Assembly (NCBI GenBank): GCA_015231915.1
Contig: JADGAR010000037.1
Span: 1-36,949, forward strand
Origin: Magnetococcales bacterium
Lineage (GTDB): Bacteria > Pseudomonadota > Magnetococcia > Magnetococcales > Magnetaquicoccaceae
Direction of reading: 5' to 3'
DNA length: 36,949 nt
Of this stretch, positions 1 through 36,949 are shown piece after piece; within the stretch, counting starts at the first letter, position 1, and each line of letters begins with the position of its first letter. The notes below the pieces were generated by a model. That model worked only from the letters and a program-made list of their open reading frames with translations, was not told where the DNA came from and did not search any database. The position numbers and the translations under genes are program-made.

Positions 1-21
1 GGGCTTCGCCCTTGGATCCCA

Positions 22-42
22 CCAGGGGGATAATCCCCCTGG
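22..42. repeat. Perfect hairpin at left edge, possibly part of an interspersed repeat
   Basis: Positions 22-30 and 34-42 form a perfect 9-bp inverted repeat around a 3-base loop (TAA), flanked by further complementary GG/CC-rich bases. It lies downstream of bioA, but neither strand has a T-run after it, so it is not a classical intrinsic terminator. C/G-rich hairpins of this style are often dispersed many times in a genome. That this one is dispersed is inference, since only one copy lies in the window. Confidence 0.5.
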
Positions 43-84
43 ACCCGTAATAATTCTTGAAAACCAAATCTTCCGAACCTGTCG

Positions 85-96
85 CGGTTTAAACCG
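85..96. repeat. 12-bp perfect palindrome downstream of bioA
   Basis: CGGTTTAAACCG is a perfect self-complementary sequence about 40 bases past the bioA stop codon. It could be a protein-binding site for whatever lies to the left of the window, or chance. The gene-free stretch 1-135 holds only this and the hairpin at 22-42. Confidence 0.3.
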
Positions 97-135
97 AGCC
101 TATGTATGATGGCCGAAACGATAATCAAGGCCGAA

Positions 136-1449
136 TTATCGAAACCGATCCAGCGCGTCCCGCATCCCGTCCCAGCCCCGGTGCAGCTCTTCCGGGGCGA
201 TGCAATAAGGCGGCATCAGATAAAGAACAGCCCCCAATGGCCGGATGATCAGGCCCCGGTCCAGAAAAAAGCGAATCAGGCGCGGGGTGGCCGAAGAGGC
301 GTAACCCGACTCCGGCATGACCAGTTCCAGGGCGGCGATGGCCCCCATGACCCGGGGATGACGCATGGCGGGATGGCCGGTCAATCCGGCCAGCCGTTCC
401 CGATGGAGCGCCTCGATGGCGGCCACCCGCTCCAGGGTCTGTTCGGTTTCGAACAACGCAAGCGAAGCCAATGCCGCCGCGCAGCCGAGTCCGTTGGCCG
501 TGAAGGAGTGGCCATGGGCCAGCGCCCGGTCGAAGGTCTCCCCCAGAAACGCCGCGTAAATCTCCTCCCGGCAGGCGGTCACTGCCATGGGCAGAAAGCC
601 GCCGGTCAACCCCTTGGAAAGACAGATCATGTCCGGGGCGATCCCTGCCTTGCCGCAGGCAAACATGGTGCCGGTGCGACCGAAGCCGGTCATCACCTCG
701 TCGGCAATCAGCAGAATGCCGGCCTGGCGTATTTTTTCGGCAAATGTTTGCAGGAATTTCGGTCGGCACATCCGCATTCCCGCCGCGCCTTGCGCCAGGG
801 GTTCGAAGATCGCCGCTGCGCACGCCTGTCCATGCCGCTCCAGATAGCCATCCAGGACGCGCAGGGCCTCTGTCTCTTTTTGTTCCACTTCCTGGTCCTG
901 CTCCCAGGTGGCGGGAAAGGGAAGAAAATCCACCTCGAAAAGCAGCGGAGCAAAACTGGAGAAAAAACCGGAATTGCGGCTGGCGGACATCGCCCCCACC
1001 GTGTCGCCGTGATACCCCCCCTCGAAGGCCAGGAAGCGGGTGCGCTCCCGGCCCAGGTTGCGCCAGTATTGGCAGGCCATTTTCAAGGCCACCTCCACTG
1101 CCGTGGAGCCGTCATCCGAAAAGAAAATCCTGGTCAGCCCTTCCGGCAGTCGGGCGGTCAGGGCCTCTGCAAGGCGTACTGCCGGTTCGTGGGTGAAACC
1201 GGCGAAGATCACCTGTTCCAGGGTTTCCGCCTGTCGGGCGATGGCTGCGGCGATGGCCGGGTGGGCATGGCCATGGATGGCGACCCACCACGAGGCGATG
1301 AGATCCAGATAGTCGCGACCGTCCATCCCGCGCAGCCAGGCCCCCTTGCCGGAGGCGATGGCCAGTGGCGCTGGGGCGGTGGCCTGCTGGGTGTAGGGGT
1401 GCCAGAGGTGTTTGCGGTCCAGGGCGAGCAGGCGTTCCAGGTCTGTCAT
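136..1449 (-). CDS. bioA: Adenosylmethionine-8-amino-7-oxononanoate aminotransferase BioA
   Basis: BioA is a cytoplasmic PLP enzyme that moves the amino group of S-adenosylmethionine to 7-keto-8-aminopelargonate, giving 7,8-diaminopelargonate for biotin synthesis. The 437-aa length is normal for the family. Visible hallmarks are the N-terminal WHPYT segment (about residues 16-20), the GGYHG motif near 144-148 that stacks on PLP, the D-E-V pair at 250-252, and the PLP-binding lysine K279 in LSKGLTGG. The start ATG overlaps the bioD stop by 4 nt (ATGA), so bioD and bioA are translationally coupled. It is the last gene of bioB-bioD-bioA on the minus strand. No bioF, bioC or bioH is seen in the window; they may lie to the left or elsewhere. 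Confidence 0.97.
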   Translation of the reverse strand: MTDLERLLALDRKHLWHPYTQQATAPAPLAIASGKGAWLRGMDGRDYLDLIASWWVAIHGHAHPAIAAAIARQAETLEQVIFAGFTHEPAVRLAEALTARLPEGLTRIFFSDDGSTAVEVALKMACQYWRNLGRERTRFLAFEGGYHGDTVGAMSASRNSGFFSSFAPLLFEVDFLPFPATWEQDQEVEQKETEALRVLDGYLERHGQACAAAIFEPLAQGAAGMRMCRPKFLQTFAEKIRQAGILLIADEVMTGFGRTGTMFACGKAGIAPDMICLSKGLTGGFLPMAVTACREEIYAAFLGETFDRALAHGHSFTANGLGCAAALASLALFETEQTLERVAAIEALHRERLAGLTGHPAMRHPRVMGAIAALELVMPESGYASSATPRLIRFFLDRGLIIRPLGAVLYLMPPYCIAPEELHRGWDGMRDALDRFR

Positions 1450-2066
1450 GGGGCCTCGTCACAAAAGGGAACGGCCATCAGGGAGGCCCTGGTGAGGGGT
1501 TCCAGCCGGGGAATCTCGGCCAGGATGCGCACCCGACCGAAGCGGGCGATGGCCTCCCGGTTGACGGCGTCAGGGGGGCCGGAGAGGATCGCGCCCCAGA
1601 CCTGCAACCCCCGCGCGCGCAGGCATTCGAGGCTCATCAGGGAGTGGTTGATGGTCCCAAGGGCGGTGCGGGCGACCAGAACCACCGGCAATCCCAGCCT
1701 TGCCATGAGATCCACCATGCGCGCCTCGTCGTTCAGGGGGGCCAGCACCCCTCCGGCCCCTTCCACGATCAGGGGGCAGGGGGCAACCGGTGCCAGGAAA
1801 TCGTCCAGGCCGATGTGTACGCCGTCCCGGCGCGCCGCCTCGTGGGGGGAGAGGGGGTGGGTCAGCCGAAACCGTTCCGGAAAGACGGCGGCCCCGCTCA
1901 GACGGCGCACGAAGTCGCTGTCGCACTCTTCTTCCAGGCCCGACTGCACCGGTTTCCAGTAGGCCGCCGACCATTTTTGCGCCAGCCAGGCAGCGGCGAC
2001 GCTCTTGCCCACGCCGGTATCGGTGCCGGTGACGAAGAGGCCCCGTTCGGGAGGGTCAATGTTCAT
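1446..2066 (-). CDS. bioD: Dethiobiotin synthetase BioD
   Basis: BioD closes the ureido ring: diaminopelargonate + CO2 + ATP gives dethiobiotin. The P-loop GTDTGVGKS lies at residues 14-22, with K21 as the ATP-binding lysine. The KPVQSG segment follows, and EGAGGVLAPL near the middle is the Mg/ATP region typical of the family. An upstream in-frame ATG at 2093 exists, but the start at 2066 puts the P-loop at its usual distance from the N-terminus and gives about 206 aa. The gene then overlaps the bioB stop by 11 nt; its own stop overlaps bioA by 4 nt. All catalytic landmarks appear intact. Confidence 0.95.
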   Translation of the reverse strand: MNIDPPERGLFVTGTDTGVGKSVAAAWLAQKWSAAYWKPVQSGLEEECDSDFVRRLSGAAVFPERFRLTHPLSPHEAARRDGVHIGLDDFLAPVAPCPLIVEGAGGVLAPLNDEARMVDLMARLGLPVVLVARTALGTINHSLMSLECLRARGLQVWGAILSGPPDAVNREAIARFGRVRILAEIPRLEPLTRASLMAVPFCDEAP

Positions 2067-3051
2067 CCACCCGTTCCACGGTAAAGCCGGCATCGCGGAT
2101 CATCGCCATGGTCCGGTTGGCCGAGTGGCCGGCGGTGTTGAGATACCCTTCGGCGAACAAGGAGTTGGCGGGATAGAGGGCCAGGGATTCCAGGCCGCGC
2201 AGGTTGGCCTCCCGGCCTCCGGCAGCGCGGATCTCGGCGGCAGGATTGAGAAAACGGAACAGACACAACGTGCGCAGACAACGCTCCGGGGTGAGGTGGT
2301 TCTGTTCGCCCAGGCGCGCGCCAGGGGCATGCACGTAGAAATTGACCGGAATGGAGCGGGCAGCGAGCCGATGCAGGACCGTGGCCACCTCCACCACCTC
2401 CTCCGGGGTTTCGCCCATGCCGACGATGATCCCGCTGCACACCTCCAGTCCAACGCTTTTGGCCGCCTCCAGGGTGGCCACCCGGTCGGCGTAGGAGTGG
2501 GTGCGGCAGATGGTCCCATAGCGTTCTTCGGCGGTGTTGAGGTTGTGGTTGTAGCGGTCCAGTCCGGCGGCTTTCAACCGTTCCGCCTGTTGCCGGTCGA
2601 TGAATCCGGCGGACAGGCAGACCTCCATGGGGAAGCGTTGTTTCAGGCGGCTTACCACTTGCGCCAGGTGGGTGATGCGCTCCTCGCCCGGTCCCCGTCC
2701 GGAGAGCACCAGGCAGTAGCGGTAGGCCCCGGAGGCGTGCGCCCGTTCCGCCTCTTCCAGGATGGCCTCATCGGATTTCATGCGCCAGACCGGGATGGCG
2801 TCGGTGGCGCTCGCCGATTGGGAGCAGTAGTTGCAATCCTCCGGACAGAGGCCGTTTTGCACATTGTTGAGAATATGGACCCGCACCCCCAGCCCGAAAT
2901 GGTGTTTTCGCACGCGGAAGGCCGCGTCCAGCAAGGGCAGCAACGGCACCTCCGGGTCGGTCAGCACCCGCAAGGCGTCTTCCATGGCGATTTTTTCGCC
3001 ATGGAGCGCCGCCATTTCCAGCTTGTGACAGAATTCCCGTTGCTTAGGCAT
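2056..3051 (-). CDS. bioB: Biotin synthase BioB (radical SAM)
   Basis: BioB inserts sulfur into dethiobiotin using S-adenosylmethionine and two iron-sulfur clusters. The radical-SAM motif CxxxCxxC is seen at C69, C73 and C76 (CPEDCNYC), and further conserved cysteines occur in YRYCLVLSGRG, EVCLSAG and EVCSGIIVG. About 331 aa from this start, close to the family's usual 320-350. The frame is open to 3108, but I chose the ATG at 3051 because a good Shine-Dalgarno (GAGGGA) precedes it and the extra residues would be atypical. It is the first gene of bioBDA, 117 nt downstream of the patatin gene on the same strand. A biotin repressor site could not be recognised with confidence. Confidence 0.97.
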   Translation of the reverse strand: MPKQREFCHKLEMAALHGEKIAMEDALRVLTDPEVPLLPLLDAAFRVRKHHFGLGVRVHILNNVQNGLCPEDCNYCSQSASATDAIPVWRMKSDEAILEEAERAHASGAYRYCLVLSGRGPGEERITHLAQVVSRLKQRFPMEVCLSAGFIDRQQAERLKAAGLDRYNHNLNTAEERYGTICRTHSYADRVATLEAAKSVGLEVCSGIIVGMGETPEEVVEVATVLHRLAARSIPVNFYVHAPGARLGEQNHLTPERCLRTLCLFRFLNPAAEIRAAGGREANLRGLESLALYPANSLFAEGYLNTAGHSANRTMAMIRDAGFTVERVDEH

Positions 3052-3168
3052 CCGTTCCCTCGTGGTGTTGCGATGGCTCCTGATCGTGCAGGATAGCAAT
3101 CTCTCCACCCGGAAGGAAGCAAAAACCGCCGCGTGTCCGTTTGCGCGATGGTGCGGGACACCATGGTA

Positions 3169-5268
3169 TTATAAGTTATACCCTTTGAAAAACACCTCTT
3201 TGGCCACGTGATGGCCCAGGGAGCGGTAGGCTTCGAACTGCTCTTCGTCGAAGAACTGGTCCAGGGTGGTTTCGTGGGGGAAATCCGGGTGGCGCGCCTT
3301 GTAGTGCTGGATATTGATATCCTCTTGCTTGCAGAGGGAGGCCTTGATGTAGAGCAGGGTCCCCACGCTGTTGTCGTTGGCATAGCGAATTTTCCCGGTG
3401 GCGCAATGGCGCGTTCCGTTGCGCAATGCCAGCATTTCGTCGGCATCCATCTCGATATGGACGTTGAGATTGATGCGCGCCAGGCGGATGGTGGTGGCCA
3501 GTCCCTCGAATTCCAGTTTCGGGTCCGCCTCTCCGTCCAGGGCCACGATCAGGCGGCATTGCCTCTGCAACAAAGGATAGATGGCAAGGTTTTCGATGTG
3601 TCCGCCATCGGAGACGTTGATGAAGGCATCATCGTGGGGTGACAGGGTCGAAAAGGCCTCGTTGAAGAGATATTTGCGCGGCGGAGACCACCAATACTTG
3701 ATCGCCATTTTGAAGAACCAATTTGTGCAGTTTTCCTCGAAGCACTTTGGATTGGGAAGCCAGTAGCCGAGCCGGATATTGAGAAAGGTCATCAATGCCG
3801 TCAGGGGTTTCATGGTGAAGGTGCCCATGTTGGGCGAGAAGGCCGCACCGGAGATGGCCATGGCGGTGCCCAGATTGAGCCAGGGGTCGGCCTTCTCCAT
3901 GGCGGTCGTCCGGCAGTAGCCGGTCAGTTCCGAGCCGACCCACTCCCTGCTGAAGAGAAAGAAATCCGCCGTGCGTCCGCGCATGACGTAATCGTCCTCA
4001 TTGTCGGATTGGCCGTCCGTGCGGGTGACGTTCACGGCGGCATTGATCAGGTGGTAAGGGGCATCGTTGAACTTCAGATGGCTGAGTTTCAGTTCGTCGT
4101 TGTGCCCTGGCGCCACCTTTTGCCAATCCGGCTGGCCAGGTTTGATCAGATAGGCGCGGCTCAAACGATCCCGATAGAAAACATGCAGGGAGTATTTGTT
4201 GATATTGAAGAATATGCCAATCGCGAAGAGAAACGCGCCCGCAACGGCGAGGAAAATCCAGTAGGAGGTAGAGTTGTCGGGATGGGTGATGTGCGAGGCA
4301 CAGGCATTCCAGCACAGGCCGGGCATCATCAGCCAGAGGGTCAGACTCCAGAAGAAAAGGGGAACCACAATGGTCGCGATACCCAGAGCGACGTATTTGC
4401 CGAATGGAATGCCCTCGGTCGTATTCTCGCTCTTTTTGATTTTGTTGATGAAGAGATAGACGCTGCTGGCGGCGGTTCCCAGTGCGCTGACCAACTTGCC
4501 GCTATTTTCGTCCAGTTGTTCGTGCAGGTTGAAAAATAACCTCATGGCATGCGGTTGCAGTTCCACGAAAAAGATCACCCCCAGCAGAAGCAGAAACAAT
4601 CCCATGATATCCTTTGTGCTCATGTCCCGAATATCCCAGGTGGCGTGATGATTGTCGGAATCGGCTGCAAAGGCGATATGCATCACCATGAACAAAACGG
4701 CAACGACGCAGGCCATGACCTTGGTGGCCAAAAAATCGGTTCCCAGGCTCGGCATCACGACGATGCCTGCTGCCGCCAGCCACAGAATGAACGGCAGCAC
4801 CAGCAGCATGTTGAAGAGCAGGCCCCGAATGAAGATGGCCAGCATGCGCATGTTGTCGAGCAGGCTGCCCGATGGGGCCAGATAATTGGAAAAATTGCGC
4901 AGGTGCTGAAAAGGGCGCGATTCCACCTGTTTGCCATGCGTGAATGGAAATTCCGGGTTGCATTTGCTCGCGGTACTGGCCGTATACCAGGAGGTCAGGC
5001 AGGATCCCAGGAATCCGCCGCCCGAGACCGTGGAAAGATAGTCGAATTGCGGGTAGAGACCGCGTTCGCCGAGATATTGCACGATGCCAAGGCTGAAGGT
5101 GGCGGAACGGATGCCGCCTCCCGATATGGCCAGACCGGTGCGATCCTTGGGGGAGTTGTCTTGATCTTTATGCAACTTTTCGAGCAATGACCGGCCAGGT
5201 TGCTGTTCGCGCAGCTGGCTGTATTCTGATTCATAATCGAAGGTCTTTGAATAGTTTTTTTCGTCCAT
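3169..5268 (-). CDS. Patatin-like phospholipase with central membrane segments
   Basis: A 699-aa patatin-family protein, predicted to hydrolyse acyl esters of lipids with a Ser-Asp dyad. The oxyanion-hole motif GGGIR is at residues 50-54, the nucleophile serine is probably S82 in TVSGGG (a variant of G-x-S-x-G), and the catalytic Asp is about D554 in VSDGG. Between the two halves lie several hydrophobic segments, roughly residues 145-370, so the enzyme is probably anchored in the inner membrane with its active site split around the membrane region. The ATG at 5268 is preceded by AGAGGA; the frame continues upstream to 5397 but through AT-rich DNA that looks like a promoter. Substrate unknown. 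Gene context (bioBDA downstream) gives no clear functional link. Confidence 0.88.
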   Translation of the reverse strand: MDEKNYSKTFDYESEYSQLREQQPGRSLLEKLHKDQDNSPKDRTGLAISGGGIRSATFSLGIVQYLGERGLYPQFDYLSTVSGGGFLGSCLTSWYTASTASKCNPEFPFTHGKQVESRPFQHLRNFSNYLAPSGSLLDNMRMLAIFIRGLLFNMLLVLPFILWLAAAGIVVMPSLGTDFLATKVMACVVAVLFMVMHIAFAADSDNHHATWDIRDMSTKDIMGLFLLLLGVIFFVELQPHAMRLFFNLHEQLDENSGKLVSALGTAASSVYLFINKIKKSENTTEGIPFGKYVALGIATIVVPLFFWSLTLWLMMPGLCWNACASHITHPDNSTSYWIFLAVAGAFLFAIGIFFNINKYSLHVFYRDRLSRAYLIKPGQPDWQKVAPGHNDELKLSHLKFNDAPYHLINAAVNVTRTDGQSDNEDDYVMRGRTADFFLFSREWVGSELTGYCRTTAMEKADPWLNLGTAMAISGAAFSPNMGTFTMKPLTALMTFLNIRLGYWLPNPKCFEENCTNWFFKMAIKYWWSPPRKYLFNEAFSTLSPHDDAFINVSDGGHIENLAIYPLLQRQCRLIVALDGEADPKLEFEGLATTIRLARINLNVHIEMDADEMLALRNGTRHCATGKIRYANDNSVGTLLYIKASLCKQEDINIQHYKARHPDFPHETTLDQFFDEEQFEAYRSLGHHVAKEVFFKGYNL

Positions 5269-5334
5269 ATCGTCCTCTTTCTTTAATATTGTCGTTTGTT
5301 GAATGATATAAGATGAATATAGTCGACTTGGATT

Positions 5335-5363
5335 AATATAAACGCAACAGATGCGCATTGCAA
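5335..5363 (-). promoter_or_regulatory. Candidate sigma70-type promoter for the patatin gene
   Basis: Reading the minus strand, TTGCAA (5363-5358) and TATATT (5340-5335) are separated by 17 bases. The -35 matches consensus at 4 of 6 and the -10 at 5 of 6. It sits in an AT-rich island (about 5275-5345) that contrasts with the GC-rich surroundings, about 70 bases before the chosen start codon. The rest of the 190-base gap holds a 6-bp inverted repeat (5408-5413 / 5423-5428) without a T-run. Confidence 0.5.
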
Positions 5364-5460
5364 GAATTTTTAGCAATGGCTCGCAAATTTCGCGCATGCG
5401 GTTCCAGGCCGCATGGGGATCGTGCGGCAGGGAGCATGGCCACGGGTTGTAGGGTGGAGA

Positions 5461-6171
5461 TCAGATTTCCTGTTCGGCGGGTTTGGCGGGCTTGCGCCAG
5501 GGTGAGGCAGGTTTTGGGGCGCTCTTGCCGGGGGTGGGTTGCCAGTTCTTGGCCATTTCCTGTGCCTGGGTGAGCTGTTCCGGGGTCATTTTGGCGGTGA
5601 GCGCGTCGCGCATGCGAATGGCGGCACGGTTCCCTTTGCTGGCCGCCAGGTTGAACCAGAAGTGGGCGGTGACCACATCCCCAGGCACGCCCTGCCCGCG
5701 CAGATACAGCTCGCCCAGCTTTGCCTGCGCCGCCGGGTTGCCCTGATCGGCGCTGCGGCGGAACAAGCGGGCAGCCTCCTTGAAATCCTGCCTGACCCCT
5801 TCGCCGCGAACATGGAGCATGCCAAGGTTGGCCTGAGCCGTGGCATTCTCCTGGTTGGCCGCCAGTTGCAGCCACTTGACGGCCTCCTGGAGATCCTTGG
5901 CGACCCCTTCCCCGCGCAGATACATCACCCCCAGGTTGGACTGGGAGGCGGCATTGCCCTTCCCGGCGGCCCGGCGAAACCATTTGACCGCTTCCTGGTA
6001 GTCCTGCAACACCCCCCCTCTGCCCAGATAGTGCATCAGCCCAAGGGTGTTCTGCGCCGCGACATCCCCCTTCTCGGCGGCCTGGCGCAAGGCATCCGTC
6101 ACCCCGGCCCAGGCCGGCACGACCGCGAGCAACGTCCACCACATCACCAGCAGGACAAGAGGTCTTTTCAT
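5461..6171 (-). CDS. Secreted Sel1-repeat protein
   Basis: A 236-aa protein with an N-terminal signal peptide (MKRPLVLL... ending at AWA, about residue 23), then four complete Sel1-like repeats of about 36 residues (pattern A..G...AQ..LG..Y..G.GV..D...A..W...A) and a partial fifth. The tail is rich in Lys and Pro. Sel1 repeats are alpha-helical protein-binding scaffolds, here presumably in the periplasm. The ATG overlaps the stop of the multiheme cytochrome gene by 4 nt (ATGA), which settles the start and argues for coupled expression with the electron-transfer genes. It may help assemble or anchor that complex; this is inference from position. Confidence 0.88.
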   Translation of the reverse strand: MKRPLVLLVMWWTLLAVVPAWAGVTDALRQAAEKGDVAAQNTLGLMHYLGRGGVLQDYQEAVKWFRRAAGKGNAASQSNLGVMYLRGEGVAKDLQEAVKWLQLAANQENATAQANLGMLHVRGEGVRQDFKEAARLFRRSADQGNPAAQAKLGELYLRGQGVPGDVVTAHFWFNLAASKGNRAAIRMRDALTAKMTPEQLTQAQEMAKNWQPTPGKSAPKPASPWRKPAKPAEQEI

Positions 6172-8030
6172 GCCGTCAGTGCTCCGTGCAGGGTCAAAAC
6201 CAGCAGGATCAACCCGCAGCCGATGAGCAGCAGGCCAAGAAGTTTCGCTCCCCAAACCAGCGCCCGTGCAGGGGGCGGGACCAGGTGGCGTTCCAACGTG
6301 TGTGTGGCCAGCAGACGCTCATGGTAGGCCGGGTGTTCTCTGCGCAATTTCTCCTCGGCGTCGCTGCCGGTGAAGATCACGGTCTCCGGGGGCGGCAGCC
6401 GGGAAGGCAAAAAATGATTGTTGAAAAAGTGAATGGTAAACAAAAACACCGCCGCCAGAAAGGCCTCTTCGCCATGCAGCAGCAGGGCGACGTTGAAAAC
6501 CCATCCGCCGAAATGCTCGCCAGCCACATGGGGAAAGGCCAGCACCACCCCGCTTCCCCCGATCAGGGCCATGCCCCAGAAGACCGCCCAGTAGTCGAAT
6601 TTTTCGTAGTAGGTCCAGCGCTCGAAACGCGGTTTTTCGCCACGGCCCAGAAACCAGAGGAACATGGCGCGGCAGTCACGGAAATCCCGCCGGTTGGGCA
6701 GCAGGGAGTCGGGACCGAACCAGACGAAATTTTTATCGCGGATCAGGCGCGGCACAAGAATCAGCAGATGCAGGGCAAAAATCCCCGTCATCAAGAGCGC
6801 CGCGCCGCGATGAATCCAGCCCATGCTGGCCGGCCCGCCCATGAGTTTGGCCAGGACCGGCGCCCACGGGGCGTGGGCGTTGTGGAGGGTCATGCCCGTC
6901 ACCAGCAGCGTCATCACCGTCAGGGCGAACAGCAGATGGGCCGCCCGCCAGAACCAGGGGAAGCGTCGCACATGGCGTCCCGATGGGGCCGGGCGGGGGG
7001 TGTGGGGGCGTTCCCGCCACTCACGGCGGAACCAGAGCGCCGCATGAATCAGAAAAAAGAGCATCACCCCCCATGTCAGGCCGTGAATGAGGCGGGAGGC
7101 GATCCACATGCCGGGAAAACGATTTAAATCATCGGAATGGGCGTGCGGGGTGAAGGAGCCGAATCCAGTGGTCGCCAGCGGGCGTTTCTGGCCGTCGTGG
7201 CATTTCTGGCAGGTTTTCAGGCGGTTGCCGGGATGGATCGTGGCGCCGGGATCCTGCACGGCGCGGGTGGCGTGGCTGTCATGACAGTGAAAACAGTTGG
7301 CGGTGGCCTTGGCCCCCAGTCGGTTGGCCTGCCCGTGATAAAAACGGCGATAGCTGGCCAGATTGCGCGGATGACACTTGCCGCACGTCTCCGTGGCGTT
7401 TTGGGTGAAGGTGGGGATGTGGGACCCGGTAATGGCGTGGGTGTCATGACAATCCGTGCAGGTCGGGGCGCGGGGATTGTGTTTCTCCAGGAGTTCGACG
7501 CCGTGAATCGATGCGGCATAGCGCTCCAGAGGGTCGTCATGGCACTTGCCGCACAACGCCGGGATGTTCGCGCGCCACGCCGCGTGGGCCGGAGAGGCCT
7601 GGTCGCGGGGAATGGCGAAAAAATGGGTATCGTGACACTCGTGGCAGGTGGCGTTGGGGATGGTGGGATCGTCCGGATTGGGGCGGGCGTGGAACGATTG
7701 CCGGTAGTGATCGATGTTGCGCCTGATCCGCGCCTCTTTTTCCCCCATCCGTTTTTCGTGACAGGCAGCGCAGTCGATTTTCGGCGCCGTGCCCTGCTGG
7801 TGGGGGGGGTCGAGCGCGACGATCCCGGTGTGACACTCCCGGCATGCCATGCGGCCATGCACCCCTTGCGCATACCGTTCCCGGTGGATGGCTTGCAGGG
7901 GATGAGATTGGACCAAAAGCTCCCTGACGCCATCGTGACAGCGCCAACAGGCCTCGTTGTCGTCCGCCAGGGCCGGCGACGGCATCCAGGGCAACAGCTG
8001 CAGGATCAAAAATAGCAGGCGCGTGATCAC
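6168..8030 (-). CDS. Nonaheme cytochrome c / cytochrome b membrane fusion (CbcL-like architecture)
   Basis: 620 aa from a GTG start. A signal sequence (residues 1-22) leads into a periplasmic domain with nine CxxCH motifs, at C28, C63, C87, C129, C160, C191, C216, C246 and C274. From about 313 onward it is a cytochrome b561/FdnI-like membrane domain with several hydrophobic helices (about 313-333, 357-382, 404-427, 481-500, 513-536, 588-615) carrying histidines suitable for b hemes. This composition matches Geobacter CbcL, an inner-membrane quinone-linked cytochrome with nine c hemes plus a diheme b domain. The likely role is electron exchange between the quinone pool and periplasmic cytochromes. 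The GTG overlaps the upstream porin stop (GTGA) and puts a clean signal peptide at the N-terminus; an upstream ATG at 8192 would add an implausible Arg/His-rich leader. Confidence 0.87.
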   Translation of the reverse strand: MITRLLFLILQLLPWMPSPALADDNEACWRCHDGVRELLVQSHPLQAIHRERYAQGVHGRMACRECHTGIVALDPPHQQGTAPKIDCAACHEKRMGEKEARIRRNIDHYRQSFHARPNPDDPTIPNATCHECHDTHFFAIPRDQASPAHAAWRANIPALCGKCHDDPLERYAASIHGVELLEKHNPRAPTCTDCHDTHAITGSHIPTFTQNATETCGKCHPRNLASYRRFYHGQANRLGAKATANCFHCHDSHATRAVQDPGATIHPGNRLKTCQKCHDGQKRPLATTGFGSFTPHAHSDDLNRFPGMWIASRLIHGLTWGVMLFFLIHAALWFRREWRERPHTPRPAPSGRHVRRFPWFWRAAHLLFALTVMTLLVTGMTLHNAHAPWAPVLAKLMGGPASMGWIHRGAALLMTGIFALHLLILVPRLIRDKNFVWFGPDSLLPNRRDFRDCRAMFLWFLGRGEKPRFERWTYYEKFDYWAVFWGMALIGGSGVVLAFPHVAGEHFGGWVFNVALLLHGEEAFLAAVFLFTIHFFNNHFLPSRLPPPETVIFTGSDAEEKLRREHPAYHERLLATHTLERHLVPPPARALVWGAKLLGLLLIGCGLILLVLTLHGALTA

Positions 8031-10183
8031 TGGAATCGGGTGGTGTAACGGAATCCGATGAAATCTGCGGTCTGTCGATCCTGGGTGGCCATTTGCGTGC
8101 TGTCTGTGGTGGTGCCGTAGATGTAGGGCGTGCCGTCGCTGAATTTCCAGTTCCAGTCGTTGCTCTCCCAGCGTTCGTGGATGTAGTCCCAACGCAGCAT
8201 GCCCGGTCCCAGCCCCTTGTATTCGAAAAAGGCGTTCAGCCGGGTCATGGGTGAGACGATCATCGGCAGAGGGGTGACCCCTGCCGGATAGGCCGGCACG
8301 GCGCTCTTCGGGTCGGTGGTCACCATGTCATCGAAGGAGGAGGTGGTGCGGGTCCATTGGAAGTTGGCTCCCAGCTTGAGTTTTTCGTTCCACTGGTTGC
8401 GCACTCCCAGTCCCAGGGAGGAGCCGGTGTCCGTGAGCATGGAACTCTTGTCCGCCTCGTGTTGCGTGGGGGTGTTCCAGCGCCCGGAGTCCTGCCAGGT
8501 GCGGTTGATGTCGTAGGCATACCAGGCCGTCAACAGCCATTTGTCGGTCGGGGCGAAGTCCAGATCCAGCGAGTAGAGTTGGGCATGGCCCTTTTTCATG
8601 CCGTAGGGGTGGGTCTGGTCGTCGTAGTGGTCCAGGGCATTTTCGGCGTTGATCTGCACGCCGAGCCGATCCACGGGACGCCAGTCCATGGAGAGGCGCA
8701 GCTTGTCCCGCTCCCGGTCGGCGATGAAGAACGGGACGATCTTGCCTTGCGTGGTGCCCAGGATGTTGGGTGAGTCCACGAAGCTCGAGCCGGTGCGCGT
8801 GGCATGCTCGACGTTCACCGAGCCGTTGACGCTGTCCGAAAGGTGACGGGCCAGTTGCAGGCGGTAGGTGGTTTCGTTCAACCGGTTGCGCCAGGGGACG
8901 AAGCGTTCGTCGTCCATGCCGTCGCCATTGCGGTCGCTGCCGAAGGGGACCGAGCGATCCTGTTTTTTGTGTTCCACGCCGGCGGTGACGGTGGTTTCGA
9001 AGGGGAGGCGGTAGCTGGCCTCCAGCAGGCCTGTCGTGGTGGTGAGAGATGCCGGGGTGGAATGGACCTGGGCGGTGGCGGTTTGGGCCACCAGCCAGGA
9101 GGGGGTCTTGTCCGCCTCGTCGTAATAGCGCAATTTGGCGTTGATGTGCAGATCCGGCAGGGGCCGGGTGGTCAGGCCCAGCAGCAGATGGGTGGTGTCC
9201 ACCCGGCCTTCCAGGCTGGCAAGACCGCCAGTGCGGCCCAGGCCGGCGATGTCGGCGGTGGGGAGGTGTTCGTTTTGCAGGGCGCGGCCATAGGCGATCT
9301 TGAAGGTGACGCGGGTATCCGGCGTGATTTGCTGGCCGCCGCTCAGATAAATCTGATGCGCCTCGTTGTCCAGTGGCAGGGAGAGGTAGTAGTGGCTGGC
9401 CAGCAAGGTGGGGTTGTCTCCTTGCAGGAGGGTGTCCACCAGGGTGTTGTCGTTGTGGAACCAGCTGCCGTTGTAGCCCAACTGCCATTGCAGGTCGCGT
9501 CCCTGGTAGCTCACGGAAGGCTCCAGTTGGCGCATGGTCCACTCCACCGGTTCCAGGACGAACTCCGGCGCGCCGCCCCGGCCCCATTGACGGGTGCCGT
9601 CCTTGGTTTCGTTGCGGAAATTCAGGTTGAACTTGAGGTTGCGGTTGAAGGTGCGGAAGGTGTTCAGGGTCAACCGTTCCCGGTTGGTCTCGATATGGTA
9701 GGTGTTGCCGTTGTTGGCGATGGCGCTTTTTGGAATGATCTGGGTGGTGGTCCCCAGGCCGTCGGTCTTGGAGTTGGCGGTGTAGGGGGCCAGGGCAGGG
9801 GTCTCGTTGAAGTCGAGTCGCACCCCCCACACCCCCTGACGCTCCATGTCCAGGGTGAGTTCCCGGTTGTCGTCCAGACCGAGGTTGCGTCCCACGGCCC
9901 GGCTCCAGGTGCCGGTGGCGTCGTCGCGCCGGACGATGTTGGCATCCAGCAGCAGCTCCGGGCGGGTGTGATCCCGGGCATCGAAGATCCCCAATTGCTG
10001 GCGGTCGCCGAGCAGATAACCGGCGCCTACGGAGATGGAACTCTCCGGTTTGGTGTAGGGCGCGGCAGTGGGACTCATCTCCGGCAATCCCTTTTCCTCG
10101 GACCAGACCGGGCCGGGGAACAAGGAGATGGCGAGCAGGCCGGTCAGGGCGGACAGAATGGATGGGCGATGCGTGGTCTTCAT
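8027..10183 (-). CDS. MtrB/PioB-family outer-membrane beta-barrel porin
   Basis: 718 aa with a cleavable signal peptide (about residues 1-28) and a long body of alternating polar/aromatic strands, ending in RYTTRFQ, as usual for large outer-membrane barrels. In porin-cytochrome systems (MtrAB, MtoAB, PioAB) such a barrel sheathes a periplasmic decaheme cytochrome so that electrons cross the outer membrane. The gene lies 24 nt after the decaheme cytochrome gene and overlaps the nonaheme/cytochrome b gene by 4 nt, which strongly supports this role. The N-terminal CxxC seen in Shewanella MtrB is absent. No extracellular MtrC/OmcA-type cytochrome is present in the window, so the set is more like MtoAB/PioAB. 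Confidence 0.9.
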   Translation of the reverse strand: MKTTHRPSILSALTGLLAISLFPGPVWSEEKGLPEMSPTAAPYTKPESSISVGAGYLLGDRQQLGIFDARDHTRPELLLDANIVRRDDATGTWSRAVGRNLGLDDNRELTLDMERQGVWGVRLDFNETPALAPYTANSKTDGLGTTTQIIPKSAIANNGNTYHIETNRERLTLNTFRTFNRNLKFNLNFRNETKDGTRQWGRGGAPEFVLEPVEWTMRQLEPSVSYQGRDLQWQLGYNGSWFHNDNTLVDTLLQGDNPTLLASHYYLSLPLDNEAHQIYLSGGQQITPDTRVTFKIAYGRALQNEHLPTADIAGLGRTGGLASLEGRVDTTHLLLGLTTRPLPDLHINAKLRYYDEADKTPSWLVAQTATAQVHSTPASLTTTTGLLEASYRLPFETTVTAGVEHKKQDRSVPFGSDRNGDGMDDERFVPWRNRLNETTYRLQLARHLSDSVNGSVNVEHATRTGSSFVDSPNILGTTQGKIVPFFIADRERDKLRLSMDWRPVDRLGVQINAENALDHYDDQTHPYGMKKGHAQLYSLDLDFAPTDKWLLTAWYAYDINRTWQDSGRWNTPTQHEADKSSMLTDTGSSLGLGVRNQWNEKLKLGANFQWTRTTSSFDDMVTTDPKSAVPAYPAGVTPLPMIVSPMTRLNAFFEYKGLGPGMLRWDYIHERWESNDWNWKFSDGTPYIYGTTTDSTQMATQDRQTADFIGFRYTTRFQ

Positions 10184-10207
10184 GGTCGTCTCTCTCCCCG
10201 GGTCTGG

Positions 10208-11194
10208 TCAGCGCCGGAACCGTCCGGCGCTGGTGGCGTTCTCCGTGCTGTTGCCGCCGTGAATGTTGGTGTGGCACTTCAGGCAGCCACGGGCCAGGGA
10301 ACCCACTACCGCCGCGTTCACGGAGCGCCCGTTGGGCAAGCCCGCCACCTGTCCCCGGTGGGAGGTATCGCTGTGGCAGCTTTGGCACAGATAGGGCGGG
10401 CGGTAGGTGAGCAGTCCCGGCACCGTGGTCCCGTGGGGGTTGTGGCAATTGAGACAGTTTTCCGATACCGGGGGATGGCTGTGGACGAACGGCCCGCGTT
10501 TTTCCATGTGGCACTGGTAGCAGGTCTCGTTGACCGTGTCCCAGCGCAAGGACTTGTGGCCCGCCGAGCCGTGCGGATTGTGGCAGTTGGAACAGGTCAT
10601 CTTCCCCTCCGGGACCGGGTGGTGCGAGGGGCGGTTGAACAGGGAACGCTGGCTTTTGTGACAGCTGAAGCAGACCTTGGGCTGGCTGAGCTTGTCTTGT
10701 GCCCGGTCATGGTCGGTATGGATTTCGTGGCAGTTGGTGCAGGCCACGTTGCGGGTGGAGTGGGCGCTGCCGGACCAGAACATCAATTTCTCCCCTTGAT
10801 GGCAGGTCAGGCAGGCCTTGTTGATCACCTCGGCGGGACTGGATGCCCCCTTGAAATTGGCGAAATCTTCATCGATGCGGGCATCGGGGCGCAACGCGGG
10901 GGCGCGCCGGCCATGGGTGATATCCGGTTTGGGGCGTTTGTCCGAACCCGGCAATTTTTCTTTCATGTGCGCCTTGCTGGGACCATGGCAACCGACGCAA
11001 GTGGGCGTCCGGCTGTCCGCCAGGGTCCCGTGCCGGGTGCGACCGATGGACAACAGGGAGGTGGAGTCCTCCTCGTCGTGGCAGAAGGTGCATTCGGCAT
11101 CCCCGCGCAGGACCGCATCCTTGCGTGGCTCTTCGGCCAGGGCGGGCAACGCCAGGACAAACAGAACCAATAAAGAGATCAATATTTTTGACAT
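10208..11194 (-). CDS. DmsE/MtrA-family decaheme c-type cytochrome (MtoA/PioA-like)
   Basis: 328 aa with a signal peptide (residues 1-20, ALA cleavage site) and exactly ten CxxCH heme motifs, at C35, C66, C128, C152, C175, C201, C225, C247, C270 and C304. Length, heme count and the CxNCHNPHG-type segments fit the DmsE/MtrA family, the periplasmic wire that inserts into an MtrB-type porin. It sits directly before the porin gene and 19 nt after a monoheme cytochrome gene. The direction of electron flow (iron oxidation inward, or respiration outward) cannot be told from sequence. Confidence 0.95.
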   Translation of the reverse strand: MSKILISLLVLFVLALPALAEEPRKDAVLRGDAECTFCHDEEDSTSLLSIGRTRHGTLADSRTPTCVGCHGPSKAHMKEKLPGSDKRPKPDITHGRRAPALRPDARIDEDFANFKGASSPAEVINKACLTCHQGEKLMFWSGSAHSTRNVACTNCHEIHTDHDRAQDKLSQPKVCFSCHKSQRSLFNRPSHHPVPEGKMTCSNCHNPHGSAGHKSLRWDTVNETCYQCHMEKRGPFVHSHPPVSENCLNCHNPHGTTVPGLLTYRPPYLCQSCHSDTSHRGQVAGLPNGRSVNAAVVGSLARGCLKCHTNIHGGNSTENATSAGRFRR

Positions 11195-11213
11195 GTTTGC
11201 GCCCTGTGCTTTC

Positions 11214-11552
11214 TTAAAGAGAAAGAATCCAACGAATGAACTCTTTCAGATGGTCATTGTTGTCGAAATCGGTTTTCTTGTGGTCTTCCTCGGTGCCGTC
11301 CGCGAGCTTGACCTTGGGGGTGGAGGTCAAGTGCTTGAACAGTTTTGCTTCGGCCTGGGCATCCCCCTTGTACTTCTGGGCGACCTTGGCGTAGGAGGGG
11401 CCGTTCTTCGACTTCTGAATGGAGTGGCATTTGGTGCAGTCGTTGCGTTTCAGCACCTCCAGGGCGGTGGCGGCATCCAGCTCCGCATGCGCCAGGTCGG
11501 GAAGAAAGGCGAGACCCAAGGCCATCACAATCCGGGAGAGAAATGGGAACAT
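11214..11552 (-). CDS. Small monoheme cytochrome c, periplasmic shuttle (MtoD-like position)
   Basis: 112 aa. Signal peptide to about residue 23 (AHA), one heme site CTKCH at 39-43, and a C-terminal helix (EFIRWIL) as in class I cytochromes c. There is no methionine after the heme motif, so the usual His-Met ligation seems impossible; H91 (in EEDHKK) or H101 could serve as distal ligand. The start ATG at 11552 follows AAGGA with an 8-base gap; a longer frame to 11672 would run into the EAL gene. In Sideroxydans lithotrophicus the mto cluster also encodes a small monoheme cytochrome, MtoD, next to MtoAB, so a periplasmic carrier between inner and outer membrane modules is likely. Confidence 0.88.
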   Translation of the reverse strand: MFPFLSRIVMALGLAFLPDLAHAELDAATALEVLKRNDCTKCHSIQKSKNGPSYAKVAQKYKGDAQAEAKLFKHLTSTPKVKLADGTEEDHKKTDFDNNDHLKEFIRWILSL

Positions 11553-11556
11553 GCGT

Positions 11557-13545
11557 TCATTCCTTTGTCGATTCTGGGGTGTGAGGGATATTGTATCTGG
11601 CCAGCAGCTCGGGAATCCGGTCGGCTGGGAGCGCCTTGCTGTACAGCCAGCCCTGCACGTCATTGCAACCACCGAGCTTCAGTTTGTCCTGCTGATCCTG
11701 GTTTTCGACCCCTTCTGCGGTCACCAGCAACTGCAACCCGCGCGCCATCTGAATGATGGTGTTGATCATGTTGAGATTGGAGGTTTGCGTCGGGAGGTTC
11801 ATCACGAAGGAGCGGTCGATCTTGAGGCGGTCGAACGGAAACTGTTGCAAAATCGACAAAGAGGAATACCCGGTGCCGAAGTCGTCCAGGGCCAGTTGCA
11901 CCCCCAGTTCCTTGATCGCGAGCAGGACCTCCCTGGCCCGCTCCTTGTCCAACATCACCTGGGATTCGGTGATCTCCAGTTCCAGATGGCGGGGTGGCAG
12001 GCCGGAGTCGCTCAACGCCTGGGTGATCGTCGTCAGCAGCGTCGGGCTGGCGAACTGACGCGCCGAAAGATTCACGGCCATGTGCAGGTCCCGGTATCCC
12101 AGATCGTGCCACGCCTTCAGATCCCGGCAGGCCTGTGGCAGCACCTGTTCCCCCAGAGGGACGATCAACCCGGTCTCCTCGGCCAGGGGGATGAATTGAT
12201 CGGGAAAGGCGCGCATGCGGTCGGGCCGTTCCGGGTCGGGCCAGCGGATCAGGGCCTCGAAGCCGATGATTTTCATGGAGGCCAGGGAGATCTGCGGCTG
12301 GTAATGGGGCGTCAACAGCCGCTGGGCGACGGCCTTCCGCAAATCCTGCTCCAGGGCGAGGATGGCCAGGGTCTTGGCGTGCGCCTCGCTCGAGAAGACC
12401 TGAAACTGCCCCGGCCCCTGTTCCTTGGCGCTCTTGAGGGCGAATTGCGCCTGTTCCAGCAGTTTCTCCCCATCGTCCGGAAACAGGCTGATGCCGATGG
12501 AAACGGTCACCCGCAGCTCGCGTTCCTCCAGGGGGAGGGGGTCGGCAATCAGGGCGCGGATCCTTTGCACCGGCGACATGATCTCGCGCACATTGCGGAT
12601 GAACATCAAAAAAAGAAATTCGCCGCCATCCGCCTTGGCCAGAGTGTCGCCGGCACGCATGGTCTCCTTGAAACGTTCGGCCAGCAGGCGCAACACCTGA
12701 TCGCCCACGGCGCGTCCCAGGGATTCGTTGATGCGTCCGAAGCGGTCCACCCCCAGGGCCAGGACCATGAAGGATTCCCGGTTGCGCACCGCCCGGCGCC
12801 GGGCCTGATCCAGCCGGTCCTGAAAAATGCGGCGGTTGGCCAGCCCCGTGACCGGATCCCGGTAGGCGAGGCCCCGCAACTCCTCCTGGGTGACGTGCAG
12901 GGCATGCAGCACCGACAGGGCCATGGCCACGGCGTCGATGAGAAAATGGGCACGCGGGTCTTCCCGGCACTGGTTGCGCACGTAGAGATTGACCAGCATC
13001 AGCGGGCGATCGGTTTGCAGATTTTTGGCCAGGAACAGGGTGTGGCCATGGGGCAGCATGGCAGGGTGTTCCCGGGTGTGCACCTCGTCGATGGACGGGT
13101 GGAACTGGATCGGCTTCGTCTCCTCCATGGCGCGACCGCACAGACACTCGCCGTAGGGCACGTGCCGACACAGGGTGGTCAATTCGGCAGGCAGATGACG
13201 TTGCGCCACCATGCGCAATGCACCGCCCGCTTCATCCACCAGAAAAAGACACCCCTGATCCAGGCCATGTACGCTCGGAATGGCGAGGATGCAATCCAGG
13301 GCGCGTTGCAGCTTCTCCTCCAGGGAGAGATCGCGCAGGGCCAGGCCGATGATCTCGCTCAAGGCGGCCAGCGCCCGTTTGCGTTCGTCGAGCTGGGCGG
13401 CCAGAATCTCCCGCAGGGTCTGTTCCAGCAGGGTGAAGGCATTGCGCGCCTCCTGCGTGCCCTGCCGCATGCCGTCGCGCAGCAGATGATCCATCAGGGC
13501 CTGCAGGGGGAGCGTCGCGCTGCCCAGTTCGTCGGAAGGGGTCAT
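11557..13545 (-). CDS. GAF-GGDEF-EAL protein, probable c-di-GMP phosphodiesterase with degenerate cyclase domain
   Basis: 662 aa, apparently cytoplasmic (no membrane segment). GAF-like sensor about 60-215, GGDEF about 225-385, EAL about 400-650. The cyclase signature reads D-G-G-E-F at 306-310 rather than GG[DE]EF, and the usual GH after the ND segment is changed to GR, so cyclase activity is doubtful; it may only bind GTP. The EAL domain keeps E430 (FEAL), N492 (NLSARQF), E524, D554-D555 (LDDFGTGYSS), K575, E611 and Q631, so it should hydrolyse c-di-GMP. The GAF domain has a C126-x2-H, C134-x-C136, then H-rich PHGH pattern that could bind a metal or cofactor. The stop is 4 nt from the cytochrome c start. 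Confidence 0.93.
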   Translation of the reverse strand: MTPSDELGSATLPLQALMDHLLRDGMRQGTQEARNAFTLLEQTLREILAAQLDERKRALAALSEIIGLALRDLSLEEKLQRALDCILAIPSVHGLDQGCLFLVDEAGGALRMVAQRHLPAELTTLCRHVPYGECLCGRAMEETKPIQFHPSIDEVHTREHPAMLPHGHTLFLAKNLQTDRPLMLVNLYVRNQCREDPRAHFLIDAVAMALSVLHALHVTQEELRGLAYRDPVTGLANRRIFQDRLDQARRRAVRNRESFMVLALGVDRFGRINESLGRAVGDQVLRLLAERFKETMRAGDTLAKADGGEFLFLMFIRNVREIMSPVQRIRALIADPLPLEERELRVTVSIGISLFPDDGEKLLEQAQFALKSAKEQGPGQFQVFSSEAHAKTLAILALEQDLRKAVAQRLLTPHYQPQISLASMKIIGFEALIRWPDPERPDRMRAFPDQFIPLAEETGLIVPLGEQVLPQACRDLKAWHDLGYRDLHMAVNLSARQFASPTLLTTITQALSDSGLPPRHLELEITESQVMLDKERAREVLLAIKELGVQLALDDFGTGYSSLSILQQFPFDRLKIDRSFVMNLPTQTSNLNMINTIIQMARGLQLLVTAEGVENQDQQDKLKLGGCNDVQGWLYSKALPADRIPELLARYNIPHTPESTKE

Positions 13546-13558
13546 GGCGTCGGCAGGC

Positions 13559-15910
13559 TCACGATGCGTTGGCGATGGCCTTGTCCAAAGCCGTGAACAA
13601 GGCGATCAGGTTGGTTTCCATTTCTTGCACCGCAGAGTCGTGGGTTTCCGGGGACAGGCCCGCGCGCACGGACTCCTGGAGCGCGGCCAGGCAGGTGGCG
13701 ACCTGTTCGTGAAAACGACGATCCGCAAGGCTCACTTCCGGGTGGGCATGCAGCGGGGTGTCCCGCAGCGGGCAGGCCGGGCTTTCCGTCAGCGGGGCGG
13801 CGGACTCCGGGGTCGCACCGCACAGGGCCAGACGCACCGATTCCACCACCCGCAGGTGGCTGCTCTTGATCTCCGTGAGCGTCAACGGCTGCCTGCCGGT
13901 ACGCAGGGCGCGTCCCGACTCCTCCAGGGAGTCCCCCACCGTCTGTCCATAACGGGTCAACAGGCCGGAAAATTCGATCAATCCCCGCACCAGACTGGTC
14001 AGATTCATCGAGACCAACATGTGCCTTTGCACCTGGATGGAAGCGGCGTAGATGTCGCCGGCAAAAAGGCGCACCGACTCCGCCTGGCTGGAGGCCTCGC
14101 GGCTGTTGTCGGCCACGAATGCGACCGCCCTGGCCGCCGCGTCCGCGTCCTCGGCGATGCTCACGGTGAGGTGCTCCGCGTTGGAGGCGGTCTGCGCCAC
14201 CTCGCTCGAGGCTTCCAGAAGTCGCTCCGCATGCGCTTTCACGTCGCCGGTCGCGTGTTCCACCCGGCGCATGTTCTCCATGATGGTCTCGACGGAGAGG
14301 GACTGTTCGTCCATGCTGACCTCGATGGCATCGTTGATCCTGGCGATGCCGCCGATCATGGCGTCGAGCTGGTGGGTGGCCTCCGAGACTTCGTCCACCC
14401 TGGCGCGGATTCCGACGGCCAGCTCCGAGATGTTCAGGGTGGCCTTGGCGGTCTGATGGGCCAGTTCCTTGACCTCGTTGGCCACCACGGCGAATCCCTT
14501 GCCGGCCTCGCCGGCGCCGGCGGCCTCGATGGAGGCGTTCAGGGCCAGCATCTTGGTTTGATCCGCAATCTCGTTGATCATCTCGACGATATCGGCAATG
14601 GCCCGCACCTCTTCCGTGAGATTGCCCATCACCTCGAGGGACTGCTTGGTATGCAGGGTGGCGTTGTTGGAGCCAGCCGAGGCATCGCGGCACTGGCGCC
14701 GCACTTCCGCGATGCCGTTCGACAATTCGCCCACCTCCCGACCCACGTTGCGCACCGAGCCGTCCACCCGTTGCAGGTTGTCGTACACCTCGTTGATATG
14801 GGCATTCATCGACCGGGACGCGGCGGCCATCCCCTCGACGTTGCGGGACGCGGACAACGCCTTTGCGGCGATGGGTTGCACGTTCTCCTCCAGCAGGTGG
14901 TCAATGCTGCCGGAAATGCGGGTGAGGTTGTCGTTGGCCTGGGTGATGCTTTCTTGCAGGCGGTGGACCTTGGCGTCGAGCTGGTCGTTTTCGCTGACCA
15001 CCCGCCGGGCCAGCTGCATGTTTTCCAGGGAGTGCCGGTTCAGGGTTTCGTTCAGATGCGCCTGTTCGTGGATGATGGCGTTCACATTGCCCGACTGCAC
15101 CATGGTCACCATGGCGTTGCGGGCGAGATTGTCGAGCATGTCGTTGAAGATGGTGGTGATTTCACTCAATTCGTCCCGCCCGATCACCGGGACCCGCCCT
15201 CCGAGTTCTCCCCCGGCGACGATGCGCATGGCACTCGCGATCAGGGAGATCGGTTTGACCAATGAGCGGACGATCAGCCAGCCCACCAGCCCGGAGCAGG
15301 TCAACGCCAGCAGCATGACCACCACCAGACCCCGTTTGAGGTTGGACATGCTCTTTTCCAGGCCGGTCATCTCCTCCAGGATCGTCTCTTCCTCCTGGGT
15401 CATGAGTGGTACAAAGTAGTAATCGATATACTCGGCCTCCTCGTCGAAGGCATGCTTGAGCCGGAATCCTTCCTCTTTGTTGTTGGCAATGAAGGCCAGC
15501 GTCATCTTCTTGCCGATGTTGTAAAAATTTTCGATTTTTGCAAGGATTTCGTCAACCGCCTGCAGGTTTTTCTCGTTGTGGTCGTTTTGGTAGGCGGCTT
15601 TGTATTCTTTCAGATTTTTCACAATACTATTAAAATACTCTTCCGCCCCGATGAAGGGATCGGTTCCCCCCTTTTCCGCCTTGTTGATGGAGACCTCGGT
15701 CAGATAGTACTGCATTTTGAGCAGTTCCTTGCCCAGGCGCTGCGCCATCAATACCCGGGTGAGGCGTTCGTTGCGGATCTGGCCCACTTCGCCCAACACC
15801 CTGTGGCTTGCGGTCCAGCTCCAGACGCCGACGACGATCAGCAGAATCAAGGGGATGGTGACGCCAGCCGTGATGCGATGACTGATTTGCAAACGATTGA
15901 GATGGATCAT
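13559..15910 (-). CDS. Membrane methyl-accepting chemotaxis protein-like transducer
   Basis: 783 aa. TM1 about 15-33, a mainly helical periplasmic region (about 34-193) of four-helix-bundle type, TM2 about 194-214, HAMP about 215-270, then a long coiled-coil signalling domain. The chemoreceptor hairpin tip, which contacts CheA/CheW, is clear at about 440-485 ([32 protein letters not shown]). A further 100 residues or so after the signalling domain contain Cys and His but no motif I can name. No C-terminal NWETF-type pentapeptide. The gene is 3 nt after the GGDEF gene and 13 nt before the EAL gene, so it belongs to the same transcript as the cytochromes and may act in energy or redox taxis (inference). 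Confidence 0.92.
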
Positions 15911-15913
15911 GAG

Positions 15914-17602
15914 CTAGCCCTGATTGCTTGTTGATGCCGGGGTATCCTGGTCCGGAGGCGGGGCGGCGCACACCTGATTGCGTCCTCCTTTTTTGGCCTG
16001 GTACAGGGCGTTGTCCGCCGCCTTGAAGATCTCCGCCGGCCCCTGCGCGCCGGGCAGGAGCTGGGGATAGGTCACCGCGCCGATGCTGATGGTGACCTTG
16101 AGGCCGTCCACCACCATCGCCTCCACCTTGCGCCGGAACCGCTCGGCGGCGATGAGCAGCCCCGTGAGATTGGTGCTGGGGGCGATGACGCAGAACTCCT
16201 CGCCCCCGAAACGGCAGCAGAAATCGATATCCCGGAAGGCGTTTTTCATGGCCCCGGCGAGGGCCTGCAGGACCCGGTCTCCCTGGTCGTGGCCGTGAGT
16301 GTCGTTGAATTTTTTGAAGTGGTCCACATCGAACACCAGCAGCCCGAACTCGACGCCATAACGCTTGCCCCGCTGGAACTCCGCCTGGAGGAGTTCGTCG
16401 AAATGGCGGCGGTTGATCAGTTTGGTCAGGCCGTCGGTGTTGGAGAGGTTGCGCAACTGCCGCTCGAGGTTCTTCTCCTCGGTCACGTCGCGGATCAGCG
16501 CCGCCGAGCCGATGATCGCCCCCCCCTTGTCCCGGATGGAGGCGGCGAAGAAGTTGAAGACCTTCTGGTTGAAGACCACGGTCTCCGGCATGTCGTAGCC
16601 GGAACGCACCAGGAATTGCCGCACGTATTCGGGATCGTCCAGGATGTTGAGAAACCCCCCGGCCACGATCTCCTCCTCGCTCTTGCCCAGCAGCCGCTGC
16701 GCGGCGGGATTGACCAGCACCACCTCCCCTTCCCGGTTGGTGCCGATGATCCCTTCCCGGGCGGAGAGCAGAATGGTCATCAGTTTTTCCTGTTCGTTCT
16801 GCAGTCCCTCGTGGGCCGATTTCAGTTGCAGGGCCATCTGGTTGAAGATGGTCGCCATCTGGCCCAATTCGTCCTTGCCGATCACCGGGACCTGGGATTC
16901 CATGTTGCCGTCCGCCACGTGCAGCATGGCCTTGGTGACCTTGGTGATGGGATGGACCAGGCTGTTGACCATGAGAAAGGCGATGACGACCATCAGCACG
17001 ATCATGACCATCGCCAGCGAGAAGGCCAGTTGGGTGCGGTGCCGGCCATACTGCTGGGCCTCCCGCGAGGCGTTTTTCATGTCCTTTTTGACCTGGCTGA
17101 AATGGTACTCCACCAGGAATTCGATGGCCTGGTTGGCCTCTTCCATCTTTTCGGCGAAGGTTTCGCTGGTCTTGGCAGAGGCGTGCTCCTGCCAGGCCTG
17201 GAAGGTGGCGAGAAAGGCCTGGCGGTAGTCCTGGATGTGCTTGAGGATCCCTTTGGGCGCCTTCAGATCCGGCTCCTGGCCGCCGATGCCTTTTTCCAGT
17301 TCGGTGAGTTTTTCCAGTTTCTCCAGAAATTCTTTGTAGTATTTTTGATGATCCTCGGCCAGTTCCTCGGTGGGGGCGAGGCGGAAGTTGTACTCCACGT
17401 CCCGCATCATGGCCAGGGTGTGGGAGAGTTGAAAGCCGATGGAAAAGCGGGCGAAATCTTCGGAGATCAGGGTTTCGTAACTCGCCTCGATCTGCCGCAT
17501 CCCGGTTTGATAGACGAAGACCAGCCCGATGAAAAAACCGGCGATGATCATGAAGCCGAGCGTGAATTTTTGCCAGATGTATAATCGGTTAAAAATATTC
17601 AT
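15914..17602 (-). CDS. Membrane HAMP-PAS-GGDEF diguanylate cyclase
   Basis: 562 aa. TM1 about 10-31, a helical periplasmic sensor (about 32-190), TM2 about 192-213, HAMP about 214-268, PAS about 270-380, GGDEF about 385-540. The active-site motif is GGEEF at 466-470, the metal-binding DVDHFKKFNDTHGH is intact, and an inhibitory I-site RDID at 457-460 lies exactly five residues before GGEEF, so product-inhibited c-di-GMP synthesis is expected. The HAMP region closely resembles that of the neighbouring chemoreceptor (VPVIG[KR]DEL), suggesting shared ancestry of the two sensors. It is the first gene after a consensus-like promoter and heads the cytochrome operon. Confidence 0.94.
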   Translation of the reverse strand: MNIFNRLYIWQKFTLGFMIIAGFFIGLVFVYQTGMRQIEASYETLISEDFARFSIGFQLSHTLAMMRDVEYNFRLAPTEELAEDHQKYYKEFLEKLEKLTELEKGIGGQEPDLKAPKGILKHIQDYRQAFLATFQAWQEHASAKTSETFAEKMEEANQAIEFLVEYHFSQVKKDMKNASREAQQYGRHRTQLAFSLAMVMIVLMVVIAFLMVNSLVHPITKVTKAMLHVADGNMESQVPVIGKDELGQMATIFNQMALQLKSAHEGLQNEQEKLMTILLSAREGIIGTNREGEVVLVNPAAQRLLGKSEEEIVAGGFLNILDDPEYVRQFLVRSGYDMPETVVFNQKVFNFFAASIRDKGGAIIGSAALIRDVTEEKNLERQLRNLSNTDGLTKLINRRHFDELLQAEFQRGKRYGVEFGLLVFDVDHFKKFNDTHGHDQGDRVLQALAGAMKNAFRDIDFCCRFGGEEFCVIAPSTNLTGLLIAAERFRRKVEAMVVDGLKVTISIGAVTYPQLLPGAQGPAEIFKAADNALYQAKKGGRNQVCAAPPPDQDTPASTSNQG

Positions 17603-17647
17603 AATTGTTTATTTACTTGACTGGAATTTCTAAGGAGTTGCTATAAC

Positions 17648-17676
17648 TATTTATAGAAAAAATAGTCACTTGTCAA
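17648..17676 (-). promoter_or_regulatory. Consensus-like sigma70 promoter for the signalling/electron-conduit operon
   Basis: On the minus strand a perfect TTGACA (17676-17671) lies 17 bases from TAAATA (17653-17648), or 15 bases from TATAAA (17655-17650). The -35 overlaps the last codons of lpxK. The following AT-rich leader of about 45 bases ends at the start codon at 17602, which has no clear Shine-Dalgarno. This would start a separate transcript from lpxK. Confidence 0.65.
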
Positions 17677-18755
17677 GCCGAAAAAAGCGGGGCGGCGAGG
17701 CGCTGTTCCAGCCAGAGCGGGGTGGTCGAGAAGGCGATTTCCACCCGCAGGGCGAACACCGGCATGGCAAGGCGGGCGGGATCCAGCTTGACGGCATCCT
17801 TTTCGGTGCAGACCAGGGCCGTGGCGCCTGCGGCTGCGGCCTGGGCCAGCAGGCGCGTGGTCTCCTCCGGGGTGAAGGGATGATGGTCGGGGAAGGAGCG
17901 CAGGCCGCGCAGGTCGAGGTTCAAGCCGCGCAGGGTGGTGAAAAAACGATCCGGCGCGGCGATGGCGCAGAAGGCGAACAGGGGAGCGGTCAGGCCGTCC
18001 AGGGGGAGGGGAGCGCCGGGGGCGTGGAGGGGGATCCAGGCGGCGGGGCGATGGGTGGCGGTCATGACCGGCAGGTCGGGGAAACGTTCGGCCAGCCAGG
18101 CGCGGGTGGTCTGGGTGGCCTGGAGGTCGTCGGCGCGGGTGAGGACGATGGCATGGGCGCGCCGGATGGCCGAGGGGAACTCCCGCAGCACCCCGCCAGG
18201 CAGAAGCCTGCCGTTGCCGAGGGGCCGGGCGGCATCCAGCAGGAGCAGGTCGAGATCCTTGCGCACGTCCAGGCGCTGAAAGCCGTCGTCCATCAGGACG
18301 AGGTCGCAGTGGAACCGTTCCACGGCGTGGCGGATGAGGGTGGGACGGTGGCGCCCGGTGAGGACGGTGACCCCTGGCAACGAGCCGGCCAGGAATGCGG
18401 CCTCGTCGGCGGCCAGGGGGGGGTGGAGACGTTGACCGCCGGGATCGGCGACCACCGTGACCGGCGCGCGGGATTGCTGCCGGTAGCCCCGGCTGACGAT
18501 GGCGATGCGGCGACCGGTGGGGGCGAGATGACGGGCGAGCCAGAGGACCATGGGGGTCTTGCCGGTGCCGCCGGCGGTGAGGTTGCCGACGCTGACCACC
18601 GGGCAGGGCGCCTGGAAGGGGTCCCGGCCCAGGGTGCGCAGCCACTGGATGGCGCCATACACCCGGCCCATGGCGCCGAGGGTCGCCAGTCCGGCGCGCG
18701 CCGGCCAGGTGGCGGGGGTGCGACTGCCATCCAGCCAGGGCAGGAGATCCGTCAT
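17673..18755 (-). CDS. lpxK: Tetraacyldisaccharide 4'-kinase LpxK
   Basis: LpxK phosphorylates the 4' position of the tetraacyldisaccharide 1-phosphate to give lipid IVA, at the cytoplasmic face of the inner membrane. 360 aa, slightly longer than the usual 320-340. The P-loop reads VGNLTAGGTGKTP at about 56-68, followed by SRGY at about 93, and MDDGFQ near 155-160, all family hallmarks. The start overlaps the waaA stop by 4 nt (ATGA). Confidence 0.96.
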   Translation of the reverse strand: MTDLLPWLDGSRTPATWPARAGLATLGAMGRVYGAIQWLRTLGRDPFQAPCPVVSVGNLTAGGTGKTPMVLWLARHLAPTGRRIAIVSRGYRQQSRAPVTVVADPGGQRLHPPLAADEAAFLAGSLPGVTVLTGRHRPTLIRHAVERFHCDLVLMDDGFQRLDVRKDLDLLLLDAARPLGNGRLLPGGVLREFPSAIRRAHAIVLTRADDLQATQTTRAWLAERFPDLPVMTATHRPAAWIPLHAPGAPLPLDGLTAPLFAFCAIAAPDRFFTTLRGLNLDLRGLRSFPDHHPFTPEETTRLLAQAAAAGATALVCTEKDAVKLDPARLAMPVFALRVEIAFSTTPLWLEQRLAAPLFSA

Positions 18756-20038
18756 GGCGTTGCCGCCATCAATGCCTCGATGGCCGCCAGGGTGCGCTCC
18801 AGGGCGCCGGCGTTGGCGGGGATCACCGAGCGGGCCGCCTCGCCCATGCGCTGGCGTTGTTCCGGGGTCTCCAGCAGGGTGATGATCCGGGCGTGCAGTT
18901 CGTCGGCGTCATGCACCAGGGCGGCCCCGCCGGCTTGCAGGAGCTGGTCGGCAATCTCGCGGAAATTGAAGGTGGCCGGCCCCATCAGGATCGGCGCTCC
19001 CCAGGCGGCGGCTTCGAGCATGTTCTGCCCGCCGTGGGGGACCAGGGTGCCGCCGATGAAGACCAGATGGGCCAGTCGGTAGAGCACGGCCAGCCAGCCG
19101 ATCTCGTCCACCAGCAGCACCGGACTCTCCCAGGAGCCGCAGGTGGCGGAAAAGAGCTGGAACGCCAGTTGGCGTCGTCGCAGCAGGGCCGCGACTTCCC
19201 TGGTTCTTTCCGGATGGCGGGGGACCAGGATCAGGCGCGGGGCAGAGGGATGGCCGGCCAGCCGTGCGAAGACCTCCAGCAGGATCTCCTCCTCGCCGGG
19301 GTGGGTGCTGGCCGCGATCCAGACCGGCGCGCCGGGGGCGGGGAGACGTGCGTCCAGTTGGGCTTGGCGCTCCGGATCCGGGGGGCGCAGGGCCTGGTCG
19401 TATTTGATGTTGCCCGTCACGGCCACCCGGTGGGGCGAGGCGCCCATGGCGATCAGGCGTTGGGCGTCGGCCTCGGTCTGCATCAGATAGAGCCTGCCGT
19501 CCGCGAGCACCCGGCGCATCAGCGGGCGCAGGCGGCGATAGCGCGCGAAGGAGCGGGGCGAGATGCGCCCGTTGACCAGGACGATGGGCACGCCACGCCT
19601 GGCGATCGCCCGGAACAGGCCGGGCCACAATTCGGTCTCCATGACCACCAGCAGCCTTGGTCGGATCGCCTCGATGACCGGGTTCAGACAGACCGGCAGG
19701 TCGACGGGGAGGTAGCAGTGGGCTGCGGCATGGGGGATTTTCTGGCGTGCCACCTCCTGGCCGGTCTTGGTGACCGTGGTGACGACCAGTTCGTGGCCGG
19801 GCAGCAGAAGCGGCAGGCGGTTGGCCAGTTCGCGGGCCGCCATGGTCTCGCCCACCGAAACCGCATGCAGCCAGACGCGGGGCGTGTTTCTGGCATGTCC
19901 ATTGCAAAACTGACCAACGATACCCAGCCTTTGCCGAACGGTTCCCCGGTATTTCGGCGTGGCGAGGTAGCGCCATGTCCAATAGGGAAGGGTCAAAAGG
20001 ATGACGAGCGTCAGAAGGATCGAATAGAGCGCATGCAT
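18752..20038 (-). CDS. waaA: Kdo transferase WaaA (KdtA)
   Basis: WaaA transfers 3-deoxy-D-manno-octulosonate residues from CMP-Kdo to lipid IVA at the inner membrane. 428 aa, the typical length. It has an N-terminal hydrophobic anchor (about 3-20), HAVSVGE near 60 with the catalytic Glu, TTVTKTGQE, ETELWPGLF and NGRISPRSF. It is the first gene of a waaA-lpxK pair and is divergent from mshL across a 245-base gap. No strong Shine-Dalgarno precedes the start; a second ATG lies 4 bases downstream but out of frame. Confidence 0.96.
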   Translation of the reverse strand: MHALYSILLTLVILLTLPYWTWRYLATPKYRGTVRQRLGIVGQFCNGHARNTPRVWLHAVSVGETMAARELANRLPLLLPGHELVVTTVTKTGQEVARQKIPHAAAHCYLPVDLPVCLNPVIEAIRPRLLVVMETELWPGLFRAIARRGVPIVLVNGRISPRSFARYRRLRPLMRRVLADGRLYLMQTEADAQRLIAMGASPHRVAVTGNIKYDQALRPPDPERQAQLDARLPAPGAPVWIAASTHPGEEEILLEVFARLAGHPSAPRLILVPRHPERTREVAALLRRRQLAFQLFSATCGSWESPVLLVDEIGWLAVLYRLAHLVFIGGTLVPHGGQNMLEAAAWGAPILMGPATFNFREIADQLLQAGGAALVHDADELHARIITLLETPEQRQRMGEAARSVIPANAGALERTLAAIEALMAATP

Positions 20039-20166
20039 CTTAAATCAAAAGTCCGGCCAGGTGAGGAAGGATCGGTGTTCGGCATGGTCCCGATCATACA
20101 GCATGCGCCGCCTGCCGGGAATGCGGATCGTGCGGCGCGAGCGGATTCCTGCTGCACAGCGTTAAT

Positions 20167-20178
20167 GCAATGCATTGC
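20167..20178. promoter_or_regulatory. 12-bp palindrome next to the mshL promoter, possible operator
   Basis: GCAATGCATTGC is a perfect palindrome whose right end abuts the -35 hexamer of the predicted mshL promoter. Its placement is typical of a regulator site, but no regulator gene is adjacent. Confidence 0.35.
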
Positions 20179-20208
20179 TTGTCTTTGGTTGAGTCTGTCA
20201 TGTATAAT
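20179..20208 (+). promoter_or_regulatory. Sigma70-type promoter of the MSHA pilus operon
   Basis: A perfect TATAAT at 20203-20208 is 18 bases from TTGTCT (20179-20184). The start codon of mshL is about 70 bases further on, preceded by GGAAGG at 20270-20275. The rest of the 20039-20283 divergent gap holds no recognisable gene. Confidence 0.6.
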
Positions 20209-20283
20209 GAATTCATTTGCGTCGGGATACGGCTCGTTTGCGGCTCTGCAACACCTCGCGCGTCTCATCGGAAGGCTTCTTGC

Positions 20284-22029
20284 ATGAAACAAAACTGGAT
20301 TTTACATGGCTTTTTGGCCTTGTCCCTGCTCGCCGGAGGCTGCACATGGAGCGGTCGCAAGGGAGCGGACCCTGCGGACAGGAAGGAGATGACCCCCGAG
20401 GAGATCGAGCATTTCAACAAATCCAGGCTCCCGGGGAACACCATCGACTGGAGCGATCCCAAGGGGTGGTCGGAGAGCAAGAGCGAAGCGAGGCGGGATT
20501 TCGACAAGCTGCGCAACAAGGCGCCGAACAGGGATGTGCATGGTACGGTCCTCGAGGAGGATGCCATGCTCAGGGAACGCCAGAACCAGTTGCTCAACAT
20601 GGAACAAAACAGCCCCGTCTCCGCCCCCATGCCGGTCATGCCGCAATACGACCGTCTGACCGACATCATGGTCTCCCTGGAGATGGACAAGGTGGATGTG
20701 CGACAGGCCCTGCGCGCCCTGGCCAAACAGACCAGCCTGAACCTGCTCCTGGACCCGGTGGTCCTGGAGGAAGCACCCGTCATCACGGTCAGCTTTCAAA
20801 AGGTCTCTGCCGCCACGGTCTTGCGCGAGGTGTTGCGCCTGGCCGACCTGCATGGCGTGATCGAGGATAACGTCCTGCGGGTCTCGCCGGTTCAGGAGAC
20901 GATCGTCCCCCTCAATTTTCTGGAAACCAACACATCTTCAACCTTTGATTCCGGTGGCGACGTACTGGGCGTCAGCGGTGGCAAGGGGACCTTGAAAGGG
21001 GGGTTTTCCATGTCCGGAAGCGCCAAGGCCACCAATCCCTATGAGCCGGTCGAGAATGCCGTCAAGGCCTTGCTCGGCGACAGGAAAGGCACCTATCAGA
21101 TCAACCGCCAGACCGGTACGCTTTTCCTGCGCGCCAAGCCTTCCGCAGTCAAGAGCATGACCGAACTGCTGCAACGATACAAGGAGATCCTGAGTCGCCA
21201 GATCCTGATCGAGACCCGCCTGATCGAGGTGCAGTTGAGCGACCAGTACCAGACCGGGATCAACTGGGCCGTCATGCGTCGGAATCTGGCCATTACCGGC
21301 GGCATGACTCAGACGGTTTCGCCGAGTGTCATCTTGAGAAATCCCAACAACGACGCGCAACTGGACGATGGTGCCACCTTGGTGTTGCCGGGAGGGGCGG
21401 CCACGAATGCCGCTTTCGGCAGCGCTTTGGGCACAAAGGTGAGCAGGGCGGGGCTTGGTTTTTTGCAAGGCGGCGACAATTCTTTGATTTTTCTTGATCT
21501 TCTCAAGCAATTCGGCGATGTGCGCACCTTGTCCAATCCCACCATACGCGCCCGGCACGGTCAGCCTGCCATGATCAGCGTAGGGACCTCCAGCAACTAT
21601 GTGGAATCGACCAAAGTGACGCAGGCCACGGTGCAAGGGCAACAGCCCACTACCGAGGTCAAGACCGCCACCCTCTTCGACGGGGTGATGTTGGGGGTGG
21701 TTCCGTTCGTTGGCACGGACGGGGCGATCACCATGTCCGTTCATCCCATCCAGAGCGCTCTCGTGGCGGATTCCATGAGAGCACAGACCTACGGTACCTC
21801 TCAGGTTACCCTGCCGCAGGTGAATCTCAAGGAGATCAGTACCATCCTGGAGTTGCATGATCGTGATACGGTGCTGCTTGGCGGGTTGATCGATAAGAGT
21901 TTGACGAAATATCGCACCGGAACTCCGATTCTGTCAGAAATCCCATTGCTGGGTCGGTTATTTACCCATGATCAGTCCCTCGAAATGTCTCGGGAACTGG
22001 TCGTCATGATGCGAGTGACTATTTTGTGA
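20284..22029 (+). CDS. mshL: MSHA-type pilus secretin lipoprotein MshL
   Basis: Secretin that forms the outer-membrane pore for pilus extrusion. 581 aa from the ATG at 20284, chosen for the GGAAGG ribosome site and the clear lipoprotein signal (LLAGGC, lipidated C20); the frame is open to 20170 but the extra residues are not signal-like. An STN-like N-domain (about 125-215, LDPVVLEEAPVITVSF) is followed by a secretin core containing VENAVKALLG, IETRLIEVQLSDQY, LSNPTIRARHGQPA, and the C-terminal LLGGLIDKS ... IPLLGRLFTHD, all diagnostic of the PilQ/MshL/GspD family. It heads a plus-strand operon and overlaps the next gene by 4 nt. Confidence 0.94.
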   Translation: MKQNWILHGFLALSLLAGGCTWSGRKGADPADRKEMTPEEIEHFNKSRLPGNTIDWSDPKGWSESKSEARRDFDKLRNKAPNRDVHGTVLEEDAMLRERQNQLLNMEQNSPVSAPMPVMPQYDRLTDIMVSLEMDKVDVRQALRALAKQTSLNLLLDPVVLEEAPVITVSFQKVSAATVLREVLRLADLHGVIEDNVLRVSPVQETIVPLNFLETNTSSTFDSGGDVLGVSGGKGTLKGGFSMSGSAKATNPYEPVENAVKALLGDRKGTYQINRQTGTLFLRAKPSAVKSMTELLQRYKEILSRQILIETRLIEVQLSDQYQTGINWAVMRRNLAITGGMTQTVSPSVILRNPNNDAQLDDGATLVLPGGAATNAAFGSALGTKVSRAGLGFLQGGDNSLIFLDLLKQFGDVRTLSNPTIRARHGQPAMISVGTSSNYVESTKVTQATVQGQQPTTEVKTATLFDGVMLGVVPFVGTDGAITMSVHPIQSALVADSMRAQTYGTSQVTLPQVNLKEISTILELHDRDTVLLGGLIDKSLTKYRTGTPILSEIPLLGRLFTHDQSLEMSRELVVMMRVTIL

Positions 22030-23087
22030 GCATTATTTATCGGGCGCTACGCAAGGAAAAACGGGCGGAAGCCGAGTCGAAGACCGTCAACGCTGCTTCT
22101 TTGCTTAATTCCGAGCAGTTCTCTGGCGATGAGGGCGTCCACTCCGGCGAGGAGGAGCGAGGATTGCCGCGCGTCTGGCTCGAGGTGTTGCAGGCGCGCT
22201 GGAGCAGTTTCAGGGGCTGGTTCGCCGAGGCATCTCCCAAGACCAGGGCCGTGATGATTGCCGTGCCGGTGTTGGTGGTGAGCATGATTGGCGGGTTGGG
22301 GTTTTGGGCATATCAGTTCTATCATGGCGCTGCGGATCGCATGGCCGATCAGACCACGAAACCAGAGGCCGTCGCTGCCAAGGATGCCAAGCAGGAGAGT
22401 GCTGCCAAGGCCGCAGACGAGGCTCTGTTCTCCGGAACGGAGGCAGGCGCGGGTGAAGGCGCCTCGATCCCCACCGAGGAATCCCCCCAGGAGGCCGTGG
22501 TCGGGGAGGATGAAGCGTTTTCCGAGGAGAAGTTGCTGGCGAAGTTCTTCGGCGAATCCGCCATGCCGGAGGTCCAGGAAGCCAAGGCCGCTCCCGGCAA
22601 GGAACCACCTCCATTGGATGTGACCCCGGAAGAGGAGGAGGCCGCCCTCGGCAAGGCGCGCCTGGCCAAGGCCAAGGCCAAGGAGTCCGAATCCGTGGTG
22701 GTTTCGCCGGATGTCCAGGAGAACCGTGAACGGGAGGTCGGTCGCGTGGTGGGGGATCTGCGTCTGGCCATGGGCCGGGGCGATGCGCAACAGGTCGAGC
22801 AGATGCTCGTCACCCTGGGGCAGGCGAAAGCGGGAGGCGAAAAGGATCCGTTCGTGCTCAATATGCGCGCCTACTGGGAGATCTCACGGGGGCGGTACGA
22901 CCAGGCCGCCGCCATCCTGAAGCAGATCCTGGAACGGCGTCCCGACGATCTGGAGGCCGGGCTGAACATGGCCGTGGTGGAGATGCGTACCAATCGTTCG
23001 ACCGAGGCCAAGGCGCGGCTCTTCGTCTTGTTGCAACGTTATCCGGGGGATTCCCGTCCCAACGAAATGCTGCGTTATCTGCGTTGA
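22026..23087 (+). CDS. MshN-like membrane protein with C-terminal TPR repeats
   Basis: 353 aa from a GTG that overlaps the mshL stop (GTGA). The short N-terminal motif MSIIYRALRKEKR resembles the start of MshN and GspB/ExeB-type proteins (MS..n.aLr...). One TM helix lies at about 75-97, then an acidic Ala/Glu/Lys-rich linker (about 100-240), then a tetratricopeptide-like region (about 255-353) with A.LK.IL...PDDLEA..N.A and RYPGD..PNE. The C-terminal part is thus periplasmic. MshN is needed for MSHA pilus assembly; the position between mshL and an MshM-like gene supports that identity, but sequence similarity over the linker is too weak to be sure. Confidence 0.75.
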   Translation: MSIIYRALRKEKRAEAESKTVNAASLLNSEQFSGDEGVHSGEEERGLPRVWLEVLQARWSSFRGWFAEASPKTRAVMIAVPVLVVSMIGGLGFWAYQFYHGAADRMADQTTKPEAVAAKDAKQESAAKAADEALFSGTEAGAGEGASIPTEESPQEAVVGEDEAFSEEKLLAKFFGESAMPEVQEAKAAPGKEPPPLDVTPEEEEAALGKARLAKAKAKESESVVVSPDVQENREREVGRVVGDLRLAMGRGDAQQVEQMLVTLGQAKAGGEKDPFVLNMRAYWEISRGRYDQAAAILKQILERRPDDLEAGLNMAVVEMRTNRSTEAKARLFVLLQRYPGDSRPNEMLRYLR

Positions 23088-23096
23088 CCGCCAGCC

Positions 23097-26000
23097 ATGT
23101 CCACCGCGCACAAGTTGGCCAGTTCCTCACCCAACCCCAAACCCGAAAGCTGGGAGGATGTCGCCAAACTGGTGACCATGGCCCAGGAGAGCGAGGCCTA
23201 TCTCAAGTATCTGGGCCTGAAGCGCAATCCCTTTCCGGTCGCCCCGGATTCCGAAGTCTTCTTTCTGCCCACGCGCATCGATGCAATGATAACAGAAGTT
23301 TTGCATTGCATCTATACCCGCAAGGGGTTTCTGGTGATCACCGGCGAGGTGGGTCTCGGCAAGACCACGGTGAGCCGGAGGATCATGCGCACCCTGGACG
23401 AGACGCGGGTGGAGACGGCCCTGGTCTTCAACACCTTCATTCAGGGCGGGGCGTTGCTGGAGGAGATCAATCGGGATTTCGGGATCGAGAATGCCGGGGA
23501 GGGTCCGCAGGCCCACATGGCGGCGTTGAACCGGTTTTTGATCGACCGGTATACCGCAGGGATCAACTGCGCGATCGTGATCGACGACGCCCAGAACCTG
23601 ACCGAGGAGAGCCTGGAACTGGTGCGGATGATCTCCAATCTGGAGGCGCAGGCCGAGAAGCTGGTGCAGATTTTGTTGGTGGGGCAGCCGGAGCTGGAGG
23701 CGAAGCTGGAGGCCCACGCCCTGCGGCAGCTCAAGAGTCGGATCGTGGTGCACGCCCGGATGAAGCCGTATGACCTGGAGGAGTTGAAACAGTACATTGC
23801 CTTCAAGCTCAACGCAGCGGGTTCGAAGGGTGGGCTGGTGATCCCGGAGAACAGCTATCGGCTTTTGCAGGAGTTGACCGGGGGCAATCCGCGGCGGGTA
23901 AACAATCTGATGGATCGTTGTCTGTACGGGTTGTTTGCCTACAACACCATGCGGCTGACGCGGCGGGTGATTCTGGAGGTGGCCAAAGAGTTGGGCTGGA
24001 GCCGTCCCGGGGTGAAGTGGGGGTGGTGGGCGCGTCGGGTTGGGTTGCCGTTGGCGGGCGCGGCGGGTTTGGCCGGGCTGGTGATGATGGGGAGTGCGCA
24101 TTGGCCCCGTGGCGGAACGGACGAGGGGTCGCTGCAGGCGCGGGTGGTGAAGGAGGAGGTGGAGGCGGAGCTGGCGAAGGCGCGTCTGGAGCGGGAGCGG
24201 GTGGGCGCGGAGCTGGCGCGGGCGAAAGAGGCGCGCGAGGCGGCGGAAGCGGAGCTGGCCCGGAGCCGGACGGAGAGCGAGAAGGCGAAGGAGGCGGTGG
24301 CGCGGGCGCAGGTGGCGGAGGCGAAGGCCTTGACGCAGGTGGCGAACGCCAAGGAGTTGTCGCAGGTGGAGGCGGCGGCGCGGCAGAAGGCGCTGGCAGA
24401 GGCGCGCGAGGCGCGCGAGGTGGCAGAGGGCGCGGCGGCGAAGGCATCGGCGGGACTGGCGGAGGCAAAAACCAGGGCCGAGGGACAGGAAAAGGCGTTG
24501 CGCGAGGCGTTGGAGGCCAGGCAACAGGCAGAGGCGCGTGCGGAGGAGGTCGGGCGCAAGCTGGCCCAGGCCCAGGCCGAGTCAGAGGCGCGCCTCAAGG
24601 AGTTGGCGTCGGCCACGCGGGTTCGGCAGGAGGCCGAGGAGCGGGCGAAGGCGGCGAGCGCCGACGCGGAGCAGGCGCGGCGGGAGGCGCGTGCGCGGGA
24701 GGAGCGAGCCACAGAGGAGAAGCAGGCGCTGGAGGCGGCACGGAGCGCGCGGGAGGCGGCGGAGGCAGAGGCGCGCAAGGCGCGGGAGGAGACCGAGGCG
24801 GCCCTTGAGCGCATGGAGCGGGTGCGCAAGGAGGCGGAGCAGGCGGTCGGCAAGGGCAAGGCCGAGGCCGATGCGCGCCTGGCCGAGGCCGAGGCGAAGC
24901 GGAAGCAGGCCGAGGCCGACGCGGCGCGGGCGCGGGAGGAGGCGGCGCGGATTCAGGCGGCGCAGGGGCAGACGGAAAAGGATCTCGTCCGGCGGAAGCA
25001 GGAAGCGGAACGTCTCCTGGCCGAGGCGGTGGCGGCGCGGGAAGAGGCAGTGCGGGCCGGCAAGCCGGATCCGGCGGCGCGGGAGCAGGCGGTGGCCAGG
25101 GCCAGGGAGGAGGCGGCGAAACAGGCGCGTGGGCTGGAAGAGTTGCACGCGGCCCGCAAGCAGGCGGAAGAGGCGGCCCAACGCGCCAGGCAGGATGCGG
25201 ACAAGGCGCTGGAGGAGGCCAACCGGGTGCGGGAGCAGGCGGCCCAGGACGTGGATCTCGCCAAGGCCGAGGCCGAGAAGGCCAGGCAGGAGTTGCGGAT
25301 CGCCCGGGGTGAGGTGGAGTCGATGCGTGGCGCTGTGGGTGGGGCGCCGGTGGCTTTGGTGGCGGTGGCCCCGGAGGTGAAGCAATTTCTGGCGCTCAAC
25401 GGCCTGGAGGGATACGAGCAGCCCTTTGCGCGCGCCTTGGCCGACGGGTGGATGGACGGCGTGGCGCGGGTCATCGAGGAGGAGAAGGGGAAGCATCTGC
25501 TGGTGCTGGACCGCAAGCCGCCGGCCAGTGCCGGGCAATACACGATCCTGCATGCGGACAAGCGGCATTATCTGTTCTGGAATCCCCCGGTGGCGGTGGG
25601 GACCTTTTTTTATGGCTATTCCGGTCCCGAGGTGAAGCTGTTGCAGGGTCATTTGAATCGCCTGGGCATGTTTCCGCATCCGGCGGATGGGGTGGTGGGG
25701 CGGCATACCATGCTGGCATTGACGCGTTATCAGAAGGAGCGCAACCTGCCGGTCACCGGGCAGCCGGACGATGTGACGCTGTTTTGGCTGGTGCATGAGG
25801 CCGGAGCAGGCGCGTCGCCGGCGCAGGCGGAAGCGCCGTCGTCCAGGAAGGAGCCAGCCAAACAGGCCGGATCCGGGAACTGGGCGGTGCAGTTGGCCAG
25901 TTTTCGCGCACGCAAGGATGCCGAGGGGTTGCGGCAGAGGATGGCGGAAAAAGGGGTGGCGCTTTCGGTCGCGGAGGTGCGCAGGTCCGACGGATCGACC

Positions 26001-26120
26001 TGGTACTCGGTGCGCAGCGAAGCGGTGGCGGATCGACCGGCGGCGGAGGCGCGCATGCGGGAGTTGTCGGAACGACTGGGATTGCAGGGGGTTTTGGTCT
26101 ATCTTCAGCAGAAGCATTGA
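23097..26120 (+). CDS. MshM/GspA(ExeA)-like AAA ATPase with giant coiled coil, PG-binding and SPOR domains
   Basis: 1007 aa, about twice the usual ExeA/GspA length. Residues 35-300 are an ExeA-type AAA ATPase: Walker A GEVGLGKTT at 83-91, Walker B CAIVIDDAQ at 158-166, sensor region LLVGQPEL at 194-200 and GGNPRRVNN at 262-270. A TM helix follows (about 314-335). Residues 345-755 are an almost pure Ala/Glu/Arg/Lys coiled coil. The C-terminus has the GspA-like LFWNPPVAVG segment, a peptidoglycan-binding-1 domain (PEVKLLQGHLNRLG ... TMLALTRYQ), and a SPOR domain over about the last 80 residues (WAVQLASF ... YSVRS). So ATP hydrolysis inside the cell is joined to cell-wall binding outside. ExeA helps secretin insertion through the wall; a similar job for MshL is likely. 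Confidence 0.9.
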   Translation: MSTAHKLASSSPNPKPESWEDVAKLVTMAQESEAYLKYLGLKRNPFPVAPDSEVFFLPTRIDAMITEVLHCIYTRKGFLVITGEVGLGKTTVSRRIMRTLDETRVETALVFNTFIQGGALLEEINRDFGIENAGEGPQAHMAALNRFLIDRYTAGINCAIVIDDAQNLTEESLELVRMISNLEAQAEKLVQILLVGQPELEAKLEAHALRQLKSRIVVHARMKPYDLEELKQYIAFKLNAAGSKGGLVIPENSYRLLQELTGGNPRRVNNLMDRCLYGLFAYNTMRLTRRVILEVAKELGWSRPGVKWGWWARRVGLPLAGAAGLAGLVMMGSAHWPRGGTDEGSLQARVVKEEVEAELAKARLERERVGAELARAKEAREAAEAELARSRTESEKAKEAVARAQVAEAKALTQVANAKELSQVEAAARQKALAEAREAREVAEGAAAKASAGLAEAKTRAEGQEKALREALEARQQAEARAEEVGRKLAQAQAESEARLKELASATRVRQEAEERAKAASADAEQARREARAREERATEEKQALEAARSAREAAEAEARKAREETEAALERMERVRKEAEQAVGKGKAEADARLAEAEAKRKQAEADAARAREEAARIQAAQGQTEKDLVRRKQEAERLLAEAVAAREEAVRAGKPDPAAREQAVARAREEAAKQARGLEELHAARKQAEEAAQRARQDADKALEEANRVREQAAQDVDLAKAEAEKARQELRIARGEVESMRGAVGGAPVALVAVAPEVKQFLALNGLEGYEQPFARALADGWMDGVARVIEEEKGKHLLVLDRKPPASAGQYTILHADKRHYLFWNPPVAVGTFFYGYSGPEVKLLQGHLNRLGMFPHPADGVVGRHTMLALTRYQKERNLPVTGQPDDVTLFWLVHEAGAGASPAQAEAPSSRKEPAKQAGSGNWAVQLASFRARKDAEGLRQRMAEKGVALSVAEVRRSDGSTWYSVRSEAVADRPAAEARMRELSERLGLQGVLVYLQQKH

Positions 26121-26153
26121 CATACGGGCGGCAAGGTTCGAGGAGGCGGGATC

Positions 26154-27806
26154 ATGGCGGAGGCGGAGCGGCAAACCAAGCAGATTGGTGAACTCCTCAA
26201 GGAGAAGGGGCTGATCGGCAACGATCACATCGATCTGGCGTTGCAGGATCAGAAGGTGACGCGGGAGCGGGTGGGTGAGATCCTGGAACGGCTGGGGTTC
26301 ATCTCCCAGTACGACATCGCCACCACCATCGCCGACCAGGATGGCCGCAAGTACGTGGACGTGGACCAGAAGCGGCCCACGCCGGAGAGTTTGCGTCTGT
26401 TCAATCTCAACACCTGTCTCACCCACAAGTTTCTGCCCTATTTCAATGACGACAAGGAAGTGATCGTGGCCACCTTCTCCGATGACGTGGAGGGACTGGA
26501 GAAGACGATTGCCCGTCTGACCGGCCTCAAGCCGCGCATCCGGCAGGGGGAGAAGGGCAAGATCATCAATGCGGTTCAATATTATTATTATTTTCTGGAA
26601 AATCCGGTCGAGAAGCTGATCTTAAAGGAGATTCAGCTCCTGGCTGCCGACCGGGACGGGGTGCGTTCGCTGGATTCGTTCATTCTGCACCTGTTGCAGT
26701 TGGCGGTGAAGGCGCGGGCCTCGGACATTCACATCCGGCCAATGGACATGACGATCAGCATCGCCTTCCGGATCGACGGGGTGATGCGGGCGCAGTTCGC
26801 CCTGCCGCTTACCTTCAAGCGCCTGATTTCGACCGTGAAAATGAAGTCCAACATGGACATTTCCGAGCAGCGTCTCCCTCAGGACGGGAGTTTTTCGGAG
26901 ACCATCCTGAACAACCCCTATGATTTCCGCGTCTCCTCCACGGTCTGTCCCTACGGGGAGAACCTGGTGTTGCGTCTGTTGCCCGCCAAGGGGGATTTCA
27001 TGAGCATGGCCCAGTTGGGGGTGTTCGAGGAGGATATCGATCTTTTGACGCAGATTTTCAACGAGCCGTTCGGCATCGTGCTGCTCACCGGGCCGACCGG
27101 TTCGGGCAAGACCACCACGTTGTATGCGGCGGTGCGGCGTTTGAATCTGACCGAAAAAAACATCATGACAGTGGAAAACCCCATCGAATTCCGCATCCCC
27201 CTGATCCGGCAGACGCAGATCAACATCAAGGCCGGGTATACCTTCGCCAACGCCATCCGATATTTCTTGCGCCATGACCCGGACGTGATCCTGGTGGGCG
27301 AGATCCGCGACCAGGAGACGGCCCTGACCGCCGTTTCCGCCTCGGAAACCGGTCACCTGGTGCTCTCCACGCTGCACACCAATACCGCCTTTGGCGCCAT
27401 TCCCCGTTTGCGTTCGCTGGGCATTCCCAATTTCATGCTGGCCGACTCCCTGGTGGGGGTGGTGAGCCAGCGTCTGGTGCGCAAGATCTGTCCGGGGTGC
27501 AAGGAGGAGTATCGCCCGGACGCCGACGAACTTGGCTATCTGCAGGATCCGGAGATCGCCACCCTGTGGCGTGGGCGCGGGTGCGACGACTGTCGTGGCA
27601 GCGGTTATATGGGCCGGACCTTGATTTATGAGGTTCTGCGTTCCAACCGGGAGATCGCCGGCATGATCGGTCGCGACGCCGACGTGGAGAGCATGGAGAT
27701 GGCGGCGCTCAAGACCGGTTTCAGGAATATTTTTCATTCCGCAGTCCGCAAGGTGAAGTTGGGCCAGACCACGGTCAAGGAGATCATCCGGGTGCTGGGG
27801 CATTGA
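26154..27806 (+). CDS. mshE: MshE pilus extension ATPase (GspE/PilB family)
   Basis: 550 aa hexameric cytoplasmic ATPase that powers pilus polymerisation. Two N-terminal MshEN-like repeats (about 10-33 and 39-62; [IV]GE[LI]L...G.I...DIA....Q) are of the type that binds c-di-GMP, with some changes from the canonical RLGxxL. Walker A GPTGSGKTT at 313-321, Asp box ASDIHIRP at 189-196, Walker B DPDVILVGEIRD at 375-386, His box STLHTN at 405-410, and a zinc-type tetracysteine C446, C449, C477, C480. A strong ribosome site (GAGGAGG) precedes the ATG. c-di-GMP control of this ATPase would fit with the cyclase and phosphodiesterase genes 9-15 kb away. Confidence 0.95.
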   Translation: MAEAERQTKQIGELLKEKGLIGNDHIDLALQDQKVTRERVGEILERLGFISQYDIATTIADQDGRKYVDVDQKRPTPESLRLFNLNTCLTHKFLPYFNDDKEVIVATFSDDVEGLEKTIARLTGLKPRIRQGEKGKIINAVQYYYYFLENPVEKLILKEIQLLAADRDGVRSLDSFILHLLQLAVKARASDIHIRPMDMTISIAFRIDGVMRAQFALPLTFKRLISTVKMKSNMDISEQRLPQDGSFSETILNNPYDFRVSSTVCPYGENLVLRLLPAKGDFMSMAQLGVFEEDIDLLTQIFNEPFGIVLLTGPTGSGKTTTLYAAVRRLNLTEKNIMTVENPIEFRIPLIRQTQINIKAGYTFANAIRYFLRHDPDVILVGEIRDQETALTAVSASETGHLVLSTLHTNTAFGAIPRLRSLGIPNFMLADSLVGVVSQRLVRKICPGCKEEYRPDADELGYLQDPEIATLWRGRGCDDCRGSGYMGRTLIYEVLRSNREIAGMIGRDADVESMEMAALKTGFRNIFHSAVRKVKLGQTTVKEIIRVLGH

Positions 27807-27976
27807 TGGGGCAGGAGGGCGTGACATGCGGCTTGATTTGGAGCCGGTCGTGTATCGGGCCATGTGGGAGGTGAGAATCCTGTATGAAAGGGCGTGAGCA
27901 GGCGCGTACACTGCAGCAACGGAAATGACTGTGCAGGACTCGTTTTGATGATGCATTCGGGAGCAGGCTTGGAAAG

Positions 27977-29203
27977 ATGGCTTATTTTCATTACAAGTTG
28001 ATTGGCAAGGATGGAGTGGCGCGGGGCGGCCTGGTGCATCTGCCATTCGACAGTCCTTTGTCCGCAATTGCCTTTCTGGAGCAGAAGGGGGCCGCCGTGA
28101 TTTTCGCGCAGCCCCTGCATCCGATGGTGGGCGCCGTTTATGGGGTACTGGAACGATTTTTCGAGACCAGGGTGGAGACCACCGAGATGGCCGAGGCCCT
28201 CAACAACGTGGCCATCATGCTCAAGTCCGGCATCTCGGTGGTGGCTGCCATTCAGGATGCCATGGCCGACAGCGAGAATCCGACCATGTCCAAGCTCGGC
28301 CATGATCTGGTGGGCCGGATTCAATCCGGTTCCAGCCTGTCCGAATCCGCCCGAAACTGGAGCCGTTTTTTTCCGGACACGGCCCTGTTTCTCATGCGGA
28401 TCGGTGAGGAAACCGGTACCCTGGATCGTACCATCAAGGATGCCTCCCGACATATGATCAAGGTGGACAGAATTTTCCGCGAGACCAAGAGCGCATTGAC
28501 CTATCCGGCGATCATGATGGGGGCCATTCTGCTCGCCATGGCCTTTTGGCTCTATTTCGTGGTGCCGATGATGTTGCCGCTCATCACAGGCACGGGCCAC
28601 GAGCTGCCTGGATTGACAAAGGCGATTATCGCCACCGCCGATTTTCTGACCAATCATGTTCAACTGATTCTTGTCACGATGGTGGTGCTGGTGGTGCTGT
28701 TTATCCAGTTGCTCAAGCGGGTCAAGCGGTTCAGGCGGCTGGTGCATGCCTTTCTGTTGTTCATGCCCATCATCAGCAAGGTGGTGCATGCCTCCAATCT
28801 GGCCTTCATCACGGAATATTTCAGTTTGCTGCTCAAAGCGGGCGTGGATGTCATCAAGAGCATCGATATTCTGGAAAGGTCGTTGAGCAATGATATCTAC
28901 AAGGAAAAGATGCTGGAAGTACGTACTGGCTTGATCAATGGTCTGGGTTTGCGGCGTTCGTTCGCGGATGCCGGCATCTTTCCGGCCTTTGTGGTGCGCA
29001 TGATCGGCATCGGCGAGGTCAGCGGCGCCTTGTCCGAACAGTTGGAGTTCGCAGCCGAGGAGTACGGTCGCCGGCTCGATGATACGGTGAAGGCGCTGAC
29101 CAAGAGCATCGAGCCTATTGCCTTGGCCATCGGTGGCGGGTTGTTCATCGTCATGCTGGTGGGCATGTTCATGCCTTTGTACAGCATCGTGGGAGGCAAG
29201 TGA
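27977..29203 (+). CDS. mshG: MshG pilus inner-membrane platform protein (GspF/PilC family)
   Basis: 408 aa polytopic inner-membrane protein that links the ATPase to pilin assembly. Two GspF cytoplasmic domains (about 55-175 and 260-380) each with the A.LL..GV/I...I......N motif: NVAIMLKSGISVVAAI and YFSLLLKAGVDVIKSI. Three hydrophobic regions lie at about 180-205, 218-245 and 378-402. GEETGTLD and GEVSGALSEQL are the two family signatures. A 170-base gap without a recognised gene separates it from mshE; the start follows GGAAAG. Confidence 0.95.
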   Translation: MAYFHYKLIGKDGVARGGLVHLPFDSPLSAIAFLEQKGAAVIFAQPLHPMVGAVYGVLERFFETRVETTEMAEALNNVAIMLKSGISVVAAIQDAMADSENPTMSKLGHDLVGRIQSGSSLSESARNWSRFFPDTALFLMRIGEETGTLDRTIKDASRHMIKVDRIFRETKSALTYPAIMMGAILLAMAFWLYFVVPMMLPLITGTGHELPGLTKAIIATADFLTNHVQLILVTMVVLVVLFIQLLKRVKRFRRLVHAFLLFMPIISKVVHASNLAFITEYFSLLLKAGVDVIKSIDILERSLSNDIYKEKMLEVRTGLINGLGLRRSFADAGIFPAFVVRMIGIGEVSGALSEQLEFAAEEYGRRLDDTVKALTKSIEPIALAIGGGLFIVMLVGMFMPLYSIVGGK

Positions 29204-29220
29204 TCCGTCGAATTTGTGAT

Positions 29221-29248
29221 TTGCATCCGGACAGATACATGCTAGAGT
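29221..29248 (+). promoter_or_regulatory. Possible extended -10 promoter for the prepilin gene
   Basis: TTGCAT (29221-29226), a 16-base spacer, then TGC-TAGAGT (29240-29248), an extended -10. It lies in the 82-base gap between mshG and the prepilin gene, about 38 bases before the start codon. The -35 match is poor, so this is tentative. Confidence 0.35.
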
Positions 29249-29285
29249 AGCGCAAGTGGGAAATCCGGTTCTAAGGAGGATGGGC

Positions 29286-30161
29286 ATGAAGCTGGAACGG
29301 GTGGGTGAGTGCCGTGTGCGGAGTGCGGGGTTTTCCCTGATCGAATTGTCGATCGTCATGGTCATTCTGGGGGTGATGACCACCATGATGGTCGGTTTTT
29401 TCGAGCCTTCCATCGATCAGGTTCGCAAGGCCAAGAATCAGGTCATTGTCCAGAATGCCGTGAACGCCCTGGTCGCCCAGGCTGGCGCGTACAAAAAGCT
29501 GCCCGCCACGTTGACCGGCTATGCGGATGCCAAATCGAATACCCTGCAATATAGCGCGTTTGCCGGTCTGACCGACAGCAACGGCGTTTGCAATCTCTCC
29601 ACCACCGGATGGTCGGTAACGGATGCGACAGGGGGGTTTACCGTCAATGATGTGGCGTTTCTGGTCTGGAGCGTTGGCGCCAACGGCGTTGCGGAACTGG
29701 GCGCCGGAGCGACGAGCGTCCCGGTGGAGTCCAGTACTTTCGACGACGTGGCGGGCTGGGCGACGTTGTGGGAGTTGAAGGCGGCTGCGGGGTGTGAAGG
29801 CCGGACCATGCGGATCGTCTCCACCTCGGTGCCAGCGGGTACCAGTGGCTCCTTATACTCCACAGCGACTTTCACCCCGGACGGCGGTAGTGCTAACTAT
29901 TCCTGGTGCGTGGAATTTCCTGCTGTTATTACAGGAGGAGTTCTTTCCGACAATTTAGGATTTACTTCTGGGGTGCCTGTCGGGGATACCGATTCGTGTG
30001 CTGGCGCAAGCTGGGGTGCGTCAGCCACTTTGACAATGACCGGCACCGCCGCCTTTTCGGCAAGTGGAGATGCGGGATCTTATGATTTTAAGGTATTTTT
30101 AAGAGATTCAAGTTCATCACCAAATACGGATAGCAGGGTGTTTACATTGTATGTAAAGTGA
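29286..30161 (+). CDS. Type IV prepilin with C-terminal Ig-like domain
   Basis: 291 aa. Class-type prepilin leader MKLERVGECRVRSAG cut before F16, giving mature FSLIELSIVMV with Glu5, the residue needed for filament assembly. The ATG at 29286 is preceded by an excellent AAGGAGG; the frame opens earlier at a GTG (29256) but no ribosome site fits it. The middle (about 50-190) resembles the pilin body of the next gene (VA..VWS.G, DD...W.TL.EL, C near the end). The last 105 residues or so (from TSGSLYSTATF to the end FTLYVK) have the rhythm of a putative Ig (He_PIG-like) domain: W.V..P, then a G.Y.F.V...D.......FTL.V ending. Possibly an adhesive tip or minor pilin. No other role can be deduced. 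Confidence 0.85.
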   Translation: MKLERVGECRVRSAGFSLIELSIVMVILGVMTTMMVGFFEPSIDQVRKAKNQVIVQNAVNALVAQAGAYKKLPATLTGYADAKSNTLQYSAFAGLTDSNGVCNLSTTGWSVTDATGGFTVNDVAFLVWSVGANGVAELGAGATSVPVESSTFDDVAGWATLWELKAAAGCEGRTMRIVSTSVPAGTSGSLYSTATFTPDGGSANYSWCVEFPAVITGGVLSDNLGFTSGVPVGDTDSCAGASWGASATLTMTGTAAFSASGDAGSYDFKVFLRDSSSSPNTDSRVFTLYVK

Positions 30162-30667
30162 TGAGTGGTATGATAAACAAAAAAAACTGTGCCGGTTTTG
30201 ATCTGATCGCTATCACCTTGATGTTGACTGCGGTTGGAGTGTTGTTTTCCATTGCCTTTCTGGTCATCCCTAATCCGGAATCCTTGAAATTGCAAAAAAC
30301 CACTGCGCGAATCAAGGCCAACAAGAGTGCCCTGATCGGCTTTGCCGTGGCCAAGGGGCGGGTGCCAGGCACTTCCGAGGTGGCAACGCTCCTGCCCAGT
30401 CAGGTTGACGGTCATCAGCGGGCATTCGGCTATGCCTATGACGAGCGTCTCGCAAAGGCGGGGTTGTGCGCCACGTCCGCCTATCTTACGGCAGAGGGGG
30501 TGTCGAATGTCGCCATGGTGATTTTCAGTTCCGGGTTCGACGGAACCACCACGATGTCCGGCGGCGCGCAGACTTCCTCGGTTGAATATTCAACCGGCAC
30601 CAGTGACGACATGCTCGAATGGGTGACGCTGGGCGACTTGCGGGGGAGATTGAACTGCGAGAGGTAG
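30161..30667 (+). CDS. Minor pilin-like protein lacking Glu5
   Basis: About 168 aa. The N-terminus carries lysines, then CAG before FDLIAITLMLTAVGVLF, a prepilin-type processing site (G^F) and a hydrophobic helix, but position +5 is Ala, not Glu. Minor pilins lacking Glu5 (such as GspK) sit at filament tips, so this could be a tip subunit. The body contains the ALIGFAVAKGRVP segment common in pilin-like proteins, and its end (VAMVIFSSG ... DDMLEWVTLGDLRGRL) parallels the preceding prepilin, so the two are probably paralogues. The start is uncertain: GTG 30158, ATG 30161 (TGATG overlap with the previous stop) or ATG 30170. Confidence 0.75.
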   Translation: MSGMINKKNCAGFDLIAITLMLTAVGVLFSIAFLVIPNPESLKLQKTTARIKANKSALIGFAVAKGRVPGTSEVATLLPSQVDGHQRAFGYAYDERLAKAGLCATSAYLTAEGVSNVAMVIFSSGFDGTTTMSGGAQTSSVEYSTGTSDDMLEWVTLGDLRGRLNCER

Positions 30668-30672
30668 TTGGC

Positions 30673-30725
30673 CTTGCGAAAAAAAAGACAAGGCGGAACA
30701 CAAGGTCCGCCCTGTCTTTCGCAAG
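30673..30725 (-). terminator. Intrinsic terminator of the minus-strand prepilin gene
   Basis: Between the convergent genes. On the minus strand a 12-bp stem (30717-30706 with 30697-30686, one G-U pair, 8-base loop) is followed directly by eight Ts (30686-30679). An outer arm (30673-30680 with 30718-30725) lengthens the hairpin. On the plus strand the T-run is only three bases, so termination there would be weaker. Confidence 0.8.
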
Positions 30726-30740
30726 CCCGGAAGAGTAGGT

Positions 30741-31118
30741 TCAGCCGCCAGTGGCAACGGTACCGGTACCAAATTCGCAGGTGCAAGTCGTGCTGCCGCA
30801 ACAGGCAGTAAATTCCGCAGCGGTGAGGCCTGTACAGGTGACTATGGTATTGCCGCCGCCAGTGGTTGCCCCGGATGCGGTGCAAGTCGGGGCTGACCCG
30901 CCAGTGCAGTCCGCGTTGGAGGTTCCGCCAGCCAATGCGACGGAAGCCGTGGGAACGACGCATCTCTTGAGGTGCTTCTGTGCCCTGGCCTGCTCCATGG
31001 TGGAATTACCCACGGCAACGGCCGAGACGATCAAACCGATGATGACGAGCACAATGGCCAGTTCCACCAGGGAAAAGCCGGCATCCGGTCGTTTTGGGTT
31101 GGCGGATAGGGCGAGCAT
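30741..31118 (-). CDS. Small cysteine-rich type IV prepilin, possible major pilin
   Basis: 125 aa. Leader of 14 residues ending in DAG, cut before F15, then FSLVELAIVLVIIGLIVSA with Glu5, the canonical class of type IV pilin N-terminus. The mature body of about 111 residues is small, rich in Gly/Thr/Ala, contains no Tyr or Trp, and has eight cysteines (two adjacent in ACC), suggesting several disulfides. The start at 31118 follows AAGGAG with a 9-base gap; the frame is open to 31187 but lacks a site there. It has a consensus-like promoter, its own terminator, and opposite orientation to the pilus assembly genes. That suggests independent, high expression, as for a major pilin (inference). Confidence 0.88.
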   Translation of the reverse strand: MLALSANPKRPDAGFSLVELAIVLVIIGLIVSAVAVGNSTMEQARAQKHLKRCVVPTASVALAGGTSNADCTGGSAPTCTASGATTGGGNTIVTCTGLTAAEFTACCGSTTCTCEFGTGTVATGG

Positions 31119-31199
31119 TTTGTATTCTCCTTGCATAATTGACGATGAATGATGATGAAAAATTGGTGTGGAATTTGTATTCTGCATCTGTGAGTGGAA

Positions 31200-31228
31200 A
31201 GATTAGCAGAAAGTGATCTTGTTGTCAA
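31200..31228 (-). promoter_or_regulatory. Strong sigma70 promoter of the Cys-rich prepilin
   Basis: On the minus strand a perfect TTGACA (31228-31223) is followed after exactly 17 bases by TAATCT (31205-31200). Transcription would start near 31193, giving an untranslated leader of about 75 bases before the ATG at 31118. Confidence 0.75.
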
Positions 31229-31253
31229 GCTTTTTTTTGGGGTCTGAAGCGCG

Positions 31254-31829
31254 ATGAACGTCTTGATTCGATTGATTTCCTTGGTCGGGAGGTACCTGTA
31301 CATCCTGGTCGCTTTGGGAATTCTGGCAGCCATGCCATACAGTGGCCGGTTGGCGTGGAGCGCCTATCAGGATTTCCATGCGGCCCGGGAGAGGCTGGAA
31401 CTGGCCAAACAGGAGCGTGCCGAGCAGGACAGGCGGGTGGAAAAGGCCAGGGAGTTCAGGAAATTTTCCGAGGAGGCGCAGGGCTTTGCCAAGGTGATGC
31501 GGGAGAATCGGCTGGAAGAGCAGAACTGGACCACCTACGAGGTGGAGATCAAGCAGCGGCTCGTGAACGTGACCGAATTGCGCACGATCTTGAGCAATGC
31601 CGCCCCCACTCCGCGCTATTATTTCCGACCGAAGCAACTGGAAGTGACCTCCCTGCTCGCCAGGGATCATTTGCCGGAGGACTACAGGCAATTGCTGCAT
31701 GACAAGAAACTGGACAAGTTGATGATTGCTAAATTATTGAAAAAATTGGAGCTTGATACCACGCCGACCCCTGGGGAAAAGGTTCTGCTCTCCTTGTCCG
31801 GGACCTATATGGTCCTGAATCGTAATTGA
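31254..31829 (+). CDS. MshJ/PilO-like membrane protein
   Basis: 191 aa. One TM helix (about 12-29), a charged coiled coil (about 38-90), and a small C-terminal domain ending in beta-strand sequence (VLLSLSGTYMVLN) similar in pattern to PilO/GspM-type ferredoxin-like folds. Such proteins form the inner-membrane alignment complex of type IV pili with a PilN partner; the next gene looks like that partner. The identity rests on topology and position more than on conserved residues. It starts a second plus-strand group, divergent from the Cys-rich prepilin. Confidence 0.6.
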   Translation: MNVLIRLISLVGRYLYILVALGILAAMPYSGRLAWSAYQDFHAARERLELAKQERAEQDRRVEKAREFRKFSEEAQGFAKVMRENRLEEQNWTTYEVEIKQRLVNVTELRTILSNAAPTPRYYFRPKQLEVTSLLARDHLPEDYRQLLHDKKLDKLMIAKLLKKLELDTTPTPGEKVLLSLSGTYMVLNRN

Positions 31830-31899
31830 CGGCCCGCTCTTGTTGGGATGGCTGGTTTTTTGACGGCCAGACTTCGCTATTGAAATCAGGTGCTATCGG

Positions 31900-33354
31900 A
31901 TGAAGAAATCGGTACTGGATGAGTTGATCGTGGATTTGGATGGCGCGGCCCATCTCGTGCGGCGCAGAACCGCCGAGACCCTGGACGGCCTGTCCGGCAT
32001 CAAGGGAAACAAGTGGATCTTGAGCGATTTCGGTGGCGCGTCCGCCAGATTGCTCACCGTGGAGGCGCCGATCCGTTATGCCGAGATCGTGGCGCAAAGG
32101 CGGCTGTTGGAGGCCGGGGATGCCGGCGAACACGCCCGGATCCTGACGCATTGGAAACGGGCACGGGGCAAGACCACCACCGACATCTTCTGCACCGTGG
32201 TGGAGGGGGATCGGTTCGCGGCTTACGAGGACCGCGCCATCGAGGATGGCGAGCATCACCTGCTCTTTCCCGTCCATGCCCTGCACCATGCCTGTCTGCG
32301 GGAATATGCCAAAAAGAGCACCGTCCTGGTGATGTTCGAGCACGACCGCCATGTCGATCTCCTGCTGGGGCGCGCCGGTCAGATTCTGGCCGTGAGTCAG
32401 GCCTCGCTTTATGCCAATACCCCGGAGGCCAGGGAAAATCTGGCCGATACCGTGGGGCAGGAACTGCGCGCCATGCTGGCCGATATCCCGGGCAAGCTGG
32501 AGTTGATCGTCCATTACGGCTGGCAATTCGGAGTCGAAACCGAAACCGCATCTGCCACGGGGAACTCTTCCAGCACCGGGGGAAGTGGTTTTTCCTCCTT
32601 CGGGATGGCCACCAAGGAGGCTTCCACCTCCACGGGTTGGGCGGCCACCGGCGAGAGCACCTCCATGGGCAAGGAGCAGGCCCGCCTGATGTCCGCCGAG
32701 TGGGCGCACAAACTGGCCAAGGCCAATGATGTCCCCTTGAAACTGCTCAAACCGCGTATGCTCGAAATCAAGGGGCAGGAGTTCGTGGTCACCGGCATCC
32801 CGGAAGCCGTCTCCGCATTGCAGGTCGCCGATTCGGCCTCGCCGACCATGGACCGACTGCAGTATCGCGCCCAGCGCACGCTGAGTATTGCCACTTTCCT
32901 GGCCTTGCTGGTCGTGGCCGGTCTGTATCTGGGAGCGATCTGGCTGCAGCGTCAAACCATCCTTCTGGCGGATGAAGCCATGAAATTGACCAATATCGGT
33001 GCGGTCGAAGCCTTGAAGGTGGAGCCGCTGGATCCGGTGATTCAAAAGGCCGTCCATTTTGCCGACAATCTTTCCAGGTTGAAGGTCGCTCCCTCCCTGC
33101 AGGGGATCATGGCCGACCTTTCCGCATCCATGCGGGGCAAGATGCTGCTGGATCAACTGGTGATCGGGTTTTCGGATCAGGCCAAGGCCTCGCTTTCCCT
33201 GAAAGGGCGCATCAAGGCGGGTTTCCAGCAGGCCAGCCAGGAACACGAAGGCTTCGTTGCAAATCTGATCAGCAAGAATTACAAGGTCGTGAAAAGCAGT
33301 TTTACAACCGATGTCATGGCACTCACATTCAACTTGCAGCTGGAGCGGGAGTAG
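31900..33354 (+). CDS. MshI/PilM-PilN-like alignment protein with Ser/Thr/Gly insert
   Basis: 484 aa. A cytoplasmic part (1-325) of PilM/GspL-like size with DLDGAAHLVRR near the start and alternating beta/alpha sequence but no clear ATP-binding motif, one TM helix (about 327-349), and a periplasmic PilN-like part (350-484) with an alpha/beta pattern. Positions 213-258 are an unusual stretch of Ser, Thr, Gly and Ala, probably a flexible loop in the cytoplasm. This is the same overall layout as GspL or a PilM-PilN fusion, and in MSHA operons as MshI. The stop is 3 nt before the next start. Family assignment is by architecture. Confidence 0.6.
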   Translation: MKKSVLDELIVDLDGAAHLVRRRTAETLDGLSGIKGNKWILSDFGGASARLLTVEAPIRYAEIVAQRRLLEAGDAGEHARILTHWKRARGKTTTDIFCTVVEGDRFAAYEDRAIEDGEHHLLFPVHALHHACLREYAKKSTVLVMFEHDRHVDLLLGRAGQILAVSQASLYANTPEARENLADTVGQELRAMLADIPGKLELIVHYGWQFGVETETASATGNSSSTGGSGFSSFGMATKEASTSTGWAATGESTSMGKEQARLMSAEWAHKLAKANDVPLKLLKPRMLEIKGQEFVVTGIPEAVSALQVADSASPTMDRLQYRAQRTLSIATFLALLVVAGLYLGAIWLQRQTILLADEAMKLTNIGAVEALKVEPLDPVIQKAVHFADNLSRLKVAPSLQGIMADLSASMRGKMLLDQLVIGFSDQAKASLSLKGRIKAGFQQASQEHEGFVANLISKNYKVVKSSFTTDVMALTFNLQLERE

Positions 33355-33357
33355 GGT

Positions 33358-34086
33358 ATGCAAGCCAAACGCTTCGGAATGATTTCATTGATGATCCTTC
33401 TTCTTGCCGGGATCGCGACCGGCAGCGATCTGGCGTGGCAGTTCCTGCATGCGCAAATCGACGGGATCCAGCATGCGAAGAATCCCAAGGAGCAAATGGC
33501 GATTCCGGAGGTCGATGCGGCCTTGCGGCAAACCATGCGCTCCAGATTGTCGGAACTGGATCAACTGCGTGTGCCCCCCACCTCTTCTCAGGGGGAGATC
33601 AACATGGAGATGCTGGGTTACTCCGATCAGTCCGTGGCCTCGGATCAGGCCATCGCCAATCGCGGGGAGGAGGATTTCAGCTCCCATGTGGTCTCCATGG
33701 CCTACGTCTCCGGAGGCGAGCGCTATGCCGTGATCGATGGCGAGATGTATCAGGAAGGGGACGAACTCAAGGGCGAGGCCGGGACCAAGGTGCGCAATAT
33801 CACCACCGACAAGGTCCTCATCGCGGGTCGCTCCGTGCGGCAATGGGTGAAGGTGTTCAACCCGGCCAAGGTGGTGAAGAAGAAAGTGGAAGAGTCCAAA
33901 GAGGAGAAGAAGGAGGAGAAGAAGGAGGAGAAGAAGGAAGTCGCCAAGAGCGTGGCCGCCTCCACTCCAACCATTCCCTCCGTGCCCGAAGGAGTCGCAG
34001 CGACTGGCAGCGGCGGCTTGAGCGACGCCCTGCAAACCCTCAAGAACTATTCCGATGTGCTCAACTCCTTGAAAGGGGGTCAATAA
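33358..34086 (+). CDS. MshK/GspB-like periplasmic protein with KEEK repeats
   Basis: 242 aa. An N-terminal TM/signal anchor (about 7-24), then a helical region, then at about 110-168 a domain with the GspB/PilP-like pattern (YAVIDGEMYQEGDEL ... ITTDKVLIAGRSV). In type II secretion and MSHA systems such proteins link the inner-membrane complex to the secretin. After it comes a charged Lys/Glu stretch encoded by a tandem 12-bp repeat, and a Ser/Pro-rich tail. The role as an MshL partner is inferred. Confidence 0.65.
   Translation: MQAKRFGMISLMILLLAGIATGSDLAWQFLHAQIDGIQHAKNPKEQMAIPEVDAALRQTMRSRLSELDQLRVPPTSSQGEINMEMLGYSDQSVASDQAIANRGEEDFSSHVVSMAYVSGGERYAVIDGEMYQEGDELKGEAGTKVRNITTDKVLIAGRSVRQWVKVFNPAKVVKKKVEESKEEKKEEKKEEKKEVAKSVAASTPTIPSVPEGVAATGSGGLSDALQTLKNYSDVLNSLKGGQ
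33901..33936 (+). repeat. Tandem 12-bp repeat inside the MshK/GspB-like gene
   Basis: GAGGAGAAGAAG occurs three times in a row with no mismatch and encodes the EEKK repeat. Because the unit is four codons long, gain or loss of copies would keep the frame and only change linker length. Confidence 0.85.
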
Positions 34087-34092
34087 TTCAAG

Positions 34093-34986
34093 ATGGTGCA
34101 AAAAAGGAACGTGGAATTTCATAAAGGCATCATCCTGGCCGGCGGCAGCGGTTCCCGGCTCTATCCGGCGACGTTGCCGGTCTGCAAGCAGCTGCTTCCG
34201 GTCTACGACAAGCCGATGATCCATTACGGGCTTTCGACGTTGATGCTGGCCGGCATCCGTCAGGTCCTGATCATCTCCACGCCGCGCGATCTGCCCCGTT
34301 TCGAGGAGTTGCTCGGCGACGGCAGTCGCCTGGGCATGCGTTTGACCTATGCCCCCCAGGCCGAGCCGCGCGGCCTGGCCGAGGCCTTTCTGATCGGCGA
34401 GGGGTTCATCGCCGGGGATCCGGTGGCCCTGATTCTGGGGGACAACATTTTCTTCGGGGCCGATCTGCCCCGCAAACTGCGCGCCCATGCCGGGTTGCGG
34501 CGCGGGGCGTGCGTTTTCGCCTATCCGGTGCGCGATCCGTCCCGCTACGGGGTGGTGGAGATCAATGCCGAGGGCCGCGCCGTGAGCCTGGAAGAGAAAC
34601 CGGCCCAGCCAAAATCCAATCTCGCCGTGACCGGGCTCTATTTTTATGACAAGCGGGTGGTGGATCTGGCCCGTTCCATTCGGCCCTCCGCGCGGGGAGA
34701 ACTGGAGATCACCGATCTGAACCGCCTGTATCTGGAAATGGGTGACCTGCGGGTGGAGCAGTTGGGTCGGGGGTTTGCCTGGATGGATGCCGGAACCGAG
34801 GACGCCTTGCTGGATACCGCCAATTTCGTGGCTGCCGTGGATCGGCGTCAGGGGTTGCGCATCGGCTGCATCGAGGAGGTGGCCTGGCGGCAGGGATGGA
34901 TCTCCCAGGCGGATCTGGCGGCCCTGGGCCGGGGAATGGGACAATCCGGATACGGCAGGTATCTCCTGGAACTGGCTGGCGCATGA
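34093..34986 (+). CDS. rfbA: Glucose-1-phosphate thymidylyltransferase RfbA/RmlA
   Basis: RfbA joins glucose-1-phosphate and dTTP into dTDP-glucose, the first step to dTDP-rhamnose and other dTDP-deoxysugars. 297 aa, the standard length. Motifs: [14 protein letters not shown] at 12-25 for nucleotide binding, [21 protein letters not shown] with the metal-binding Asp, [23 protein letters not shown], and [10 protein letters not shown]. It lies between a pilus assembly gene (6 nt upstream) and gspL (ATGA overlap). No rfbB, C or D is seen in the window. Its presence hints at sugar supply for pilin or surface glycans, or simple insertion. Confidence 0.93.
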
Positions 34987-36188
34987 CGGAACGCTGGCTC
35001 GTCGGCCTGCCGGCGGAGGCGGATGGCCGGGTGGCCTGGACCAATCCCGGAGACGGCGATCGGGTCTGTCGCCGCGATTCCCTGGCGCGGGTGGCCACCC
35101 TGGCCGGCAGGCGGCTGGTGGCCGTGGTGCCGGGCGTGGAGGTGGTGTTGACCCGCCTGGAGGTGGGGCGCATCGCGGCGCGGGATCTGGCCAAGGCGAT
35201 TCCCTATCTGCTGGAAGAGCAGCTCTCCGTCCCGGTGGAGACGCTCCATTTTGCCCTGGGCCGTCCCGCCCCGGACGGCTGGCTGCCGGTGGCCGTGGTG
35301 AGCCGCCGGCGGATGGAGGAGTGGACCGGGCAGTTGCGCCTGGCGGGGGCGCAACCGGAGGAGATCCTGCCCGCCCCCCTGCTGTTGCCCTGGGAGCCTG
35401 ACTGCTGGAGCGTGCTGGCGCGGGAGAATCTGGCCATGGCCCGCACCGGCCCGGTCTCCGGCTTCGCGGTGGATCTCGTCAATCTTCCTCTTGCCTTGCG
35501 TCGGGCGCTGGCCGAGCCGAACCTCCGGCTTCCGGCGCGCATTCGTCTGCTTACGGATTCCTCTGTCCTCGCCTTGCCGGACCTGACCGCCCTGGGCATT
35601 CCGGCGCAGGTCGAAGAAATGCGCGGGGATCTGCTCTCCCTGATGTCTGTTCAGGCAGCCACCGGCTGCGGGATCAATCTTGCGCAAGGCCCGTTCGCCC
35701 CGGCGGGCCGGGTGGGGGATTGGTTGGCCTGGTTGCGATTGGTTCTGGTTTTTCTGGTGGTCTGGTTGGGGATCAAGGCGGGGTTGGGCTGGATGGACGC
35801 CGACCGCCTGGAGCAGCGCATCGCCGGGTTGGATCGGGAGATCCGGGAGCTGTTCGAGCAGACCATGCCCGGCGCGCGTCTGGTGGATCCCCGGGTGCAG
35901 ATGCAGCAGCAATTGTTGACCCTGCAGCGTGGCGGGGAAGGGCGGGGGCACGGGTTCGTGCCGCTGTTTGGCCGGGTGGCGGGGGTGTTGCGCCGGATGG
36001 GCGATGTGGAGTTGCGCGGGGTGCGTTATCAGGCGGGGAAATTGGAGTTGACCGCGCGGGTGGCGGATTTGCAGCGGCTGGAGGCCTTCGAGCGGGCGTT
36101 GCGGGAGGTCGGCCTGGCGGTGGTGCTGCAGGGTGCGGAGAAAGAGGGGACGGGGGTGGCGGCGCGCTTGCAGGTGGAGGGGTCATGA
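34983..36188 (+). CDS. gspL: Type II secretion inner-membrane protein GspL
   Basis: 401 aa. An actin-like cytoplasmic domain (about 1-240) with the typical [17 protein letters not shown] motif at about 66-82, then LLLPW, the [13 protein letters not shown] segment just before the membrane, one TM helix (about 248-266), and a periplasmic ferredoxin-like domain. GspL recruits the GspE ATPase and pairs with GspM. The start at 34983 overlaps the rfbA stop (ATGA); an earlier in-frame ATG at 34896 would lie within rfbA. Its stop overlaps gspM (ATGA). No other clear gsp-only genes appear, so it may serve either a T2SS encoded elsewhere or the pilus system here. Confidence 0.92.
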
Positions 36189-36709
36189 GGGGCTGGCCGG
36201 GTCGGGTGCTCGCCTCCCTGGGCGGGCGGGAGCGCCGGATGGTGCTCGGAGGCGTCGGGGTCGTGGCGGGATTGCTGGTCTATTTTCTGGCGTGGCTTCC
36301 CTGGAGCGAGGAGCGGGAGCGTCGCGTCGAACTCGCCGGGGAGAAGGCCAGGGTTGTGGCGGAAATGCGCCGCATGGCCGGGGAGGTGACGCGCTTGCGC
36401 AAGGAGGGGGGCGTGCCGGTGGCGCGGCCTGCAGGCGGGGAGTCGTTGCTGGCGCTGGCGGATCGGAGCGTCCGGGAGCGGGGTCTGGGTGGGGCGTTGC
36501 GCCGGGTGGAGCCGGAAGGCGGGGACCGGGTGGTTTTGTGGCTGGAAAAGGCGCGCTTCGACGAGGTGATGGCCTGGCTGGTGGATCTGACGGAGCGGCA
36601 CGGCGTGGTGGTGGGGAATCTTGCCCTGGACCGGGAGGAAACTCCTGGTTTATCAAGGGGTCGTGTGGTCCTTGCCCGGCCTGGGAAGAGTGGGGATGGG
36701 GTTTTTTGA
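36185..36709 (+). CDS. gspM: Type II secretion protein GspM
   Basis: 174 aa. A short cytoplasmic tail, TM helix about 19-37 (MVLGGVGVVAGLLVYFLAW), a coiled-coil segment (about 40-70), and a ferredoxin-like periplasmic domain containing SLLALADRSVRERGL and VMAWLVDLTERHGV, the two best-conserved parts of GspM. The ATG overlaps the gspL stop by 4 nt, as usual for gspL-gspM pairs. Confidence 0.9.
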   Translation: MRGWPGRVLASLGGRERRMVLGGVGVVAGLLVYFLAWLPWSEERERRVELAGEKARVVAEMRRMAGEVTRLRKEGGVPVARPAGGESLLALADRSVRERGLGGALRRVEPEGGDRVVLWLEKARFDEVMAWLVDLTERHGVVVGNLALDREETPGLSRGRVVLARPGKSGDGVF

Positions 36710-36736
36710 AAAAAAATGCATCGAGGTGCGTTTTTT
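36709..36736 (+). terminator. Probable intrinsic terminator after gspM
   Basis: Right after the stop codon, an A-run, a short GCAT/GTGC stem around CGAG, and a T-run of six (36731-36736) form an A-tract/T-tract hairpin. It would separate the pilus/gsp transcript from the next promoter. Confidence 0.5.
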
Positions 36737-36739
36737 CTG

Positions 36740-36768
36740 TTGACGGGGCCGGGGGGATTTGGTAGCTT
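36740..36768 (+). promoter_or_regulatory. Probable rRNA operon promoter
   Basis: TTGACG (36740-36745), a 17-base spacer and TAGCTT (36763-36768). It stands about 45 bases before a boxA-like element, the arrangement expected of an rrn promoter. Confidence 0.6.
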
Positions 36769-36774
36769 ATGGGT

Positions 36775-36949
36775 TCCTGGGGCGGCAAGGCTGTCGCAAC
36801 ACAGGGAAGCGATCTTTGACAATTCAATCTCGATCATCGGCGTGAACGTTGGCGTTGCGAACGGGTCGGCAAGTGTTTCAAGTTGCCGAGCTTGTGAGTG
36901 ATGTTGGAGTTCATGCTGAATGCATCAAACAGTCAGCGTAACAAAAGTA
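36775..36949 (+). other. rRNA operon leader with boxA, 16S gene just beyond the window
   Basis: GATCTTTGACAA at 36811-36822 resembles the boxA antitermination element of rRNA leaders (consensus about TGCTCTTTAACAA). The remaining sequence has no plausible gene; a 61-codon open frame here lacks a ribosome site and protein-like character. The end of the window (GCGTAACAAAAGTA) would fit the bases just before a 16S rRNA 5' end, but no rRNA sequence itself is included. Confidence 0.55.

Follow-up and report, generated by a model that had tools for sequence, protein, structure and literature searches.

A recurrent electron-conduit locus with associated c-di-GMP and chemotaxis genes in Magnetococcales

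The locus and its genes

The window analysed here – the whole stretch of 36,949 nucleotides – belongs to a Magnetococcales metagenome-assembled genome (MAG) of 133 contigs that is rated 100% complete. Between positions 17602 and 5461 it carries eight genes on the minus strand, flanked upstream by lpxK and downstream by a gene for a patatin-like protein. In their order of reading, starting with the upstream intergenic region, the features are:

17603..17672, minus strand: intergenic region between lpxK and the DGC gene, with a putative promoter (TTGACA followed by an AT-rich block)
15914..17602, minus strand: diguanylate cyclase (DGC), with a transmembrane (TM) segment, a four-helix periplasmic bundle (DGC-type), a second TM segment, HAMP, PAS and a GGEEF domain with an RDID I-site
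13559..15910, minus strand: methyl-accepting chemotaxis protein (MCP), with a TM segment, a four-helix bundle (MCP-type), a second TM segment, HAMP and an MCP signalling domain
11557..13545, minus strand: GAF/degenerate GGDEF (DGGEF)/EAL protein, a predicted c-di-GMP phosphodiesterase, probably cytoplasmic
11214..11552, minus strand: monoheme class I cytochrome c (cytC), periplasmic, MtoD-like
10208..11194, minus strand: decaheme c cytochrome of the MtrA/MtoA/DmsE family
8027..10183, minus strand: outer-membrane porin, MtrB/PioB/MtoB
6168..8030, minus strand: fusion of a nonaheme c domain with a six-helix cytochrome b (cyt b/c), a predicted inner-membrane, CbcL/MtoC-like quinone oxidoreductase
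5461..6171, minus strand: Sel1-repeat protein with a signal-like N-terminus

The genes are tightly packed. Gaps of 3 nt (DGC–MCP), 13 nt (MCP–EAL), 4 nt (EAL–cytC), 19 nt (cytC–decaheme) and 24 nt (decaheme–porin) are followed by two 4-nt overlaps, one between the porin gene and the cyt b/c gene, which starts with GTG at 8030, and one between the cyt b/c and Sel1 genes. A first-pass annotation of this DNA had listed the same eight genes with the same strand and spacing; the open reading frames bear this out, and domain searches confirm every family.

The only named relative retrieved by a porin search is WMHbin3, a freshwater MAG with magnetosome genes (PMC6783814), whose porin is 91% identical. 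The window genome belongs to the WMHbin3 genus, and G097 in our set carries the same contig as WMHbin3. Searches for a plasmid location with the porin and the cyt b/c protein gave no match for either. The Sel1 protein (Sel1 domain, 3.5e-40) is encoded only in the window and WMHbin3 among the loci compared and lies outside the core set. In both genomes it is followed by the patatin-like gene (window 3169-5397; 742 aa, with a hydrophobic middle), which may be part of the same transcript.

The electron conduit

The decaheme protein, with ten CXXCH motifs, scores 258 bits against TIGR03508 (DmsE family; cut-off 192) and matches chain A of PDB 6r2q (E 3e-54), while the porin scores 298 bits against TIGR03509 (MtrB/PioB; cut-off 240) and 388 bits (1e-115) against PF11854, and matches chain B of the same entry (E 8e-17). 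These chains bear generic names in the PDB; we take them to be Shewanella MtrAB. Both components of a porin–cytochrome conduit, an MtrB/PioB-family barrel and an adjoining MtrA/DmsE-family decaheme, are present. The small cytochrome (Cytochrom_C, 4e-6) has as its best PDB match 4xxl (E 3e-24), far ahead of other c cytochromes; under its generic PDB name this is presumably Sideroxydans MtoD. The cluster thereby includes an MtoD-like class I monoheme cytochrome, as does the Mto pathway.

The cyt b/c protein has nine CXXCH motifs, with their Cys residues between 28 and 277, a Ni_hydr_CYTB match (2.9e-8) and six hydrophobic segments (residues 310-615); a search for relatives among solved structures found none. 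This combination of an N-terminal multihaem c domain and a C-terminal six-helix HydC/FdnI-like cytochrome b is that of CbcL, MtoC and MtrH, and the protein is, judged by the architecture described in PMC6295460 and PMC9129911, CbcL/MtoC-like. An extracellular decaheme of the MtrC/OmcA family (TIGR03507), as in MtrCAB, was not found over cut-off in the genome (best score 18.6 bits, cut-off 209), in a search that covered that family only. Clusters of mtoA, mtoB, mtoC and mtoD are already known (PMC6295460), so the conduit itself (MtoA/B/D with CbcL/MtoC) is of a known kind.

CbcL/MtoC-like b/c fusions of 43-47% identity are also common in porin-less Magnetococcales (G026, G010, G129, G006 and others), G006 being a single-contig genome with the fusion and without the porin. 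A divergent second type of MtrB, about 25% identical, occurs without sensor genes in two further members of the order, G085 (L034, 9104-13722) and G141 (L036). Beside it lies a tetrahaem gene in G085 or a trihaem gene in G141, and G085 also has a decaheme and a monoheme cytochrome there.

The signalling proteins

Domain searches find GGDEF (2.4e-42), HAMP and PAS in the DGC, and MCPsignal (1.5e-28) and HAMP in the MCP. The motifs GGEEF and HDQGD are present in 10/10 DGCs compared, and the window DGC has an RDID I-site (RxxD). At what we take to be the position diagnostic of Hypr enzymes, the residue is Asp rather than Ser; with canonical DGC motifs throughout, a cGAMP (Hypr) cyclase was rejected. 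The MCP signalling tip is recognisable, by the pattern used, in six of eight MCPs. In the third signalling protein (EAL 1.3e-66, GGDEF 1.3e-33, weak GAF), the EALIR and DDFGTGYS motifs are kept and the GGDEF motif is degenerate – DGGEF in the window, DGDEF in some relatives – so that net c-di-GMP phosphodiesterase activity is the best guess.

Both the DGC and the MCP have two TM segments flanking about 165 residues. Their AlphaFold models, of moderate confidence (mean pLDDT 72 and 79, respectively), share one architecture, in which a long TM1 helix is followed by a pair of shorter helices and then by another long one, which runs via TM2 into HAMP; as modelled, both input domains are generic four-helix bundles. 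Compared by hhalign, the DGC-type and MCP-type bundles match with a probability of 80% when HAMP is left out (the 99.7% match includes HAMP). A structure search with the MCP model gave weak results, the best match being NarQ (E 1.2e-3, TM 0.33). Across seven sequences, the DGC-type bundle has invariant His residues at 61, 85 and 167 and the stretches EYNFR and AIEFLVEYHF. The DGC input domains of G053 (L038) and G125 (L035) contain about 90 inserted residues that may form a second helical module.

The first-pass annotation had imagined these sensors reading electron flow in the periplasm. For this idea the sequence offers no basis: the periplasmic parts of the window DGC and MCP contain no CXXCH and no Cys, and no PAS or haem domain was found in them. 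Haem- or PAS-based redox sensing by these four-helix domains was accordingly rejected.

Gene order in related genomes

Absence of the gene order from all relatives, which that annotation held would count against the unit, is not what the genomes show. WMHbin3 matches the window in all eight genes and in their order, and a third species, G149, has the first six (DGC-MCP-EAL-cytC-DmsE-mtrB) on the same strand and tightly spaced, with 4-nt overlaps at MCP-EAL and cytC-DmsE, up to a contig end within mtrB.

Nine other genomes with the conduit vary in order, with orthologous signalling genes adjoining it. Three (G125, G053 and G065) have DGC-cytC-DmsE-mtrB-cyt b/c, with an orthologous MCP on the opposite strand after the conduit genes in G053; G030 has DGC-DmsE-mtrB-cyt b/c-cytC-MCP; and in G133 one contig carries EAL-DGC-cytC-DmsE and a second begins with mtrB-cyt b/c. 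The MCP gene adjoins cytC in G057, is divergent from cytC in G121 (where cyt b/c is on another contig) and directly follows cyt b/c in G181. In G109, cyt b/c is followed by a DGC-EAL pair that is read from the other strand. Several relatives carry just one of DGC and MCP. Given these varied arrangements, it is the association, and not the order, that is conserved beyond the genus. In G133, two tandem GAF-EAL homologues lie upstream of the DGC gene (C218, 4232-6930).

Co-occurrence of conduit and sensors

The distribution of the sensors was followed in 48 Magnetococcales genomes, which are related and mostly incomplete MAGs and hence not independent. Every genome with a window-type conduit (12/12) encodes an input domain of the MCP type or the DGC type, and none of those that lack the conduit does (0/36). 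Fisher's exact test gives 1.4e-11 for this split, and the product of within-genus (stratified) exact probabilities is 1e-6; the latter is the safer figure for a sample of this kind. The 12 linked cases span seven families, and within genera the linkage tracks the presence or absence of the conduit, with 4/11, 1/7, 1/3, 2/8 and 1/5 conduit-positive genomes per genus.

Individual searches separate members from non-members by wide score gaps. Full-length MCP orthologues were found in 8/48 genomes at 388 bits or more (next 310), each on the conduit contig. Single-sequence searches returned 11 members with the MCP-type bundle (at least 132.9 bits; next 80.9) and seven with the DGC-type bundle (at least 167 bits; followed by about 50 for another fragment of a member, and then 41), the latter from seven genomes that all have the conduit. 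All bundle members come from genomes that encode the window-type porin and, with the single exception of G181:C144, they lie at the conduit locus. For the N-terminus of the EAL protein, five genomes contribute six members, every one of them at a conduit locus (187.5 against 100.5 bits for the next match). In G085 and G141, with their divergent porin of about 25% identity, the sensor domains are absent. An MCP-type profile run against 398 genomes of the phylum found nothing above 135 bits outside conduit loci, compared with 284-317 for members, a gap that is partly by construction, since the profile was built from member sequences.

These results bear on a rival reading of the locus, in which the MCP, GGDEF and EAL genes are chance neighbours that have simply been handed down with the conduit and have no functional link to it. 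Such genes are so numerous that adjacency somewhere would not be rare: the window's own genome has 46 MCP-domain matches (about 36-37 genes) and, at a first look, 113 candidates for the DGC query, and WMHbin3, which shares the full order, is close (about 90% identity). However, the specific orthologues are missing from 36/36 conduit-less genomes, congeners included (stratified exact p 1e-6), and the association is kept in rearranged loci and involves two DGC lineages. On the input-domain and EAL N-terminus searches, chance neighbourhood is strongly disfavoured, and we consider it improbable. What recurs in these genomes is a conserved conduit-plus-sensor module.

Trees

In the conduit tree, G000, G097 and G149 group with full support, and G065, from another family (f7), falls between genomes of family f1 with support of 71-77, a placement compatible with transfer. 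The DGC output domains form two clades with support of 100: one holds the cyclases with the DGC-type bundle, the other the three from G030, G109 and G181, which have the MCP-type bundle. Two cyclase lineages thus accompany the conduit, the second with a chemoreceptor-like input domain; the second-type DGC of G181 is one of three such genes and is not at the conduit. A domain swap within a single DGC lineage was rejected, since the output domains of the cyclases that bear the MCP-type bundle cluster apart from the rest.

Transfer also figures in a second alternative, in which conduit and sensors would travel as one cassette with no direct coupling: the genes would share a niche – iron or the oxic–anoxic interface – and the ligand of the receptors – an organic acid, nitrate or a metal ion, for instance – would be an unrelated one. 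The patchy distribution of the locus and the position of G065 among f1 genomes (71-77) agree with this, as do the input domains, generic four-helix bundles with a weak resemblance to NarQ/Tar-type sensors. Yet at least one receptor is retained at every conduit locus despite rearrangement, so the response would be useful mainly during conduit use, and we regard uncoupled co-transfer as rather unlikely, though less so than chance neighbourhood.

Transcription

In the window genus, co-transcription of the unit is likely, to judge by the spacing of its genes. The minus-strand pattern scan inside the unit counted promoter and terminator matches near the shuffled expectation, and none stands out, including before cytC, where the first-pass annotation had said that a terminator or separate promoter would break the unit; the scan picked up a single 5-bp hairpin close to where cyt b/c meets Sel1 and one 9/12 promoter match inside the MCP gene. 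The consensus-like promoter claimed upstream is borne out in part. TTGACA is there and is kept, with the AT-rich block, in WMHbin3, but the spacer to TATAAA is 15 nt and TATAAA itself is not kept, which makes the promoter plausible, not strong. Moreover, lpxK, on the same strand, ends just 70 nt upstream of the DGC gene, which leaves room for transcription from further upstream. The claim of one transcript is plausible only for the window genus, which keeps the order; in other genomes the MCP gene or the DGC-EAL pair can be divergent or convergent, and strict co-transcription is not the conserved feature. Rfam searches, the c-di-GMP riboswitch included, gave no match over gathering scores in the window or at L031, L035, L037, L038 and L040, and a riboswitch link was rejected on these six loci. 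An inverted repeat, CTATTT-N7-AAATAG, lies within 17603-17672 and is imperfect in WMHbin3; it is a possible regulator site.

Comparison with known systems

The closest relative of the conduit is the Mto pathway, in which decaheme, porin, CbcL-like b/c oxidoreductase and MtoD-like monoheme cytochrome occur as they do here. The parts of PMC6295460 and PMC13390432 that treat it place mtoA, mtoB, mtoC and mtoD in Dechloromonas aromatica RCB and Gallionella capsiferriformans ES-2, and ImoA/CymA in the mto cluster of Sideroxydans ES-1. In these parts of the published descriptions, no DGC, MCP or phosphodiesterase is named in Mto clusters, whereas here such genes are co-located with the conduit and, in one genus, in line with it.

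The first-pass annotation had known of no unit combining a conduit, c-di-GMP enzymes and a taxis transducer. A link between signalling and growth on electrodes is known from EsnABCD of Geobacter sulfurreducens (PMC5585712), which, as here, brings together an MCP and a c-di-GMP synthase, and in which the Esn pair is needed for electrode growth, though without genetic linkage to a conduit. The two systems would be alike in the kind of function they serve, but differ in their genetics and in the anatomy of their receptors. By their locus numbers, esnA, esnBC and esnD lie at separate places and are not reported beside a conduit, whereas here the receptors are at the conduit locus. EsnA has a cytoplasmic GAF domain and no putative periplasmic domain, and EsnD is a response regulator, in contrast to the receptors described here, with their periplasmic bundles, and to the DGC, a membrane receptor with such a bundle (PMC5585712). 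Chemoreceptors proposed to read the periplasmic redox state – GSU0582, GSU0935 and DcrA – carry c-type haem in the periplasmic domain, unlike the four-helix receptors here, which have no haem motif (PMC8396549); CXXCH is absent from the periplasmic domains of both the window DGC and MCP. Shewanella congregation and energy taxis tie motility to insoluble extracellular acceptors, a behavioural link (PMC5789149, PMC6336422). Full-text searches of the open-licence PMC literature turned up neither a conduit operon that brings along a DGC, an MCP and a phosphodiesterase nor any report of extracellular electron transfer or of a conduit of this kind in Magnetococcales.

Proposed function

Across 48 genomes, sensors and conduit are either both present or both absent, a pattern that suggests cellular coupling of behaviour to electron exchange with the environment. 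The linkage of a conduit to c-di-GMP and taxis genes, as the first-pass annotation had it, holds as a dedicated and recurrent one, found in 12 genomes; its single-transcript order does not hold as the conserved feature, and the finding is better founded on inherited association than on operon order.

We consider it probable that the locus encodes a self-contained module for extracellular electron exchange with its own behavioural control set. The trans-envelope part would consist of the MtrB porin with the decaheme MtrA/MtoA, an MtoD-like periplasmic shuttle and a CbcL/MtoC-like quinone oxidoreductase, and the control set of the membrane-bound DGC and chemoreceptor, with their periplasmic four-helix bundles, and the GAF-EAL c-di-GMP phosphodiesterase. 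Going by protein families, the conduit would link the quinone pool or oxidases to an electron donor or acceptor outside the cell. The bundles may detect a periplasmic cue tied to the substrate or to conduit use; the MCP would then steer swimming, while the opposed activities of DGC and phosphodiesterase would set c-di-GMP and with it the choice between swimming and attachment.

Uptake of electrons from Fe(II) or minerals seems somewhat the likelier direction, as suggested by the MtoD/MtoC-type partners, the lack of an MtrC-like protein over cut-off and the group's microaerophilic habit. In the opposite case, CbcL-like quinol oxidation would reduce Fe(III), Mn(IV) or other external acceptors, and the receptors would guide cells towards these, much as Shewanella congregates; the difference is one of direction alone, and the module reading allows for it. 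CbcL of Geobacter does work outward (PMC9129911), and CbcL, MtoC and MtrH occur in both reducers and oxidisers, with no sequence feature separating them (PMC6295460); the MtoD-like shuttle and the lack of an MtrC-like protein over cut-off nevertheless resemble the Mto arrangement, and the potential of Sideroxydans MtoD is high (+155 mV; PMC13390432). Outward flow is thus possible but doubtful.

A more specific version of the module, that its receptors are dedicated sensors of conduit activity – binding, for example, the MtoD-like cytochrome, the decaheme or an extracellular substrate – within an electro-taxis and attachment unit that would tell the cell to swim, turn or attach and that spread as a cassette through Magnetococcales, is put forward tentatively, as a minority possibility.

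How electroactive bacteria find and stay on their electron donors and acceptors is an open question. In Shewanella and Geobacter behavioural links are known, but the receptors are scattered and hard to assign; receptors inherited with a conduit name the candidates directly and make the question testable by expressing one locus. The locus further suggests that Magnetococcales, an order of magnetotactic cocci, exchange electrons extracellularly.

As a control, BLAST (E 1e-8) found no MCP or GGDEF neighbour at four conduit loci of other proteobacteria, nor at the G085 locus. In G212 (L047, 4707-11238), which lies outside Magnetococcales, a GGDEF gene is located upstream of DmsE and porin-like genes; its sensor is unrelated by BLAST, and it may represent an independent case of cyclase–conduit linkage.
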